Shown here: positions 1 through 64,000 of the stretch, piece by piece
Position numbering within the stretch: the first letter of the stretch is position 1
Layout: every line of letters starts with the position of its first letter
Source of the DNA: Collinsella phocaeensis
GTDB taxonomy: Bacteria; Actinomycetota; Coriobacteriia; Coriobacteriales; Coriobacteriaceae
NCBI RefSeq assembly: GCF_900119895.1
Contig: NZ_FQLR01000004.1
Span: 992,001 to 1,056,000, forward strand
DNA length: 64,000 bases
Reading direction: 5' to 3'
Position numbers and translations under genes: made by a program
The notes under the pieces: model-generated
Database searches by the model: none
What the model saw: only the letters and a program-made list of their open reading frames with translations
Told to the model about the DNA's origin: nothing

Positions 1-2
1 CG

Positions 3-104
3 ATCGAGTGCGTCTCCCATCGCATGGAGATACTGCTCGCCGGGTCGCTCCGAGCTTTGCTCGAGGAGGCAGGGGCCAGGTCCGGAGCCGCAGGGGGCGT
101 CTGA
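3..104 (+). CDS. Possible C-terminal end of an unidentified upstream gene
   Basis: A reading frame enters from the left edge and runs 33 codons to a TGA. The visible peptide has a leucine- and alanine-rich segment (MEILLAGSLRALLEEAG) that could be a closing amphipathic helix, and third positions are mostly G or C like real genes here. It is too short to assign to any family. It could equally be chance open frame in GC-rich DNA; the frame starting at 8 is less protein-like. Confidence 0.25.
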   Translation: MECVSHRMEILLAGSLRALLEEAGARSGAAGGV

Positions 105-181
105 CCGCACGGCGCGGAATCGCCGGGCGCCCTGCGCTGCAACGGCCGCGTCCGGCGGATGGAATGGGATCTGTAAACGTA

Positions 182-225
182 GGGCCGGCTCACACCCTCT
201 CGCGCAGGGGAATGTGAGCCGGCCC
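182..225 (-). terminator. Hairpin terminator behind gltX
   Basis: Perfect 13-bp inverted repeat, 182-194 against 213-225, just past the gltX stop codon. On the minus strand it is followed by a moderately T-rich stretch. It would also face any gene entering from the left edge, so it may act in both directions. Confidence 0.6.
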
Positions 226-236
226 GGGCAGGTTGG

Positions 237-1712
237 CTAGAGCGCCATCGGGCGGGCGCGGTCGATGCGGGCGAGGCAGTCGTCGCGACCGATGAGCGCC
301 ATCGTCTCGCCGAGCGGCGGGCTCACCATGTTGCCGCATTCGGCGACGCGGACGGCGCCGAATGCGAGGCGCTTTTTCACATCGAGCGTCTCGGGCAGGG
401 GCTCAAGGGCGGCGTCGATGGCCTCGGCCGTCCAATCCTCTACCGCCTCCAGCGCGGCACGCGCGGCGTCGAGCACGGCGCCCATGCCCTCCTTGGCGAG
501 GCCCTTTGCCACGGACTTCTCGTCGTACTCAAGGGTCGCGGCGGTCTTGAACACCGGTGCCGCGACGGCGGCGGCGTCGGCGGGCATCTTGGTGCGCGGG
601 CGCACGATGGCGGCTAGGGCGTCGACCCAGGTCTCGTCGGCCTCGAAGCCCTCGTCGATGAGGCCTGCCTCGAGCAGCTCGGGAAGCATGATCTCGTCGG
701 CGAACGTCGCGTCGTCCATCGCGCTGATGTACTCGGCGTTCATCCAATCGAGCTTCTTGGGGTCGAAGGTCGCCGGGTTCTTGGAGATGCGATCGAGGCT
801 GAACTGACTCGCCAGCACGTCGCGCGGGATGACCGTGGTCTCGCCGTCGAGCGACCAGCCGAGCAGCGCCAGGTAGTTCACGAAGGCGTCGGACAGGTAG
901 CCGGCGTCGCGGTACTCCTCAACGGAGGTGGCACCATGGCGCTTGGAGAGCTTCTTGCCGTCGGCGCCCAGGATCATGGAGATGTGGGCGAAGGTGGGGA
1001 CGGGCGCGCCCATGGCCTCGTAGACCATGACCTGGCGCGGGGTGTTGGAGAGGTGGTCGTCGCCTCGGATGACGTGGGTGATGCCCATGAGCGCGTCGTC
1101 CACGACGGTCGCGAAGTTGTACGTGGGGGTGCCGTCGGAGCGGAAGATCACGAAGTCGTCGAGCTCCTTGGCGTCGAAGACGACCTCGCCGTGGACGGCG
1201 TCGTTGACCACGACGTTGCCGCGTCCTTCAGGCACCTTGATGCGCAGGACGTAGGGCTCGCCGGCGTCGATGCGGGCCTGGGCCTCCTCGGGCGAGAGGT
1301 CGCGGCAGCGGCGCTGGTAGCCCTGGAAGGGATCCTTGCGGGCCTGGGCCGCCTCGCGGTCTTGGCTAAGCTGCTCGGGCGTGCAGAAGCAGGGGTACGC
1401 CTTGCCCTCGGCGAGCAGGCGCTCGGCGGTCTGCTTGTAGAGGTCCAGGCGCTCGGTCTGCGCGTAGGGACCGAAGTCGCCGCCGACCTCGGGGCCCTCG
1501 TCCCAGTCGAGACCCAGCCACCGCATGGCGCGCAGGATGATCTGGGTGTTCTCGTCGGTGGAGCGCGTGGGGTCGGTGTCGTCGATGCGCAGGATGAAGG
1601 TGCCGCCGTTGGCGCGGGCGAACGCCCAGTTATAGATCGCCGTGCGGGCACCGCCGATGTGCAGCTTGCCGGTGGGCGAGGGCGCGAAGCGGACGCGGAC
1701 GTTAGAGGTCAT
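237..1712 (-). CDS. gltX: Glutamyl-tRNA synthetase
   Basis: Charges tRNA-Glu with glutamate in the cytoplasm (class I aminoacyl-tRNA synthetase). The 491-residue product has the usual length. It opens with the class I nucleotide-binding segment FAPSPTGKLHIGGARTA, whose HIGG at residues 18-21 is the HIGH motif, and carries the KMSKS-type loop KKLSKRHG near residue 254. The start is the ATG before TSNVRVRF; an upstream in-frame extension of about 108 codons has no family likeness. Downstream (lower coordinates) there is only a hairpin terminator. The neighbour upstream is a divergent broken ROK gene, so gltX looks monocistronic. GltX in actinobacteria may be non-discriminating and also charge tRNA-Gln, which cannot be decided here. 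Confidence 0.96.
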   Translation of the reverse strand: MTSNVRVRFAPSPTGKLHIGGARTAIYNWAFARANGGTFILRIDDTDPTRSTDENTQIILRAMRWLGLDWDEGPEVGGDFGPYAQTERLDLYKQTAERLLAEGKAYPCFCTPEQLSQDREAAQARKDPFQGYQRRCRDLSPEEAQARIDAGEPYVLRIKVPEGRGNVVVNDAVHGEVVFDAKELDDFVIFRSDGTPTYNFATVVDDALMGITHVIRGDDHLSNTPRQVMVYEAMGAPVPTFAHISMILGADGKKLSKRHGATSVEEYRDAGYLSDAFVNYLALLGWSLDGETTVIPRDVLASQFSLDRISKNPATFDPKKLDWMNAEYISAMDDATFADEIMLPELLEAGLIDEGFEADETWVDALAAIVRPRTKMPADAAAVAAPVFKTAATLEYDEKSVAKGLAKEGMGAVLDAARAALEAVEDWTAEAIDAALEPLPETLDVKKRLAFGAVRVAECGNMVSPPLGETMALIGRDDCLARIDRARPMAL

Positions 1713-1884
1713 GTACGGCTCCTCTGCAATACGGATACCAGTTGAACGACCTGCATTATACATGCATCCCGCCGCCGCATGCCCCGCTGCGGGCGCACCT
1801 GCTAGGATGGACACACAAGTTCGACTTCGCGCCGCCGCAGCGCGAGCGGGCGTCGCGGGGCGACGCATGAGAGGGGAGAGCGAC

Positions 1885-2776
1885 ATGAGGCTTGCGGTGT
1901 TCGACGTCGGGGGCACGGCATCAAGTATGCGGCGATGACGGACGGAGAGATGGACGGCAAGGGCGAGGTCCCCACGCCGGCCACGTGCTCGGGTGATTTC
2001 CTGGCCGCCATCGAGGGCGTGCTCGACGCCCTGCATGCCGAGGGGGACATAGAGGGCGTCGCCCTGTCGCTGCCCGGCGTCATCGACGCCGAGCGGGGGC
2101 TCGTCGTCACGAGCGGCGCGCTGCCGTGCAACGACGGCGCCCGCGCGAGCGCGTGGGAGGAGCGCTGGGGTGTGCCGGTGCGCATCGACAACGACGCGCG
2201 CTGCGCCACGATGGCTGAGCTCTCCTGCGGCAATCTCGTGGGCGTCGAGACGCGCGCGGTGTTGGCGTTCGGCACGGGCGTGGGCGGCGGCATCGTGGTC
2301 GGGGCCGCGTCCACACCGGACGCAACCTCTATGCGGGGGAGCTCGGCATGATGTTCGACCGCCCCGCGCGGCGCGGCACGGCGCTCGCGGACGAGGGGTC
2401 GCTGTCCGTCCAAGCCTCGACCATCGGGCTGTGCCGCCGCGTGGCGGAGGCGAAGGGCATCGCGCGCTGCGACGGTCGCGAGGTGTTCTCGTGGATCGAG
2501 GCAGCCGACGAGGTCGCCTCGCGGGTGTTCGCCGAGGTGTGCGACGTCATCGCCGTGCACATCCACAACCTGCAGCGCGCCCTCGACCCCGAGCGCGTGT
2601 GCCTGGGCGGCGGCGTGAGCAGGAATCCGCTGTTCGTCGAAGGGGTCCGCGCGGCGCATCGGCGCTTCAACGAGGGGCTGAGCTACGCCTTCCCTGAGGT
2701 CGAGATCATGCCGTGCCGTTTCTTTAACGATGCGAACCTCATCGGCGCCTACCAGAACTTCCTCGCGCGCCGCTAG
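1885..2776 (+). pseudogene. ROK-family sugar kinase/regulator, two frameshifts
   Basis: ROK proteins are usually sugar kinases (glucokinase, beta-glucoside kinase). The gene starts at an ATG with a strong GGGGAG ribosome site and reads MRLAVFDVGGT, the ROK phosphate-1 loop. Its frame closes within a few codons. The expected continuation IKYAAMTDGEMDGK lies in the next frame, so one base is missing near 1918-1921. The second frame reads through NDARCATMAEL and AFGTGVGGGIVVG and then drifts; the expected VHTGRNLYAGELGMMFDR is again one frame over, so a second base is missing in the G run near 2304-2309. The third segment ends normally with CLGGGVSRNPLFVEGV. Restoring both bases would give about 297 residues, the family length. 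The cysteine-rich zinc motif of many ROK proteins is not visible. Both losses are in short homopolymers, so assembly error is a real alternative. Confidence 0.8.
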
Positions 2777-2909
2777 CGGCTGCGCGTGCGGGCGCCGCGC
2801 ATTTATGGGGGCTCGCGCGCTGGACGGGAAGGACCGGCGTCCGGTGTCGCGCACCGTCCGGGCGCACACCGCATGCGTCCTCGTCTCGCCCCACCCGGGC
2901 GCGCCTATC

Positions 2910-3929
2910 TCACAGCCATTTCTTCCACTTGAAGAACGCCAGCTCGGCCGCGATGATGACGAGGCTCAGCGCGATGACCGTGGCGTACCCGTACTCCCAG
3001 CTCAGCTCGGGCATGTTCGAGAAGTTCATGCCGTACCACCCCGTGATGGTGGTGATGGGCACGAAGATGGACGCCACGACGGTGAGGTAGAGATTCGTGG
3101 CGTCGCGGCGGGCGTCGGCCCGCGCGTCCTTGAGCTCGATGAGCTGCACGCAGTATTCGCGCAGGTACTGGGCTTTCGCGGACAGGCGCTGCGCCCGCTG
3201 GGACAGCGTGTTGAACAGCCGCCGATCGGTGCGGGGGAGCAGCCCGTCGTCGTCCTGCGCGATGGTGCTGGCAAGCTCGTCGAGCTGCTGGTAGGCGCCG
3301 TTCAGGCGCATGAGCTCCCTGCGGCGGCGCAGGATGCGGCCGTCCTCGCCGCGCAGGCGGCTCGGCGCGGCGATGATGCGCTCCTCGATGTCGGACAGCT
3401 CGCCCTCGACGTCGACGAGGCGCAGGAAGTCCTCGCGGATGAGATGGCGCAGCAGCTCGTAGAGGGCGCGCGGGGCCGACGGGTACGACGAGAGGTCGTC
3501 GGTGAGGGCGCCCTCGGCCGTGCCGGAGTGCGCGCCGTCGATGTCGAGCAGCGCGAGGCGGGCGGCGTCGAGGCAAAAGCCGAAGCGCACGCGCTTGCGC
3601 GTGGCGCCCGGGGCCTCGGGCAGGTAGACGGAGCCGGCGAAGCACCCCGCGTACGCCTCGGCGAACGTCGAGTGGCTCGTGGCGAGCTCGCGCAGGGTGC
3701 GCAGGACGTCCTTGTCCTCGATGCCGAGGCCGTCGACCTCGCCCAAGTCGATGACCTCGATGCGCGCCGCGGCAGCCTCGCGTCCGCTTCTGCGTCCGCC
3801 CTTGCGCCCGCTTTCGTCCTCGGAGCCGCCGCCCTTCGCGGCCCGCCGCCCGCGCGGTGCCTCGTCCGCATGCAGCATCGCGTCGATGCGCTCGATGTCC
3901 CGCTCGAGGTCGCGGTGCGTCGTGTCCAT
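2910..3929 (-). CDS. corA: CorA-family divalent metal ion channel
   Basis: Membrane channel for magnesium or a related divalent cation. The 339-residue protein has a long charged, helical N-terminal cytoplasmic part and two closing hydrophobic segments (about residues 280-298 and 308-330). Between them is the signature YGMNF with the GMN selectivity tripeptide near residues 300-302. The C-terminus is short and basic (FKWKKWL), as in CorA. The start is the ATG before DTTHRDLERDIERID, preceded by a GGAGG ten bases upstream; a longer frame to 4070 has no family likeness. An unusual lysine/arginine/glycine-rich stretch follows residue 24. It is convergent with the ROK remnant and divergent from metK. 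Confidence 0.9.
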   Translation of the reverse strand: MDTTHRDLERDIERIDAMLHADEAPRGRRAAKGGGSEDESGRKGGRRSGREAAAARIEVIDLGEVDGLGIEDKDVLRTLRELATSHSTFAEAYAGCFAGSVYLPEAPGATRKRVRFGFCLDAARLALLDIDGAHSGTAEGALTDDLSSYPSAPRALYELLRHLIREDFLRLVDVEGELSDIEERIIAAPSRLRGEDGRILRRRRELMRLNGAYQQLDELASTIAQDDDGLLPRTDRRLFNTLSQRAQRLSAKAQYLREYCVQLIELKDARADARRDATNLYLTVVASIFVPITTITGWYGMNFSNMPELSWEYGYATVIALSLVIIAAELAFFKWKKWL

Positions 3930-4067
3930 GTCCTGCCGTCCTCCCTGTCGTCCTGTGGCGCTTGTACCCGTTTTGCCGCGCGCGTCCCATCGGTGCATGT
4001 GCAGCTTTGGCAGAGCCTGCGCGCACGCCCGCCCCGGCACCGCGCCGGGCGCTACAATTACCCAGCA

Positions 4068-4098
4068 CACCCGGCGGAATGGTAACGGTCGCCGGGTG
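4068..4098 (+). promoter_or_regulatory. metK leader: -10 element and 5' hairpin
   Basis: A TACAAT -10-like hexamer sits at 4053-4058 without a convincing -35. Immediately downstream a 9-bp inverted repeat (4068-4076 against 4090-4098) would fold at the very 5' end of the message, about ten bases before the metK ribosome site. No known SAM riboswitch core is recognisable. The hairpin may stabilise the 5' end or modulate translation. Confidence 0.35.
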
Positions 4099-4118
4099 CA
4101 ACACGGAAAGGGGCTTAT

Positions 4119-5420
4119 ATGCTAGATCAGATTCGTTCCACCCAAGATGCGAAAACCATGCGGCGTCCCGGGTCGGGCTCGTTCGTGTTCACCTCCGAGT
4201 CGGTGACCGAGGGCCATCCCGACAAGATCGCGGACCAGATCTCCGACGCCGTGCTCGACGCCATCCTGGCCAAGGAGGCCGAGCTCGAGGCCAAGGGCTA
4301 CGTGGCGCCCAACGGCCAGCCCGCCAAACTCGAGAACGTCCGGTGCGCCTGCGAGACCTTCGTCACCACCGGCACCGTGATCGTCGCCGGCGAGATTCGC
4401 ACCGAAGCCTACATCGACGTTCAGAACATCGCACGCGAGGTCATCCGCCGCATCGGGTACGACCGCGCCAAGTTCGGCTTTGACTGCGACACCTGCGGCG
4501 TGCTCAACCTTATCCATGAGCAGAGTCCCGACATCGCGCAGGGCGTGGACGAGTCCTTCGACGCCCAGGCCGGCCGCACTACCGACCCGCTCGACCTCAT
4601 CGGCGCGGGCGACCAAGGCATGATGTTCGGCTACGCGTCCAACGAGACGCCCACGTTCATGCCCATGCCCCACTACCTGTCCAGCCGCCTGGCGGAGTGC
4701 TTGGCCGCGGTGCGCCACGATGGCATATGTCCGTACCTGCGTCCCGACGGAAAGACCCAGGTCACCGTTCGTTACGAAGGTGGGCGTCCCGTCGCGGTGG
4801 AGACCATCGTCATCTCCGCGCAGCATGCACCCGAGATCGAGGACATGTCCGTCATCGAGGCCGACATGCGCGAGCACGTAATCTCACCCGTTATGGAGGC
4901 CGCTGGCATTTCGTGGGAGGGTGCGACCCTCTACGTTAACCCCACTGGTCGCTTCGTGGTGGGCGGCCCCATGGGCGACACCGGCCTCACCGGCCGCAAG
5001 ATCATCGTCGACACCTACGGCGGGTACGGCCGCCACGGCGGCGGCGCCTTCTCCGGCAAGGACTGCACGAAGGTCGACCGCTCCGCCGCCTACGCCGCGC
5101 GCTGGGTCGCCAAGAACGTGGTCGCCGCCGGCCTCGCCGACCGCTGCGAGGTGGAGCTCGCTTACGCCATCGGCGTCGCGCACCCGCTTTCCATCATGGT
5201 CGACACCTTCGGTACGTCCAAGGTCGACGAACAGGTCATCGAGGACGCCGTCAAGGCCGTCTTCGATCTGCGCCCCGGCGCCATCATCCGCGATCTCGAC
5301 CTGCGTCGTCCGATTTTCGAGAAGACGGCCGCCTACGGTCACTTCGGGCGCGAGGACGTCGACTTCACGTGGGAGCGCTGCGACCGCGTGGACGAGCTTC
5401 GCGCCGCTTGCGGCCTCTAG
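4119..5420 (+). CDS. metK: S-adenosylmethionine synthetase
   Basis: Makes S-adenosylmethionine from methionine and ATP in the cytoplasm. Hallmarks seen: [16 protein letters not shown] at about 28-43, [12 protein letters not shown] near 161-172, and the lysine-containing GGGAFSGKD loop near 307. At 433 residues it is somewhat longer than the common 385-400, with a short N-terminal lead (about 20 residues) and internal insertions. The chosen ATG follows a GGAAAGGGG ribosome site. A second ATG at 4158 would remove 13 residues and is possible. It is followed by a strong terminator and stands as its own transcription unit. Confidence 0.96.
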
Positions 5421-5476
5421 GCATCCGTCCGACAGTTCCTGCAGGCGGTTGCGCCCGTCTGCCGCGCAATGGATCG

Positions 5477-5510
5477 AAGAGGGCCCTGCACGGGCCCTCT
5501 TCTTGTATTC
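5477..5510 (+). terminator. Rho-independent terminator after metK
   Basis: An 11-bp perfect stem (5477-5487 with 5493-5503), 5-base loop, then a T-rich tail. The rest of the 339-base gap to priA shows no gene; it should contain the priA promoter, but no clear -35/-10 pair was seen. Confidence 0.8.
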
Positions 5511-5759
5511 GCGCAGCACGGCGGGCCCCGCTCATCCGTGCGTTCCGGATACGGGCTCTCGGCCCCATGCTTGGCTCCACTGGGGACGCGCCCGCCGTTC
5601 GCGACGCGACCGGAGCCGTACCGCCCGCGACCGCGAGCCGTGCACGGTTCCTGCCGCGCGTGGCATCCAGATGGTTTTACGGTGCGCACGCGCGCACGGC
5701 CGCATCGGCTCCTGTGCGTGGGCTACTGTTTGGGCTGACGATTCGATTGGGGGGATGAC

Positions 5760-8198
5760 ATGGTGGCAGGCGCCGGCTCCGGCCGCCAGGACGCGCTGTT
5801 TGAGGACGCAGTTGCGGGGTGCGCCCCGGACGTCCGCGCGGACGCGCTCGCGGGGTTCGCCTCGGTGGTGCTCGACATCCCGACCCGATCGCTGAGCGAG
5901 CCGTTCGCTTACGCTGTCCCCGAGCCGCTCGGGCATGCAGCCGCGGTGGGCTCCACTGTTCTGGTGACATTCGGGAGCCGCCCTGCTGTCGGGTACGTCA
6001 TCGCGCGCTCCGAAGCGCTTGGCCAGCTGAGCGGCGCGGAGGCGCTCGATCCGGCCCGCGTCCGCCCCATCCGCTCGGTCCTGGCCCCGCCCGCGTTCGA
6101 CGGGCCGTCTGCCGACATCGCCCTGTGGATGGCGCGCGAGTACGTCGCGTCTCCCTCCGAGTGCCTGCGCCTGTTTCTGCCTCCCGGCGCAGCGCCGCGG
6201 CTCAAGCGCGGTGAGGACGGGGCGTATCGGCTGGACCGACCGCAGGCGAAGCCGGCGAGCGCGCGATGGGTCTCGCTCACCGAGGAGGGGCGCTCGTTCG
6301 TTCCCGATGCCCGTGCGCGCCGCCAGCGCCAGCTCGTCGAGGCGCTCGCGTGCGGTCCGGTGACCACGCGCGAGCTCAACGTGCTCTATACCGACATGTC
6401 CGCCGCCATCCGCGCGCTCGAGCGGCGCGGCGTCGTGCGGGTCGAGGAGCGTCGTGCGTGGCGCGGCCTGGATGACGGCACGACGCTCTCTTCGGCGCAG
6501 TCCGTCCCCCCAGCCGAGCTCACGCGAGGCCAGCGCGAAGCGCTCGCCGCGATCGACGAGGAGCTCGAGCTCCGGCGCGGCGGGGTCGTCCTGGTCGACG
6601 GCGTAACGGGCTCGGGAAAGACGGAGGTCTACCTGTCCGCCATCGAGCGCGTGCTCGCCCGCGGCGAGGGGGCGTGCGTGCTTGTTCCCGAGATCTCGCT
6701 GACAGCCCAGACCGTCGGCAGGTTCCGCACGCGATTCGGCTCCCGGGTCGCCGTCTTCCATTCCCGGCTTTCCGCCGGCGAGCGCCTCGATCAGTGGGAC
6801 ATGGTGCGAACTGGGGCCGCGCGCGTCGTCGTGGGCGCGCGCTCCGCGCTATTCTGCCCGCTCGAGAACCCCGGGATCATCATCATCGACGAGGAGCACG
6901 AGCAATCTTACAAGCAGGGGTCGAGCCCCCGCTACCATGCGCGCGAGGTGGCGTGCGAGATGGCGCGTCGCCGGGGGATACCGGTGGTGCTCGGGTCGGC
7001 GACCCCGTCGGCGGAGGCTCGGTTCCGCGCTGCGTCCGGATCGTTTCGCGGTCAGCCTTGGCGGCTCGTGTCTATGCCCGAGCGTCCGGGCGGGGCCCGG
7101 CTTCCGAGCGTCATCGTCTCGGACCTGCGGCGCGAGTTTTCCGGCGGGAGCCGCTCGATGTTCTCCCGTGAGCTCTACGACGGGCTCATGGAGGTCGTCG
7201 AGCGACGCGAGAAGGCCGTCATCCTGCACAACCGCCGCGGGTTCGCGCCGTTTCTCATGTGCCGCGAGTGCGGATGCGTTCCCACGTGCCGGCATTGCTC
7301 GACGGCGCTCACCTACCACGAGCGGACGCACAGCCTCGAATGCCATACCTGCGGAGCGAGCTACCGCGTCCGTCCGTATCCGGAGCCGGGTTCCGCGTGC
7401 CCGAAGTGCGGCAGCCGGTACCTGGCGAAGATGGGTCTCGGTACGCAACAGGTCGAGGACGCCCTGCGCGCCTTGCTTCCGGACGACGTCGCGGTCATTC
7501 GCATGGATGCGGACTCGACGCGCGGGAAGGACGGCCATAAGAAGCTCCTGGAGGAGTTTGACGCGGCAGAGTGCGCCGTGCTGCTGGGCACGCAGATGAT
7601 CGCCAAGGGGCTCGACTTCCCCGAGGTCACGCTCGCGGCCGTCGTCATGGCGGACTATGCGCTGAAGATGCCGGACTTCCGCGCCGGCGAGCGCGCGTTC
7701 GACCTTCTCGAGCAGCTCGCGGGCAGGTCCGGCAGGGGAGAACGGCCGGGCAGCGTTATCATCCAAACCTACCTTCCGCACGACCCGGTCATCCGGGCGG
7801 TCAGCGCGCACGACCGCTCGGTGTTTTGCGACTACGACGCCGCCCAGCGCTCCGAGGCGCTCTATCCGCCCTATGTGCGGCTCGCGCGCGTCGTGGCCAC
7901 GGGCAGGCGCGAGGACGACGTGCGCGCCTATCTACGGACGCTGGTCCAGGCGCTGCGACCCGACCTCGCTGCGTCCGCGGGGAAGGCCGGCGACGCCATC
8001 GACTCGTCGTTGCCGCAGGTGCTCGGACCCGTACCCTGCGTCATCGAGCGCGCGAACGACCGGTTCCGGCATCACTTCCTGATCAAGGCCGCCTTGGATT
8101 TCGACCTTTCCGCCCCGCTGGCGCGTGCGCTCGCCGGCCATCCCGCCCCTATCGGCGTCAGCGTGTCGGTCGATGTGGACCCCTACGACCTTATGTAG
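5760..8198 (+). CDS. priA: Primosomal protein N' (replication restart helicase PriA)
   Basis: PriA reloads the replisome at repaired forks. The 812-residue protein has the N-terminal 3' DNA-binding domain, then a superfamily 2 helicase core with GSGKTE (Walker A, about residue 284) and DEEH (Walker B, about 377). A zinc-binding region follows with CRECGCVPTCRHC, CHTCG and CPKCG between about 499 and 550. It ends with a helicase C lobe containing LGTQMIAKGLDFPEVT. All expected blocks are intact. The ATG at the start follows a G-rich ribosome site. It leads a probable priA-def-fmt-rsmB group, the usual arrangement in many Gram-positive and actinobacterial genomes. Confidence 0.95.
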   Translation: MVAGAGSGRQDALFEDAVAGCAPDVRADALAGFASVVLDIPTRSLSEPFAYAVPEPLGHAAAVGSTVLVTFGSRPAVGYVIARSEALGQLSGAEALDPARVRPIRSVLAPPAFDGPSADIALWMAREYVASPSECLRLFLPPGAAPRLKRGEDGAYRLDRPQAKPASARWVSLTEEGRSFVPDARARRQRQLVEALACGPVTTRELNVLYTDMSAAIRALERRGVVRVEERRAWRGLDDGTTLSSAQSVPPAELTRGQREALAAIDEELELRRGGVVLVDGVTGSGKTEVYLSAIERVLARGEGACVLVPEISLTAQTVGRFRTRFGSRVAVFHSRLSAGERLDQWDMVRTGAARVVVGARSALFCPLENPGIIIIDEEHEQSYKQGSSPRYHAREVACEMARRRGIPVVLGSATPSAEARFRAASGSFRGQPWRLVSMPERPGGARLPSVIVSDLRREFSGGSRSMFSRELYDGLMEVVERREKAVILHNRRGFAPFLMCRECGCVPTCRHCSTALTYHERTHSLECHTCGASYRVRPYPEPGSACPKCGSRYLAKMGLGTQQVEDALRALLPDDVAVIRMDADSTRGKDGHKKLLEEFDAAECAVLLGTQMIAKGLDFPEVTLAAVVMADYALKMPDFRAGERAFDLLEQLAGRSGRGERPGSVIIQTYLPHDPVIRAVSAHDRSVFCDYDAAQRSEALYPPYVRLARVVATGRREDDVRAYLRTLVQALRPDLAASAGKAGDAIDSSLPQVLGPVPCVIERANDRFRHHFLIKAALDFDLSAPLARALAGHPAPIGVSVSVDVDPYDLM

Positions 8199-8292
8199 CC
8201 GAGCGGTCATGCGCGCTCGGGGCGGCCGAGCGGGTAATATAGACCGAGAGAGAACACACGCGCCGCAGGGTGCTCGCGAAAGGAATCTTGTA

Positions 8293-8829
8293 ATGGAAAT
8301 CAACGGTATCGTGCTGTCCCCCGATCCCCGTCTTCGTCAGGAGTGCGCCCGCATCGAGGAGATCACGCCCGAACTCCGCGCGCTCGTCGATCGCATGAAG
8401 CGCCAGATGTTCGAGAACGGCGGATGCGGCCTCGCCGCCCCGCAGGTGGGCGAGCTCATCCAGCTCGCCATCATCGACACCGAGTACACCGATGAGAGCG
8501 ATTACGACCCCTTCGTGCTCATCAACCCGACGATCGTCGAGGCGTCCGACACCCTGCGCCCGTTCTCCGAGGGCTGTCTGTCGATCCCTGGCATCAACTG
8601 CGAGATAAGCCGTCCCGACCGCGTGGTCGTGGAGGCGAACGACCTCGACGGCAACCTCATGCGCTATGAGGCCGCCGGCGATCTTCTCTGCGTCTGCCTG
8701 CAGCACGAGATCGACCACCTGCACGGCAAGACGATGTTCGAGCGCCTGTCACCGATGGCCCGCATGCGCGCGATGCGCTCCTATCAGGATGCGCTGTCGC
8801 GCGGTGCCGTCCCCGGCGAGACCGACTAG
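8293..8829 (+). CDS. def: Peptide deformylase
   Basis: Removes the N-formyl group from nascent proteins; metal-dependent and acting at the ribosome exit. The 178-residue product carries all three deformylase motifs: GCGLAAPQVG (about 45-54), EGCLS (about 93-97, with the metal-binding Cys) and QHEIDHLHG (about 137-145, two metal-binding His and the catalytic Glu). The ATG has an AAAGGA ribosome site. It lies directly upstream of fmt, which adds the formyl group that Def removes, a classic functional pairing. Confidence 0.96.
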   Translation: MEINGIVLSPDPRLRQECARIEEITPELRALVDRMKRQMFENGGCGLAAPQVGELIQLAIIDTEYTDESDYDPFVLINPTIVEASDTLRPFSEGCLSIPGINCEISRPDRVVVEANDLDGNLMRYEAAGDLLCVCLQHEIDHLHGKTMFERLSPMARMRAMRSYQDALSRGAVPGETD

Positions 8830-8916
8830 GTGCCGTACCCGTTGGCTCCGCGCACGGCGCGCCAAGCGCGCGATCGCCCGCTCGCGGGGCAGCTTCGCTC
8901 AGGGAAGGAACCCTCT

Positions 8917-9840
8917 ATGCGTATCGTTTTCATGGGAACGCCCTCGTTTGCGGTCCCCTTGCTTCGCAAACTCGCCCGCGAGCACGACGTCGCGCTCGTC
9001 TGCACGCGCCCCGACGCGGTCAGGAGCCGCGGCAAGAAGCTCGAGCCCTCTCCGGTCAAGACGGCGGCCCTCGAGCTCGGACTTCCCGTGCTCGAGGCCA
9101 ACCGCATGACGCCCGAGGTGCAGGACCGGCTGCGCGCCGTGGAGGCCGACGTCTTCTGCGTCGCCGCATACGGCTGCATCCTTCCGGACCCCGTTCTCAC
9201 CATGGCTCCGCTGGGCTGCGTGAACGTCCACGCGTCGCTGCTGCCCCGCTGGCGCGGTGCGGCGCCGATCCAGCGCTCCATCCTTGAAGGCGATGCCGAG
9301 ACCGGTGTATCCATCATGCGCATCGGCCACGGCGTCGACACGGGCGCCTATTGCGCCCAGGCGTCCTGCGCCGTCGCCGGAAAGACCGCCGACGAGCTCA
9401 CTTCTGAACTCGCGGAGCTCGGGGGCGATCTGCTCGTCGAGACCCTGCCCGCCCTCGCCGACGGCACGGCCGTCTGGACCGAGCAGGACGAGGCGCTCGT
9501 GACGCATGCCGCGAAGATCTCCAAGGCCGAGCTTCGACTCGATCCCGCTGCGAGCGCGACCGACAACGTGCGTCGCGTGCTCGCATCCTCGGATGCCGCA
9601 CCGGCGCGCTGCGAGATCGCCGGCAGGCCCGCGCGCGTCACTGCTGCCGCATGTGGAGCGGGGTGCCCGGACGTCGCCCCCGGCGAGCTCGTCGTACAGG
9701 CCGGGCGGGTGTTCATGGGCTGCGCCGACGGCTCCCTTGAGCTTCTCTCCGTCAAGCCCGACGGCAAACGCGAGATGGACGCCAAGTCCTGGGCTGCCGG
9801 TCAGCGCGGGGAGCGCGGTGCCTGGGGTCGTCTTGAGTAA
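8917..9840 (+). CDS. fmt: Methionyl-tRNA formyltransferase
   Basis: Formylates initiator Met-tRNA using 10-formyl-tetrahydrofolate. The 307-residue product begins MRIVFMGTPSFAVP and contains SLLPRWRGAAPIQ near residues 106-118, the conserved folate and catalytic loop of the family. A C-terminal OB-like domain follows. An in-frame upstream extension to 8830 exists, but the ATG at 8917 has an AGGGAAGGA ribosome site and matches the family N-terminus. Its last bases overlap the start of rsmB. Confidence 0.95.
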   Translation: MRIVFMGTPSFAVPLLRKLAREHDVALVCTRPDAVRSRGKKLEPSPVKTAALELGLPVLEANRMTPEVQDRLRAVEADVFCVAAYGCILPDPVLTMAPLGCVNVHASLLPRWRGAAPIQRSILEGDAETGVSIMRIGHGVDTGAYCAQASCAVAGKTADELTSELAELGGDLLVETLPALADGTAVWTEQDEALVTHAAKISKAELRLDPAASATDNVRRVLASSDAAPARCEIAGRPARVTAAACGAGCPDVAPGELVVQAGRVFMGCADGSLELLSVKPDGKREMDAKSWAAGQRGERGAWGRLE

Positions 9841-11248
9841 GGCGGCCCATCTGTCCCGCGGGCGCCGCGCCGCTTTCCGGATCCTCTCGTCTGCCCGTGA
9901 GCGCGACCGGTATGCGCGCGAGCTCGCTTCCGAAGTCTGCGCCGCCATGGGGCTCGAGGCGCGGGACGCCGCCTTCGCGCGCAGGCTCGCCCTGGGCGCG
10001 ACGGCGGCGTGCGGCTGTTTGGACGATGCCCTCGACCGCGTGCTCGACGATCCGCGCGCCCTCGATCCTGAGGTGCGCGACGCGCTGCGCATCGGTGCGT
10101 ATGAGCTGCTGTATCTCAAGACGCCGCCCCAGGTTGCGGTCAGCCAGGGGGTCGAGCTGGCGCGCGCGGCATCGCGCGGGGCTGCTGGACTTGCCAACGC
10201 CGTGTTGCGGCGCGTGGCGGAGGATTCCGTCGCGTTCCTCGATGCGGGCGACGTTCCCGAGCGGCACCGCATCGCGGTCTCCCGCGCTCGGCGCGCCGGT
10301 CTTCCCACATGGCTCGTGCGCAGGATCGTCGATTCGCTGGGGGATGAGCGCGCGGACGCCACGCTTGCGTCGCAATTCGAGCCCGCGCCCATCGCGGTGC
10401 AGGTCAACCCGTTGCGCGCCGAGGGCGCTGCCGTCTCGCTGCGCGGGGACGGCGCCCGTCCGTTGGGGCTGCCCGGTTCTTTTGCCGTCGAGCGCGTGGC
10501 CGAGCTCGTGCGCTCGGGCGCGTTCGCGCGCGCGGATGTCGTCGCGTCCGACTACCATGCGCAGCTGATCGCCGCCGCCGCCGTGCGTCCGGGGTCATGC
10601 CTGGAGGTGGGTGCCGGCCGTGGAACCAAGACGTTCATGATGATGGCGCACGCCCGCCGCCGCGAGGTGGACCGCGTCCATATCGCTCTCGATCTGTACG
10701 AGGGGAAGTGCCGCGCGAACGAGCAGCGCGTCGCATGCTCCGGACTGGGTTCGATCAAGGCGGTTTCAGGCGACGCCACCGACCTGGACGCATGCCTGTC
10801 GGGCATCGATGCGGAGGCGGGCCGCCCCGTCCTGTTCGATACCGTGTTCGTGGACGCCCCGTGTTCGGGGACGGGCACCATGCGCCGGCACGGCGAGATT
10901 CCCTGGCGCCTTGCTCCCCAGGCGTGCGATGTCGAGCTGCCCGGCCTGCAGCTCGCGATGCTGCGCGAGGCCGCCGGCCGCGTCGCTGCGGGAGGCGAGC
11001 TCGTCTACGCCACGTGCTCGGTGCTTCGTGCGGAGAACCAGGGTGCGGTGGATGCGTTTCTCGCTTCGCCGGAGGGGGAGGGCTTCGCGCTCGCCCCGCT
11101 TTCCGGTGCGTTGCGCGGCGCGGGTCCCGCTTATGGCGCTGCCGTCTGGGACCTTGCCGCGTGCGAGGATGAGCGTGGGCTCTTCCAATCCCTTCCCGTC
11201 TGCGGCGGTTTCGATGGCCATTTCTGCGCACGCTTCGTGCGCGTGTAG
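9818..11248 (+). CDS. rsmB: 16S rRNA (cytosine-967) C5 methyltransferase RsmB/Sun
   Basis: An SAM-dependent enzyme that methylates C967 of 16S rRNA. The 476-residue protein has an N-terminal NusB-like helical domain (about 1-150) and a C-terminal Rossmann methyltransferase. Visible motifs are a GAGRGTKT SAM-binding loop, DAPCSGTGTMRRHGEIPWR (motif IV catalytic cysteine region, about 345) and YATCSVLRAEN (motif VI). The frame is open far into fmt. I chose the GTG at 9818, with GGGGAG five bases before it; TTG at 9833 is the alternative. The fmt overlap of 23 bases suggests translational coupling. Confidence 0.9.
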   Translation: MPGVVLSKAAHLSRGRRAAFRILSSARERDRYARELASEVCAAMGLEARDAAFARRLALGATAACGCLDDALDRVLDDPRALDPEVRDALRIGAYELLYLKTPPQVAVSQGVELARAASRGAAGLANAVLRRVAEDSVAFLDAGDVPERHRIAVSRARRAGLPTWLVRRIVDSLGDERADATLASQFEPAPIAVQVNPLRAEGAAVSLRGDGARPLGLPGSFAVERVAELVRSGAFARADVVASDYHAQLIAAAAVRPGSCLEVGAGRGTKTFMMMAHARRREVDRVHIALDLYEGKCRANEQRVACSGLGSIKAVSGDATDLDACLSGIDAEAGRPVLFDTVFVDAPCSGTGTMRRHGEIPWRLAPQACDVELPGLQLAMLREAAGRVAAGGELVYATCSVLRAENQGAVDAFLASPEGEGFALAPLSGALRGAGPAYGAAVWDLAACEDERGLFQSLPVCGGFDGHFCARFVRV

Positions 11249-11303
11249 GCCGAGGCCGGACCCGTCGTCGCTCGGACAGCTCGGTATCGACTCGATTCAT
11301 GGA

Positions 11304-11345
11304 AGGACCCGGTAGCGGCCTATGTCCGTTACCGGGTCCTCTTGC
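11304..11345 (+). terminator. Terminator ending the priA-rsmB unit
   Basis: A 15-bp stem with one G-T pair (11304-11318 with 11326-11340) and a 7-base loop lie downstream of rsmB. The following tract is only weakly T-rich. It is convergent with the FmdB gene, so it may serve both sides. Confidence 0.6.
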
Positions 11346-11383
11346 ATCGACGGGGCCGTCGGGATGCGACTTTGTCCCTTGCG

Positions 11384-11623
11384 CTACGCGTTCGGGCAAC
11401 TCTCGCACCCGCACCCGCCGCTGGTGGCCTCCGTGCAGGAGCCGCCTCCGCGCTGGTCGGTGTTGTAGAAGCCGCTGCCTTCGAACTTGATGCCGCTCGC
11501 GCTGAAGACCTTCTCCGACGCCCCGCCGCAAGCGGGGCACACGACCTCGGGACGCTCGGTCATCCCGTGCTCGACCTCGAAGATGTTGCCGCAGCCCGTG
11601 CAGCGATAGTCGTAACGTGCCAT
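11384..11623 (-). CDS. FmdB-family zinc-ribbon protein
   Basis: A 79-residue protein of unknown biochemical role. It has the FmdB putative regulatory zinc ribbon: CTGC at 8-11 and CPAC at 29-32 after MARYDYRC, with GIKFEGSGFYNTD typical of the family. A cysteine-rich C-terminus (CGCESC) follows. The ATG is preceded by GAAGGAAG; a longer in-frame extension lacks any family likeness. It lies downstream of, and on the same strand as, the glycogen genes, but is separated from the GH13-GH77 gene by about 110 bases, so co-transcription is possible. Confidence 0.85.
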   Translation of the reverse strand: MARYDYRCTGCGNIFEVEHGMTERPEVVCPACGGASEKVFSASGIKFEGSGFYNTDQRGGGSCTEATSGGCGCESCPNA

Positions 11624-11735
11624 CTTGCTTCCTTCTCGCTCATGAGCGCCCCCGGACCGCCTTGCGGGCGGGGGGCGCTCGTTCAAACCGTTCCTACTCT
11701 ACCCGAATTCGGGCGCTCGGTGCGCGGCGCGCGGA

Positions 11736-14700
11736 TCAAGATGCGATCGAGCGTCCGGTCTCCATGAGCATATGCGCGACCGCGTCGACGGCGTCCTCGA
11801 TATCGTCGGCGTCGGCCTGCCAGGACCAGTTGCGCTCTGCGACGCCGGGAACGTTCATGCGCGCCTCGTCACCCAGCATGAGAAGGTCCTGCAGCTGCAT
11901 CATCACGACGTTTGCCGCGCTCTCGAGCGCATGCCGGACGATCTCGATACCCAGGTAGCGTGCACCGGGAACGGTTCCGTCGGAGCAGAACGCGCGCTGG
12001 CAGAAGCCCACGAGCGTCGACGTGTCGTGCGTCGAGGTGTAGAGCACCTTTTCCTTGTGCGTGCAGATCTGCTGGCGGATGTCGTTGTCAGCGAACTCGA
12101 GGACGTCCATGCCGGGGAATCCGCAGCTTGCGCAGAGCGCGCGGACGCCAGGGGTCAAAAGGCCAAGGTCCTCTGCGATGAGCGGCAAGGGGCCGAACTC
12201 CTCGTAGGCCCGCTCGAACAGCTCGATCCCTGGGCCGGGCAGCCAGCGTCCCTTCGTTCCGTCCTCGCCCGCGGGGATGCCGAAGTAGTTGTGGAATCCC
12301 AGGAAATGGTCGAGGCGAACCTGGTCGTACAGCGAGAACGAGCGCTTGAGGCGCGCGAGCCACCATACGTAGCCGTCACGTCGCATTTCGTCCCAGCGAT
12401 AGGTGGGGTTGCCCCATACCTGGCCGGTTGCGGAGAAGCGGTCGGGCGGGACGCCCGCGACCTCGTAGGGCATGCCGTCACGTCCGAGCGAGAACATCGT
12501 CGGCTCGCTCCAGGCGTCGGCCGAGTCGTCGGAGACGTACATCGGGATGTCGCCGATGACCTGGATGCCGTGCGCGTGTGCGTAATCGAGCAGATCGCGC
12601 CATTCGGTCTCGAAGCGGAACTGGGCGAAGGCGTGGAACTGGGCACGCCGCGCGAACCGCTCGTCGGCGAATACCGCGACATCGTAACGGCGCAGCTCTT
12701 CAGGCCACTCATGGCGCGATGAGCCCTTGAAGTGGTCCTTCACCGCCATGAAGGCGCAGTAGGGGTCGAGCCAGCTCTCGTTCTCGAGTGCGAACTCGAA
12801 GAACGCCTTGGACTGGAACCCTCCGTGCGTGCGGAACGCGGCAAAGTCGTGGTTCAGCGTGCGCGCGTCCTCCTCGAGCAGGGAGATGTTGCCGGCGAAC
12901 GCGGAGGGGCCGGCATAGGGCGACCCGTACGAATCGGTGGGGTTGACGGGTAGCACCTGCCAGTACCGTACGCCCATGCGGGCGAGCTGGTCGACGAAGC
13001 GCCGCGCGGGGGCGCCGAGGGTTCCGGGTCGTCCCGACCTGTTGGGAATCGAGGTGATGTGGCACAGCACGCCGGCACCTGGCTCCATGGGCTTCTGGAG
13101 GCGCCGCTCGCGCTGGGAGTACACGACCGAGCTGCCGAGCGGCCACAGCCGGACCTCGGCGCAGCCGTCGGCTCCGCGCTCGAGCTCTGTACCGGAGATG
13201 ACATCGACGGCGTAAGGGTTCTCGACGGGAAGGCGCACGGTGCGCGTGTTGGAGAGGCTGCGGTTGAGGAGGAGCGAAGCCATCTCGCCCGACGCGCCGC
13301 GGCGCCTCAGGCAGAGGACGTCGTCGTTGAGCGCGCTCGCCTCGAAGGTGCCCTCGGTGAGGAAAGGCAGGGCGCGCCGGAGCATGATGGCGTTGCGCAC
13401 CATCGTCAGCATGTCGCGGTCGCGAATATCCTCGAGCTCGGGCAGGGCGCGGCGGTTGCCGGGATCGGAGAGCCCCTCGAGGGCGAACTCGTCGCCGTAG
13501 TAGATGGAGGGGACGCCGGGAACCGTCATCTGCATGAGCGTCGCGAGCCAGAAACGGCCCTTCGCAAGCCCCATCGAGTTCTCGTCCAGGCGGAAGCGGC
13601 CGCGCTCGGCCTCGTGCACCTGCGACTCGTCGGGACCTCCGCCGAGCACGGAGGCGATGCGGGGTTTGTCATGGCTGCCGAGCAGGTTGAGGGCGCAGGC
13701 GAGCGCCTCGGGCGGATAGTTCTCGCGCAGGCACTCGAGGCGCTCCGCCGCCTCGTAGGCGGTCTCGCCGTAGACGAGGAAGCCCAGGATGGCGTCGCGG
13801 AGCGGGTAGTTCATGGCGGAATCGAGCTCGTCGCCCAGCAGGTATCTGCGGAGCTTGCCGTAGCTCGACTTGTTGGAGGCGTCCTCCCAGACCTCGCCGA
13901 GCAGCAGGCCGTCGGGAACCTCTTCGAGGACGGAGCGCTTGATGTCCGCGATGAGGCCGTCCGACAGCTCGTCGGCGACATCGAGGCGCCATCCCCGCGC
14001 TCCTGCACGCAACCAGGTCCTGATGACGCCGTCCTCGCCGAGCAGAAGCTCGCGTACGCGAGCGGAGTTCTCGTTCAGGTCGGGCATGTTGGTGATGCCC
14101 CACCAGCAGTCGTAGGTCCCGTCGTCCTTGAACAGGTACGCGTCGCGCCAGGGGGAATCCTCGGACTGCCATGCTCCGACTTCGGGATAGTTGCCGTAGC
14201 GGTTGAAGTAGCGGGAATCGTCACCGGTGTGGTTGAACACGCCGTCGAGGATGATGGAAATGCCGTGTTCGCGGGCGTCTGAGCAAAGCCGCTCGAAATC
14301 CTCCTTCGTGCCGAGCATCGGATCGATGCGCAAGTAGTCCCCCGTGTCGTAGCGGTGGTTGCTTTGGGCCTCGAAGATGGGGTTGAGGTAGATGGCCGTG
14401 ACGCCCATCTCCTGGAGCCGATCCAGGTCAAGACGGATGCCCTCGAGCGACCCTCCGTAGAAATCCCAGGTTCGTATGGCTCCCGTCTCGTCGCGTTCGT
14501 AGACGGGAGGCGTGTTCCAGTCCTCGACGATGCGCTTTCCGGGGCCGCGTCGGTCCCGGGCCAGGGCCGCCTCGCAGCGCTCGCGCCAGCCCGGATCGCG
14601 GCGGTAGCGGTCGGGGAAGATCTGATAGACGATACCGTGCTCGTACCATGAGGGGCGTTGCGCGCGATGGCGGTAGACCGTGATCTGGAATGAGGGGACC

Positions 14701-15032
14701 TCGGGGTAGTCGTAGGTAACCGAGAGGCCTCCGGTGCGACCCTGGCGCGCTCCGACGTAATGCATGCGCCCGGCGGTGTCTTTGACGTGGAAGCAGTACC
14801 AGACGAGCTCCTGCTCGGCGCAGTCGATGGTCGCCGAGAGCGTGGCGTCGTCGGTCGCGTCCATGGGAACGAAGCGCTCGCCCTCACCGTCGACCCAGAT
14901 GCGGACGCGCGCCTCGAGGGCATGGGCGTCCGCATCTTCGACGTGAAGCGCGAGGCGCACGGCGGTACCGACCACGACCGCTCCAAAGGGGGTGCGGAAA
15001 TCAGGACGGCGGCTGTTGTGCAAAAGGTTCAT
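11736..15032 (-). CDS. GH13 alpha-glucan hydrolase fused to GH77 4-alpha-glucanotransferase
   Basis: A 1098-residue two-enzyme fusion. After an N-terminal beta-rich domain (about 1-125) comes a GH13 barrel of neopullulanase/maltodextrinase type. Its nucleophile region is GWRLDVADE (about 349), its acid/base region LLGEVWED (about 377), and LGSHDKPR (about 452) supplies the third catalytic Asp. From about 650 the chain becomes an amylomaltase (MalQ): LPVNPTDSYGSPYAG, VRLDHFLGF (nucleophile, about 904), IAEDLG (acid/base, about 954) and THDTST (about 1004). Both catalytic sets are intact. One chain could therefore hydrolyse short branches or dextrins and recycle the maltooligosaccharides to chains GlgP can attack. 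It ends the glycogen operon but has a likely promoter of its own (TATACT at 15090-15095, minus strand). Confidence 0.92.
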   Translation of the reverse strand: MNLLHNSRRPDFRTPFGAVVVGTAVRLALHVEDADAHALEARVRIWVDGEGERFVPMDATDDATLSATIDCAEQELVWYCFHVKDTAGRMHYVGARQGRTGGLSVTYDYPEVPSFQITVYRHRAQRPSWYEHGIVYQIFPDRYRRDPGWRERCEAALARDRRGPGKRIVEDWNTPPVYERDETGAIRTWDFYGGSLEGIRLDLDRLQEMGVTAIYLNPIFEAQSNHRYDTGDYLRIDPMLGTKEDFERLCSDAREHGISIILDGVFNHTGDDSRYFNRYGNYPEVGAWQSEDSPWRDAYLFKDDGTYDCWWGITNMPDLNENSARVRELLLGEDGVIRTWLRAGARGWRLDVADELSDGLIADIKRSVLEEVPDGLLLGEVWEDASNKSSYGKLRRYLLGDELDSAMNYPLRDAILGFLVYGETAYEAAERLECLRENYPPEALACALNLLGSHDKPRIASVLGGGPDESQVHEAERGRFRLDENSMGLAKGRFWLATLMQMTVPGVPSIYYGDEFALEGLSDPGNRRALPELEDIRDRDMLTMVRNAIMLRRALPFLTEGTFEASALNDDVLCLRRRGASGEMASLLLNRSLSNTRTVRLPVENPYAVDVISGTELERGADGCAEVRLWPLGSSVVYSQRERRLQKPMEPGAGVLCHITSIPNRSGRPGTLGAPARRFVDQLARMGVRYWQVLPVNPTDSYGSPYAGPSAFAGNISLLEEDARTLNHDFAAFRTHGGFQSKAFFEFALENESWLDPYCAFMAVKDHFKGSSRHEWPEELRRYDVAVFADERFARRAQFHAFAQFRFETEWRDLLDYAHAHGIQVIGDIPMYVSDDSADAWSEPTMFSLGRDGMPYEVAGVPPDRFSATGQVWGNPTYRWDEMRRDGYVWWLARLKRSFSLYDQVRLDHFLGFHNYFGIPAGEDGTKGRWLPGPGIELFERAYEEFGPLPLIAEDLGLLTPGVRALCASCGFPGMDVLEFADNDIRQQICTHKEKVLYTSTHDTSTLVGFCQRAFCSDGTVPGARYLGIEIVRHALESAANVVMMQLQDLLMLGDEARMNVPGVAERNWSWQADADDIEDAVDAVAHMLMETGRSIAS

Positions 15033-15132
15033 GATGGCAAGTCCGTTTATCGTTCAGGTCCGTGTCGCGGATGCGAGTATCACCTGATAAGTATAGGGGA
15101 GATGCATCGGATGTGCTCAGGTCCATGCATAA

Positions 15133-15169
15133 GGAGGCGGGGAGGCCGCAAGTGGGCCTCCCCGCCTCC
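15133..15169 (-). repeat. Perfect 15-bp intercistronic hairpin between glgA and the GH13-GH77 gene
   Basis: Arms 15133-15147 and 15155-15169 are perfect complements with a 7-base loop. There is little T tract on the minus strand, so it is either a weak terminator or an mRNA-stabilising stem at the glgA 3' end. Confidence 0.6.
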
Positions 15170-15190
15170 GTGCCCGGGATGGAGGGCGGT

Positions 15191-17485
15191 CTATTTCGTC
15201 TTGCGGCTGGCTCCGCGGCGGACGTGGGGGACGCGCTTGTCGATCGTGGCACTCGGGGCTTCGGGCGCCGCATCGGAGACTTTGGCCGCAGCGGGGGCGG
15301 CGGCTGTCTTCGCCGCGGCCTTGGGCGCGGCAGGAGCCTTCTGGGCCGCGGGGGGCTTCGGTGCGCTTGCGGTGGCGGAGTCGGCCGCCTTCTTCGCCGT
15401 GGCCGCCGCACGGCGAGGCTTGGCCGCGGGCTTGGCCGCCGCCTTGGCCGCGGGCTTGACGGCCTCAGCCTCGGCGACCGGCTTGTCGGCCGAATCGGTC
15501 GCGCCGGCCGCTGTCTTCGCTTCGGTCGTGCGGGCGGTCGCAGCCTTCTTCGCGGCAGGGCGTTTCGCGGGCGCTATCTTCACGGGCTCCGCCTCGGCGC
15601 CCTGGGCGGCGGGGGCTGCGGTGCCGTCCTCGGTTGCCTTGGGCGCGCGCTTTGAGGGAGTTTTCCTCGCGGGCGCCTTCTTGGCGGGCGCGGTGTCGGC
15701 TTCCTCCGCGGGCTTGGTGGCGCGGGCGGTCTTGCGCGCCGTCGGCTTCTTCGGTTCGGCGGCATCTTCGACGCCTGCGGGTTCGGCAGCCGCGGGCGCC
15801 GCGACCTTCCTCGTGCGCGTCCGCTTGGGGGCAGGGGCCTTTTCACCGGCCTCTTCCGTGCTCTTCTGAGCCTTGGTCCTGGCTGGCGTCTTCGCTGCGG
15901 TCTTGGTTGCAGTCTTGGTTGCGGTCTTGCGCGGGCGCGCGGGCTTCTTCGCCGGCTTCGCGGCGGCTTCCGCCGCTGCCGCCTGCTCGGCGAGCAGCGC
16001 CTCGACGCCGGGTCGCATGTCAGGCCGCAGGTCGAGATAGAGGTTCATGTAGTCGCCGGCCGAACGCGTCCAGCTGAAATCAGCCTCCATGGCCTGCGTG
16101 ACGAGCGCATCCCAGGCGGCGCGGTCGTCCCAGAACAGACGGGCGGCGCGGAACACCGCGTCTCCCATCTCATCGCCATTGAAGTGCGTGAAGGAGAAGC
16201 CCGTGCCCTCGCCGGTGTACTGGTTGTAGGGGGTGACGGTGTCCCTCAGGCCACCGGTCTCTCGAACGATGGGCAGCGTGCCGTAGCGCATGGCGATGAT
16301 CTGGGAAAGACCGCAGGGCTCGAAGAGCGACGGCATGAGGAACATGTCCGCGGCGGCGTACATGCGCTGGGACAGCGCGGGGTCGAACTGGATGCGCGCG
16401 GCCATCTGGCCCGGATAAGTGCGCTCGAAATAGCGAAGCGCCTCCTCGTAGTCGTAATCGCCGGTTCCCAGGATCGCCACCTGGACGCCGCCGGAGAGGA
16501 TGCGGTCGAGTGCGTAGGTGACGAGGTCCATGCCTTTCTGGCGCGTGAGCCTGGTGACCATGACCATGAGCGGGCGGTCGTCGCGGACCTCGAGCCCGAG
16601 CTCGCGCTGGAGGGCGGCCTTGCAGGCGGCCTTCCCAGAGCGGTCGGCGACGGTGTAGGTCGCCTCGATGCGCGGATCGCTGGCGGGGTCGTTGCGCACG
16701 ACGTCGATACCGTTCAGGATTCCGTGCAGGATGTCGCGGCGGCGGCGGAGAGCCCCGTCCAGGCCCTCGCCGTACTCGGGCGTGCAGATCTCGGCGGCGT
16801 AGGTGGGGGAGACGGTTCCGATGGCGTCGGAGTAGTTGATGGCCCCGAGCATGTAGTTGATGGAACGGTCGTCGCAGCGGAGCTGCCGAACCGCCGGCTC
16901 GATATGCGACAGGCCGAGGACGTCGCCGAGCAGCATGTCGGTGAACTGGCCCTGGAAGGCGATGTTGTGGATGGAGAAGACGCACTTGACGTTTTCGTAG
17001 ACGGGCAAGCCCTGATAGAACTCGCGCAGGAACACGGGCGCGAGCGCGGTGTGCCAGTCGTTGCAGTGGAGGATGTCGCACGTAAAGCCGTCGGGAAGGT
17101 ACTGCAGGCTCTCGCAAACCGCCTTGGAGAAGTAGGCGAAGCGCTCCCCGTCGTCGAAGAAGCCGTACGGGTAGCTGCGACCGAAGTAGCGCTCGTTGTC
17201 GATGAAGATGTAGGTGACCCCGTCGTGGACGAGGCGCTCGAGCCCACAGTACTCGTTGCGCCAGCCGAGGGGCACGTAGAACTCCCCGACGTGCTCCATC
17301 TGGGCCTTGTACTCATCGGCAATCGTGGCGTACTTCGGGACCATGACGATGACGTCGGCCCCGGCGGCGTTGAGGGCTGAGGGCAGCGAGCCGGCGACGT
17401 CGCCGAGTCCGCCGGTCTTCACGAAGGGCGCCGCCTCTGCGCTGGCGAAGACGACACCCAGGCGATGCGGTGTGGTGTCTGGCAT
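15191..17485 (-). CDS. glgA: Glycogen synthase with a long lysine/alanine/proline-rich C-terminal tail
   Basis: Extends alpha-1,4-glucan from ADP-glucose (GT5). The catalytic part, about residues 1-495, has the usual length and motifs: KTGGLGDV at 23-30 (ADP-glucose binding), HCNDWHTAL, and EPCGLSQIIAMRYG with ETGGLRDTV near 385-415. The ATG before PDTTPHRLG has a GAAAGGAC ribosome site and is preferred to an upstream in-frame start at 17500. What is odd is residues about 496-764: roughly 268 extra residues made almost only of A, K, P, T, R and E, with histone H1-like KPAKKPA and TATKTATKT repeats and no visible fold. Such a tail is not part of ordinary GlgA; it should be disordered and strongly basic. 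The gene lies between glgD and the GH13-GH77 gene, with a stable hairpin on each side. Confidence 0.95.
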   Translation of the reverse strand: MPDTTPHRLGVVFASAEAAPFVKTGGLGDVAGSLPSALNAAGADVIVMVPKYATIADEYKAQMEHVGEFYVPLGWRNEYCGLERLVHDGVTYIFIDNERYFGRSYPYGFFDDGERFAYFSKAVCESLQYLPDGFTCDILHCNDWHTALAPVFLREFYQGLPVYENVKCVFSIHNIAFQGQFTDMLLGDVLGLSHIEPAVRQLRCDDRSINYMLGAINYSDAIGTVSPTYAAEICTPEYGEGLDGALRRRRDILHGILNGIDVVRNDPASDPRIEATYTVADRSGKAACKAALQRELGLEVRDDRPLMVMVTRLTRQKGMDLVTYALDRILSGGVQVAILGTGDYDYEEALRYFERTYPGQMAARIQFDPALSQRMYAAADMFLMPSLFEPCGLSQIIAMRYGTLPIVRETGGLRDTVTPYNQYTGEGTGFSFTHFNGDEMGDAVFRAARLFWDDRAAWDALVTQAMEADFSWTRSAGDYMNLYLDLRPDMRPGVEALLAEQAAAAEAAAKPAKKPARPRKTATKTATKTAAKTPARTKAQKSTEEAGEKAPAPKRTRTRKVAAPAAAEPAGVEDAAEPKKPTARKTARATKPAEEADTAPAKKAPARKTPSKRAPKATEDGTAAPAAQGAEAEPVKIAPAKRPAAKKAATARTTEAKTAAGATDSADKPVAEAEAVKPAAKAAAKPAAKPRRAAATAKKAADSATASAPKPPAAQKAPAAPKAAAKTAAAPAAAKVSDAAPEAPSATIDKRVPHVRRGASRKTK

Positions 17486-17516
17486 GTGAAGTCCTTTCAC
17501 GGTGGATATGAGGAAA

Positions 17517-17557
17517 GCCGGCGCCGTCGCTACCGGGGGCGGTGCGACGGCGCCGGC
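17517..17557 (-). repeat. Perfect 14-bp intercistronic hairpin between glgD and glgA
   Basis: Arms 17517-17530 and 17544-17557 are perfect complements in the 97-base glgD-glgA gap. No T tract follows on the minus strand. It may attenuate readthrough or protect the glgCD message 3' end. Confidence 0.55.
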
Positions 17558-17582
17558 TGCGTTCGCGGCGTTGCCGCTGCGG

Positions 17583-18716
17583 CTAGTCGATGATGACCGT
17601 CTTCTTGGCGATCACGGGCGCTTTGGCGACCACCAGGGTCGCATCGGGCGTTCCGCGGAGCTCGGTGCTCGCCGGGACGACGTTGTTCTTGTCGATGATG
17701 GCGTTCTCGACGCGCGCTCCGGACTTGATCACGACGCCCTGCATCACGATGCTGTTCGTGACGCTCGCTCCATGCTCGACCACGACGCCGCGCGAAAGGA
17801 TCGAGTTGCGGACGGTGCCCTTGATGGCGCAGCCTGCGGAGATGAGCGAGTTGCAGACGACGCTGCCGTTGGTGTACTTCGCCGGGGGAGCGTCATGGGC
17901 CTTGGTGAGAATCGGGCGGTCGGGGCAGAAGAGCTTATCGTTGAGAGCCGGGTTAAGCAGATCCATCGAGCGCTGGAAGTAGGACTCCTCGTCGAAGATT
18001 CCGAGCGACAGGCCCTTGAACTCGTAGCTGCATACATCGATGCGGCCGAATTCGGGCTCGAGCGCATGGAACAGGTCGAGGTAATCCATCGCACCGCAGC
18101 GGTCGATGATCTGGAGCAGCACCTCGCGGTTGATGATGGCGCAATCAAGGAACTTGTTGTCCCCGTAGCAGCATCCGGGGTGCAGGGCCTTCACGCGGCC
18201 GGCCTCGCCGATCTCGAGCGAGGTGACGTCCTCGTCATGGGCGCGCTCGGCCTTGGTGTAGACCATGGTCGCGTGGGCGCCGGAGCGCTCGTGGGCCTCG
18301 ATGATCTCGGCGAGATCGAGGTTGTAGATGATGTTGCAGCCCATCATGACGACATAGGGCTTGTCGGAGCGCTGGAACAGCATCTTGTTGGAGATGATGT
18401 CGCGGAGCAGGAAGCACATGCCCTCCTTGGAGGACCCGAAGGCGTTGCCGGGCAGCATGAACAGGCCGCCCTTCTTGCGGTCGAGCATCCAGTCGCGCCC
18501 GCTGCTCAGATGATCGATAAGGGCGCGGTAGTTGCCCGGCATGACGATGCCGACGGTCTTGATGCCGGCGTTCGCCATGTTGGAGAGCGGGAAGTCGACG
18601 AGGCGATAGCGACCGAAGATCGGCAGCGCCGCGAAGGGGCGCTCGTCGAGCAGCTTGGTGCGGGTGCGGCAGGTATAGTTCGCGGTAATGTAACCGAGGG
18701 CCTTACGGTTGATCAT
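17583..18716 (-). CDS. glgD: Glucose-1-phosphate adenylyltransferase regulatory subunit GlgD
   Basis: A GlgC paralogue (377 residues) that assembles with GlgC and modulates ADP-glucose synthesis. It has the nucleotidyltransferase fold (PIFGRYRLVDFPLSNMANAGI) and a C-terminal left-handed beta-helix of hexapeptide repeats. It lacks the GGxGxRL phosphate-binding loop seen in the neighbouring GlgC: its N-terminus reads INRKALGYITANYTCRTRTKL. That is the known signature of GlgD, which is poorly active alone and acts in a GlgCD heterotetramer. It follows glgC with a 4-base gap and is surely co-expressed. GlgC/GlgD pairs are best known from Gram-positive bacteria. Confidence 0.93.
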   Translation of the reverse strand: MINRKALGYITANYTCRTRTKLLDERPFAALPIFGRYRLVDFPLSNMANAGIKTVGIVMPGNYRALIDHLSSGRDWMLDRKKGGLFMLPGNAFGSSKEGMCFLLRDIISNKMLFQRSDKPYVVMMGCNIIYNLDLAEIIEAHERSGAHATMVYTKAERAHDEDVTSLEIGEAGRVKALHPGCCYGDNKFLDCAIINREVLLQIIDRCGAMDYLDLFHALEPEFGRIDVCSYEFKGLSLGIFDEESYFQRSMDLLNPALNDKLFCPDRPILTKAHDAPPAKYTNGSVVCNSLISAGCAIKGTVRNSILSRGVVVEHGASVTNSIVMQGVVIKSGARVENAIIDKNNVVPASTELRGTPDATLVVAKAPVIAKKTVIID

Positions 18717-18720
18717 CGGT

Positions 18721-19866
18721 TCATTCCCCCTTCCCGATGACGACGTCGTTTCCGACGACGGCGGTGTCCTTCGTGGCGTCGACGCTTCCGAGCTTCACGC
18801 CCTCTTCGACGACGGAGTTCTCTCCCAGGATGGCCCGCACGACGTGCGCGCCGGCCTTCACGCGCGCTCCCGGCAGGAGCACGGAGTCCTCGACCACGGC
18901 GCGCTCGTCGACGACGGCGTCCGTGGAGAGGATGGAGTGCCGCACGGTGCCGAACACCTTGCAGCCGTTGGAGATCAGGCAGTCGTCGACGCGAGCCTCG
19001 GGCCCGATGTAGTGCGGGGGCCGGGTCGTGATGTTGCTCATGATCGGGAAGCTCTTGTCGTAGAGATCGAACTCGGGGTTCTCGCCGAGGAGGTCCATGG
19101 ACGTCTCGTGGAAGCTCGAGATGGTGCCGACGTCCTTCCAGAAGCCGTGGAACTCGTAGCAGTACAGGCGCCCGTCGTTCTCAAGGAGCTTGGGGATGAT
19201 GTCCTTGCCGAAGTCGTGGCTGCTGCGGGCGTCCAGCGCGTCCTCCTCGAGCGCGTTCAGCAGGACGTCCGTGCTGAAGATGTAGATGCCCATGGACGCC
19301 AGGTTGGAATCGGGCTTCTCCGGCTTCTCGGTGAACTTGACGATGCGGTCGTCATCGTCCTTGGTGATGATGCCGAAGCGGCTCGCCTCCTCCCAGGGCA
19401 CGGGCATGACGGAGACGGTGAGATCGGCGCCGTGCTCGATATGGCTCTTGAGCATCTTGCGGTAGTCCATGCGGTACAGGTGGTCGCCCGAGAGGATCAG
19501 GACGTACGCCGGGTCGTGCTCGCGGATATAGCCGATGTTCTGCGTCACCGCGTCCGCGGTCCCCGCGTACCAGCTTCCGCCCTCCTGCGTGGCGTAGGGG
19601 GGCAGGATGGAGACGCCCGCCCCGCGCTCGTCCAGATCCCAGGCCTCACCGGATCCGACGTAGTTGTTCAGCAGGTACGGGCGGTACTGCGTGAGCACGC
19701 CGACGGTATCGATCCCCGAGTTGGAGCAGTTCGAGAGCGAAAAGTCGATAATCCTGAACTTTCCGCCGAAGCTGACGGCCGGTTTGGCGATCTTGGAGGT
19801 GAGCGCCCCCAATCTGCTTCCCTGTCCTCCTGCGAGGAGCATCGCGATGCATTCTTTCTTGCTCAT
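18721..19866 (-). CDS. glgC: Glucose-1-phosphate adenylyltransferase catalytic subunit GlgC
   Basis: Makes ADP-glucose from ATP and glucose-1-phosphate, the committed step of glycogen synthesis. The 381-residue product has the catalytic loop [13 protein letters not shown] (about 11-23), [19 protein letters not shown] (about 28-46), [11 protein letters not shown] and FTEKPEKP, and ends with the beta-helix domain ([18 protein letters not shown] onward). The start is the ATG of MSKKE. It lies between glgP upstream and glgD 4 bases downstream. Confidence 0.96.
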
Positions 19867-19955
19867 CGAATTCTCCCTTGTGTCCGTGCTTCAATACTGT
19901 GCTCAAGGGTGTCCTCGGTCCGCGCCGCGGGCGCCCGTGGTGCCATGGCTTTGCG

Positions 19956-22385
19956 CTAGGCGTGCCAGATCTCGTCTCGGTACTGGCGGATGGTGCGGTC
20001 CGAGGAGAAGTGCCCCGAGTTCGCGATGTTGGCGAGCGCCATGCGCTGCCAGGCGCGCGTGTCGTCGTAGCTTGCGGTCAGCTCGGTCCACGCGCTCATG
20101 TAGTCCGCGAAGTCCGCGAGCACGAAGTCGTAGTCGTTGTTGTTCATGAGCTCGGCGTGGATGGACTCGAAGTTGCCCGACAGACGGCTGTAGGTGCCGT
20201 CGGTGAGGTGGGCGACGACGCGTCCGATGCCGTCGCGGTCGGCGTTGACCACGTCCCATGCGAAGTAGTTGCCGGAGCGCAGGGCCTCGACCTCCTCGAC
20301 CTCCATGCCGAAGATCTTCTCGTTCTCGCGCCCGGCGAGCTCTGCGATCTCGATGTTGGCCCCGTCGAGCGTCCCCAGCGTGATCGCGCCGTTCATCATG
20401 AGCTTCATGTTCGAGGTGCCGGAAGCCTCCTTGCCCGCTGTGGAGATCTGCTCGGAGATCTCGGTCGCGGGATAGATGAGCTGCGCGTTGGAGACGGCGA
20501 AGTTGGGGATGAACACGACCTTGATCGTGTCGTTGACGCGGTCGTCGCTGTTGATGACGTCCGCTACGGAGTTGATCAGGCGAATGACCTCCTTGGCGAA
20601 CGTGTAGGCGCTGGCGGCCTTGCCCGAGAAGATGAAGGTCGTCTTATGGGGTTTGAAGGAGGGGTCGTCCAGCATGCGGTCGTACAGGTACATGACCTTG
20701 AAGATGTTCAGCAGCTGGCGCTTGTACGCATGGAAGCGCTTGACCTGCACGTCGAAGATGGAATCGACGTCGACGGTCACGCCGCAGGTACGCTCGATGT
20801 ATGCGGCGAGCCGCTCCTTGTTCGCGCGCTTGGACGCGGCGAGGCCGTCGAGGAAGGCCTCATCGTCGGCGAAGGCCTCGAGCTTCTTGAGCTCCGCGGC
20901 GTCGCGGTACCAGCCGTCGCCGATGCGCTCGGTGATGAGCGCGGAGAGCGACGGGTTGGCGTTGCCCAGGAAACGGCGCGGCGAGATGCCGTTGGTCTTG
21001 TTGTTGAACTTCTCCGGCATGAGCTCGTAGAAGTCGCGCAGCGTCTCGCGCTCGAGGATTTCGGTGTGCAGCTGGGCGACGCCGTTGACGGAGTGGCTGC
21101 AGATGACGGAGAGGTTGGCCATGCGGACCTGGCCGTCCCACAGGATGGCGGTATTGCGCATCTTCTCCTGCCAGCCCTCGATATCGCGGGGGAAGGACTC
21201 CATGTAGCGGCGGTTGATCTCGTCGATGATCATGTAGACGCGCGGCAGGAGGCGGCGGAACGTGTCGATGGGCCACTTCTCGAGCGCTTCGGGAAGGACG
21301 GTGTGGTTCGTGTAGGAGACCGAGCGGGTGACGAGGTCCCATGCGGTGTCCCAGTCCAGGCCCTCCTCGTCCATGAACAGGCGCATCAGCTCGGCGCCGC
21401 ACATGGCCGGATGGGTATCGTTGGTGTGGATGGCTACCAGGTCGGGGAAGCGATTCCAGGCATCGGGGCCGTTGTCGAACTTGAAGGTGCGCAGGATCGA
21501 GGTGAGGCCCGCCGAGACGAACAGATACTCCTGCTTGAGGCGCAGTATGCGCCCGTGCTCGCCCGCGTCGTTGGGGTACAGGATCTCCGAGATGGCCTCG
21601 GCGTCGGTGCGGAACTTGTTGGCCCGGGCATAGTCTCCCGCGTTGAACGCATCGAGGTCGAAGTCGGCTCCGGCGGGCTGGGCACTCCAGAGCCGCAGGC
21701 GGTTGACGGTCTTGCTGCCGTAGCCGACGATCGGGACGTCGTAGGGGATGGCGGCGACGAGCTCCCCGCCCTCGGTGGTGAAGGAGAAGGTTCCGTCCGC
21801 ATCCTCGTGGCGCACGACATCGCCCCCGAAGCGCACGAGCACGCGGCTCTCGGGGTGCGCGGTCTCCCACGGATAGCCTTTCTCGAGCCAGTTGTCGGTC
21901 ACCTCGACCTGCCGGCCGTCGACGATCTTCTGGCGGAACAGCCCGTAGCGGTAGCGCATGCCGTTGCCGAACCCGAGGATGCCCTCGCTCGCCATGGAGT
22001 CGAGGAAGCAGGCGGCGAGGCGCCCCAGACCCCCGTTGCCAAGGCCGGGGTCGACCTCTTCGCAGAGCAGCTCGTCGAGGGAGATGCCCATCTCGGAGAG
22101 GCCCTGCTCGACAAGGTCGCGCACGCCGTAGTTCAGAAGGTAGTTATCGAGGAGCGGACCGATGAGGAACTCAAGGGAGAAGTAGTAGACCTTCTTCCTG
22201 TCGCTGCGGCCGTTCTCGGAGTCGCACTCGGCGAACTGCCGGTTGGCGCGCGTGGCGATCAGCTTGGCGAGCGCGCGGTACTGCTCGGCGCCATGCGCGG
22301 AGGCGATGTCCTTTCCCACCTCGGCCATGATCATGGCCCGGTAGGCCTCCTTGAACTCGTCGGTCGTCTCGAATAGCTTGCTCAT
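19956..22385 (-). CDS. glgP: Glycogen/starch phosphorylase
   Basis: Releases glucose-1-phosphate from non-reducing ends of glycogen (GT35, PLP-dependent). The 809-residue length is typical. VDPGLGNGGLGRLAACFLDS near 110 and the PLP site EASGTSNMKLMMNGAITLGT with the Schiff-base lysine near 657 are intact, as are the RVNDTIKVVFIPNF and LDGANIEI segments. Start is ATG (MSKLFETTDEF). It lies directly downstream of glgB, 22 bases apart, and is transcribed with the synthetic genes, so synthesis and breakdown are controlled together here. Confidence 0.96.
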   Translation of the reverse strand: MSKLFETTDEFKEAYRAMIMAEVGKDIASAHGAEQYRALAKLIATRANRQFAECDSENGRSDRKKVYYFSLEFLIGPLLDNYLLNYGVRDLVEQGLSEMGISLDELLCEEVDPGLGNGGLGRLAACFLDSMASEGILGFGNGMRYRYGLFRQKIVDGRQVEVTDNWLEKGYPWETAHPESRVLVRFGGDVVRHEDADGTFSFTTEGGELVAAIPYDVPIVGYGSKTVNRLRLWSAQPAGADFDLDAFNAGDYARANKFRTDAEAISEILYPNDAGEHGRILRLKQEYLFVSAGLTSILRTFKFDNGPDAWNRFPDLVAIHTNDTHPAMCGAELMRLFMDEEGLDWDTAWDLVTRSVSYTNHTVLPEALEKWPIDTFRRLLPRVYMIIDEINRRYMESFPRDIEGWQEKMRNTAILWDGQVRMANLSVICSHSVNGVAQLHTEILERETLRDFYELMPEKFNNKTNGISPRRFLGNANPSLSALITERIGDGWYRDAAELKKLEAFADDEAFLDGLAASKRANKERLAAYIERTCGVTVDVDSIFDVQVKRFHAYKRQLLNIFKVMYLYDRMLDDPSFKPHKTTFIFSGKAASAYTFAKEVIRLINSVADVINSDDRVNDTIKVVFIPNFAVSNAQLIYPATEISEQISTAGKEASGTSNMKLMMNGAITLGTLDGANIEIAELAGRENEKIFGMEVEEVEALRSGNYFAWDVVNADRDGIGRVVAHLTDGTYSRLSGNFESIHAELMNNNDYDFVLADFADYMSAWTELTASYDDTRAWQRMALANIANSGHFSSDRTIRQYRDEIWHA

Positions 22386-22407
22386 TGATGCGTTCTCCTT
22401 ATGGGTG

Positions 22408-24615
22408 CTAGTTGTCGGATTTCGACGCTCGGGAGGATGCGGCGCCGCCCGATGCCTTCGTGCCGCGCGGCTTGGTCTTGGTCGAGGGCTTGCGCGCAGA
22501 GGCCTTCTTGGTCGGAGCCGCCGCTTCGGCGGCCTTCTTCTCTGCCGCCGCGCCCCGCTTCGACGCCGCGCGCTTGGCCTTGGGCTTTGCCTTGGGCCTG
22601 TTCTTGCTCGGTCCGCGCCGCTTCAGGATGATGCCGGCGAGCGGCGGGATGGTGAGCTCGATGGAGTTCTCCCGGCCGTGCATGGGCTCCTCGACGCTCG
22701 AGATGAGCTTGCGGTTGCCCTTGCCCGATCCGCCGAAGGCGACGTCGTCGGAGTTGAAGATCTCGGCCCAGGCCCCCTCGCGCGGCACGCCTATGCGATA
22801 GGTCTGGTAGTAGGCGGGGTTGAAGTTGATGACGACGATGAGGTCGTCGGAGGCCTTCTTGCCATGGCGCACGTAGGAGATGATGGACTGCTCCGTGTTG
22901 TCCGCGTCGATCCACTCGAACCCTTCGGGCGCGTAGGCGTACTCGTAGAGCGCCGGCTCGGAGGTGTACAGGTGGTTGAGCGCCCGGATGAACTCCCGGT
23001 GCTTCGCGTGCGTCTCGTGCTCCTCCGCGAGGAACCATTGGATGGATTCGTAGTAGCGCCATTCGATGAACTGAGCGATCTCGTTGCCCATGAAGTTGAG
23101 CTTGGCGCCGGGGTGGGTCATCTGCCAGAAGGCGAGTGTGCGGAGCCCCGCGAACTGGCGCCACCAGTCGCCCGGCATGCGCCCGATGAGGGAGCACTTG
23201 CCGTGGACGACCTCGTCGTGCGAGAGGGGTAGGATGTAGTTCTCGCTGTAGGCGTACATGAGCGAGAACGTGAGCAGCCCGTGGTTGCCCGGCCTCCAGG
23301 GGAAGTCGGTCTGCATGTAGTGCAGCGTGTCGTTCATCCAGCCCATGTCCCACTTGTAGTGGAAGCTGAGGCCGCCGTCCTCGGCGGGATAGGTGACGAG
23401 GGGCCAGGCGGTGGACTCCTCGGCCATCATCATGACATCGGGGAAGGCGCGTTCGACGGTCGTGTTGACCTGGCGTATGAACGCGGAGGCATCCAGGTCC
23501 TCCTCGGTTCCGTACTCGTTGAACTTCTTGTCGGCGGGATTGTCCACGCCGAAGTTGAGGTACAGCATGCTTGAGACGCCGTCCATGCGGATGCCGTCCG
23601 CGTGGAACATGTCGATCCAGAACAGCGCGTTGGAGACAAGGAAGCTCCTGACCTCACCGCGGCTGAAGTCGAACTTATGCGTACCCCAGTTGGGATGGAT
23701 CTCGCGCTCGTAGAGCATATGGCCGTTGAACGTCGCGAGCCCCTGGGAGTCGGCGCAGAAGCCGCCCGGCACCCAGTCGAGGATCACGCCGATGCCGGCG
23801 GCATGGCAGGCATCGACGAAATGCATGAGCTGCTTGGGTTCGCCGTAGCGCGCCGTCGCCGCGTAGTACCCGGTGTCCTGGTAGCCCCAGGAGCCGTCGA
23901 AGGGGTGCTCCTGGACGGGCAGGACCTCGATATGGGTGTAGCCCATGTCGCGGACGTATTCGACGAGCTCGACGGAGAGCTCGTCGTAGGTGTAGTAGGT
24001 GCCGCGCTGCGCGGGGAACTGGTCCATGGGGCCGGGCCAGGTGCCGTCTTCACGGGGCTCGCCCTGGGGTTCGTCCCCGTGGCGCTTCCAGCTTCCAAGA
24101 TGAACTTCGTAGATGTTGAGCGGCCGCTCCATGTGCGGCGTCTGCGAGCGGTCGGCGAGCCAGGCGGAGTCCTGCCAGGAATAGCCGTTGATGTCCATGA
24201 GGCGTGACGCGGTGCCCGGTGCGACCTCGGACCAGAACGCATAGGGGTCCGCCTTGTAGAGGACCTCGCCGTCCTCGGTCGAGATTGCGTACTTGTAGAG
24301 CGCGCCCTGTTCCAGGCCGGGCACGAACGCCTGCCACAGCGCGCTGGAGAGCACGGGCTCCATGGGCGTGGCGCCGGCGTTCCATCCGTTGAAGTCGCCG
24401 ACGACGCTGACGCCCGCAACCTCGGGCGCCCATACGCAGAAGCGCCAGCCCGCGATGCCGTCTTGAACATCGGGGTGAGCGCCCATCTTTTCCCAGCTGC
24501 GGTTCCAGGTCCCGCATGAGAAGAGATGGATGTCGTCTTCGGTGATGATGAGGCAGGGCTGTTGCTCGGTGGCAGGGTCGGCTGCGTTGGAGACGGATTC
24601 ACGTGCGGGTTTCAC
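22408..24615 (-). CDS. glgB: 1,4-alpha-glucan branching enzyme with basic C-terminal tail
   Basis: Introduces alpha-1,6 branches (GH13 subfamily 8/9, CBM48 at the N-terminus: WAPEVAGVSVVGDFNGW). The catalytic triad regions are DGIRMDGVSSMLY (about 341), MMAEESTAW (about 397) and LSHDEVVHGK (about 465). The ordinary enzyme ends about residue 664 (AGIILKRRG). About 71 further residues are rich in K, A, R, P and S (KAKPKAKRAASK, STKTKPRGTKAS), echoing the longer GlgA tail. I prefer the GTG start at 24615, with GGAAG five bases upstream, over the TTG at 24627, which has no ribosome site. First gene of the glycogen operon. Confidence 0.94.
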   Translation of the reverse strand: MKPARESVSNAADPATEQQPCLIITEDDIHLFSCGTWNRSWEKMGAHPDVQDGIAGWRFCVWAPEVAGVSVVGDFNGWNAGATPMEPVLSSALWQAFVPGLEQGALYKYAISTEDGEVLYKADPYAFWSEVAPGTASRLMDINGYSWQDSAWLADRSQTPHMERPLNIYEVHLGSWKRHGDEPQGEPREDGTWPGPMDQFPAQRGTYYTYDELSVELVEYVRDMGYTHIEVLPVQEHPFDGSWGYQDTGYYAATARYGEPKQLMHFVDACHAAGIGVILDWVPGGFCADSQGLATFNGHMLYEREIHPNWGTHKFDFSRGEVRSFLVSNALFWIDMFHADGIRMDGVSSMLYLNFGVDNPADKKFNEYGTEEDLDASAFIRQVNTTVERAFPDVMMMAEESTAWPLVTYPAEDGGLSFHYKWDMGWMNDTLHYMQTDFPWRPGNHGLLTFSLMYAYSENYILPLSHDEVVHGKCSLIGRMPGDWWRQFAGLRTLAFWQMTHPGAKLNFMGNEIAQFIEWRYYESIQWFLAEEHETHAKHREFIRALNHLYTSEPALYEYAYAPEGFEWIDADNTEQSIISYVRHGKKASDDLIVVINFNPAYYQTYRIGVPREGAWAEIFNSDDVAFGGSGKGNRKLISSVEEPMHGRENSIELTIPPLAGIILKRRGPSKNRPKAKPKAKRAASKRGAAAEKKAAEAAAPTKKASARKPSTKTKPRGTKASGGAASSRASKSDN

Positions 24616-24940
24616 TCGTACTTCCAATCACTGCGGGCTTGGGTGAAGCCGGGTTCTGGTAGACAAACAGGGCCCACGTCCCGGCATCACACATGTCGGC
24701 ACATGGGGCCATATAAAACATAGCACTTAGGCATCCGTTCGTCGTGCGGCAGCTGGTTCGGGGTCCATTTTGACCATCCGGCGATGGATGGAGGATATAT
24801 GTACTCTTTTATGATAAGGTGAATGTTTGATGTGCGGCGAAGCTGCGCCGCCGTGCGCAACCGACGGCAGAGACCCCGATCCGCCTTCTGGCGCTCCTGT
24901 ACCCATCCGGTGCCGCGCGCACCCCTTCTGAAAGGCGCTT
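24616..24940. other. Divergent intergenic region between glgB and the HAD gene
   Basis: A 325-base gap that must hold the glg operon promoter (leftward) and the HAD-thiN promoter (rightward). A relatively AT-rich patch (24711-24728) contains TATGTT/TTATAT-like -10 sequences for the leftward direction. A short inverted repeat of CATGT/ACATG with a 4-base spacer lies around 24692-24706. No strong -35/-10 pair and no gene were seen. Confidence 0.4.
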
Positions 24941-25645
24941 ATGTCTACTCAAGACGATGCGACCCCCCGTGCATGCATCTTCGATTGCGACGGTACGCTC
25001 CTGCGCTCCATGGGCATGTGGCTGGATGCCGAGCCCGCGGTTCTCGCCACGTACGGCTACGAGACCACGTCCGACGACTTCCATGAGTTCGAGCCGCTCT
25101 CCGTCGCGGACGCTTGCGAGGGCTATCACCGCAAATGGGGTGTTGGAAAAGACGGTTCCGAAGTCTATGATCGCCTGATGGGGATCCTGGGTGACGGCTA
25201 CCGCACGAAGGTCACCTGCCGCGAGGGCGTTCCGGCTTTCATCGAGGAGCTCGACCGCGCCGGCGTTCCCATGGCGATCGCCACGTCGACGCCCGCCCCG
25301 CTCGTCCGCAACGGGCTTGCCGCCAACGGCCTCGACCGGTATTTCGACATCATCGTCACGACGGCCGACGCAGGCGCCTCCAAGGATCATCCCGATGTCT
25401 ACGATCTCGCCCTCGAGCGCCTGTGCTCATCTCGCGGCATCGCGGTTCCCCCGCGCGAGAGCGTCTGGGTGTTCGAAGACGCCGTGTTCGGTCTCATCAG
25501 CTCCGGTGCGGCCGGTTACCGCCGTGTGGGCATCTACGACGTCGAGGGCCGTCAGACGCGCGAGGACGTCTTTGCGAACTGCGAGATCGGCGTCGATGAA
25601 TTCTCCGAGCTCTCGCTCGCGACGCTGCGCGCGTACGGGGATTAG
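24941..25645 (+). CDS. HAD-superfamily phosphatase, beta-phosphoglucomutase-like
   Basis: A 234-residue hydrolase with HAD motif I FDCDGTLL (nucleophile Asp15, Asp17), a helical cap domain, motif II IATSTPAP, a lysine in ASKDHPDVY (motif III) and acidic motif IV FEDAVFGL. This arrangement matches the subfamily IA phosphatase/beta-phosphoglucomutase group, which acts on small phosphorylated sugars or nucleotides; the substrate cannot be read from sequence. It is followed after 6 bases by thiN, so the two are probably co-transcribed. Confidence 0.88.
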   Translation: MSTQDDATPRACIFDCDGTLLRSMGMWLDAEPAVLATYGYETTSDDFHEFEPLSVADACEGYHRKWGVGKDGSEVYDRLMGILGDGYRTKVTCREGVPAFIEELDRAGVPMAIATSTPAPLVRNGLAANGLDRYFDIIVTTADAGASKDHPDVYDLALERLCSSRGIAVPPRESVWVFEDAVFGLISSGAAGYRRVGIYDVEGRQTREDVFANCEIGVDEFSELSLATLRAYGD

Positions 25646-25651
25646 ACCCGT

Positions 25652-26314
25652 ATGCGCGTCCTGATCGTCGGAGGGTCTCCGGAACCCTGCTCCCCAGAAA
25701 CCCTTTGCGCGGCGGCGTCCGGGTGCGATGCCGTCGTCGCCGTCGACCGCGGTCTCGATGCCCTCCGTGCCGCCTGCCTGCCCTGCGACCTGTTCTGCGG
25801 CGACGCCGACTCGGTGAGCGCCGAGGGTGCGGCGCTCGTCGCGCGGGCGGAAGGGGAGGGTCTCGCTTCCGCCCCGTTCGACGTAGAGCGGTACAACCCG
25901 CATAAGGACTTCACCGACCTGTCCCTTGCGTTGCGCGCCGTCCGCGAGCGCTGGGGTGCATGCGCGGTCAGGGCGACCTGCCTGACCGGCGGGGCCCCCG
26001 ATCACTTCCTTGCCGCCCTCGGTCGCTTGACGGATTGGGACGGCTCGGTCGAGCTGTTCGAGGATGCCTTTTTGGGGCGGGTGCTCCGCGACGGGGACAG
26101 GTGGGCCATCGAGGACGCGACCGGCTGCAGGTTCTCGTTTGTGCCCCTCTCTTCCGAGGCGGAGGTGAGCGAGCGCGGCATGCGCTGGGAGCTCGACCGC
26201 CGTCGCTGCTCGCTCCTGGAGGACTTAGGGATATCCAACGTCATCGAGTCGGATCTCGCGGTCATCGAATGCCATGAGGGCGCCGTGGGGGCCTGGGTGT
26301 TCCGGATGGCCTGA
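25652..26314 (+). CDS. thiN: Thiamine pyrophosphokinase
   Basis: Converts thiamine to thiamine pyrophosphate with ATP. The 220-residue protein shows the family landmarks: VVAVDRGLDAL, the acidic GDADS, KDFTDLSLAL (metal- and ATP-binding Asp residues), GGAPDHFLAALGRL, and a C-terminal beta-sandwich with ISNVI in place of the usual RGISN. Length is normal. It is coupled to the HAD gene upstream and followed by a long hairpin. No TPP riboswitch is visible upstream. Confidence 0.9.
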   Translation: MRVLIVGGSPEPCSPETLCAAASGCDAVVAVDRGLDALRAACLPCDLFCGDADSVSAEGAALVARAEGEGLASAPFDVERYNPHKDFTDLSLALRAVRERWGACAVRATCLTGGAPDHFLAALGRLTDWDGSVELFEDAFLGRVLRDGDRWAIEDATGCRFSFVPLSSEAEVSERGMRWELDRRRCSLLEDLGISNVIESDLAVIECHEGAVGAWVFRMA

Positions 26315-26335
26315 TCGGCGTCGTTTGCATTTCGG

Positions 26336-26394
26336 CCCCATACGGGTTCGGGCCCCGCGCGATCATCCCGCGCGGGGCCCGAACCCGTATGGGG
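26336..26394 (+). terminator. Very long perfect hairpin after thiN
   Basis: Arms of 26 bp, 26336-26361 and 26369-26394, are perfect complements with a 7-base loop. There is no T tract on either side. It sits between convergent thiN and the APH-fold kinase gene and probably acts as a bidirectional stop. Confidence 0.6.
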
Positions 26395-26402
26395 GCAGGA
26401 AC

Positions 26403-26458
26403 GCCGACCGCCCGCCTGCGCGTCGGCGCCCTTGAGGGCGGTCGGCAGGCGGGCGGTT
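26403..26458 (-). terminator. Two overlapping inverted repeats behind the APH-fold kinase gene
   Basis: A 13-bp stem pairs 26407-26419 with 26445-26457, while an overlapping 10-bp pairing joins 26403-26412 with 26437-26446. The two cannot form together. Located just past the kinase stop codon, the first looks like its terminator. Confidence 0.45.
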
Positions 26459-26482
26459 CGTATCAAGCCCGGCTATGCGGCC

Positions 26483-27253
26483 TTACTGGTAATCGACCAC
26501 GTCGATCCAGCTCATGAGGAACTCGTCGTTCGCTCCGCCGCGCTTGCGCGCCAGCTCGGAGGCGGCGACGATCGACATGTAGCTGCGGACGACCTGCATC
26601 GGCATGTCCGCGCGCTCGCAGTACATCTCGAGATAGGCGTCGGCCTGCTGCTTGTCGCTCAGGGCGAAGAGCAAATAGGTCATGGCCACGTCGGCGGCAG
26701 GGGAGCCCTGGGTGGCGTGCGCCCAGTCGCAGACGTAGAGCTGGCCGTCCTCGGCGACGATGACGTTGGTGGGGTTGAAGTCACCATGGCAGACGTTGAA
26801 CTGCTTCGTCATGCCGTCCAGGCGCTCGAGGAGGTTGTAGCGGGTCGTGGCGTTGATCTGGTCGAGACCGTTGATCATGCGCGCGTACTTGTCGCGCTGA
26901 CGGTTGAGCAGCGGGGCCTGATACCCGTGGATCTCGATCTGCAGGTCCACGAACTGCTCGAGATACTCGTAGAAGCGAGCGGGCTCGGCTTCCATCTTCT
27001 CGGCGAGCGTGACGCCCGCGACCTTGCTGGTCTTGAGGGCCCAGCCGTGCCCGGCGTCCTCGACCTGGGCGACCTCGAGGGCCTTCGGGGAGCGGATGCC
27101 GGTCTCGTTGATGCGCGCGAGGTTCAGCGCCTCGTTGAACACGTCGGAGACGGGCTTGTTCTCGTTGAACACCTTGATGATGGAGTCGCCGAGGTCGTAG
27201 ACGACCTTGTTTCCGCGACGAGCGAGCTCGACCTTGGTTTCCGGAAGGTTCAT
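26483..27253 (-). CDS. APH-fold small-molecule kinase/phosphotransferase
   Basis: A 256-residue protein of the aminoglycoside/choline-kinase-like superfamily. It has the catalytic loop CHGDFNPTNVIV (about 153-164; Asp is the catalytic base) and VCDWAHATQGSPAADVA (about 176-192, the metal-binding Asp in the position of DFG). It begins with an N-lobe reading KVVYDLGDSIIKVF. The real substrate is unknown; members annotated as resistance enzymes often phosphorylate sugars, amino alcohols or other metabolites. It is encoded right behind adhE on the same strand, across a hairpin, with a good AAAGGAC ribosome site. Confidence 0.85.
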   Translation of the reverse strand: MNLPETKVELARRGNKVVYDLGDSIIKVFNENKPVSDVFNEALNLARINETGIRSPKALEVAQVEDAGHGWALKTSKVAGVTLAEKMEAEPARFYEYLEQFVDLQIEIHGYQAPLLNRQRDKYARMINGLDQINATTRYNLLERLDGMTKQFNVCHGDFNPTNVIVAEDGQLYVCDWAHATQGSPAADVAMTYLLFALSDKQQADAYLEMYCERADMPMQVVRSYMSIVAASELARKRGGANDEFLMSWIDVVDYQ

Positions 27254-27287
27254 GGCGATCGTCCTTTCTGGGTTGCTACCCGATGGG

Positions 27288-27319
27288 GCCCGGCAGCCTT
27301 AAGGCGTCGGCTGCCGGGC
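27288..27319 (-). terminator. Hairpin between adhE and the APH-fold kinase gene
   Basis: An 11-bp perfect stem, 27288-27298 with 27309-27319, lies 20 bases past the adhE stop. No T run follows, so partial readthrough into the kinase gene is likely. Confidence 0.5.
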
Positions 27320-27340
27320 GCTGCATACGTTCGCGCGACG

Positions 27341-29973
27341 CTACAGGACGGCGTAGTCCTGCGGCTCGCGGCCATAGAAGGCATCGAGGTACAGCTCGCG
27401 GATCTCGCTCATGAGCGGGTAGCGCGGGTTGGCGCCGGTGCACTGGTCGTTGAAGGCCTGCTCGGTCATCTCGTCGAGCGTCTCAAGGAAGTAGGCCTCG
27501 TCGACGCCGTAGTCGGCGATGGTCCTCTTGACGCCGATGGTCTCCTTGAGCTCCTCGAGCTTGGCGCAGAAGTTCTCGAACACCTCGGCGTCGTCCTTGC
27601 CCTGGATGCCGCAGTAGCGGGCCATCTCGGCGTACGCGGCGAGCGCGTTGGGGTACGGGTACTGGGAGAAGGTGCCCATCTTGACCGGGGCCTCGGCGGC
27701 GTTGTAGCGCATGACGCGGGTCAGGATGACCGCGTTGGCGATGCCGTGGGGCAGGTGATGGAAGGCGCCGAGCTTGTGGGCCATGGAGTGGTTGAGGCCC
27801 AGGAACGCGTTGGCGAAAGCCATGCCGGCCATGCAGGAGGCGTTGTGCATCTCCTCGCGGGCGTGCGGATCGGCGGCGCCGTTCTCATAGGAGCTCGGCA
27901 GGTTGTCGAAGACGAGCTTCGCGGCCTTCATGGACAGGCCCTTGGTGTAGTCGGAGGCCATGATGGAGACATAGGACTCGATCGCGTGCGTCATGACGTC
28001 GATGCCGGAGGCGGCGGTGAGGCCGCGCGGCGCGGTCATGGCGTTGTCGACGTCGACGATCGCCATGTTGGGCAGCAGCGCGTAGTCGGCGAGCGGCCAC
28101 TTGATGCCGGTCTCCTTGTCGGTGATGATGGCGAACGGGGTGCACTCGGAGCCGGTGCCCGAAGAGGTGGGGACGGCCACGAAGTAGGCCTTCTCGCCCA
28201 TCTTGGGGAAGGTGTAGACGCGCTTGCGGATGTCCATGAAGTCCATGGCCATGTCCTCGAAGTTCGCCTCGGGGTGCTCGTACATGACCCACATGATCTT
28301 GCCTGCGTCCATGGCGGAGCCGCCGCCGACGGCGATGATCACGTCGGGCTCGAACAGGCGCATCTGCTCGGCGCCGCGACGGGCGCACTGGAGCGAGGGG
28401 TCGGGCTCGACGTCGTAGAAGCAGTCGTGCGCGATGCCCATCTCATCGAGCTTGGCCTCGATGGCGCGGGTGTTGCCGTTCTTGAAGAGGAACTGGTCGG
28501 TGACGATGAAGGCGCGCTTCTTGCCCATGACGGTGCCGAGCTCGTCGAGCGCGACGGGCGTGGAGCCCTTCTTGAAGTAGACCTTCTCCGGAGCCCTGAA
28601 CCAGAGCATGTTCTCGCGGCGCTCGGCCACGGTCTTGACGTTGATCAAGTGCTTCACCCCAACGTTCTCGGAAACGGAGTTGCCGCCCCAGGAGCCGCAG
28701 CCCAGCGTGAGGGACGGCTTCATGCCGAAGTTGTACAGATCGCCGATGCCGCCCTGGGAGGACGGGGTGTTGATGACGATGCGGCAGGCCTTCATCGTGT
28801 TCTCGAACAGGGCGATCTTCTCGGCCTGGGCGGGATGCACGTAGAGCGACGCGGTGTGGCCCGGGCCGCCGGCGAGCACGAGGTGCTCGGCCTTGTCCAC
28901 GGCCTCCTGGAAGCTGGCGGCGCGGTACATGGCGAGGACGGGGGAGAGCTTCTCGTGGGAGAATTCCTCCTTCTCGGGGTCGGTCGAGGTCACCTCGGTG
29001 ATGAGGATCTTGGTCTTCGCGGGGACCTCGATGCCGGCGAGCTCGGCGATCTTGGCGGCGGGCATGCCCGGGATGCGGTGGTCGAGCGCACCGTTCTTGA
29101 ACATGGCCTCGCGCAGGGCCTCCATCTCGGCGCCCTTCTTCACGAAGTAGCAGCCGCGGCGTGCGAACTCGGCCTTGACCTCGTCGTAGACGCTGTCCAG
29201 CACGGTCACGGACTGCTCGGAGGCGCAGATCATGCCGTTGTCGAAGGTCTTGGAGTGGATGATGGAGTTGACGGCGAGCTTGATGTCCGCGGTGTCGTCG
29301 AGGACGACCGGCGTGTTGCCGGCGCCGACGCCGAGCGCGGGCTTGCCGGAGGAGTACGCGGCCTTGACCATGCCGGGGCCGCCGGTTGCCAGGATGATGT
29401 CGACGTCGCGCATGACCATGTTGGTGAGGTCGATGGACGGAACGTCGACCCAGCCGATGATCTCCTCGGGGGCGCCGGCCTTGACGGCGGCGTCGAGCAC
29501 GAGCTTGGCCGCGGCGATGGTGCACTTGGCGGCCGCCGGGTGCGGGGAGATGATGATGGCGTTGCGGGTCTTCAGGCAGATGAGGGTCTTGAAGATCGCG
29601 GTGGAGGTGGGGTTGGTGGGACGATGCCGATGGGCTCGGCGATCTTGGTGATGCCGTACGCCTCGTCGCGCTCGAGCACGCCGCAGGTCTTGGTGTCCTT
29701 GTAGGCGTTGTAGATGTACTCGGCAGCGTAGTGGTTCTTGATGATCTTGTCCTCAAGAACGCCGCGGCCCGTCTCCTCGACCGCCATCTTGGCGAGAGGG
29801 ATGCGCGCCTTGTTGGCTGCGAGGGCCGCCTCGTAGAAGATCTTGTCGACCTGCTCCTGGGAGAAGGTTGCGAAGACCTTCTGGGCCTCGCGCATGCGCG
29901 CGAGCTTCGCCTCGAGGGATTCGATGGAATCCACGATAGCGGGGGCGGCTTCAACCGTTGGCTTTTTTGCCAT
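27341..29973 (-). pseudogene. adhE: Bifunctional acetaldehyde/alcohol dehydrogenase, frameshifted near its N-terminus
   Basis: AdhE reduces acetyl-CoA to ethanol through acetaldehyde and forms spirosomes. The first frame (from ATG at 29973, with an AAAGGAG site) reads normally through YKDTKTCGVLERDEAYG to EPIGIV and then becomes a proline-rich nonsense run. The expected PTNPTSTAIFKT continues one frame over, so a net single base is lost at about 29612-29622. Compared with the E. coli protein, a further four residues of the EPIGIICGIVPTTNPTS segment are also absent. The rest is intact: CASEQS with the aldehyde dehydrogenase Cys, GVGAGNTPVV, and an iron alcohol dehydrogenase half with GGGSAMDAGK and histidines in NHSMAHKLGAFHH. 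Either the gene is dead, it is a recent or phase-variable mutation, or the repetitive CCACC tract was misassembled. Confidence 0.85.
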
Positions 29974-30011
29974 GCTGAGCTCCTTTTCATCGGTGCCTGC
30001 CTTCGCCCTGG

Positions 30012-30017
30012 ATTCTA
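30012..30017 (-). promoter_or_regulatory. Candidate adhE -10 element
   Basis: TAGAAT on the minus strand, 39 bases before the adhE start codon. The upstream direct repeat at 30039-30050 lies where a -35 would be expected, the usual geometry for an activator-dependent promoter. No recognisable -35 is present. Confidence 0.4.
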
Positions 30018-30038
30018 TCTAACGCCCGCCTGATTGGG

Positions 30039-30071
30039 GGTGAACGGTAGACATTTAACGGTGAACGGTAG
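30039..30071 (-). promoter_or_regulatory. Two 12-bp direct repeats 21 bp apart upstream of adhE (LytTR-like operator)
   Basis: Identical repeats CTACCGTTCACC on the minus strand occupy 30039-30050 and 30060-30071, exactly two helical turns apart. LytTR response regulators (AgrA, VirR, ComE type) bind 9-bp direct repeats with 21-bp centre spacing, consensus [TA][AC][CA]GTTN[AG][TG]. Each repeat contains ACCGTTCAC, matching 8 of 9 positions. Confidence 0.5.
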
Positions 30072-30074
30072 TAA

Positions 30075-30231
30075 TGAAACGCTTCAGAGTCGATTATTTT
30101 GGAGAATTGTGTCCTGCTGATGTAGGAGATAGGTCTGAAATATGTTGCTGAATTAGACAGAATTAGCACGTAAACGAAGTATCTGCTGTAAATCAAGTCG
30201 TTGTAAGCGTGATGAAAAGTGAAACGTTTCA
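30075..30231. promoter_or_regulatory. Pair of LacI-family-type palindromes upstream of adhE
   Basis: TGAAACGCTTCA at 30075-30086 and TGAAACGTTTCA at 30220-30231 (a perfect palindrome), both with the central CG typical of LacI/CcpA-family operators. Their start-to-start distance is 145 bp, suitable for looping. The stretch between them (30087-30219) is AT-rich for this genome and holds no gene. The GC-rich part from 30241 to 30410, before rnpB, shows a 12-bp direct repeat (30291-30302 and 30313-30324) and nothing else. Confidence 0.5.
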
Positions 30232-30410
30232 AATAACTCTATTCAATCGGATGCGGTATCTGATGCTCGCCCGAGTCGGGTGCTCGGCTGGTGCGCGGGC
30301 GACGTGCGATGCGTGCGCGGGCGAGCGAGGGCGCGGACCCGCGGCATCCGCCCTGGGCGTGCGCCCGGGCGATACGGTGCATCTATTGCGTTGGAAGCGT
30401 TGAAAGCGAT

Positions 30411-30778
30411 GCGAAGCGGGCCGATAAGCCGGGTTCTGTCACGGACGATCATTTATCTTGTCTGCACGTTGCCGCGCAGCTCCTCGCACGCTACCCGAGC
30501 GCGGGCCGGGCCGGCCCATGGCGCTCCTATTCGCGCTTGCTCCGGAAGGGGCTTGCCAAGCCGCCGTGTCACCACGACGCTGGTGGTCTCTTACACCACC
30601 GTTTCAGCTTTTCTCTCACCCGCCGAAGGCGGGCAGCGGGAGTCTTCTTTTCTGCGGCGCTATCCGTCGGGTCGCCCCGCCTGGCCGTTAGCCAGCTTCC
30701 TGCCCTGTGGAGCCCGGACTTTCCTCACGCCCATCGCGTGCGCAATGGGTCGCGTGATCGTCTGGCCCGCTTCGCAAT
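30411..30778 (-). ncRNA. rnpB: RNase P RNA, bacterial type A
   Basis: Catalytic RNA that removes 5' leaders from pre-tRNAs. On the minus strand the 5' end carries GCGAAGCGGGCC, complementary to GGCCCGCTTCGC at the 3' end (terminal P1 helix). The near-universal block GAGGAAAGTCCGGGCTCC is present (about 30711-30728), as is the 3' core ACAGAACCCGGCTTATCGG (about 30421-30439) with its GGTT-containing half of P4. About 368 nt is a normal length. An extended -10, TGGTACAAT on the minus strand (TACAAT at 30784-30789), lies 6 bases upstream and supports the 5' end. Confidence 0.95.
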
Positions 30779-30783
30779 GAGAT

Positions 30784-30792
30784 ATTGTACCA
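30784..30792 (-). promoter_or_regulatory. Extended -10 promoter element of rnpB
   Basis: TGGTACAAT on the minus strand places transcription start about 30777-30778, matching the predicted RNase P RNA 5' end. The -35 region is poor, consistent with an extended -10 promoter. Confidence 0.6.
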
Positions 30793-30926
30793 TGTGGCCG
30801 GAGGTCTTGCGAGCGGGCGTGTGCACGGCCCGCGCGCAACGTCGGCCCGGGGCCGGCGCGATCTCGGGCCGTTATCTGGTTATGCACGGGGTCCCGCGCT
30901 GGAGCGGGTCCGGTTGTGGGGGAGCT

Positions 30927-31565
30927 ATGGCTGAGAGCTATTTCACGATGCGCGCGGGCGTCGAGGCCACAGGTGAGTTCGTTGACCGCAAGAGCAGGTT
31001 CATCGCGCAGCTGGTGCATGTCGAATCCGCCGATGAGGCCCAGGCGCACCAGGCCGCGATGCGCGCCAGGCACTACGACGCACGGCATAACGTCCCCGCG
31101 TTTATCCTCGTCGACGGAACGGAGCGCGCGAGCGACGACGGGGAGCCCCAGCGCACGAGCGGCATGCCCGCGCTCGAGGTCCTGCGGGGCGCGGGCCTCA
31201 AGGACGTGTGCTGCGTCACGACGCGGTACTTCGGGGGGACCCTGCTGGGGCCGGGAGGCCTGGTGCGCGCCTACACCGCCGCCGCCCAGGCCGCCGTCCA
31301 GGCGGCGCGCGATGCGGGCGATATCGTCGAGATGACGAGCGTGGTGCCCGTGGACGTCGCCGTCCCGTACCCTCAGTATGAGCAGGCGCTGCGCCTGGTC
31401 GGCGACACGGGCGGTAAGGTCGTCTCGACCGACTACACCGACGAGGTCCTCATCCATGCCGCGTATCGCGAGGGAGACGAGAGCGCCCTTGTCCCAAAGC
31501 TGCGCGAGCTCATGGCGGGCCGCGAGCAGGTCGTGGTGGGGACGCCGGGCTTCACCGAATTCTGA
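30927..31565 (+). CDS. YigZ/IMPACT-family protein
   Basis: A 212-residue two-domain protein. The N-terminal UPF0029/IMPACT domain has EFVDRKSRFIAQLVHVES, a DGEPQRTSGMPALEVLRG loop and TRYFGGTLLGPGGLVRAY, all family hallmarks. The C-terminal domain (about 140-212) is a ferredoxin-like fold related to EF-G domains. The family is linked to translation or ribosome-associated control (yeast Gcn2 regulators), but the bacterial role is not established. The start is the ATG after GGGGGAGCT. The open frame extends 212 codons further upstream through the antisense of rnpB and is not coding there. Confidence 0.88.
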   Translation: MAESYFTMRAGVEATGEFVDRKSRFIAQLVHVESADEAQAHQAAMRARHYDARHNVPAFILVDGTERASDDGEPQRTSGMPALEVLRGAGLKDVCCVTTRYFGGTLLGPGGLVRAYTAAAQAAVQAARDAGDIVEMTSVVPVDVAVPYPQYEQALRLVGDTGGKVVSTDYTDEVLIHAAYREGDESALVPKLRELMAGREQVVVGTPGFTEF

Positions 31566-31703
31566 TACGTCGAGCGGGGCCTGCCGCCTTGGAGCGGAGG
31601 GCAGGGCTGCGCGATGGCGCCATGGCCGCATGCGGCCGCCATGGCGGAAGAACCCCCGAAATGGCGGCGGACCTGCATCGCGTGTATCGGGGCTCCGGGG
31701 GCG

Positions 31704-32144
31704 CTATGCGGTGAGGATGTCGATCGCCAGGTCGATGGCGTCGTCGATGCAGCCGGCGCAGCTGCGCAGGGGGCCCGCTTCGGAGCCGACGCCCTTGAGC
31801 TCGCGGCAGACGGTCGACCCGTTCTTGGAGCGGAACGACTCGCAGTACGCGCGCGCGAGCCGGTACGTCGCCCCCTTGCTGCCCGGCGCGTCGAAGCCCG
31901 AGCTCCCCGCCTGGCCGAGCGCCATGATCCCGCCCGATATGGCGCCGCAGGTTTCGGTCATGCCGCCCATGCCCGCGCCGAAGCCCTCGGCGAGGTCGAA
32001 GGCGACCTCGGGGTCGAGCTGCAATGCGGGGGCGAGCGCGCAGATCACCGATTGCGCGCAGTTGAACCCGCGCGCATGGAACGCGGCGGCGGCCTCTTTC
32101 ACCGCGTCGCGGTCGAGCGAGATTTCATCTTTGTTGATTGCCAT
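31704..32144 (-). CDS. C_GCAxxG_C_C family protein, putative redox-active
   Basis: A 146-residue small protein with the family's cysteine pattern: GFNCAQSV near residue 28, GGMTETCGAISGG near 65, CREL near 113, and a terminal RSCAGCIDDA. These spaced cysteines suggest a metal- or disulfide-based redox site. No function is established for the family. Helical, no signal peptide. It is divergently transcribed from metY, about 100 bases away, and the shared region could co-regulate both. Confidence 0.82.
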   Translation of the reverse strand: MAINKDEISLDRDAVKEAAAAFHARGFNCAQSVICALAPALQLDPEVAFDLAEGFGAGMGGMTETCGAISGGIMALGQAGSSGFDAPGSKGATYRLARAYCESFRSKNGSTVCRELKGVGSEAGPLRSCAGCIDDAIDLAIDILTA

Positions 32145-32246
32145 GGTTCTCCTAACGGATGCGTTGTCGACGGTTTACCATCTTAGCGGTATAGATGACG
32201 CCGCGCGTCCGCGAAACGCGCGCCATGCAAGCAAAGGAGTTCACCT

Positions 32247-33527
32247 ATGGCCGAGCATCTCGGAACGACCTGCGTCCAGGGCGGTTACCGTCCTGGCGAC
32301 GCGGAGCCCCGCCAGGTCCCCATCTACCAGTCGACCACGTGGAAGTACGACACCTCCGAGCACATGGGGAGGCTGTTCGACCTTGAGGAGTCGGGCTACT
32401 TCTACACGCGTCTGCAGAACCCTACCAACGACGCCGTCGCCGCCAAGATCTGCGAGCTCGAGGGCGGCACCGCGGCCATGCTGACGAGTTCCGGCCAGGC
32501 GGCGAACTTCTTCGCGGTCTTCAACATCGCGGGGGCCGGCGATCACGTCGTGGCGAGCTCCGCCATCTACGGCGGTACGTACAACCTGCTTGCGCACACC
32601 ATGAAGCGCATGGGGCTCGAGTGCACCTTCGTGGCTCCCGATGCGAGCGACGATGAGCTCGAGGCTGCGTTCCGGCCCAACACGAAGGCGGTGTTCGGCG
32701 AGACCATCGCCAACCCGGCGCTCGCCGTGCTCGACATCGAGCGCTTCGCCAAGGCGGCCCACGCCCACGGCGTGCCCCTGATCGTGGACAACACCTTCCC
32801 CACGCCCGTGAACTGCCGTCCGATCGAGTGGGGGGCCGATATCGTCACGCATTCCACCACCAAGTACATGGACGGCCACGGCGCCGCCGTGGGCGGCGCC
32901 ATCGTCGACTCCGGTAACTTCGACTGGATGGCCCATGCCGAGAAGTTCCCCGGACTCACCACGCCCGACGAAACGTATCACGGCGTGACGTATGCCGAGA
33001 AGTTCGGCCAGGGCGGCGCGTTCATCACGAAGGCGACGGCTCAGCTCATGCGCGACTTCGGCTGCATCCAGAGCCCGCAGAACGCCTTCCTGCTCAACCT
33101 CGGCCTCGAGAGCCTGCATGTCCGCATGCCGCAGCACTGCAAGAACGGCCAGGCCATGGCTGAGTTCCTCGCCGGCCATCCGGCGGTCCGCTTCGTGCGC
33201 TATCCCGGCCTTCCCGGCGACGACTGCTACGACCTCGCTCAGAAGTACCTGCCGAACGGCTCCTGCGGCGTGGTGAGCTTCGGCTTCAAGGGCGGGCGCG
33301 CCGCCGCCGAGCAGTTCATGAAGAGCCTGAAGATCGCCCAGATCGCCACGCATGTGGCCGATGCGCGCACCTGCTGCCTGCACCCGGCGAACGCGACGCA
33401 CCGCCAGATGAACGACGCCGAGCTCGAGGCCTGCGGCATCGCTCCGGATATGGTGCGCCTCTCGTGCGGCATCGAGTCCACCGAGGACCTGATCGCCGAC
33501 GTCGCCCAGGCGCTCGACACGCTGTAG
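32247..33527 (+). CDS. metY: O-acetylhomoserine sulfhydrylase (PLP enzyme)
   Basis: Forms homocysteine directly from O-acetylhomoserine and sulfide. The 426-residue product is a Cys/Met-metabolism PLP enzyme of fold type I. It has SGYFYTRLQNPTNDAV, the PLP-stacking region SSAIYGGTYNLL, GETIANPALAVLDI, VDNTFPTP and the Schiff-base lysine in HSTTKYMDGHG, followed by GVTYAEKFG and a C-terminal domain ending ESTEDLIADVAQAL. Length and the insert after the lysine favour MetY over cystathionine gamma-synthase. Good AAAGGAG ribosome site. Monocistronic, with a strong terminator behind it. With metK nearby it completes the methionine-to-SAM branch seen in this window. Confidence 0.92.
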   Translation: MAEHLGTTCVQGGYRPGDAEPRQVPIYQSTTWKYDTSEHMGRLFDLEESGYFYTRLQNPTNDAVAAKICELEGGTAAMLTSSGQAANFFAVFNIAGAGDHVVASSAIYGGTYNLLAHTMKRMGLECTFVAPDASDDELEAAFRPNTKAVFGETIANPALAVLDIERFAKAAHAHGVPLIVDNTFPTPVNCRPIEWGADIVTHSTTKYMDGHGAAVGGAIVDSGNFDWMAHAEKFPGLTTPDETYHGVTYAEKFGQGGAFITKATAQLMRDFGCIQSPQNAFLLNLGLESLHVRMPQHCKNGQAMAEFLAGHPAVRFVRYPGLPGDDCYDLAQKYLPNGSCGVVSFGFKGGRAAAEQFMKSLKIAQIATHVADARTCCLHPANATHRQMNDAELEACGIAPDMVRLSCGIESTEDLIADVAQALDTL

Positions 33528-33550
33528 GCCTATACCTACCGCACGCTGCG

Positions 33551-33584
33551 CGGCGGCGCCCCTCTACGGGGTGCCGCCGTTTTT
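33551..33584 (+). terminator. Rho-independent terminator after metY
   Basis: A GC-rich stem of CGGCGGCGCCCC with its near-perfect complement, a 4-base loop and a run of five T ending at 33584. Confidence 0.85.
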
Positions 33585-33660
33585 CATGGGCGCCAACGGG
33601 TAGAAGAGGGATTGCGCGCCTCGGCGCCCATATGTCTGAAGTCGACCGGAAGGGCTCACC

Positions 33661-34608
33661 ATGAAGACCACGACCCTGACGTACCCCAGCCGCGATGGCG
33701 CCTCGACGGTGCGCTCACTGCTGTGGGAGCAGGATGGCGGATCGTCTCCGCGCGGCATCGTGCAGATCGTCCACGGCATGTCCGAGCATATCGAACGCTA
33801 TCGCCCGTTTGCCGAGAGCCTGTGCGACGCGGGGTACGCCGTCTGCGCGAACGACCACATCGGCCACGGCGCGACGGCATTCCGTGAAGCCGATCTGGGC
33901 CATATGCCCTTGGACTCAGGCGAGGATATCCTGATCTCCGACGTGCATGCGCTCCGGGGGCTCGTCTCCGGGCGCTTCGCGGACGATACGGGGGCCGCGG
34001 TGCCCTACGTCGTGTTCGGCCATTCCATGGGGAGCTTCATCACCCGCGTGTACCTCACCCGCCACGCGTTCGGCGTCCGCGCGGCCGTCCTTTGCGGAAC
34101 GGGCCACCAGCCGCGCGCCTTGTCCGGCGCGGGCAGGGTGCTCACGCGCGCTCTGGGGCGGTCGCGCGGCGAGCGCTACGTGAGCCCTCTGGTGGACGGC
34201 CTGGGCGTCGGCGCATACGCCAAGGCGATCGAGGGCGCGCGCACGGAATCCGATTGGATCTGCACCGATCCGGCGGTTGTCGATGCCTACCGGGCGGATC
34301 CGCGCTGCGGCCAGGCCTTCACCGTGGGCGCGTATCACACCTTGAGCACGCTGGTATCGCACGCCACGGACGCGCGCCTCGCCGCGCGCATCCCCCGGTC
34401 GCTGCCGCTGCTGTTCATCGCCGGCGACGCCGATCCGGTGGGGGAGTGCGGGGCGGGCGTCCATCGCGCAGCCGAGCAGTACCGCTCGGCGGGGATGGAG
34501 CGCGTCGACGAGGTTCTCTACGAGGGGATGCGCCACGAGATCTTGAACGAGCCGGGTCGCGCCGACGTCTACGCCGACGTCATCGCCTGGCTGGAGGACG
34601 TCCTATAG
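33661..34608 (+). CDS. Alpha/beta hydrolase (serine aminopeptidase S33 / monoacylglycerol-lipase-like)
   Basis: A 315-residue hydrolase with the nucleophile elbow GHSMGS (about 120-125), an acid in IAGDADPVGE (about 258) and the catalytic His in YEGMRHEILNE (about 287). An oxyanion region IVHGMSEHIERY near 37 is typical of the lysophospholipase/monoglyceride-lipase branch of peptidase family S33. No signal peptide, so it is probably cytosolic and acts on a lipid ester or small ester. The true substrate is unknown. It is flanked by terminators and transcribed alone. Confidence 0.88.
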   Translation: MKTTTLTYPSRDGASTVRSLLWEQDGGSSPRGIVQIVHGMSEHIERYRPFAESLCDAGYAVCANDHIGHGATAFREADLGHMPLDSGEDILISDVHALRGLVSGRFADDTGAAVPYVVFGHSMGSFITRVYLTRHAFGVRAAVLCGTGHQPRALSGAGRVLTRALGRSRGERYVSPLVDGLGVGAYAKAIEGARTESDWICTDPAVVDAYRADPRCGQAFTVGAYHTLSTLVSHATDARLAARIPRSLPLLFIAGDADPVGECGAGVHRAAEQYRSAGMERVDEVLYEGMRHEILNEPGRADVYADVIAWLEDVL

Positions 34609-34646
34609 GGGAGGATGTGGATGTCTGGATACCCGGTCTTACGCGC

Positions 34647-34684
34647 AAGGCCCGTTTGTCGCTCACGTGCGGCAAACGGGCCTT
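34647..34684. terminator. Bidirectional terminator between the hydrolase gene and pfkA
   Basis: The outer 12 bp (34647-34658 with 34673-34684) is perfect and continues inward with one G-T pair to a 6-base loop. It lies between two convergent genes. Confidence 0.75.
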
Positions 34685-34693
34685 CTCGGTACC

Positions 34694-35773
34694 TTATGCG
34701 TCTCCGAAGCTTATGCCGAGGGCGCGGGCTTCGCGCACGAGGTCGCACGCGGGGTCGACGCGCTTGAGCTTGCCGGCTACCTCTTCCAGGGGTATGCGCT
34801 TCATGGCTCCGTCGACGTATCCGATCATGCAGCCGAAGGCGCCGTCGAGGCAGGCGAGGGCGGCCTCGACGCCGCACTGCGTGGCGAAGACGCGATCCTG
34901 GGCGTCCGGCGCCCCGCCGCGCTGCGTGTGGCCCGGGATCGCGACGCGGGTCTCGCGGCCGCTGCGCCGCTCGACTTCGTTCGCGATATCGTAGACGATC
35001 GAGGGCGAGGTGCGTGCCGCGACCCGCTTCTTGTACTCCTTCTTGGACAGCGCGGCCTCTTCGCGCGAGAGGGCGCCCTCGGCGGCCACGATGATCGTGA
35101 AGCGCGCGCCCGAGTCCATCCTGCGCTCGATCGCCGCGATGACGTTGTCCATGTCATAGGGGATCTCGGGGATGAGGCAGACGTCCGCGCCGCCGGCGAC
35201 CGCGGAGTACAGGGGGATCCAGCCGACCTTGTGCCCCATGATCTCGATGACGAAGACCCGGCCGTGGCTGCTGGCGGTCGTGTGGATGTCGTCGATGCAC
35301 TTGGTGGCGATCTCCACGGCGCTCGTGAAGCCGAAGGTCATGTCCGTGCCCCAGGTGTCGTTGTCGATGGTCTTGGGAAGCGCGATGACGTTCAGCCCTT
35401 CCTGGGCGAGTCGGTTCGCCGTCTTGGTCGACCCGTTGCCGCCGAGCATGAACAGGCAGTCGAGCCCGAGGTCCCGATAGGTGGAGATCATCGCGGGGAC
35501 CTTGTCGACCCCATCGGCCCCGGGGACGTCGAGGAGCTTGAACGGGGTGCGGCTCGTGCCGAGGATGGTGCCGCCGCGGGTGAGGATGCCGCTGAAATCG
35601 CGCGGCGTCATGCGCCGGTACCTGCCGTAGATCAGGCCCTGGTATCCGTCCTCGAATCCGTAGAACTCTACCGGCTCGGCGCTGGTGTTGACGAGCGCTT
35701 TGACGATGCCGCGCATGGTGGCGTTGAGCGCCTGGCAGTCGCCGCCGCTCGTGAGAAGTCCGACACGAAGCAT
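34694..35773 (-). CDS. pfkA: 6-phosphofructokinase (mixed ATP/PPi signature)
   Basis: Phosphorylates fructose-6-phosphate, the committed step of glycolysis. The 359-residue protein has [16 protein letters not shown] (phosphoryl-donor loop), [26 protein letters not shown] (active-site Asp), [12 protein letters not shown] and PGHTQRGG. The donor-specificity residues are mixed: Gly in GGNGS (ATP type) but Lys in PKTIDND (as in PPi-dependent enzymes). Known actinobacterial and clostridial group III enzymes with this pattern mostly use ATP, so ATP is the likelier donor. The start ATG has a GAGGGGA site. Confidence 0.92.
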
Positions 35774-35870
35774 GGGTTCCCCTCAAGATCGTTGTTCGCA
35801 AGGTTCGCTCGACGAAAGTGAGCATAGTCGAGTGTATCGCAACGGGCGACCCGTCCCCGGCCGTGCTTCC

Positions 35871-35883
35871 AACGGTTACCGTT
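35871..35883. promoter_or_regulatory. 13-bp palindrome in the pfkA-xpt intergenic region
   Basis: AACGGTTACCGTT: perfect 6-base arms around a single central base, lying between two divergent genes. It could be an operator for either. The 254-base region has no purine-riboswitch core, although xpt is a common target of that riboswitch. A weak TATCCT -10 for xpt lies near 35967. Confidence 0.35.
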
Positions 35884-36027
35884 CGCTTATGTGGCGTGCG
35901 AGCTCGCGGTGCGCGGCGGCCGCCGCACCATCTTGCGGCACGCGGCTCCCATGCACGCCGTCATGGTATCCTAACCCAAATAGTTCGATGGTGCGCCCGC
36001 GAGGCGAACAGGGCAGAGGAGTTGGCT

Positions 36028-36609
36028 ATGAAAGAGCTCGAGGACCGCATCCGCCGCGACGGCATCGTGAAGGGTGGCGTTCTCAAGGTCGATGCGTTCC
36101 TGAACCACCAGTGCGATGTGGAGCTCTTCGACGCCATGGGCGCCGAATGGGCCCGTCTGTTCGAGGGCGCGCCCATCAACAAGATCCTCACCATCGAGGC
36201 GAGCGGCATCGGCATCGCATGCATCGCCGCGCGTCATTTCGGTAACGCTCCCGTGGTGTTCGCGAAGAAGGCGCAGTCCATCAATCTCGACGGCGAGCAG
36301 TACTCGACGACGATCTACTCCTTCACGAAGCAGCGCGAGTTTCCCGTCATCGTCGGCAGGCGCTTCCTGTCCCCGGACGACCACATCCTGATCATCGACG
36401 ACTTCCTGGCGAACGGCTGCGCGCTCGAGGGCCTCATCGCCCTGTGCGAGAGCGCCGGAGCGACGGTCGAGGGCATCGGCATCGGCGTGGAGAAGGGCTT
36501 CCAGGGCGGAGGCGACAAGCTTCGCGCCGCCGGGTATCGCGTGGAGAGCCTCGCCCGCATCGCGGCTATGGACGCCGAGACCGGCGAGATCGCGTTCGTC
36601 GAGGCGTAA
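36028..36609 (+). CDS. xpt: Xanthine phosphoribosyltransferase
   Basis: Purine salvage: converts xanthine and PRPP to XMP. The 193-residue product matches Bacillus-type Xpt, with [37 protein letters not shown], the PRPP-binding acidic loop [17 protein letters not shown] (about 131-147) and [13 protein letters not shown]. Length is typical. The ATG has an AGAGGAG site. A release-factor-like gene starts 5 bases after its stop, so the two are co-transcribed. Confidence 0.93.
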
Positions 36610-36614
36610 GGCCC

Positions 36615-37040
36615 ATGTCGTCCGCGCAGTCGCCTCGCCGCCGTGCCCCGCACGAGGGGTCCGGCGCGCCGCGCATCACCCGTGCCGAGTACGCCCGGCT
36701 GGCTCGTATGGCTCCGTCGGAGATCGAACGGGAATGCGAGCTGCGCGCGTTTCGCGCCACGGGTCCCGGCGGCCAGGGGGTCAACACGACGGACTCCGCC
36801 GTGCGCCTGCGTCATATCCCAACGGGAATCGTGGTCGTCTCGCGTGCGTCGAGGAGCCAGCACCGCAACCGCGTCGCGTGCCTGGAGAAGCTTCGACGCG
36901 AATTCGTGCGCCGCTCGAAGACCCCCGCCGCGCGCGTCGAGGCGAGCGTTCCCGTCTCCCAGAAGCGCCGGCGCCTCGAGGCGAAGCGCATCCAATCGAA
37001 GAAGAAGGCGCTGCGCCGGCGCGCAGAGCTCGATTCGTGA
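36615..37040 (+). CDS. Release-factor-like GGQ protein (ArfB/ICT1-type)
   Basis: A 141-residue protein made of the peptidyl-tRNA hydrolase domain of class I release factors: [26 protein letters not shown] (GGQ near residues 54-56) and [17 protein letters not shown]. There is no codon-recognition domain. The C-terminus is strongly basic ([21 protein letters not shown]), like the tail with which ArfB enters the empty mRNA channel of stalled ribosomes. It is therefore a candidate ribosome-rescue factor, or a PrfH-like enzyme. Coupling to a purine-salvage gene is probably only positional. Confidence 0.8.
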
Positions 37041-37082
37041 GGGGTGCGCGGGCGCAGCGGGCGACCGGGGGAGGATACGGGG

Positions 37083-37547
37083 CTAGTCGCCCAGTTCGCT
37101 CGTGCAATGCGGGCAGCGCGTCGCCCTGATGTCGATCTCCGACATGCAGAACGGACACGTCTTGGTCGTGGGCGCTTCGTCCCCGCCGCCTTCTTCGTGA
37201 CGGCCCGCCATCGCGAGCGCTTTCTCCGCAGCGGCCCTGCTCGCGTCGTTGAGCCCGTTCACGGCTTTGATGATGGCGAAGACGGCCGCGGCGGTGATGA
37301 GGAAGTTGATGACCGCCGAGATCAGGGCCCCGAAGTCCACGACGTTGCCGTTCAGGTCGAGGGAGAGGCCGGGGATCTCCGCGCCTCCTCCCGTGATGAA
37401 GGATATGAGGGGCCGGACGACGTTGTCGACGAGCGCGTTGACGACGCCGGTGAACGCGCCGCCGATGATGACTCCGACGGCGAGGTCCATGACGTTGCCG
37501 CGGTCGATGAACTCCTTGAACTCCTTGAGCACGCTGCGTGCGGCCAT
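37083..37547 (-). CDS. mscL: Large-conductance mechanosensitive channel with C-terminal zinc ribbon
   Basis: An osmotic safety valve of the inner membrane. The N-terminal part is a normal MscL: an amphipathic start (VLKEFKEFIDRGNVMDLAVGVIIGGAF), TM1, a periplasmic loop and TM2 (FGALISAVINFLITAAAVFAIIKAV). Instead of the usual short helical bundle, residues about 115-154 form a glycine/glutamate linker and a treble-clef or zinc-ribbon module, CPFCMSEIDIRATRCPHC. This metal-binding knob at the cytoplasmic end is seen in MscL of some Gram-positive bacteria; its role is unknown. Monocistronic. Confidence 0.92.
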   Translation of the reverse strand: MAARSVLKEFKEFIDRGNVMDLAVGVIIGGAFTGVVNALVDNVVRPLISFITGGGAEIPGLSLDLNGNVVDFGALISAVINFLITAAAVFAIIKAVNGLNDASRAAAEKALAMAGRHEEGGGDEAPTTKTCPFCMSEIDIRATRCPHCTSELGD

Positions 37548-37816
37548 GACGCCTCCTGTCGTCGCGGGTGTGCCGGTGCTCTCGAGTATACAGGTACCGT
37601 CATCGGCACGTTTCCATCGTCCGGGCTTTGGCGCGCGTCCCTGCGAACCTTTGACGAACGCCGTTTCGCATGCGACAATGCTCCGCTGGAGCAGACGGCG
37701 GCCGTGACGTGGCCCGCTCTGCCGCGGGAACGATAGCGCGGACGCTTCAGGCCGGGACGCATCGTCCGGCGCCTGGGCGCTCCTTCACCTTTCAAGATCA
37801 AATATCGAGGTGCTTC

Positions 37817-39307
37817 GTGAGCCAGTCTCAGCGAATGGTCGACGCAGTCGAGGGCAACACGCATGGAAAGAGCAAGTGGGCGATCCTGTTTACGGTCCTG
37901 GTGATGACGTTTATGGCGACGCTGGACTCCAGCATCGTCAACGTCGCGCTGCCGGTGATGCAGAAGGAGCTTGCGGTGGGGCTCGACCAGATACAATGGG
38001 TCTCGTCCGTGTACCTGCTGACGACGTGCGCGCTGCTCCTGGTGTTCGGCAGGTTGGGAGATATCTTCGGCAAGGTGCTGGTGTTCCAGGTGGGCGTGGC
38101 GGCGTTCTCCCTGGAATCGCTTTTGTGCGGCATGGCCGTGACGCTGCCCGCCCTCGTTGCCGCCCGCGCCGTGCAGGGGGCCGGCGGCGCGGCCGCCATG
38201 GCCAACAACATGGGGATCATCACCGAGTCGTTCCCCGCCCGCGAACGCGGGCGCGCCCTGGGCATCCTCGCAAGCTTCGTGGCGCTGGGCATGATGTGCG
38301 GCCCCGTGCTGGGGGGATTCATCGTCTCGGTGCTTCCCTGGGAGTTCATCTTCCTCATCAACGTGCCCGTCGGCGTCGTGTCGCTCGTCGTCGGCCTGAA
38401 GACGCTGCCCCGCGTCCGGCCCGAGCGGGGCCGGAGCCTGGACGTCGTCGGTTCGCTGCTGATCGTGCCGGGCATCATGCTGACGTTCTTCGCGCTCACA
38501 TCCCTGCAGGCGGGCGCCTCGCCTGCCCTGGTCGCGATGCTCGCGGCCGGCGTCGCGCTGCTGGTGCTCTTCGCGCTCGTCGAGCGCCGTGCGCAGGATC
38601 CCCTGGTGGTGCTCGAGGTCTTCTCCCAGCGCTCGTTCCTGGTCAACGTCGCGTGCCTGTTCATCTCCTTCGTCGCGATCGGCGTCTACGAGCTGATGAC
38701 CCCGTTCTACCTGCAGGACGCGCGCGGCTTCTCCCCGACGCTTGCCGGCTTGGTGTTTTGCGTGATCTCGCTGGCCAACGCCGTCTCGGGCCCCATCTCG
38801 GGTGCCGTGTCCGACCGCATCGGGTGCGAGCTGCCCACGTGCGTCGGCATGTTGCTGTTCGCGGTGGGCCTCGTCCTCGTGGGGTTGTTCGGCGTCGACA
38901 CGGGCCTGCCCTGCATCCTTGCATGCCTCGCGCTCGCCTCGCTCGGAACCTCCATCTTCCAGTCGCCCAACAACTCACTGATCATGGGCTCGCTTCCGCC
39001 CGAGGCACTGGGGTTCGGCGGCAGCGTCTCCGCCCTTGCGCGCTATCTGGGTATGGCCGTGGGCATCTCCGCCTCGACCTCGCTTCTGTACGGCCAGATG
39101 AGCGTCGCCGCCGGCGAGAGCGTGACGTCCTATGTCGCCGGGCGCCCGGATATCTTCCTGTATGGCTATCGCTGGGTCTACGGCGTGACGGCCGTCTTGG
39201 TCGCCGTGGGATTCGCCCTGACGCTTGCGCGCCTTGTGCTCAAGCGCGCGCGGCGCGCGGGCGGGACTGAGCATGCCGCACCCGTGCGCGGCTCGGCGCG
39301 CGGCTGA
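37817..39307 (+). CDS. MFS multidrug exporter, EmrB/QacA (DHA2) family
   Basis: A 496-residue proton-driven drug/H+ antiporter with about 14 hydrophobic segments. The family motif C-like region reads LDSSIVNVALPVM (about residues 35-47), motif A is GRLGDIFGKV, and GPVLGGFI follows. I chose the GTG at 37817 (GAGG seven bases upstream); the in-frame ATG at 37835 would remove six residues. The longer open frame to 37670 has no likeness. Substrate unknown. It is convergent with the lipid kinase gene, with a hairpin between. Confidence 0.88.
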   Translation: MSQSQRMVDAVEGNTHGKSKWAILFTVLVMTFMATLDSSIVNVALPVMQKELAVGLDQIQWVSSVYLLTTCALLLVFGRLGDIFGKVLVFQVGVAAFSLESLLCGMAVTLPALVAARAVQGAGGAAAMANNMGIITESFPARERGRALGILASFVALGMMCGPVLGGFIVSVLPWEFIFLINVPVGVVSLVVGLKTLPRVRPERGRSLDVVGSLLIVPGIMLTFFALTSLQAGASPALVAMLAAGVALLVLFALVERRAQDPLVVLEVFSQRSFLVNVACLFISFVAIGVYELMTPFYLQDARGFSPTLAGLVFCVISLANAVSGPISGAVSDRIGCELPTCVGMLLFAVGLVLVGLFGVDTGLPCILACLALASLGTSIFQSPNNSLIMGSLPPEALGFGGSVSALARYLGMAVGISASTSLLYGQMSVAAGESVTSYVAGRPDIFLYGYRWVYGVTAVLVAVGFALTLARLVLKRARRAGGTEHAAPVRGSARG

Positions 39308-39313
39308 CTCGGT

Positions 39314-39336
39314 GCGGCCCGGTGCGCGCGGGCCGC
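39314..39336. terminator. Hairpin between convergent MFS and lipid-kinase genes
   Basis: An 8-bp perfect stem (39314-39321 with 39329-39336), followed by a 14-bp palindrome at 39349-39362 abutting the lipid-kinase stop codon. Both are GC-only and lack T tracts. Confidence 0.4.
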
Positions 39337-39362
39337 TGCATCGACGAGCGCCCCGCGGGGCG

Positions 39363-40337
39363 TCAGGGTAGCGGGGCGAGCACGCGCATCGCGTGCGGGA
39401 CGACCTCGATGCTCAGGCTGCGGGCCGAAAGCCGCTCACCGTCGACCTGGATGGGGTAGCTGTCTTCTGCAAGGGTGAGGTCGATGCGCCGCGCACGCAT
39501 CGTGTGCACGTGCTTGCTGGCCGTGTGCGCGCCGTTTTTGGCCGAGAGGAACACGGGCAGGGCCACCGCGCGGGGGACGGGCCCCGTCGCGTAGCAGATG
39601 TCCAGCTCCCCGTCGGAGATGTCCGCATCGGGGCAGATCCTGAAGCCCGAACCGTACGTCGCGCCGTTCTGGACGGCGAAGATGATGGTCTCGAGTGATC
39701 GAGGGGTCTTGCCATCGATTCTGACGGTGGACGCGAAAGTGCGGTATCCGGAGCCGAACGTCTTGAGCCCGCTCGCCAGGTACAGGGGCGTCCCGGTGAG
39801 CTTCGTGTTCCGGCGCATCGCGTGCGTGTCTATCGCTATGGCCGCGTCGAGTCCGAACGATACGGTCTCGAGCGCGTACTCGACTGACGCGGAGCCGGGC
39901 GCGCCGCCCGCCGCGCCATACGCCACGCGCAGGATGTCGCAGGGTTTCGGGGCGCCCTGAAGAAGCGGGGAGAAGTCCGTTCCGGAAACGTCGGCGACGT
40001 CGGTGAGGCCGAGCGACCTCGCGAAATCGTTGCCGGACCCCACGGGCACGACGCCGAGGGTCGGTCGCGCTCCGGGCTCGATGCGCATGAGGCCGTTGGC
40101 GACTTCGTGGACGACGCCGTCTCCGCCGAGGGCGAGCACGGTGTCGAATCCTGACGCCGCTGCGGCGAGCTCGGTCGCATGGCGGGGCAGTTCGGTGCGC
40201 TTCACGTGGAAGGCGCTCGCGTCATGGCTGCAGAGAGCGAGGAATCGCCTGAGGCGGTCGGCGGCCGCAGCGGCTTTTCCCGACTGCGCGACGGGGTTGA
40301 CGATGATGAGCGTGCGTCCGAGTTCGATGGGGTGCAT
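39363..40337 (-). CDS. Diacylglycerol kinase-family lipid kinase (DagK/YegS type)
   Basis: A 324-residue ATP-dependent lipid kinase. It shows IVNPVAQSGKAA, the nucleotide loop ALGGDGVVHEV (about 69-79) and VPVGSGNDFARSLG (about 97-110), and a C-terminal beta-sandwich with QVDGERL. The family phosphorylates diacylglycerol or a related lipid for phospholipid recycling. The clc gene ends about 25 bases upstream on the same strand, so they form one transcription unit. Confidence 0.9.
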   Translation of the reverse strand: MHPIELGRTLIIVNPVAQSGKAAAAADRLRRFLALCSHDASAFHVKRTELPRHATELAAAASGFDTVLALGGDGVVHEVANGLMRIEPGARPTLGVVPVGSGNDFARSLGLTDVADVSGTDFSPLLQGAPKPCDILRVAYGAAGGAPGSASVEYALETVSFGLDAAIAIDTHAMRRNTKLTGTPLYLASGLKTFGSGYRTFASTVRIDGKTPRSLETIIFAVQNGATYGSGFRICPDADISDGELDICYATGPVPRAVALPVFLSAKNGAHTASKHVHTMRARRIDLTLAEDSYPIQVDGERLSARSLSIEVVPHAMRVLAPLP

Positions 40338-40361
40338 GGCGGCTCCCGGGATACAGGTGGG

Positions 40362-41780
40362 TTACGCTTGGCCGCCGGGCGCCTCGTCGGCGTCTGCGGC
40401 CTGGTGGTGCCGCGCGATGGCGGCCTCGAGGGTGTCCCCGGTGTCGGGGGCGAGCGAGCGTCGCTTGGGCGTCACGATGCGCTGGGCGGGGTACACGCCG
40501 CGGTGGCCCTCGACGAGGTAGCTGACGAAGGCGACGATGACGAAATAGGGCGCGCCGGCGCCGCCGAACATGTCGATGGCGAGCATGATGGTGGTTATGG
40601 GCACGTTTAGGGCAGCCCCGAACATCCCCAGCATGCCGAGGGCCGCCATGAAGCTCGGGTCGAAACCGATGACGGGCCCGATCCATCCGCCCAGGGACGC
40701 TCCGATGGCGAACAGCGGGGTGACCTCACCGCCCTGGAACCCCGCGCCCAGGGTGAGCGCCGTGCATACGAGCTTGGCGACGGGGTCCAGCGGGGACGTG
40801 CGTCCCTCGAAGCCCGCCTCCACGAGCCAGGAGGAAAGGCCGGCGTAGCGCTGCCAGGAGAACGCGAAGCAGACCGCGCAGAGCGCAAGCGATCCCACGA
40901 GTGCAGCCACCAGGTAGTTTTTGATGCGCGTCCCGTACAGCCGCTTGACGCCGCGGATGGCGAGGGAGAACAGGCGAGCGACGATCCCGAAGACGCAGGC
41001 GCACGCCACGACCAGGGCGACGGACGCGGCGTCCATCGGGGGGACGGAGGCGATGCGGAAGGATTCGCGCGCGACGCCGAGGGCGTCGGCGACGGCGTAG
41101 CCCGTGAAGGACGCGATGAGGCAGTAGATCCCGGCACTGTAGTTCAGCTTCCCGACCGTGCACACCTCCATGCCGAAGAAGGCGCCGGCGAGCGGGGTGC
41201 CGAAGACGCCGCCGAAAGCGGCGGACACCCCGGCGAGCATGAGGTCCTGGCGGGTGCGCGCGCTTTTGACGCCGAACCGCTCGGCGACGTTGCTCGCGAT
41301 CGTTCCGCCGATCTGCACCGCCGTGCCCTCGCGTCCCGCGGAGCCTCCGACCAGATGCGTCGCGACCGAGCACGCGAAGGTCAGGAAGGCCATCCGGGCA
41401 TGGATGGGCGTCCCTCCGAGCGCGCTGTCGATGACGAGGTTGTTTCCGCGGGCGGACCTGAGCCCATGGTTGCGGTACACCCAGGCCGTGCCGACGCCGA
41501 CGGCGGGCAGGAGCAGCAGGAGCCATCCGTGCCGCCCTCGGACGCCCGTGACGATCTCCAGCGAGGTGAGGAACGCCCATGCGGCGAAACCCATCGCGAC
41601 GGAGATGACGAGCGTGAGCGCGAGGGTCGTGAGGCTGGCGCGCATGTTGCCGGCATTGCGGCGCGTGTCGGCGGCGAGCGTGCGCTCCGCGCTCTGAAGC
41701 TCATAGGAGAGCGCGGCGAGGACGCCCTCTCCGTGACGGTCGTCGGAATGATCGGATTCGATGTCCTGCGTTGCTGCCAT
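40362..41780 (-). CDS. CLC-family anion transporter with fluoride-type (CLC-F) motifs
   Basis: A 472-residue membrane protein with the CLC architecture. The three anion-pore motifs deviate from chloride-type CLCs in the manner described for CLC-F fluoride/proton antiporters. RGNNLVID (Asn at 113-114) replaces GSGIP. GREGTAVQIGG (gating Glu151) replaces GREGP. GGEVTPLFAIGASLGG (about 352-367) replaces GGIFAP. It therefore probably exports fluoride rather than chloride. The promoter -10 (TATAAT, minus strand, 41809-41814) leaves about 22 bases of leader, too short for a fluoride riboswitch. Confidence 0.85.
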   Translation of the reverse strand: MAATQDIESDHSDDRHGEGVLAALSYELQSAERTLAADTRRNAGNMRASLTTLALTLVISVAMGFAAWAFLTSLEIVTGVRGRHGWLLLLLPAVGVGTAWVYRNHGLRSARGNNLVIDSALGGTPIHARMAFLTFACSVATHLVGGSAGREGTAVQIGGTIASNVAERFGVKSARTRQDLMLAGVSAAFGGVFGTPLAGAFFGMEVCTVGKLNYSAGIYCLIASFTGYAVADALGVARESFRIASVPPMDAASVALVVACACVFGIVARLFSLAIRGVKRLYGTRIKNYLVAALVGSLALCAVCFAFSWQRYAGLSSWLVEAGFEGRTSPLDPVAKLVCTALTLGAGFQGGEVTPLFAIGASLGGWIGPVIGFDPSFMAALGMLGMFGAALNVPITTIMLAIDMFGGAGAPYFVIVAFVSYLVEGHRGVYPAQRIVTPKRRSLAPDTGDTLEAAIARHHQAADADEAPGGQA

Positions 41781-41808
41781 GGGTTCCCTTCATATCGCGT
41801 GCGCGACC

Positions 41809-41814
41809 ATTATA
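41809..41814 (-). promoter_or_regulatory. Consensus -10 element of the clc-lipid kinase unit
   Basis: A perfect TATAAT on the minus strand, 29 bases upstream of the clc start codon. The -35 region is GC-rich and not recognisable. Confidence 0.5.
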
Positions 41815-41855
41815 CGGCCACGGCGAGAAGGGCGCTTCGGCGTCCATGCTCGTCT

Positions 41856-41935
41856 GGGGGAAGCGAGTCTTGGGGCCCGGGGCGTTAGACGTTTCCTTCT
41901 AAACGGAATCAGGCTTCCCCAACGTGCGTTTGGGG
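41856..41935. other. Structured intergenic element of unknown function
   Basis: The 313-base gap between clc and tRNA-Pro contains interlocking inverted repeats. GGGGAAGC (41857-41864) pairs with GCTTCCCC (41913-41920). Within them is a CGTTT/AAACG stem (41890-41905). CCCCAA (41917-41922) can instead pair with TTGGGG (41930-41935). The outer and downstream pairings are mutually exclusive, as in a switching RNA. No tRNA, tmRNA, SRP or known riboswitch core was recognised and no T tract follows on either strand. Confidence 0.35.
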
Positions 41936-42047
41936 ATAGCAGGTAATGGCCTAGGACAATCGTTCCTCTGTACGGCTCTCGTTTTGTCGTGATGGGGAAA
42001 TGGGCGAAGAGCTGACCAGGAGGATGTGTTCGAGCGAGAGGGACTGG

Positions 42048-42076
42048 TTGTCAGGGATTCGTTTTCCCTTTATACT
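42048..42076 (+). promoter_or_regulatory. Promoter of the tRNA-Pro/tRNA-Gly operon
   Basis: TTGTCA (42048-42053), exactly 17 bp, then TATACT (42071-42076), about 18 bases before tRNA-Pro. The best sigma-70-type promoter in the window. Confidence 0.85.
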
Positions 42077-42093
42077 ATGCCTTCGTGGACGCA

Positions 42094-42170
42094 CGGGACG
42101 TGGCGCAGTTTGGTAGCGCGCCTGCTTTGGGAGCAGGATGTCGCAGGTTCAAATCCTGTCGTCCCGACCA
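42094..42170 (+). tRNA. tRNA-Pro (anticodon TGG)
   Basis: A 77-nt cloverleaf with CGGGACG/CGTCCCG acceptor arms, an anticodon stem CCTGC/GCAGG around TTTGGGA (anticodon TGG), a T-arm with GTTCAAATC and an encoded ACCA end. It reads the four proline codons with U34. Confidence 0.97.
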
Positions 42171-42175
42171 CATAC

Positions 42176-42249
42176 GCGGGCGTAGTTCATCGGTAGAACC
42201 TCAGCCTTCCAAGCTGATGAGGCGGGTTCGACTCCCGTCGCCCGCTCCA
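42176..42249 (+). tRNA. tRNA-Gly (anticodon TCC)
   Basis: A 74-nt cloverleaf with GCGGGCG/CGCCCGC acceptor arms, anticodon loop CTTCCAA (anticodon TCC), T-arm GGTTCGACTCC and encoded CCA. It lies 5 bases after tRNA-Pro in one transcript. Its 3' end borders the less GC-rich islet, a position often used by integrases, but no duplicate of its 3' end was found in the window. Confidence 0.97.
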
Positions 42250-42258
42250 GAGAAAGAC

Positions 42259-42300
42259 GCAGGTCAGAGTGGTTGAAATTCTGGCCTGCTTTAATTTTTC
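42259..42300 (+). terminator. Terminator of the tRNA operon
   Basis: A 9-bp stem with one G-T pair (42259-42267 with 42281-42289), then a T-rich tail TTTAATTTTT. Confidence 0.8.
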
Positions 42301-42306
42301 CACCTT

Positions 42307-42470
42307 ATGGGAAATGCTGATGGGAAATCTATGGGAAATATTTCCCACGATACAAACGCGGTAAGGGCAATCCCGAACTATCGAAAGTAATTGGTGCTAC
42401 CATCGAAGGCGGGCGGCATCCGTTGCGGCGAAGTTTGGCCGCTCCGTAAAAAACGTTAACAGCGCATGGA
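42307..42470 (+). other. Low-complexity and remnant coding sequence after tRNA-Gly
   Basis: Three copies of ATGGGAAAT (42307-42315, 42320-42328, 42331-42339) followed by an inverse TTTCCCA. A frame after them encodes a short helix-turn-helix-like peptide (AASVAAKFGRSVKNVNSAW) ending in the terminator region. This resembles the degraded 3' part of an integrase or excisionase gene, but the evidence is thin and no start or complete domain is present. Confidence 0.3.
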
Positions 42471-42508
42471 AGTGGCCGTGTCCGTTTAACGGATGCGGCT
42501 ATTTTTTT
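42398..42508 (+). ncRNA. Candidate antisense RNA converging on the small toxin-like gene
   Basis: A strong plus-strand terminator (11-bp stem 42475-42485 with 42489-42499 including wobbles, then seven T) ends at 42508. No plus-strand gene precedes it. An extended -10-like TGCTACCAT (hexamer 42398-42403) would give an RNA of about 100 nt. Its 3' end covers the last codons of the minus-strand toxin-like ORF and its 3' leader, the layout of RatA/TxpA and SR4/BsrG. Confidence 0.3.
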
Positions 42509-42582
42509 CTAGGGATGTCCAGTCCTAGCCGAATAGCCGCGAGTACGAGGGCGATAAGTGCAATTGCATCTGAAAGAGTCAT
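42499..42582 (-). CDS. 27-residue single-TM peptide, putative holin-like type I toxin
   Basis: Too short for ordinary gene calling. It reads MTLSDAIALIALVLAAIRLG then LDIPRKK and a stop: one hydrophobic helix (about residues 5-20) followed by a positively charged end. This is the plan of the putative holin-like toxins of Firmicutes (TxpA/BsrG relatives), which depolarise the membrane when over-expressed and are silenced by an antisense RNA. The ATG has a GGGAG site six bases upstream. A CATAAT -10 (minus strand, 42702-42707) would leave a leader of about 110 nt with a GGGAGC/GCTCCC hairpin. The ORF end overlaps the T tract of a plus-strand terminator. Toxicity is inferred, not shown. Confidence 0.55.
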   Translation of the reverse strand: MTLSDAIALIALVLAAIRLGLDIPRKK

Positions 42583-42740
42583 AGGCTTTGCTCCCTTCGA
42601 AGCGCGGCCCCGCCCGTCTCTGATGGGAGCGCACTTGCTCCCCGTCTGCCTTATGCGGTTGTGAAGGTGTGCGCCTCGGGGGGCCTCCTTGGCTTGATTG
42701 CATTATGCACAAACGAACGTTAGAGCAAATACATATCTGT

Positions 42741-42746
42741 TATGAT
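42741..42746 (+). promoter_or_regulatory. Extended -10 promoter of the XRE gene
   Basis: TGTTATGAT with TATGAT at 42741-42746, about 27 bases before the GTG start; the -35 is weak. It lies back to back with the putative toxin promoter. Confidence 0.45.
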
Positions 42747-42772
42747 TCGGTAATGATGAAAGGGGAATCAAA

Positions 42773-43018
42773 GTGCAGGTCAACGATATTATCTCAGCGC
42801 TTCTTGCAAGGACCAGCAAGACGCAAGAGCAAGTCAGCACAGAGCTTGGCAGGGCGAAAGCGTGGGCATCCGTGGTCAAGTCCACCAAGCGAACGCCGCG
42901 CCTTGACACGGTGGCCGACATAGCGGACGCATGCGACATTGACATTTGTCTCATAGATCGAGAGACCGGCGCCGTTGTGGCGACCGTCACCCCGCCGCGC
43001 CGCGCCCAAGCGGATTAG
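42773..43018 (+). CDS. XRE-family helix-turn-helix regulator
   Basis: An 81-residue DNA-binding protein consisting of little more than a lambda-repressor-like HTH: DIISALLARTSKTQEQVSTELGRAKAWASVVKSTKRTPRLDTVADIADACD. Residues about 16-36 form the recognition unit. A short tail ends in a basic PPRRAQAD. GTG start with an AAAGGGG site. It is divergent from the toxin-like ORF across about 190 bases, so it could control that promoter. Codon use is less GC-biased than in neighbours, in keeping with acquired DNA. Confidence 0.85.
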   Translation: MQVNDIISALLARTSKTQEQVSTELGRAKAWASVVKSTKRTPRLDTVADIADACDIDICLIDRETGAVVATVTPPRRAQAD

Positions 43019-43035
43019 CGCATCGACATACGACT

Positions 43036-43072
43036 CGCACCGGTCCGCTCCGTGATGGTGCGGCCTTTTTTC
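43036..43072 (+). terminator. Terminator after the XRE gene
   Basis: A 6-bp CGCACC/GGTGCG stem (43036-43041 with 43057-43062), then CGGCC and a run of T. A separate 7-bp inverted repeat, ATCTAAG/CTTAGAT, follows at 43109-43131. Confidence 0.55.
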
Positions 43073-43138
43073 ATGCCTGAAACAACCTGAAATGTGTGCA
43101 CTCATCAAATCTAAGCGCAACTAACTTAGATATGGTGA

Positions 43139-43369
43139 GTGTGCGCCGGACCAGCGGACCCCGGGGGATGGAAATATGAGGATCGCCAAGTGCTCGCGGT
43201 CGAGGGCCACTACAAGACCGAGCTCGTGCGCGATGCCTACGACGAGACCGTCGTGGTCACCCCGGCGTGGGACGAGAAGGTGCTGGTCAAGGCCGCCTGG
43301 ACCGAGACCATCAAGCACGAGGCCGAGTACAAGACCGTCCACCACCCGGCCGAGTACGGGTGGATCTAG
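43139..43369 (+). CDS. Repetitive acidic/aromatic protein fragment
   Basis: A 76-residue frame with a degenerate repeat of about 12-14 residues: AYDETVVVTPAWDEKVLVKAAWTETIKHEAEYKTVHHPAEYG. Similar (A/W)(Y/W)(D/T)E(T/K)V repeats occur in larger surface or phage-like proteins of Gram-positive bacteria, often next to a zinc ribbon. Here there is no ribbon, no signal peptide and no ribosome site before the only GTG start, so it is probably the remains of a larger gene. It might instead be an intact tiny gene starting at a later GTG (43190). Confidence 0.45.
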   Translation: MCAGPADPGGWKYEDRQVLAVEGHYKTELVRDAYDETVVVTPAWDEKVLVKAAWTETIKHEAEYKTVHHPAEYGWI

Positions 43370-43398
43370 GTGCATCCCAGCCTGGGCGAATCATCAGG

Positions 43399-43438
43399 GG
43401 GCCGGCGCGCAGGGACGTGAACCCCTGCGCGCCGGCCC
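43399..43438. terminator. Strong hairpin between the repetitive fragment and the phosphoesterase gene
   Basis: A 16-bp perfect stem, 43399-43414 with 43423-43438, 8-base loop. It lies between convergent genes and closes the islet. Confidence 0.7.
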
Positions 43439-43460
43439 TTCCCCTATCGCGGCGTCTGCC

Positions 43461-44159
43461 CTAGCCGACGCCCGCGCCGAGCGGCACGATGCGCTCGAAC
43501 AGCGCCGTGTGCCGCGCATTGACGTCCCTGTCTCGATGGAAGTGGCCGTAGTACCAGCGCTTGAAGTCGAGTTTTCGGTCGACCTCATCGAGAAACGCGG
43601 TCAGGGCCTCGTCTTCAAGGCCCGGAGTCGGCGTGGCGGGGAAAAGCGTGCTGGCGAGGATGGATCTGGGACACGTGTGCGTCACGACGTAGTCGACCTT
43701 CCAGTCGCGCGCAGACAGGTTTGCCCGCGCCTCATCGAAGTTGCGCTCGGTCGGGATCTCCTGCGGCCACCAGGTGGCGAAGGGAATCCGAAGGGCTCGG
43801 TCGATGCTGGCCGCGCCGCCGAGCGTGAAGATGCGCACCCCGTCGATCTCGTAGACCTCGGAGCGCATGAGGCGACGGATGGGGGAGTGCGGGGAGAGCC
43901 GTTGGACTGCGCCGCCGCACCATGGCTCCACGCGCCGTCCCGACCAGTGATCGTAGCGCTCGTGGTTCCCGTCGACGAACAGGATCGTGTAGGGCCTGGA
44001 CTCCAGCCAGGCTATCTCGGCGCACTCGTCGGCTGAGTAGTCCCAGGGGTAGCCGAAATCTCCCGTCACGATCAGGTGGTCGCCCGGTCCCCCTTCCTCC
44101 CAGGCCTCGAGCCTGTCCAACCCCATGGGGCCGTGCAGGTCTCCCGTGATGTAGATCAA
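43461..44159 (-). CDS. Calcineurin-like metallophosphoesterase coupled to kptA
   Basis: A 232-residue phosphoesterase with all dinuclear-metal motifs: GDLHG (Asp7, His9), GDFG near 33, GNHE near 64, a histidine in VVTHTCP near 161, and YGHFHRD near 204. It starts at a TTG whose TTGA overlaps the stop codon of kptA, so the two proteins are translationally coupled. Substrate is not readable from sequence. Because KptA releases ADP-ribose 1''-2''-cyclic phosphate, and some metallophosphoesterases (ADPRibase-Mn) hydrolyse such ADP-ribose derivatives, clearance of that product is an attractive but untested role. Confidence 0.85.
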   Translation of the reverse strand: MIYITGDLHGPMGLDRLEAWEEGGPGDHLIVTGDFGYPWDYSADECAEIAWLESRPYTILFVDGNHERYDHWSGRRVEPWCGGAVQRLSPHSPIRRLMRSEVYEIDGVRIFTLGGAASIDRALRIPFATWWPQEIPTERNFDEARANLSARDWKVDYVVTHTCPRSILASTLFPATPTPGLEDEALTAFLDEVDRKLDFKRWYYGHFHRDRDVNARHTALFERIVPLGAGVG

Positions 44160-44731
44160 GGCTTCTCCCTTCCGCCCGACGGGTCGGCGATCGCCGTCCT
44201 GAGGTATCGCGGCGCTATCGGGCCGGTGAGCCAGACGCCGTTGCGCGACAGGTAGAACCCTTGGCCCTCCGCGGCCAAGGTCGCGGCATCGACCTCGAGC
44301 ACCACCGGCTTCCCGTGGCGGGAGCCCACGTTGACGGCGGTCCCGTAGTCGGGAGACAGGTGGACGTAAAGCCTGCTCATGGGCTTCAGCCCCTCGCGCA
44401 TGATGGCGTCGAGCGACCGTCTGGCGGTCCCGTGGTACAGGGTCGCCGGCGGCGTTTGGCGCTCTAGCCCCACGTCGACCGGGACGGAGTGGCCCTGTCG
44501 CGCGCGCACGCGTTCATGCTGCCCATCGAACTCATAGCGGCCCTTGGGGTCGGTCGCGACGATATGCTCCAGGATCTCTCGAGAGAACTCCACCTGGCCG
44601 TCCATGCTGCGTATGAGGGGGCCGACGCGCGCCCAACCGTGTTCGTCGAGCTCAACCCCCAGCTCAGCGGGTCTGTGCCGGAGCGTGCGGGCAAGGAGCC
44701 TGCTCGCGCGCACGTGCCTCTCATCGGTCAT
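44156..44731 (-). CDS. kptA: RNA 2'-phosphotransferase (Tpt1/KptA family)
   Basis: Removes an internal RNA 2'-phosphate by transferring it to NAD+. The 191-residue product has the N-terminal winged-helix part with RTLRHRPAELGVELDEHGWARV (Arg18-His19 of the catalytic Arg-His-Arg-Arg set), RVRARQGHS near 72-80, and the NAD-binding domain LYHGT, GLKPMSRLYVHLSPD, SRHGKPVVLEVDA and FYLSRNGVWLT. The start is the ATG before TDERHVRAS, with AGAGAGG nine bases upstream; a long upstream extension has no likeness. Bacteria lack the tRNA-splicing pathway that needs Tpt1, so its natural RNA substrate is open. Confidence 0.92.
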   Translation of the reverse strand: MTDERHVRASRLLARTLRHRPAELGVELDEHGWARVGPLIRSMDGQVEFSREILEHIVATDPKGRYEFDGQHERVRARQGHSVPVDVGLERQTPPATLYHGTARRSLDAIMREGLKPMSRLYVHLSPDYGTAVNVGSRHGKPVVLEVDAATLAAEGQGFYLSRNGVWLTGPIAPRYLRTAIADPSGGREKP

Positions 44732-46441
<1,710 letters not shown>

Positions 46442-46500
46442 GGCCGTTCTGGCTCCATGCGCGGATCGTCTGGCGCTGATCGTTCGGTTTTGCGTCGATG

Positions 46501-46532
46501 CGGGAGTCCCAGCCCTGGGGCTCCCGTTTTTT
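46501..46532 (+). terminator. Rho-independent terminator after gdhA
   Basis: A CGGGAG/CTCCCG outer stem with an inner CCCAG/CTGGG stem (46501-46526), followed by six T. Confidence 0.85.
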
Positions 46533-46602
46533 CAAGCTGGTTGGGGCATGCGCCTGGGGATGCGGTGCGCATGCGGTCGGTGATGGCGTGCGCGGCGCGT
46601 TC

Positions 46603-46640
46603 GCTTCAGGTCCGATATATAGCTTCAAGTCCGATATATA
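46603..46640. repeat. Two tandem 19-bp repeats ahead of the rpmB terminator
   Basis: 46603-46621 and 46622-46640 are adjacent copies of GCTTCA(G/A)GTCCGATATATA with one mismatch. On the minus strand they directly follow the rpmB terminator and add AT-rich sequence. Confidence 0.7.
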
Positions 46641-46666
46641 AAAACAGGGCCCTCGAAAGGGCCCTG
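46641..46666 (-). terminator. Rho-independent terminator of rpmB
   Basis: An 8-bp perfect stem CAGGGCCC/GGGCCCTG (46645-46652 with 46659-46666) with a 6-base loop. On the minus strand it is followed by TTTTTATATAT. Confidence 0.85.
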
Positions 46667-46722
46667 CAGGTTTGTGGTGTACCGGCAAATACGGTTCACG
46701 CGATATGTGCCGCGAAGGAAGC

Positions 46723-46911
46723 TTAGGAGCGGGCGACCTTGCCGGACTTGAGGCAGGTGGTGCACACGTTCATCTTGCGACGGGTGCCGTTCACGACAAC
46801 GTAGACACGCTGGATGTTCGGACGGAACTTACGGATGGAGACGCGGTGAGAGTGGCTGATGGAGCGACCAGCAACGGGGTGCTTACCGCAGATTTCGCAA
46901 ACTTTGGACAT
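46723..46911 (-). CDS. rpmB: Ribosomal protein bL28
   Basis: A 62-residue ribosomal protein of the 50S subunit. It is the zinc-binding (C+) form: CEICGKHP near residues 5-12 and CTTCLKSGKV near 50-59 supply four cysteines, and GRSISHSHRVSIRKFRPNIQ is the usual core. An extended -10 (TGGTATAGT on the minus strand, TATAGT at 46970-46975) lies 59 bases upstream. In many Gram-positive genomes rpmB sits back to back with gls24-fakA-recG; here a 4.7-kb operon separates them. Confidence 0.96.
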   Translation of the reverse strand: MSKVCEICGKHPVAGRSISHSHRVSIRKFRPNIQRVYVVVNGTRRKMNVCTTCLKSGKVARS

Positions 46912-47307
46912 GTCTTTACCCTCCTTGGGCGGCTTGTTGTTGATGCCGCGTGAACAAACAGCAATGAACTATACCATAGAAACCCGCCCATGTGCGGAAT
47001 CTACACATAGTGCGGGAGGTTTGCACGCATATGGAGCAGCAGGCGCGTGCAGCGCGGGGAACAGTATAGAAAAGCGCAGGTCGTATGTGAAGTGAGACCG
47101 TGCGTCGTTCAAGAAAAACTTTACGAGGAGCGTTCGCGTCCAGCGGTTTCGCGCGGCCAGGCTGCTCGGTGGTGCGCTGAGGCGGTGCGCCCGTGCGCTT
47201 CGGGCGCATGCCCCGGTTGCCGTCGGCGGATCGATGGGGGTGCGTTCGACAGTTGTGGAGGGTTTGAGGGCGCCGTCGCGGGCATAACGTTAAAACGTCG
47301 TGTCGCG
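46912..47307. other. Intergenic region between rpmB and the ABC importer operon
   Basis: It holds the rpmB promoter on the left and, on the right, a 12-bp inverted repeat ACGTT-AA-AACGT at 47287-47298 ten bases before the importer -35. No gene or known RNA was seen in the middle part. Confidence 0.4.
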
Positions 47308-47336
47308 TTTCACATGACCCTCCGGTCCCATATAAT
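47308..47336 (+). promoter_or_regulatory. Promoter of the amino acid ABC importer operon
   Basis: TTTCAC (47308-47313), 17 bp, TATAAT (47331-47336). The start codon follows 49 bases later. The inverted repeat at 47287-47298 lies just upstream and may be an operator. Confidence 0.7.
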
Positions 47337-47385
47337 CCATACCAACTGGCTCGGATATTGTGCCCAACAAGAAAGGAACGTCCCC

Positions 47386-48378
47386 ATGACGAAGGATACC
47401 CTCATGGATTCCATCACCCTCACCCGCCGCCAGGCTCTGGCCGGCGTCGCGGCCCTCGGCGCCGTGAGCGCCCTCGGCCTCTCCGCCTGCAGCGACGAGC
47501 CGGCGCCTGCCGGTTCGGCCGCGTCTGACGACGCGGCCGAGGAGACCGTCACCAAGATCGACGCCGATGCCTACGACGCCCTCGTCGCCGAAGGCCCCGT
47601 CGCCGACGACGCGGCCGTGTCCGCGAGCGCGTGGGCGTCGGCCGTCAAGAAGACGGGCGTCCTGCGCGTCGGCGGCGTTCAGACCTCCGCGCTGTTCTCC
47701 CTCATGGACGAGACCGACGGCAAGCTCCGCGGCTTCGACGCCGGCCTGTTCCAGCTGCTTACCCGCTATATCCTGGGCGACGAGTCCAAGTACGAGTTCA
47801 CGCAGGTCACCTCGGACACCCGTGAGTCCGTCCTCACCAACGACCAGGTCGACACCGTGTTCGCGACCTACTCGATCACCGACGAGCGCAAGAAGCTCAT
47901 CTCCTTCGCGGGCCCCTACTACACCACGCAGCAGGGCACCCTGGTCATGGCCGGCAACAGCGACATCGCCGGCGTCGAGGACCTCGATGGCAAGAACGTC
48001 GCCGCCCAGTCCGGCTCGACCGGCCCGAGCGTGCTGGAGGAGTACGCGCCCAAGGCGACCGTCCAGGAGTTCAAGACCGACGAGGAGGCGCGCAGCGCGC
48101 TCGAGCAGGGTCGCGTCGACGCCTACGTCATCGACCAGACTATGCTGCTGTCCGATATGGCCAAGCGTCCCGGCAAGTACCAGCTCGCCGGAGATCCCTT
48201 CGGCCCGGTCGATCCCTACGGCATCGGCATGCCCCTGGACTCCGACGGCGTCGCCTTCGTGAACGACTTCCTCGCCGCCATCGAGGACTCCGGCCTCTGG
48301 GCCGATCTCTGGCAGGTCTCCATCGGTGATCGCGCGGAGATCGCCGAGGCCCCCGAGCCCCCTGCGATCGGCGCGTAG
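47386..48378 (+). CDS. Polar amino acid (glutamate-type) ABC importer, substrate-binding lipoprotein
   Basis: A 330-residue solute-binding protein of SBP family 3. The signal has twin arginines and a lipobox (TRRQALAGVAALGAVSALG, then LSAC with Cys35), predicting a lipid-anchored protein on the outer face of the membrane. An alanine/aspartate-rich spacer follows, then the binding core KKTGVLRVGGVQTSALF, GFDAGLFQLLTRYILGD, FATYSITDERKKLISFAGPYY and DLDGKNVAAQSGSTG. It resembles GluB-type proteins. First gene of a five-gene operon; ATG with an AAAGGAA site. Confidence 0.9.
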   Translation: MTKDTLMDSITLTRRQALAGVAALGAVSALGLSACSDEPAPAGSAASDDAAEETVTKIDADAYDALVAEGPVADDAAVSASAWASAVKKTGVLRVGGVQTSALFSLMDETDGKLRGFDAGLFQLLTRYILGDESKYEFTQVTSDTRESVLTNDQVDTVFATYSITDERKKLISFAGPYYTTQQGTLVMAGNSDIAGVEDLDGKNVAAQSGSTGPSVLEEYAPKATVQEFKTDEEARSALEQGRVDAYVIDQTMLLSDMAKRPGKYQLAGDPFGPVDPYGIGMPLDSDGVAFVNDFLAAIEDSGLWADLWQVSIGDRAEIAEAPEPPAIGA

Positions 48379-48503
48379 CGCACCCGCGCGCATGGCCCTT
48401 TGCGCGCCCGGCCCGCATCGCGGGTCCGGGCGCGCACTCGTATTCCGTTGATGCGGGCGCTCGGCGCCCGCGCGTTCCGTACCGTGTCTGCAAGGAGGTG
48501 GCC

Positions 48504-49163
48504 ATGGGACTCGTCGAGCTTCTGTCGACCTACGGTCAAGACTATGCGACGGCGCTGTTCACGACGTGGTGGATGACGGCCGTCTCGTTCGCCGTCGTCA
48601 TGGTGCTCTCGGTCGGGATCACCGTGCTCCGCGTCTGCCCGCTTCGCCCCCTGCGCGCCGTGGGCGATCTCTACGTGCAGGTCTTTCGCAACATCCCCGG
48701 CGTCGCGCTGCTCATCATCGTCGTGTACGCGCTGCCCAACCTACGCGTGGTGCTCGACTACCGCACCTGCGTCATCGTTACGACGGTCCTCATGGGCTCC
48801 GCCTTCGGCTCGGAGAACTTTATGAGCGGCATCAACACGATCGGGGTCGGGCAGATCGAGGCGGCGCGGTCCATCGGTCTGCGGTTCTCGCAGATCATGT
48901 CCCGGATCGTCATCCCTCAGGCGCTCCGTTCCGCGGTCCTGCCCATGACGAACCTTCTGATCGCCGTCATGCTCACGACGTCGCTCGGCTCGCAGGTGCC
49001 CTTGTCGCCCCAGGAGCTGACCGGCATTGTCTCCTATATCAACACTCGCGCGACCGGAGGCATCCTTGCGTTCCTCATCGCCGCCCTGGGCTACGTCGGC
49101 ACCGCTGCCGTGATCGGGCTGGTGGGGAACCGCATCGACCGGAAGGTGAGGATCTTGCGATGA
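48504..49163 (+). CDS. Amino acid ABC importer permease 1 (GluC-like)
   Basis: A 219-residue inner-membrane permease of the His/Glu/Gln transporter type, with about five hydrophobic segments. The coupling EAA loop reads [25 protein letters not shown], which contacts the ATPase. The ATG follows AAGGAGG at ideal distance, preferred over the GTG two codons earlier. Its ATGA overlaps the start of the second permease. Confidence 0.9.
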
Positions 49164-49990
49164 GCGCTCGAAACAACCGTGCCTCCATCCGCGATGCCCT
49201 GTACGAGGCTCCGGGACCGCGCACGCGGCGGCGCATGCACGTCGCGACCGCCGTCTCCGCCGTGCTGGTCCTCATGGGCATCGCCGCCATCGTTCGCCAG
49301 TTCTACGTCACCGGACAGCTTGCGCCCCGCTATTGGTCGTTCTTGACCCGTCCGACCACGTGGGCCTTCCTGCTGCAGGGTTTCCGCGGGACCGTCTCGG
49401 TCGCGCTCGTCGCGGGCGCCATCGCGCTCGTGCTCGGCCTGCTGCTGATGCTCGGCCGGATGAGCTCGATCCGCGCGCTCTCCGCCGCCTGCCGAGGCGT
49501 CATCGACTTCTTCCGCGGCGTGCCGAGCCTTCTGCTCATCTATTTCTTCTTCCTCGTCGTCCCGCAGTACGGCATCAAGCTCTCGAGCTTCTGGATGATC
49601 ACCCTGCCCGTCGCGCTCGCGGCGTCGGGCGTGCTGGCCGAGGTGCTGCGAGCGGGCGTCAACGCGGTACCCGCCGGGCAGGTCGAGGCCGCCCGGTCGA
49701 TCGGCATGCGCCCTGCGCAGATCATGCGCACCGTCATCCTGCCGCAGGCCGTCCACTTCGTCATCCCGTCTTTGATCTCGCAGCTCGTGGTCGTGGTCAA
49801 GGACACCACGGTGGCCTACGTGGTGAGCTACCCCGACCTCATGCAGAACGCGCGCGTCCTCATCACGAACTACGACGCCCTCGTGTCGATGTACCTCACG
49901 GTCGCGCTCGTCTACATCCTGCTCAATTACGCCATCAACAAGCTTTCCGGGATCGTCGCGCGCCGCATGGGCGTCACGATCGTCCGCTAG
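49160..49990 (+). CDS. Amino acid ABC importer permease 2 (GluD-like)
   Basis: A 276-residue permease with a cytoplasmic basic N-terminus, a first membrane segment near 30-45, [20 protein letters not shown], and the EAA loop [24 protein letters not shown]. It pairs with the previous permease as a heterodimer, as in GluBCD systems. The start overlaps the preceding stop by four bases, indicating coupled translation. Confidence 0.9.
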
Positions 49991-50025
49991 CCCGCACGCA
50001 CCGCACTCATACGACTGGAGACGAC

Positions 50026-50784
50026 ATGACCCAGCACACCGAACAAGACACCCCCGTCATCGAGCTTCGCCATGTGGACAAGCACTTCGGCGACCTGCAT
50101 GTCCTGCGCGACATCAACCTTTCCGTCGCCCGCGGCGAGGTCCTCGTCGTCATCGGGCCGTCCGGTTCCGGCAAGTCCACGATGTGCCGCACGATCAACC
50201 GCCTCGAGACCATCGACTCCGGCGAGGTGCTCATCGAGGGCGTGCCGCTGCCGGAGGAGGGGCGCGAGCTCGCCGCCATGCGCGCCGAGCTCGGCATGGT
50301 GTTCCAGAGCTTCAACCTGTTCGCGCACAAGACGATCCTCGAGAACGTCACGCTCGGCCCGATAGAGGTTCTGGGGCAGGACAGGGCTTCCGCGGAGAAG
50401 ACCGCCCGCGAGCTGCTCGCGCGCGTGGGCGTGGCGGAGCAGGCCGACAAAGTCCCCGCGCAGCTCTCCGGCGGCCAGCAGCAACGCGTCGCCATCGCGC
50501 GCTCGCTCGCCATGCGCCCGAAGGCGATGATGTTCGACGAGCCCACGAGCGCTCTCGACCCCGAGATGATCAACGAGGTCCTCGACGTCATGGTCGAGCT
50601 CGCTCGGGGCGGCATGACGATGGTCGTCGTCACCCACGAGATGGGCTTCGCGCGCCGCGTCGCCGACCGCGTGGTGTTCATGGCCGACGGGCGCATCGTC
50701 GAGGAGGGTACCCCCGATGAGTTCTTCGACCACCCCAAGACCGATCGCGCGCGCGAGTTCCTCGATTCGATCAAGGGCCACTGA
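50026..50784 (+). CDS. Amino acid ABC importer ATPase (GluA/GlnQ-like)
   Basis: A 252-residue ATPase that powers the importer. All motifs are intact: Walker [10 protein letters not shown] (about 44-52), Q-loop VFQSFNLF, signature LSGGQQQR, Walker [13 protein letters not shown] and the H-loop histidine in VVTHEMGF. Its [15 protein letters not shown] is typical of the polar amino acid subfamily. The ATG follows CTGGAGACGAC. Confidence 0.94.
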
Positions 50785-50835
50785 CGGGCCCTCGTCCTTT
50801 CGTTCCCGCAGCGTATTTCGATACTGGAGCAGCCC

Positions 50836-51618
50836 ATGCCTTTCGATATCCCGCCCGTCACGACCGATCCGGCCGACCGCCCGCTCATCCTCATCGCCCC
50901 GAGGCTCGAGCAGTGCCGCCCGTGCCTCAAGATGCCCGAGCAGCTCGCCCCCGAGGAATCCGGGGCGACGGTGTTCCTCGACGCGATCCTCGCTGCGGGC
51001 GGCATCCCGCTCATGATGGCCCTCACCGAGGACCAGGACGTCATCGAGCGGTACGTCGCCATGGCTGACGGTGTCGCCATTCCCGGCGGGCAGGATGTCG
51101 ATCCGGCGCTCTGGGGCGTGAGCGAACCCTACGACCGCGCGCTGCTGTGTCCCGAGCGCGACGATTTCGAGGTCCGCCTCATCCGCGCCGCGCTCGCTGC
51201 GCACAAGCCCCTGCTCGCGACCTGCCGCGGGATGCAGATCCTCAACGTCGCCCTCGGCGGGACGCTGTGCATGGACGTCCCTTCGCGCCCCGTCCCCGAC
51301 GGCATGGCGCACTGGCGCCATGCGCCCATCCTGCTCGATCCCGCCCACGCCGTGCTCATCGAGCGCGGCAGCCTCCTTGCCCGCATCAACGGGCTGCGCG
51401 ACTCCATCCAGGTCAACTCCAGCCATCACTGCTGCGTCGAGGACCTGGGCGAGGGCGTGGTCATGACGGCGATGGCGACCGACGGCGTCCCCGAGGCCAT
51501 CGAGCTGCCCGCGGAGTCGTTCTGCCTGGGCGTGCAGTGGCACCCGGAGTACACGTGGCGCACGCTTGAAAGCGACTACCTGCTGTGGAAGGCCTTCATC
51601 GACGCGGCCTCCCGGTAG
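50836..51618 (+). CDS. Class I glutamine-amidotransferase-fold hydrolase (peptidase C26, PuuD-like)
   Basis: A 260-residue protein with the triad of gamma-glutamyl hydrolases: nucleophile in LLATCRGMQILN (Cys about 130), then HPE in GVQWHPEYTW (about 235). IPGGQDVDPALWG near 85 and NSSHHCCVEDLG are family features. PuuD-like enzymes split gamma-glutamyl amides. Located as the last gene of the glutamate-type importer operon, it suggests that a gamma-glutamyl compound is imported and cleaved to glutamate, or that the operon scavenges such peptides. The substrate is an inference. Confidence 0.88.
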   Translation: MPFDIPPVTTDPADRPLILIAPRLEQCRPCLKMPEQLAPEESGATVFLDAILAAGGIPLMMALTEDQDVIERYVAMADGVAIPGGQDVDPALWGVSEPYDRALLCPERDDFEVRLIRAALAAHKPLLATCRGMQILNVALGGTLCMDVPSRPVPDGMAHWRHAPILLDPAHAVLIERGSLLARINGLRDSIQVNSSHHCCVEDLGEGVVMTAMATDGVPEAIELPAESFCLGVQWHPEYTWRTLESDYLLWKAFIDAASR

Positions 51619-51657
51619 GCGTGCGGGCCCGGACGGACCCGCCCCGTATGTCTATTT

Positions 51658-51687
51658 TTGTTGCACGCGGCATCCCGGTTGTAGAAT
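51658..51687 (+). promoter_or_regulatory. Candidate promoter of gls24-fakA-recG
   Basis: TTGTTG (51658-51663), 18 bp, TAGAAT (51682-51687), about 54 bases before the first start codon of the unit. Confidence 0.45.
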
Positions 51688-51741
51688 GGGAGAACGATTG
51701 CTTCCATATCCGATGCGCATGCATCCAGGAAGGAGATTACC

Positions 51742-52095
51742 GTGTGTGATACCATCGCCGGCACCCTGAGCGTCTCCAACGACGTGATCGCGGATATCGC
51801 CGGATACGCCGCCATGTCCTGCTACGGTGTCGTGGGCATGGCCGAGCAGGAGCAGGGCGCGGGCGCGGTCCGCATCCTGCCGAGCGACCGCCTGCGCAAG
51901 GGCGTCCTCGTCAGCTCCGAGGACGGCAGGCTCGTCCTCGACCTCCACATCGTTCTCGAGGCGGGCGTGAACATGAAGTCCGTGTGCGAGAACCTTTCCA
52001 GTTCCGTCGCGTTCACCTGCGCCGAGATCGCGCAGCTCGATCCCGCGAACCTGAAGATCGCCATCCACATCGACGCGTTGAAGTCGCGCGCCTAG
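51742..52095 (+). CDS. Asp23/Gls24-family protein (YloU-like)
   Basis: A 117-residue Asp23/Gls24 protein: GTLSVSNDVIADIAGYAAMSCYGVVGMAEQ, then alternating strands DLHIVLEAGVNMKSVCENL and LKIAIHIDALK. Members are small membrane-associated envelope-homeostasis proteins; exact function is unknown. GTG start after an AAGGAG site. It is followed by fakA and recG, the conserved yloU-yloV(-recG) neighbourhood of Gram-positive bacteria. Confidence 0.86.
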   Translation: MCDTIAGTLSVSNDVIADIAGYAAMSCYGVVGMAEQEQGAGAVRILPSDRLRKGVLVSSEDGRLVLDLHIVLEAGVNMKSVCENLSSSVAFTCAEIAQLDPANLKIAIHIDALKSRA

Positions 52096-52126
52096 GGCAG
52101 TCCGAGTACTTGGAGATACATTCAAC

Positions 52127-53791
52127 ATGATCGCTAAAACCATCCGCACGTGCTTCCCGATCGCGGCGAAGGCCGTCGCCGACAAGGCCGAGGACATCAA
52201 CAAGCTCAACGTGTTTCCCGTTCCCGACGGCGATACGGGCACCAACATGTCGCTCACGCTCGCTTCCGTCGTCAAGGAGCTCACGGCGCTTCCCGCGGAC
52301 GCGACGATGGAGGACATCGCCGCCGCCATCACGCACGGCTCCCTGATGGGCGCGCGCGGCAACTCGGGCGTCATTACCAGCCAGATCCTGCGCGGCGTCG
52401 CCGAGGGCCTCGTGGACGCCTCCGAGCCCGTCGGCTCCGATGACATCGCCCGCGCCTTCCGCCGCGCGGTCAAGGTCGCCTTCCAGGCTGTTCGCAAGCC
52501 CATCGAGGGCACCATCCTCACGGTCCTGCGCGACGTCTCCACCAAGGCCGACGAGTGCGAGAAGAAGAAGCTCTCCGCCGCCGATGCGCTCGATGCCATC
52601 GTGGTCGAGGCCTATCAGTCCGTCGCCCGCACGCCCGACCTGCTGCCGGTGCTCAAGGAGAACGGCGTCGTCGACTCCGGCGCCTTCGGATTCGCCATCT
52701 TCATGGAGAATTTCGTCGTCGCCGCCCTCGGCCGCACCTCTAAGGTCGAGGGCTTCTCGGCCACGTTCGACGCCGACGCGGACTCCGCTCGCGCCGGGGC
52801 GCTCGACCGCGTGAAGATCGAGGCCAACGACGACTGGGAGGGCTCGGAGTTCCGCTACTGCAACGAGTTCCTGTTCAAGGCCGAGCGCCGCTTCGACGAG
52901 GACGAGGCCCTGCGGTTCCTCGCCTCCATGGGCGACTGCGAGCTGCTCGTCGGCGCGTACCCGGACTACAAGGTCCACGTCCACTCAAACACCCCCAACC
53001 TCGTGCTCGAGCACATGCTTCAGTTCGGACAGGTCTACGAGGTCTTCATCCACAACATGGACCTCGAGGTCGCCGAGCGCACCGCCAAGATCCACGCCGA
53101 CCAGGAGGCTGCGTCCGAGCCCGCGAAGCCCCTCGGCTTCGTGGCGGTCGCCGCCGGCTCCGGCGAGGCGGACATCCTCGTCTCCATGGGCGTCGACGTG
53201 GTCGTCTCCGGCGGCCAGACCATGAACCCCAGCACGGCCGACCTGCTCGAGGCCGTCGAGCGCGTCAACGCCGAGGCCGTCGTCATCCTGCCGAACAACG
53301 GTAATATCCGCATGGCCGCCGAGGCCGCCGCGAGCGCCTGCACCGACAAGCGCGTCGCCGTCGTCCCGACCAAGACGGTGCCCCAGGCGTTCTCCGCGCT
53401 CTTCGCCGTCATGCCCGATGCGGAGCTCGACGATGTCGTCGAGGCCATGACCGATGCCGTCCGCGAGGTTCGCGACGGCGAGGTCACCTGCGCGGTCCGC
53501 GACTCCAAGGCATCCGACGACACCCCGATCCACGCCGGTGACGTCATGGGCATCATCGACGGGTCCATCGACATCGTCGGCTCCGACGTCAAGCAGGTCA
53601 CGCTCGACTGCATCGCCCGCATGCAGGACGAGGAGGAGGGCGATACCCTCACCATCCTCGCGGGCTCCGATCTGAGCGATGAGGACTTCGCCGACATCAT
53701 CGACGCGATCGAGCAGGCTCAGCCCGACCTCGAGGTCGACGCGCACCGCGGCGAGCAGCCGTTGTACCCGGTCATCTTCTCTATCGAATAG
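52127..53791 (+). CDS. fakA: DAK2-domain fatty acid kinase subunit (FakA/YloV-like)
   Basis: A 554-residue homologue of FakA, the ATP-binding kinase that phosphorylates fatty acids held by FakB (DegV) proteins. The N-terminal DAK2 domain shows NVFPVPDGDTGTNM (metal-binding Asp residues, 34-41) and GARGNSGVITSQIL (about 76-89). ENGVVDSGAFGF and a C-terminal domain with PNNGNIRMAAEAAA follow. The partner FakB is not in this window. It lies between gls24 and recG, the usual place. Confidence 0.9.
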   Translation: MIAKTIRTCFPIAAKAVADKAEDINKLNVFPVPDGDTGTNMSLTLASVVKELTALPADATMEDIAAAITHGSLMGARGNSGVITSQILRGVAEGLVDASEPVGSDDIARAFRRAVKVAFQAVRKPIEGTILTVLRDVSTKADECEKKKLSAADALDAIVVEAYQSVARTPDLLPVLKENGVVDSGAFGFAIFMENFVVAALGRTSKVEGFSATFDADADSARAGALDRVKIEANDDWEGSEFRYCNEFLFKAERRFDEDEALRFLASMGDCELLVGAYPDYKVHVHSNTPNLVLEHMLQFGQVYEVFIHNMDLEVAERTAKIHADQEAASEPAKPLGFVAVAAGSGEADILVSMGVDVVVSGGQTMNPSTADLLEAVERVNAEAVVILPNNGNIRMAAEAAASACTDKRVAVVPTKTVPQAFSALFAVMPDAELDDVVEAMTDAVREVRDGEVTCAVRDSKASDDTPIHAGDVMGIIDGSIDIVGSDVKQVTLDCIARMQDEEEGDTLTILAGSDLSDEDFADIIDAIEQAQPDLEVDAHRGEQPLYPVIFSIE

Positions 53792-53799
53792 GCGCTGAC

Positions 53800-55965
53800 G
53801 TGGCGCCGCGCATCGCAGCACCTGCCGTGTCGGCGCGCATGTCGCGGGCCGACGTCCTGCACGAGGACGTCTCCCGCCTCAAATACGTATCTGGCGCACG
53901 CGAGGAGGCCCTTCGCAGGCTCGGTATCGAGTCGGTGGGGGACCTCCTCTGCCATATACCGCGGCGCTACCTCGATTTCACCCATGCGGTGACCATCGAG
54001 TCGGCACCCATCGGCTCGGTCTCCACGATCGTGGGCACGGTCGACCGCGTGTCGGAGAAGCGCCCGCGCCCCCGTCTCGTCATCACCGAGGTCTTCCTCG
54101 TCGACGAAACGGGCGTGCTGCAGGTCGCGTTTTTCAAGCAGCCGTGGCTGTCGCGCGACATCAAGCGCGGCGACAGGCTTGCCGTCATGGGCAAGGTCGA
54201 GTTCGCCTGCGGATTCAAGCAGATGTCCGCCCCTCTCTTCGAGCGGCTGGATGCGAACCGGGCCGCAGGCATCGTTCCGGTCCATCCCGTGTCGGAGGGC
54301 ATCAGCGTCGCCTGGATGCGCCGCATCGCTTCCGTCGCCATCGGTCTCTCGCTCGGCGCGCCCGATCCGCTTCCCGCGCCCTTGAGGGCGCGCCGCCGCC
54401 TCATGAGTTCGTCCATGTCCCTCAGGGCCATCCACTTCCCGACCTCGATGGGGGAGCGCGAGCTCGCGCGCCGACGCCTTGCCTACGAGGAGACGCTCGT
54501 TCTCCAGCTCGGCCTGCGGCTGCGCAACGACTCCAACCTTCTCGGGGTGCCCGCGGTCGGGCACACGCCCGGCGGGCACGTGGCCGCGCTCCGGTCGGCG
54601 CTCCCGTTCCGGCTCTCCGAGGAGCAGGACGCTGCCGTCGCTCAGATTCTTCGCGACATGCGCGACGGCGGTCGCATCATGAATCGGCTGCTTCTGGGCG
54701 ATGTGGGCACCGGCAAGACCGCCGTGGCGTCTTTCGCGCTCGCCTGTGCGGCGGATACCGGCACCCAGGCGTGCGTCATGGCTCCGACGGGGATCCTGGC
54801 GCAGCAGTACGCCGTCAAGGTGGCGCCGGTGCTCGAGGGCATCGGCGTCTCGTGCGCCCTGCTCACGGGCGCCACCCCGGCCGTCGAGCGCGCACGGCTG
54901 CTCGAGCGTCTGGCTGCCGGTGACATCGACGTCCTGTTCGGCACGCACGCGGTCCTCACCGAGGACGTCGTCTTTCCCCACCTGTCGCTGGTCGTCATCG
55001 ACGAGCAGCATCGGTTCGGGGTCGGGCAGCGGAACGTGCTGCGCGCCAAGGGGCCCGGCGCCGACCTGCTCGTGATGTCCGCCACGCCCATCCCGCGCAC
55101 GCTTGCGCTCTCGCTGTACGGCGACCTCGATTCCAGCGTCATCCGCCATCGTCCCGTTCCCGGCGCGGGCGTCACCACGCGCGTCCTCAACGAGGGGAAC
55201 CGCGATATCGCCTACGGCGCGATCAGGGAGGCGATCGGGGCGGGGCAGCGCGCGTACGTCGTCTGCCCGCTCGTCGCCGATCGAGACGATGCCGAAGAGC
55301 TCGAGGACGTGCCCGCTCCCGGCCAGGACGGCGCCCCGCGCGCGCCGCTGCACAGCGTCGAGGGCGAGCTCGCCCATCTTGAGATCGTTTTTCCCGAGGC
55401 TTGCGTCGCAGCGCTCCATGGGCGGATGTCCGCCGTCGAGAAGGACGCGACGATCGAGGCGTTCCGTCAGGGCGCGATCGATATCCTCGTCTCCACCACC
55501 GTGGTGGAGGTCGGTGTCGACGTGCCCGAGGCGACCGTCATGCTCATCGAGAACGGTGAGCGTTTCGGGCTCGCCACCCTCCATCAGCTCCGGGGGCGCG
55601 TCGGGCGCGGGGCGCGTGCCGGCACGTGCTACGTCATCGCCCAGGGGGCGGGGCGCGCTCGTCGCAAGACGCCCTCGATGGAGCGGCTCGAGGCGCTCGA
55701 GGCCACTTCGGATGGATTCGAGCTCGCCGAGATGGACCTGCGCCTCCGCCACGAGGGCGAGATCCTCGGTTTGCGCCAGCACGGCGCCATGTCGCTTCGA
55801 TTTGTTGACCTCGACGCCGATACGGACATAATTGAGAGCGCACATGACGACGCGATCGAGATCCTGGCGCACGAGGCGACGCTTTCCGCCCCCGCGCTGA
55901 TGCCGCTCAGGCACTGCGTCATCGATCGGTACGGAGACGTCTTCAAGGAGGTCAGCGGAGGATGA
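53800..55965 (+). CDS. recG: ATP-dependent DNA helicase RecG
   Basis: Branch-migrates stalled forks and Holliday junctions. The 721-residue protein has an N-terminal wedge/OB domain (LCHIPRRYLDFTHAV), then the helicase core with GDVGTGKTA (Walker A, about 302), VIDEQHRFGV (about 400), SATPIPRTLALSLYGDLD, TTVVEVGVDVPEAT and HQLRGRVGRG. The start is uncertain: GTG at 53800 (8 bases after fakA) or ATG at 53839; neither has a strong ribosome site, and I kept the longer. The stop overlaps rsmD by four bases. Confidence 0.94.
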   Translation: MAPRIAAPAVSARMSRADVLHEDVSRLKYVSGAREEALRRLGIESVGDLLCHIPRRYLDFTHAVTIESAPIGSVSTIVGTVDRVSEKRPRPRLVITEVFLVDETGVLQVAFFKQPWLSRDIKRGDRLAVMGKVEFACGFKQMSAPLFERLDANRAAGIVPVHPVSEGISVAWMRRIASVAIGLSLGAPDPLPAPLRARRRLMSSSMSLRAIHFPTSMGERELARRRLAYEETLVLQLGLRLRNDSNLLGVPAVGHTPGGHVAALRSALPFRLSEEQDAAVAQILRDMRDGGRIMNRLLLGDVGTGKTAVASFALACAADTGTQACVMAPTGILAQQYAVKVAPVLEGIGVSCALLTGATPAVERARLLERLAAGDIDVLFGTHAVLTEDVVFPHLSLVVIDEQHRFGVGQRNVLRAKGPGADLLVMSATPIPRTLALSLYGDLDSSVIRHRPVPGAGVTTRVLNEGNRDIAYGAIREAIGAGQRAYVVCPLVADRDDAEELEDVPAPGQDGAPRAPLHSVEGELAHLEIVFPEACVAALHGRMSAVEKDATIEAFRQGAIDILVSTTVVEVGVDVPEATVMLIENGERFGLATLHQLRGRVGRGARAGTCYVIAQGAGRARRKTPSMERLEALEATSDGFELAEMDLRLRHEGEILGLRQHGAMSLRFVDLDADTDIIESAHDDAIEILAHEATLSAPALMPLRHCVIDRYGDVFKEVSGG

Positions 55966-56549
55966 GGGTGATCGCTGGGGAATGGCGCGGGCGCAAGCTC
56001 GCCGAGCCGCGCGGACGCGAGATCACGCGGCCCACGACGGACCGCGTGCGCGAGGCGTGCGCCTCGATGGTCGAGTCCGCCCTCGACGGCGGTATCGAGG
56101 GGTCTCGCGTGCTCGACGCCTTCGCGGGCTCGGGGGCGCTGGGAATCGAGATGCTCTCGCGCGGGGCGTCCTTCGCCTCGTTCTTCGATATCGACCGCTC
56201 CGCCGCCGCGCTCGTCCGCCGCAACCTGGAGGGCGTGGGGTGCGATCGCGGCCGCTACCGGGTTTCCTGCGCGGACATCCTCGCCACCGCCGCGCGCGGG
56301 CGCGTCCTCGGGGCCCCGTTCGACCTCGTTTTGATCGATGCCCCGTATGCGCTCGGGCCCGAGCCGGCGTGCTCGCTTCTCGAATCGCTCGCCGCGTCGG
56401 GCGCGATCGGACCCGGTGCTCTGGCCCTGGTCGAGCGCTCGGCGTCTCAGGACCAGGCGCGCCCCGCGGGCTTCGTCATCGAGCGCGAGAAGCGCTACGG
56501 ACTTACGAGCGTCGATCTGCTCCGCCTGCACCCCGCCGCGCAGGACTAA
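55962..56549 (+). CDS. rsmD: 16S rRNA (guanine-966-N2) methyltransferase
   Basis: A 195-residue SAM-dependent rRNA methyltransferase. It begins MRVIAGEWRGRKL, then TRPTTDRVREACASM, the SAM loop LDAFAGSGALGIEMLSRGA (about 50-68) and the catalytic motif LIDAPYA, a DAPY variant of the usual DPPY (about 125-131). Start ATGA overlaps the recG stop. RsmD-CoaD adjacency is widely conserved. Confidence 0.92.
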   Translation: MRVIAGEWRGRKLAEPRGREITRPTTDRVREACASMVESALDGGIEGSRVLDAFAGSGALGIEMLSRGASFASFFDIDRSAAALVRRNLEGVGCDRGRYRVSCADILATAARGRVLGAPFDLVLIDAPYALGPEPACSLLESLAASGAIGPGALALVERSASQDQARPAGFVIEREKRYGLTSVDLLRLHPAAQD

Positions 56550-56582
56550 GTATCCCATCGACCTCATTCGAGGAGACCCTCC

Positions 56583-57083
56583 ATGGAACGCATCATCGAG
56601 CACGCGCTCGTGCCCGGAACCTTCGACCCCATCACCTTCGGCCATATCGATGTCGTGCGCCGCGCCGCGCGCATGTTCCCGCGCGTCACCGTCGCCGTCG
56701 CCGCGTCGATCGGAAAGAACGGGGTCGGTACGGCGTTCACGCTCGATGAGCGCGTCGAGCTTGCCCGTGCTGCCCTGGCCGGCATCCCGGGCGTCGAGAT
56801 CGCGCCGTTCACGGGGCTTCTCGTCGACTTCGCGCGCGAGGTCGACGCGGGCGCCGTCGTCAAGGGGCTGCGCGCCATGACGGACTTCGAGTACGAGCTG
56901 CAGCAGGCCGACCTCAACTACCGCCTGGACAGCGAACTCGAGAGCGTGTTCATCATGAGCGCCCCTCAGCTCGGATACCTATCCTCTTCGGTCGTGCGCC
57001 AGATCGCCTCGCTCGGCGGAGACGTCTCCGCCTTCGTGCCCCCCGTCGTCATCGAGGCGCTGCGCGTGCGTTACGCCCGTTGA
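56583..57083 (+). CDS. coaD: Phosphopantetheine adenylyltransferase
   Basis: Fourth step of coenzyme A synthesis: transfers AMP to 4'-phosphopantetheine. The 166-residue product has PGTFDPITFGHIDVV (nucleotidyltransferase GHxD at 20-23), KGLRAMTDFEYELQQADLN and YLSSSVVRQIA, all diagnostic. Good AGGAG site. It follows rsmD and precedes the coiled-coil gene. Confidence 0.95.
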   Translation: MERIIEHALVPGTFDPITFGHIDVVRRAARMFPRVTVAVAASIGKNGVGTAFTLDERVELARAALAGIPGVEIAPFTGLLVDFAREVDAGAVVKGLRAMTDFEYELQQADLNYRLDSELESVFIMSAPQLGYLSSSVVRQIASLGGDVSAFVPPVVIEALRVRYAR

Positions 57084-57176
57084 TGTGCTCTTCGCGCATG
57101 CATGGCCCCGTGGAGGCCTGCGTTAGGTCTGTGTTAGTATGTACGGTTGACTATGCAGCCGATGAAAGGAGACGTG

Positions 57177-57674
57177 ATGGCTGGCGATATCTTTCCCGGC
57201 GAGCGAATCGTGAGCCTGGTCGATGAGCTCGAGGGGATGATCGAGGAGGCCAAGACTCCCTTCGGCAAGACCGCGCAGTTCAAGCTCATCGAGACGGATG
57301 CCTTCTACGCCATCCTTGATGAGATCCGCATGAGCTACCCCGAGGAATGGCAGAAGTCCCGCCGCATCCTCAAGGAGCGCGACGAGCTCATGGCGAGCGC
57401 CACGGCGCAGGCCGATTCCATCATCGCGGACGCTCAGCAGCAGGCTCTCACCATCGCCGGCGAGGCCGAGATCGTTCGCCTAGCCCAGCAGCAGGCCGAT
57501 GATATCCGCGACCGCGCGCAGCAGTACGAGCGCGAGACCCGCTATGCCGCCGAGGACTACGCCGAGCAGGTCTTCACGCACCTCGAGGAGAACCTGAAGT
57601 CGCTCACCTCGACCGTCGCGCGCTGCCGCCAGCAGCTCAACGAGGGTGCGAACGGCCAGAACGGGTCTTGGTAA
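57177..57674 (+). CDS. DivIVA/SepIVA-like coiled-coil protein
   Basis: A 165-residue protein that is almost all helix: FPGERIVSLVDELEGMIEEAK is followed by a long coiled coil (about 50-150) rich in A, Q, E and R (ADAQQQALTIAGEAEIVRLAQQ). It resembles the ATP-synthase-b-like/DivIVA group. In mycobacteria the same slot, between coaD and the DUF177 gene, holds sepIVA, a cell-division and polar-growth factor, so a cell-envelope or division role is likely by synteny. I used the third in-frame ATG, which has GGAG at proper distance. Its TAA overlaps the next ATG by one base. Confidence 0.7.
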   Translation: MAGDIFPGERIVSLVDELEGMIEEAKTPFGKTAQFKLIETDAFYAILDEIRMSYPEEWQKSRRILKERDELMASATAQADSIIADAQQQALTIAGEAEIVRLAQQQADDIRDRAQQYERETRYAAEDYAEQVFTHLEENLKSLTSTVARCRQQLNEGANGQNGSW

Positions 57675-58222
57675 TGGATGCCATCGCGCCGGTCGTCGTC
57701 GACCTTTCCTGCGCCCTCGAGAATCCGGGCGACTCGCTTCCCGTCACCGGCAAGCTCGAGCTCGAGGGCTATTCGAGTGGCGACAAGGCCTATACCCTCG
57801 ATGACGGCATCTCCTACGACGTGGTGCTCACGCATGCCGGCGACGGCGTCCTCGCGACCGGCATCGTCCGCGCCCGCGCGGCCGGCGCCTGCGATCGCTG
57901 CCTCGAATCCGCGACGTTCGACATCGCCGGCGAGATCGAGGAGTACTTCCTTTTCGAGGAGCCCGAGGACCCCGAGGAATTCGAAGACGGGTTCGAGCTC
58001 GTCGGTCCCGAGCGGACGATCGACCTGTCCGGCGCCATTTCCGACGCCGTCGTCATGGACACCCCGTTCGTCCTGCTCTGTCGGCCCGATTGCGCGGGCC
58101 TGTGCCCGCAGTGCGGGGCGAACCTCAACGAGGGCGACTGCGGTTGCGCCGCCGCTTCGGAGCAGGCCTGGGTCGACAGCGATGAAAACCCGTTCGCCGC
58201 GCTCAAGAACCTCAACCTGTAA
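57674..58222 (+). CDS. DUF177 (YceD) family protein
   Basis: A 182-residue YceD protein, a family implicated in 23S rRNA accumulation. CDRCLESATFDIAGEIEEYFLF is followed by an acidic stretch and the metal-binding C-terminus CRPDCAGLCPQCGANLNEGDCGC. The usual following gene, rpmF (bL32), is absent here; efp follows instead after about 130 bases with its own promoter region. It shares a TAATG junction with the coiled-coil gene. Confidence 0.88.
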   Translation: MDAIAPVVVDLSCALENPGDSLPVTGKLELEGYSSGDKAYTLDDGISYDVVLTHAGDGVLATGIVRARAAGACDRCLESATFDIAGEIEEYFLFEEPEDPEEFEDGFELVGPERTIDLSGAISDAVVMDTPFVLLCRPDCAGLCPQCGANLNEGDCGCAAASEQAWVDSDENPFAALKNLNL

Positions 58223-58291
58223 GCTCTCTGCGCTCGGCGCGGTTTTCGCCATGAATTCCGTCGCGCCGGGCGTGCGCGCATGCAGCGCGCG

Positions 58292-58297
58292 TATAAT
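58292..58297 (+). promoter_or_regulatory. -10 element upstream of efp
   Basis: A perfect TATAAT 53 bases before the efp start, after a GC-only stretch; -35 not recognisable. A small CCGGG/CCCGG hairpin lies in the leader near 58316-58328. Confidence 0.45.
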
Positions 58298-58350
58298 TTG
58301 TTCGTTCTACGTACCGGGCGCTACCCGGATCTGATTGAGAAAGGCGTCAC

Positions 58351-58914
58351 ATGGCTTCCATCACCACCGCTGACTTCAAGAACGGCCTCGGCCTCCGCAT
58401 CAAGGACAAGATCTGCACCATCGTCGAGTTCCAGCACGTCAAGCCGGGCAAGGGCGGCGCGTTCGTCCGCTACAAGACTCGTGACATCAAGACCGGTCGC
58501 GTCGTCGAGCAGACCTGCAACGCCGGCTCCAAGTTCGAGAGCGTGCAGCTCACGACCACCGAGATGCAGTACCTCTACAACGATGGCGATAACTACTACT
58601 TCATGAACATGGAGACCTACGACCAGATTCCCGTTTCCACCGATTTCATCGGCGACAACGAGAAGTGGCTCAAGGAGAACGACATCTGCCAGCTCCTGTA
58701 CGCCGACGACGAGCTCATGGGCGTGAACCCGCCGATGTTCATCGAGGCCGAGATCACCGAGACCGACCCGGGCTTCAAGGGCGACACCGTCCAGGGCGGC
58801 ACCAAGCCCGCGACCATCGAGACTGGCGCCGTGGTCCAGGTCCCGATGTACCTCAACGTCGGCGAGACCATCAAGATCGACACGCGCGACGGCAAGTTCG
58901 TTTCCCGCGTGTAG
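58351..58914 (+). CDS. efp: Elongation factor P
   Basis: Relieves ribosomes stalled at proline stretches. The 187-residue product has the three beta-barrel domains. The tip loop of domain I reads KPGKGGAF, with the lysine at about position 34 where some bacteria add a modification; no modification genes are visible here. The C-terminal GETIKIDTRDGKFVSRV is typical. Encoding it with its own promoter and terminator suggests high, independent expression. Confidence 0.96.
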   Translation: MASITTADFKNGLGLRIKDKICTIVEFQHVKPGKGGAFVRYKTRDIKTGRVVEQTCNAGSKFESVQLTTTEMQYLYNDGDNYYFMNMETYDQIPVSTDFIGDNEKWLKENDICQLLYADDELMGVNPPMFIEAEITETDPGFKGDTVQGGTKPATIETGAVVQVPMYLNVGETIKIDTRDGKFVSRV

Positions 58915-58940
58915 CGCGAGGCTCATCGAACGCATGGCGT

Positions 58941-58967
58941 GGGGGCGGGGAGACTCGCCCCCTTTGC
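58941..58967 (+). terminator. Terminator after efp
   Basis: A 7-bp stem GGGGGCG/CGCCCCC (58941-58947 with 58956-58962), then TTT and mixed sequence. Confidence 0.65.
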
Positions 58968-59086
58968 ATTTGAGATAGGGGTCGCGTGCATTAGCTGTGA
59001 TGCGCGCCCTCCCTATATGCTTTCGTGTAAACTGAATCCATGTCTGGGTATGGTCCCGGTACCTTCTGAAAGAGATGGGTGAATCC

Positions 59087-59449
59087 ATGACTCAAGAGAT
59101 CAAGATCGACGGCCTGGCTATCGCTCCCGCCGTCCTTTCCTCTATCGTTTCGCGTGCCGCCGAGGAGGTCGAGGGCATCGCCTCCGTGGGGCCGCACGAC
59201 CTGGCGACCAACCTCGTCTCCATGCTGAGCTCCCGCAGCGCCACGTCCTCGGTTCCCGAGGTCGAGGCCATCGTCGAGGACGGCAGCCTGCACATCACGG
59301 TGCGCCTGACCGTCTTCTTCGGGTATCCGTTCAAGAAGCTTGCCGACAACGTCCGCGTCGCCGTGGTCAAGGCGATCGATGCCCAGGTCGGCGTTCCCGT
59401 CTCCGCGGTCGATGTCTGCATCGACGGCCTTGTCTTCCCGAAGGAGTAA
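59087..59449 (+). CDS. Asp23/Gls24-family protein upstream of nusB (YqhY-like)
   Basis: A 120-residue second Asp23/Gls24 protein: EIKIDGLAIAPAVLSSIVSRAAEEVEGIASVG, then a strand region HITVRLTVFFGYPFKKLADNV. Such proteins next to nusB correspond to B. subtilis YqhY. I chose the ATG at 59087; the upstream in-frame ATG at 59075 lies too close to the AAAGAG ribosome-site-like sequence. It is transcribed with nusB three bases downstream. Confidence 0.85.
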   Translation: MTQEIKIDGLAIAPAVLSSIVSRAAEEVEGIASVGPHDLATNLVSMLSSRSATSSVPEVEAIVEDGSLHITVRLTVFFGYPFKKLADNVRVAVVKAIDAQVGVPVSAVDVCIDGLVFPKE

Positions 59450-59452
59450 TGC

Positions 59453-59998
59453 GTGAGCCTTAAAGTCGATCGCGGCCGTACCCGCGCGCGCAGCCAGGCG
59501 CTCCAGATCCTGTTCCAGGCTGAGGCGCTCGACCTTCCCGTCGACGAGGTCCTCGCCGGCGACTACCTGCTTTCCAAGGGCCCGCTCATGGAGTATGCGG
59601 AGCAGCTCGCCCGCGGCTGCTACGCCAAGCTCGATACCGTCGATTCCTGCCTTGCGGCCGTTTCTGAGAACTGGAGCCTCTACCGCATGCCGGCCGCGGA
59701 CCGCGCCCTGCTGCGCATCGCCGTCTACGAGATGCGCTGCGACGATACCGATGACAAGATCGAGGATGCCGTCGTCATCAACGAGGCTGTCGAGCTCGCC
59801 AAGGCCTTCGGCACCGACGATTCCTCTCGTTTCGTCAACGGCGTGCTGGGCCGCATCGCCCGTGCGGAAAAGCTGCCCCAGGCCGCGCCGCGCGCGAGCG
59901 AGGAGGACGCGGTCGAGACTATCGCCGATCAGTCGGCCGTCGATGACGCCGCCTGCGGCGACGAGCCCCTGGAGCCTGTCGACGAGACCGAGGAGTAG
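59453..59998 (+). CDS. nusB: Transcription antitermination factor NusB
   Basis: A 181-residue protein. NusB binds boxA RNA and supports rRNA antitermination. The N-terminal RTRARSQALQILFQAEAL and the C-terminal AVVINEAVELAKAFGTDDSSRFVNGVLGRIA are diagnostic. An acidic tail of about 40 residues follows the core. GTG start with AAGGAG seven bases upstream. It begins the close-packed nusB-xseB-tlyA-nadK-recN series. Confidence 0.93.
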   Translation: MSLKVDRGRTRARSQALQILFQAEALDLPVDEVLAGDYLLSKGPLMEYAEQLARGCYAKLDTVDSCLAAVSENWSLYRMPAADRALLRIAVYEMRCDDTDDKIEDAVVINEAVELAKAFGTDDSSRFVNGVLGRIARAEKLPQAAPRASEEDAVETIADQSAVDDAACGDEPLEPVDETEE

Positions 59999-60001
59999 GC
60001 G

Positions 60002-60241
60002 ATGGCCGAGTCCACCGTCCACACGTTTGACGACATTACCGAGCGCCTTGACGAGATCGTCGCGACCGTCCGCTCGAAGGACACCTCGCTCGAGCGGAGT
60101 CTCGACTTATTCGACGAGGCCATAAAGCTCGGGTCCAAGGCGGTCGATATGGTCGATTCCTTCGATCTCTCCCCGCGTGAGGCCGAGCAGCTCGATCAGG
60201 CGGAAGCGGAGGCTGCGGCTACCGCCTCCGCTGCGGAATGA
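60002..60241 (+). CDS. xseB: Exodeoxyribonuclease VII small subunit
   Basis: A 79-residue helical protein with TFDDITERLDEIVATVRSKDTSLERSLDLFDEAIKL, the XseB signature. It binds the large nuclease subunit XseA, whose gene, normally adjacent, is not in this window. Good GAGGAG site; 3 bases after nusB. Confidence 0.9.
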   Translation: MAESTVHTFDDITERLDEIVATVRSKDTSLERSLDLFDEAIKLGSKAVDMVDSFDLSPREAEQLDQAEAEAAATASAAE

Positions 60242-60247
60242 CGCGCT

Positions 60248-61048
60248 ATGAAACGACGTCGTCTCGATGAAGAACTCGTTGCGCAGGGCATCTGTCCGGA
60301 CTCGGACGATGCCCTGCGCATATGCATGGCGGGACTCGTCTCGTATCGCGGGGAGCGGCTCACGTCCCCTGCGGTCAAGGTCCCTGTTGGATCCGAGCTT
60401 CACGTCAAGAACAGAATCCCCTACGTCGGGCGCGGCGGCTTCAAGCTCGCCGGGGCGCTCGATGCCTTCGGCGTCGACCCTTCCGGGCTTGGGTGCCTTG
60501 ATATCGGGTGCTCGACGGGAGGGTTCACGGATTGCCTGCTGCAACGCGGGGCGGCGCGCGTGCTATCTGTCGACGTGGGCAGGGCCCAGTTCGATTGGCG
60601 TCTGCGCAACGATGCGCGCGTGACCCTTCTCGAGCGCACGAACATCGTCTCCGTTCCCGAGATGGGATACGCGCGCACGATCGATCTCGCGGTGTGCGAC
60701 GTATCCTTCACGAGCATATCCGTCATCCTCCCCGCGACGATCGAGCTGCTGGGTCCTCGAGGCCGCTTCGTCACGCTCGTGAAGCCTCAGTTCGAAGCTC
60801 GTCCGGAGGAGGTGGGCGAGGGCGGCGTCGTATCCGACCCCGCTGTCCACGCCCGCGTTATGCGCCAGGCTATCCACCTGTTTGACGACTCGGGGCTCGA
60901 TCCCATCGACATCTGCGCTTCGCCCATCAAGGGCGCCAAGGGCAATCGCGAGTTCTTCCTGTACGGCATCAAGCGGATGGTTGATGAGGCGCCGTCCGTT
61001 CCATCAGATCACGTCGAGCGCCTCATCGCTCGGGCAGGTGCGCTATGA
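60248..61048 (+). CDS. tlyA: TlyA-family rRNA 2'-O-methyltransferase
   Basis: A 266-residue protein with an N-terminal S4 RNA-binding domain (RRRLDEELVAQGICPDSDDALRICMAG) and an FtsJ-like SAM domain: YVGRGGFKLAGALDAF, DIGCSTGGFTDCLL, LLERTNI and VKPQFEA. In mycobacteria TlyA methylates ribosomal cytidines and affects capreomycin sensitivity; the old hemolysin name is probably misleading. It overlaps nadK by four bases. Confidence 0.92.
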   Translation: MKRRRLDEELVAQGICPDSDDALRICMAGLVSYRGERLTSPAVKVPVGSELHVKNRIPYVGRGGFKLAGALDAFGVDPSGLGCLDIGCSTGGFTDCLLQRGAARVLSVDVGRAQFDWRLRNDARVTLLERTNIVSVPEMGYARTIDLAVCDVSFTSISVILPATIELLGPRGRFVTLVKPQFEARPEEVGEGGVVSDPAVHARVMRQAIHLFDDSGLDPIDICASPIKGAKGNREFFLYGIKRMVDEAPSVPSDHVERLIARAGAL

Positions 61049-61905
61049 AGGTCTTTCTGGTCCCCAACTACTACAAGTCCGAGGCGGTCCAGAGCGGTCT
61101 GACCCTGGAGCTGTGGCTGTCGCGGCAGGGCTATGAGGTCGCCTGGGCTTCCGACCAGCGCTCGAGCATCCAGTCCGTTCCGGATATCGACGGAAGCGAC
61201 CTGGTGATCTCCTTAGGCGGCGACGGTACGCTCCTACGCGCCGCCCGCATCGTCGATGAGCGCGAGATACCGATCCTCGGCTTGTCCTATGGGCACATCG
61301 GTTTTCTCACGGCTGCGGGGCCCGAGGACCATGACATCCTCTCCGTGGTGTCCGATGCGCTTGCAGGGGAGATGCACGTCAGCCGGCGCGCCACGCTCTC
61401 GTGCGAGATCGAATACACCGATGCGGACGGGCGCGCCGGCTCTATGGTCGCTCGCGCGCTCAACGATGTCGCGCTCACGCGTGGCCCGCTCTCCGATATG
61501 ATCGAGCTTGACATTTCGGTATCGGGGCACCATATCGATCGCCTCAGGGGCGATGGATTCGTCATATCCACCGCGACGGGCTCGACGGGATATGCGCTCT
61601 CCGGCGGCGGGCCGATCGTCACCCCGGATTACACGGGCCTCATCTGTGTGCCCATCGCCCCGCATACCATCCAGGCCCGTGCGTTTCTGACCTCCCCGTC
61701 CGATGTCGTCGAGCTCATGCTCTCCGATGACCGGCCTTCCGTGCCCGCTCTTGCCGTCGACGGGCAGTTCTTGTGCACCGATGCGACCGTCACGCACGTC
61801 ACCGCGCGTCGCGGCGATGCCGACGTGCTGCTTCTCGACTACGGCCCCGAGAGTTTCTATAATTCCGTCTCCCGCGTATTCTACGGGGTGCGCAATGCTC
61901 GATGA
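61045..61905 (+). CDS. nadK: NAD kinase
   Basis: Phosphorylates NAD to NADP. The 286-residue protein has ISLGGDGTLLRAARI (GGDG at 58-61), the NE/D-type segment ALNDVALTRG, and GDGFVISTATGSTGYALSGGGPIV. The tlyA-nadK-recN order is widely conserved. Its start overlaps the tlyA stop and its end overlaps the recN start by 11 bases, so all three are coupled. Confidence 0.94.
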   Translation: MKVFLVPNYYKSEAVQSGLTLELWLSRQGYEVAWASDQRSSIQSVPDIDGSDLVISLGGDGTLLRAARIVDEREIPILGLSYGHIGFLTAAGPEDHDILSVVSDALAGEMHVSRRATLSCEIEYTDADGRAGSMVARALNDVALTRGPLSDMIELDISVSGHHIDRLRGDGFVISTATGSTGYALSGGGPIVTPDYTGLICVPIAPHTIQARAFLTSPSDVVELMLSDDRPSVPALAVDGQFLCTDATVTHVTARRGDADVLLLDYGPESFYNSVSRVFYGVRNAR

Positions 61906-63520
61906 GATCCATGTTTCCAACGTCGCGCTCATTCGCGATGCGCACCTGGTCCCCTCGCCGCGCCTCACGGTCCTCACCGGCGAGACGGGTGCGGGCAAAA
62001 CCGCGTTGCTTTCGGCGCTGAAGCTGCTGATGGGGGAGCGTGCCGACGCTTCGCTGGTGCGCGAGGGCGCCGAGGCCGCGATGGTCGAGGGCCGCTTGTA
62101 TGAATCCGCTCGGGACAGCGATGGGTTTTGCGCTCAGCGCCGAGTGAGCGCCGATGGGCGCAGTCGTGTCCGAATCGACGGCTCCATGGCGAGCGTGCGC
62201 GAGCTTTCGGAGCGCGTGGGCCGACATATCGATCTTTGCGGCCAGCACGAACATCAGCGCCTGCTCGACGCTTCGGAACACGTCGCGCTCGTCGACGCAT
62301 GGGCGTCCGCTTCGATTTCGGCGCCCCTCGAGGCGTACCGTTCGTGTCTCAAGGAGGCGCGTGCGGCTGCCCGCGAGCTCGAGCACGTCGAGGAGGCGTC
62401 GCGTGCGCAGGGATCCCGCGTCGAGGAGGCGCGGTTCGTATGCGCCCGCATCGACGAGGTCGCGCCGGTCGCCGGCGAGTACGAGGAGCTCGAGAAGCTG
62501 TTGCCGCGCAGCGAGCATGCCGAGTCCCTCGCTCGGTGCGCCCACGAGGCCCAGGAGATGCTCTCCGGCGAAGGCGGCGCGCTCGACGGGCTCAACGCGG
62601 CGATCTACGAACTGTCCCGTCTGGGTTCGGTCGATCCCGCCCTCGCAGGGTTCTCCGACACGCTCGCGGAGGCCTCGATCACCCTCGAGGACGTCGCTTC
62701 CGATCTCAGGAGATATCGCGACGCCATCGATTTCGACCCGACTGAGCTGGAGCGTCTTCAGGAGCGGTTCGCCTCGCTCAAGGGGCTGTGCCGCCAGTGG
62801 GGCCCCACCATGGACGACGTCTTTGCGAAACGGGACGAGGCGCGCGAGCTGCTGAGCCTCGTCGACGACGGGGAGGAGCGGGTCGCGCGCGCTCGTTCGG
62901 AGCGCGACGCGGCCGAGTCCCGGCTCGCCTCCGCGGCGCGCGCCCTCACGCGCGCGCGGGATGCCGCGGCCCCTCGGTTCTGCCGCGAGGTGGTGCGTCA
63001 GATGGCGCGTCTTGAGATGGGGCGCGCCGAGATCGTCTGGGAATCCCGTCCGCTTCCGCGCGAGAAATGGGGCGTCGACGGGCCTGCTTCGTGCGAGCTG
63101 CTCTACCGGTCCGGCGCCGGCTTGACGCCGCGCCCGTTGCGGCGCATCGCCTCGGGCGGTGAGCTCTCGCGCGTTCTTCTGGCCGTGAAGGTCGTGCTGG
63201 GTGGCGCCGACGGCGTGGAGACGCTCGTGTTCGACGAGGTCGACGCTGGTGTCGGCGGAGCCACCGCCCGCGCGCTGGCGGGCGTGCTCGCCGATCTTGC
63301 GCGGTCGCATCAGGTTATCGTCGTCACGCATCTTCCGCAGGTCGCGGTCGTGGGGGACGTTCACTACGTGGTGCGCAAGTCCGATGGTGATGTGCCCGAG
63401 ACGCAGCTTCTCGCCGTGGAGGGCGATGAGCGCGTCGAGGAGATCGCCCGTATGCTGTCGGGGGACACCGGTTCCGCGTCGCTCGAGCACGCGCGCCAGC
63501 TGCTGGGTGAGCGCCGGTAG
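61895..63520 (+). CDS. recN: DNA repair protein RecN
   Basis: A 541-residue SMC-like ATPase for double-strand break repair. MLDEIHVSNVALIRDA opens the head, with Walker A GETGAGKTALL (29-39). Coiled-coil arms follow, then the second half of the head: RIASGGELSRVLLAVK (about 417-432), VFDEVDAGVGG (Walker B, about 444) and VVTHLPQVA. The true start is the ATG inside the end of nadK; a longer frame from 61703 overlaps nadK and has no likeness. Confidence 0.94.
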   Translation: MLDEIHVSNVALIRDAHLVPSPRLTVLTGETGAGKTALLSALKLLMGERADASLVREGAEAAMVEGRLYESARDSDGFCAQRRVSADGRSRVRIDGSMASVRELSERVGRHIDLCGQHEHQRLLDASEHVALVDAWASASISAPLEAYRSCLKEARAAARELEHVEEASRAQGSRVEEARFVCARIDEVAPVAGEYEELEKLLPRSEHAESLARCAHEAQEMLSGEGGALDGLNAAIYELSRLGSVDPALAGFSDTLAEASITLEDVASDLRRYRDAIDFDPTELERLQERFASLKGLCRQWGPTMDDVFAKRDEARELLSLVDDGEERVARARSERDAAESRLASAARALTRARDAAAPRFCREVVRQMARLEMGRAEIVWESRPLPREKWGVDGPASCELLYRSGAGLTPRPLRRIASGGELSRVLLAVKVVLGGADGVETLVFDEVDAGVGGATARALAGVLADLARSHQVIVVTHLPQVAVVGDVHYVVRKSDGDVPETQLLAVEGDERVEEIARMLSGDTGSASLEHARQLLGERR

Positions 63521-63572
63521 CTTGGGGGAGGGCAAAAGGGCCCGCCCGATAGCAAGACGAGCGAGCGCTATG

Positions 63573-63618
63573 GAAGGGGTGGGCCCCATGCGATCGAGTG
63601 CATGGGGCCCACCCCTTC
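63573..63618. terminator. Bidirectional terminator between recN and aroQ
   Basis: A 19-bp perfect stem, 63573-63591 with 63600-63618, 8-base loop, lying between two convergent genes. Confidence 0.75.
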
Positions 63619-63639
63619 GATGCGATCGGTGCGGAGCGG

Positions 63640-64000
63640 CTATGCCTCAAGATGCTCGGCGAGCATCCTGATTGCGTGCGCGTACCCTTGAAGCCCTTCT
63701 CCCGCCACGCGCGCGAAGCATGCCATGCCGGCATAGCTCGTCTGTCGGAACGGCTCGCGGCTGTCGACGTCGGATATGTGTACCTCGACCGCGGGCAGGC
63801 CGACCGCCTTGAGGGCATCGAGGATCGCGATGCTCGTATGGGTGTACGCTGCCGGGTTGATGACGATGCCGTCGTAGACGCCTCTGGCTTCCTGGATGGC
63901 ATCCACCAGGTCTCCCTCATGGTTGGACTGAAAAACGCCTACGGTCTCGAAACCGGCCTCCGCCCCTGCCGCGTGGCAGAGGTCCTCGAGGTCGTCGTAG
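63640..64000 (-). CDS. aroQ: 3-dehydroquinate dehydratase type II, 5' end beyond the window
   Basis: Shikimate pathway enzyme. The visible C-terminal 119 residues read LEDLCHAAG, FETVGVFQSNHEGDLVDAIQEA, GIVINPAAYTHTSIAILDAL, PAVEVHISDVDSREPFR and ARVAGEGLQGYAHAI. The INPAAYTHTSIA and VEVHISD segments, with the catalytic His, mark the small dodecameric type II enzyme. The active-site tyrosine loop lies in the missing N-terminal part. An internal GTG at 63906 is not the start. Confidence 0.93.
   Translation of the reverse strand, partial: YDDLEDLCHAAGAEAGFETVGVFQSNHEGDLVDAIQEARGVYDGIVINPAAYTHTSIAILDALKAVGLPAVEVHISDVDSREPFRQTSYAGMACFARVAGEGLQGYAHAIRMLAEHLEA

Follow-up and report, generated by a model that had tools for sequence, protein, structure and literature searches.

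What might a glycogen synthase do with a histone H1-like tail behind its catalytic core? This question is raised by the glgA gene of Collinsella phocaeensis, a member of a genus that is common in the gut. The gene lies in a stretch of 64,000 nucleotides (positions 992,001 to 1,056,000 of contig NZ_FQLR01000004.1), here called the window. GlgA and GlgB act on glycogen. In the Collinsella lineage, GlgA (elongation) and GlgB (branching) were both found to carry, in their translated sequences, a lysine/alanine-rich, net-cationic C-terminal tail.

The GlgA frame and its C-terminal tail

The open frame of GlgA (764 aa; 15191-17485, minus strand) begins with ATG and is free of stops up to its stop codon (15191-15193, minus strand); an alternative GTG start at 17500 is also possible. 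Residues 1-490 form the catalytic core of a GT5 glycogen synthase (16016..17485, minus strand; NF001898, Pfam PF08323), of which residues 11-486 match NF001898, the NCBIfam GlgA equivalog, over its full length at 636.2 bits versus a cut-off of 603. GlgA chains usually end near residue 480-490, an end point that is customary and not strictly defining, and the frame exceeds it by about 274 residues. As tail-less relatives stop right after LHPEA or LHPEV, the tail proper begins at about residue 491 and occupies residues 491-764 (15194..16015, minus strand). The original prediction of an extension of some 268 residues rich in A, K, P and T past the core was borne out by the uninterrupted frame; its interval, 15194-15997, corresponds exactly to residues 497-764 (268 aa).

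In this 268-residue cut, alanine makes up 35 %, and 41 lysines and 18 arginines set against 25 acidic residues (D+E) give a net charge of +34; the likeness to histone H1 in composition was thus rightly seen. Disorder is predicted as well: AlphaFold2 gave block pLDDT values of 27-41 and, from residue 511 on, neither helix nor strand. No family was found for the tail in Pfam or NCBIfam scans, and a Pfam scan of the whole GlgA (E 0.001) returned glycosyltransferase families only, with no linker-histone winged-helix domain. By composition and predicted disorder, the tail can be classed with the long disordered, lysine-rich and Ala/Pro-rich terminal tails of granule-nucleoid tethers.

From the first to the third codon position, GC content is 0.70/0.69/0.83 for the tail, against 0.64/0.43/0.90 for the core. 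Tandem Repeats Finder detected a TATK-type repeat with a 12-base unit (15888..15929, minus strand). With only 3.5 copies this array is weak, so that microsatellite expansion does not account for the whole tail; repeat expansion as its origin was ruled out because every array found is short and weak. The last 15 residues (15194..15238, minus strand) are basic. The extreme C-terminus resembles SVSAARKTTTRKKR in many relatives, and the last 15 residues contain at least four K/R and no D/E in 54 of 58 GlgA tails of at least 90 aa.

Conservation of the GlgA tail in the family

A tail of 99-462 aa was present in 58 of the 62 GlgA genes read from the family; the other four, all from one genus (g2), end where the core ends. 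The 58 tails, all of at least 90 aa, have a median length of 264.5 aa and a median net charge of +28. An explicit criterion for K-rich low complexity was satisfied by 57/62 genes, that is, by 57 of the 58 outside g2. The exception, G046 (locus L130), has an ambiguous base and a frame break within its tail, yet is included in the 58/62 and in the figures for composition and charge. Also retained among the 58 is G064 (L027), with the lowest net charge (+4), whose tail is cut by a contig end at 196 aa. Not counted among the 62 is G036 (L144), which has just 53 tail residues before its contig stops.

The tail frame is intact in 21 close relatives, with no in-frame stop, and the other two frames contain 2-6 and 8-16 stops per tail. 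In the same relatives dN/dS was 0.254 for the tail and 0.04 for the core, which indicates purifying selection on the tail; the 287 gaps in this analysis were tallied per row, so that a shared indel is counted repeatedly, and its 210 and 231 pairs are non-independent. Read-through or an assembly artefact was ruled out by the tails in 58/62 family genes and the stop-free frame in the 21 relatives. The proposal that the extension is maintained coding sequence was accordingly upheld by the frame kept in these relatives and the tail dN/dS of 0.25. Together with the 57/62 family genes that satisfy the K-rich criterion, these results show that the tail exceeds what chance would produce. Close relatives with the same core and a stop at its end, which would have spoken against that proposal, were sought; the closest tail-less ones found share just 66-67 % core identity and belong to g2, in the same family, or to family f5 (G068 and G097).

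The GlgB tail and the neighbouring enzymes

A tail peculiar to GlgA, as originally supposed, was ruled out once the codon pattern K[AT]3K[AT]3K pointed to GlgB, whose tail is of the same kind and which is the commoner carrier among the sampled genomes. Of the original prediction as a whole, the coding character, the H1-like composition and the predicted disorder have stood, and the view of GlgA as a lone oddity has not. The folded part of the branching enzyme comprises residues 1-671, counted from the TTG start as listed (22615..24627, minus strand), with the Pfam domains CBM_48, Alpha-amylase and Alpha-amylase_C and a match to TIGR01515 above cut-off. It is followed by a basic tail of 68 aa with a net charge of +18 (22411..22614, minus strand). 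The tail is net positive in all 63 family GlgB genes read; outside g2 (n=59) the medians are 78 aa and +21. Not all of these tails are long or strongly charged (one has 16 aa and a net charge of +4, another 53 aa and +3), and 14/63 genes fall short of a 50-residue tail criterion. The translated genes showed that the tail is long on GlgA and shorter on GlgB, and that composition is kept and the order of the letters is not.

A direct contact between the two tails was considered, in which the acidic start of the GlgA tail would pair with the basic GlgB tail and so join synthase and branching enzyme. The genes of both enzymes belong to the same cluster and share a strand. The first fifth of the GlgA tail is net acidic in 51 of 57 cases, and GlgB tails combine 23.9 % lysine with little glutamate (1.5 %). 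However, when the window's own GlgA tail is divided into tenths, none of them is net negative, and genus g2 has the GlgB tail without that of GlgA, which makes such pairing very unlikely. The acidic first fifth in 51/57 tails is nevertheless a feature beyond what a plain DNA tether explains.

The neighbouring glycogen genes, all on the minus strand, served as controls. In GlgP, the glycogen phosphorylase (19956..22385), PF00343 extends up to residue 808 of 809. In GlgC, the ADP-glucose pyrophosphorylase (18721..19866; PF00483), Hexapep_GlmU reaches residue 368 of 381, and in its companion subunit (17583..18716), which we take to be GlgD, residue 352 of 377. The 1098-aa fusion of α-amylase and 4-α-glucanotransferase (MalQ; 11736..15032; PF00128, PF02446) is covered by its PF02446 match up to residue 1076. 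The tail is thus absent, as read from the translated frames, from the makers of ADP-glucose (GlgC, GlgD) and from the glycogen degraders (GlgP, amylase-MalQ). In 35 family loci (453,212 bases), many of them duplicate records of genomes already in the gene counts, 62 frames satisfied the K-rich criterion, being either GlgA (34) or GlgB (28); none was GlgP, GlgC or GlgD, each present in all 35 loci, or amylase-MalQ, present in 32.

In the C. phocaeensis genome, 464 kb (22 %) were scanned for composition, and only GlgA and GlgB satisfied the tail criterion. A search of the genome with the tail sequence found GlgA alone, and two codon patterns likewise matched only the GlgA tail; as both approaches missed the genome's own GlgB tail, they say little about the 78 % outside the composition scan. 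In two genomes of the family, K-rich N-terminal stretches were seen on frames that are presumably SecE- and FtsK-like.

Tails outside the family and on other proteins

Where genomes of other families were sampled, the main carriers of the tail were GlgB and, at its N-terminus, a divergent GlgA. The rows read (20 GlgB, 24 divergent GlgA and 16 GlgA1) were hand-picked, the GlgA ones partly for long open frames, so that the rates are not prevalences. An N-terminal tail was present in 16 of the 24 divergent GlgA rows (one of which, L306, is truncated where its contig begins), and single members elsewhere have a C-terminal one. GlgA1 lacked the tail in 13/16 rows. Its absence there and from the GlgA of g2 indicates that glycogen synthesis does not need the tail. 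Mapped on a 77-row tree, the C-tail label required five changes, of which well-supported branches force at least four; the N-tail label required three.

Outside the phylum, 2 of 45 GlgA loci satisfied the tail criterion; these loci are those of the 80 best matches that lie outside the family and not a random sample, two of them (L089, L105) are cut by a contig end, and the basic tail of a third (L085; 31 aa) is too short to count. Of GlgB in other Actinomycetota, 1/30 loci satisfied it, the 30 being those obtained for the best matches in a sample of 149 genomes.

A tail confined to glycogen enzymes throughout the order was not upheld, because the KPAA pattern also occurs on other proteins: in f5 on esterases, GatB and TatA, in g2 on unknown proteins. 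Among 30 KPAA loci read, one per genome from 30 of 54 matching genomes (none of them among the 13 matching genomes of families f2 and f6), 12 belonged to proteins other than GlgA and GlgB: six esterase-like proteins, one GatB and one TatA, all in f5, and four unknown proteins, all in g2. Such tails on related genomes' enzymes are what would be expected if Coriobacteriales simply acquire K/A/P-rich tails on assorted enzymes, with no role specific to glycogen; the tails would be solubility bristles or merely tolerated, with selection acting only against hydrophobic or frame-breaking changes. Fast sequence turnover under a kept composition (dN/dS 0.25-0.32 for tails versus 0.02-0.04 for cores) and the wide range of GlgA tail lengths (99-462 aa) would fit this as well. 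Yet the lineage under study carries the tails on GlgA and GlgB only, in the stretches scanned for composition, and of the KPAA matches in 23 family genomes outside g2, the 12 that were read are GlgA, 10 of the remaining 11 match just beyond the GlgA core end by coordinates, and the last, G036, matches at a contig end. The occurrence of tails on opposite ends of divergent GlgA lineages also suggests more than tolerance. A generic origin is rated as somewhat unlikely.

Possible function of the tails

The reading preferred here is that the tails of GlgA and GlgB are a putative tether to the nucleoid or another polyanion, comparable to PhaF, PhaM and AlgP; a probability of about 0.4 is given to it. 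Seated on the glucan by their catalytic domains, both enzymes would use their cationic tails for nonspecific binding to a polyanion, for which nucleoid DNA is the likeliest candidate. This would anchor the nascent glycogen particle, prevent clumping and allow both daughter cells to receive a share, with the tether being part of the polymerising enzymes themselves instead of a separate lysine-rich protein. The wider proposal, that the chromosome positions and partitions glycogen particles in Coriobacteriaceae (and, by way of other carrier enzymes, in Atopobiaceae) through enzyme-borne H1-like tethers, a trait that various glycogen synthases would have acquired more than once and not always at the same terminus, is doubtful.

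High lysine content and predicted disorder would also suit tails that coacervate with RNA or polyphosphate and so gather GlgA, GlgB and glucan with no attachment to the chromosome. A polyphosphate kinase (PPK; PF02503) is encoded in 57 of 64 family genomes, that of C. phocaeensis included, and the AlgP paper discusses lysine-rich tails together with polyphosphate and its condensation (PMC9239181). Polyphosphate as the one necessary ligand is weakened by three genomes (G020, G028 and G030; 97-99 % complete) that retain the GlgA tail and have no PF02503 match; the version with RNA is unaffected. Such a condensate is considered unlikely.

A polycationic tail conserved on both glycogen-building enzymes of a genus common in the gut would make glycogen a third storage polymer that is a candidate for chromosome-guided positioning, and it points to direct fusion of a histone H1-like tail to a metabolic polymerase as a possibility. 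No paper on histone-like tails of GlgA or GlgB was among the matches listed, in a searched literature that leaves most subscription journals outside. A word search of the first 300,000 of the 445,374 characters of a 2024 review on prokaryotic α-glucan enzymes gave no match for disordered, Coriobacter, Collinsella or nucleoid (PMC11046441).

Comparison with known granule tethers

Nucleoid tethers have been described for PHA and polyphosphate granules: according to a review, PhaM, PhaF and AlgP connect granules to the nucleoid through nonspecific DNA binding, and the word glycogen is absent from its main text (PMC13052382). DNA binding and granule location are reported for the PHA granule phasin PhaF of Pseudomonas putida (PMC3574117, PMC13052382). 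PhaF likewise joins a disordered, lysine-rich, histone-like C-terminus to a part seated on the storage polymer. It is, however, a separate structural protein of PHA granules, whereas the tails considered here are on the polymerising enzymes, concern glycogen and are putative DNA binders. PhaM of Ralstonia eutropha contacts the synthase PhaC1 and binds the nucleoid, and its deletion is reported to lead to very few, larger PHB granules (PMC3556143). In linking a polymer synthase with the nucleoid it resembles the proposed tether, but PhaM partners the synthase in trans and the GlgA tail is fused to it.

AlgP of Pseudomonas aeruginosa has an H1-like, KPAA-rich C-terminus of 154 aa that is required for the spacing of polyphosphate granules; the tethering role is its authors' speculation, and in vitro DNA binding is reported for peptides with KPAAKPAAK-type repeats (PMC9239181). 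The GlgA tail of one sampled genome (G232) is a KPAAKPAAK repeat of the same kind, whereas the Collinsella tails are TATK/AKPAAK mixtures and not strict KPAA repeats. A further difference is that AlgP is not described there as an enzyme and that its granule consists of polyphosphate (PMC9239181). Lysine-rich C-terminal tails are also reported on the actinobacterial DNA-binding proteins TopA and HupB (PMC7398561, PMC5676037); both already act on DNA, unlike GlgA and GlgB, which have no known DNA role. Ordinary bacterial GlgA and GlgB share the canonical catalytic domains but stop at the core.

GlgA and its tail

The glycogen synthase GlgA is encoded on the reverse strand (15191-17485) by an open frame of 764 residues, of which residues 11-486 were matched above cut-off by the curated GlgA model NF001898. 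The tail (15194-16015) comprises about 274 residues, is rich in alanine, lysine, proline and threonine and is net positive; as delimited in the original prediction (15194-15997), it has 268 amino acids with 41 lysines, 18 arginines and 25 acidic residues. The histone H1-like composition ascribed to it is borne out. AlphaFold2 gave pLDDT values of 27-41 per ten-residue block from residue 511 onward and neither helix nor strand, a result that is consistent with disorder but falls short of proof because the input alignment was shallow (14 relatives) and the blocks of the core themselves range from 28 to 90. A search of the whole of GlgA against Pfam returned glycosyltransferase domains only; no linker-histone domain was found, and GlgA as a histone H1 was rejected.

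GlgA was found in 63 of 65 genomes of the Coriobacteriaceae. A tail of at least 90 residues is present on 58 of the 62 genes readable beyond the core; one of these tails is truncated where its contig stops, and another is interrupted at an unresolved base. These tails are 99-462 amino acids long (median 264.5), have a net charge of +4 to +47 (median +28) and consist of 30.8 % alanine, 17.9 % lysine, 16.7 % threonine and 10.4 % proline (cores: 9.7 % alanine, 3.1 % lysine). Named records matching tailed GlgA belong to Collinsella, Enorma, one Candidatus Limicola and some other Coriobacteriaceae. A tail is lacking in the four genomes of one genus, g2, where core identity is 66 % and the stop directly follows LHPEA or LHPEV. 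The average charge per residue is -0.18 in the first tenth of the tail and -0.05 in the second; the remainder is basic, most strongly so in the last tenth (+0.295). Of 57 tails, 51 have a net acidic first fifth, the window's own being an exception. At locus L130 (genome G046), an unresolved base in the tail is followed by an apparent break of the frame, which is probably due to faulty assembly; the early tail is still K/A/P-rich, like the others.

For the analysis of selection, 21 genes were taken from a cluster resembling Collinsella aerofaciens, as judged by the names of matching records. No in-frame stop occurs in these tails, the other two frames containing 2-6 and 8-16 per tail, and every one of the gap runs in the nucleotide alignment (287 when counted row by row) has a length divisible by three. 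The dN/dS ratio was 0.038 for the core and 0.254 for the tail (Nei-Gojobori, medians of 210 non-independent pairs). Judged from the sequences, the tail is maintained as coding sequence, as had been predicted, and is not readthrough, with selection acting on composition and frame more than on the exact letters.

GlgB as the second carrier

GlgB (22408-24627), just upstream of glgP, carries a C-terminal tail of 68 residues with a net charge of +18 (22411-22614, reverse strand). Of 64 family genomes, 63 have the enzyme, and all 63 genes read have a net-positive terminal tail, of 16-140 amino acids (median 78; net +3 to +31) outside g2 (n=59) and 55-86 amino acids (net +12 to +21) within it (n=4). 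A stricter criterion, lysine-rich low complexity over 50 residues, marked 49 of the 63, the remainder being shorter or less lysine-rich. Among 22 close relatives, dN/dS was 0.319 for the tail and 0.019 for the core. When codons for K[AT]3K[AT]3K were searched for in the 64 genomes, 23 matches turned up in 15 of them. On reading, these proved to lie in GlgA tails, GlgB tails (G048, G057, G058), a SecE-like frame (G060) and an FtsK-like frame (G062), the last two identified by our own reading, and, once, in a g2 protein of no assigned identity (G003).

A six-frame scan with the 50-residue criterion, covering 464 kb of this genome (the window plus 20 stretches of 20 kb at even spacing; 22 % of 2,105,457 bases), marked two frames, GlgA and GlgB. 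As the window was picked for GlgA, the informative part is that GlgB is the sole other carrier within these 464 kb; the rest of the genome, covered only by searches to which the known GlgB tail was invisible, may contain further carriers. The genome_contigs collection contributed 35 family loci (453,212 bases, in many cases from records also counted as family genomes), in which GlgA was marked 34 times, GlgB 28 times and no other frame; the unmarked GlgA is at a contig end (L052). None of GlgP, GlgC and GlgD (35 loci each) or the amylase-MalQ fusion (32 loci), scored as present when matched over at least 40 % of the protein, was marked. As far as scanned, these conserved, cationic tails are therefore confined in this lineage to GlgA, where the tail is predicted to be disordered, and GlgB: they track the two polymer-acting enzymes and not the whole glg cluster. 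A role of the tails as a glue between GlgA and GlgB is improbable.

The fusion adjoining the cluster in the window (11736-15032, reverse strand) joins an alpha-amylase domain to a GH77 4-alpha-glucanotransferase in 1098 amino acids.

Tails outside the family and on other proteins

In sampled genomes of family f5, which we take to be Atopobiaceae, 17 of 18 GlgB have a tail of at least 52 amino acids (net +13 to +35); the single GlgB gene read from each of the families f2 and f6 has none. In other families, the main GlgA mostly stops where the core does, the criterion marking 3 of 16 hand-picked rows (L148, L149, L157). For a divergent GlgA, 43-49 % identical to that of the window and a second copy in several f5 genomes, 24 rows were read, and 16 of these have an N-terminal tail. 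A maximum-likelihood tree computed from 77 cores places the 27 C-tailed family rows in a single clade (support 100/100) that excludes g2. Five changes of the C-tail label (at least four forced by well-supported branches) and three of the N-tail label are needed on this tree, which is midpoint-rooted only and drew a program warning of long branches meeting; some changes may be losses. Because the tails occupy opposite ends of GlgA, several independent gains are the simplest reading. Out of the phylum, 2 of 45 GlgA loci taken from best matches were marked (L067, L070, both Lachnospiraceae), and in other Actinomycetota 1 of 30 GlgB loci. The latter (L315 of G473, 9.7 Mb), outside the class, has an N-terminal KKTTAKKAPAKK-type stretch, unique among the 30 examined.

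Among 247 genomes from the order, a KPAA-type codon pattern matched 54, namely 23 family genomes outside g2, 4 of g2, 14 of f5, 7 of f2 and 6 of f6. Thirty loci were read (12, 4, 14, 0 and 0, respectively). Eighteen are GlgA or GlgB (12 family GlgA, 3 divergent GlgA, 3 GlgB); the other 12, all from f5 or g2, are six esterase-like proteins, one GatB, one TatA and four without identity. Pfam supports three of the esterases, GatB and TatA, the other three esterases being assigned by our reading of sequence likeness. In 10 of the 11 unread family genomes outside g2, the match lies by coordinates just beyond the end of the GlgA core; that of G036 is on a contig end. Such tails are thus a more general habit in f5 and g2, as might be expected of generic solubilising tails, an explanation that we hold to be rather unlikely; the argument for a role specific to glycogen rests on the own lineage, where GlgA and GlgB are the only carriers as far as scanned.

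The esterase-like proteins, with C-terminal tails, come from six f5 genomes (PF00756 on L344, L351 and L355; L349, L354 and L356 by our reading). GatB, the Asp/Glu-tRNA amidotransferase subunit B (L345:1-2022, forward strand, G129), has a long K/A/T-rich C-terminal tail, and the TatA-type protein (PF02416; L348:1327-2022, reverse strand, G135) a PAAKPAAK stretch. In g2, which has no GlgA tail, a protein (L273 on G003:C10; L358 on G001:C4) carries a long N-terminal KPAA-type stretch, of about 300 residues in G003, where its 158-residue C-terminal part had no Pfam match.

A possible tether and its relatives

GlgA and GlgB would be seated on the glucan; their tails may bind DNA or another polyanion and would thereby hold the glycogen particle to the nucleoid or to that polyanion, with positioning or inheritance of the particles as the benefit. 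By analogy with known granule systems, we give this tether a probability of roughly 0.4. A condensate of the tails with RNA or polyphosphate is unlikely. Of 64 family genomes, 57 have polyphosphate kinase (PF02503). Among those with no match, three that are nearly complete (G020, G028, G030; completeness 97-99 %) keep the GlgA tail, which argues against polyphosphate as the sole ligand.

PhaM and PhaF tie storage granules to the nucleoid, holding the granule at one end and DNA through a histone-like domain, as passages of PMC13052382 describe (see also parts of PMC3556143 for PhaM and of PMC3574117 for PhaF). Passages of PMC13052382 and PMC9239181 propose AlgP as a comparable nucleoid link for polyphosphate, and a passage of the latter reports DNA binding in vitro by KPAA-repeat peptides. 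The tails of GlgA and GlgB are similar in composition to the KPAA-type or histone-like tails of these tether proteins, and GlgA of genome G232 has a repeat of the same kind as those discussed for AlgP. The likeness, known here from sequence, is one of anatomy, and membership is not claimed; unlike in PhaF, PhaM and AlgP, the tail is here fused to enzymes.
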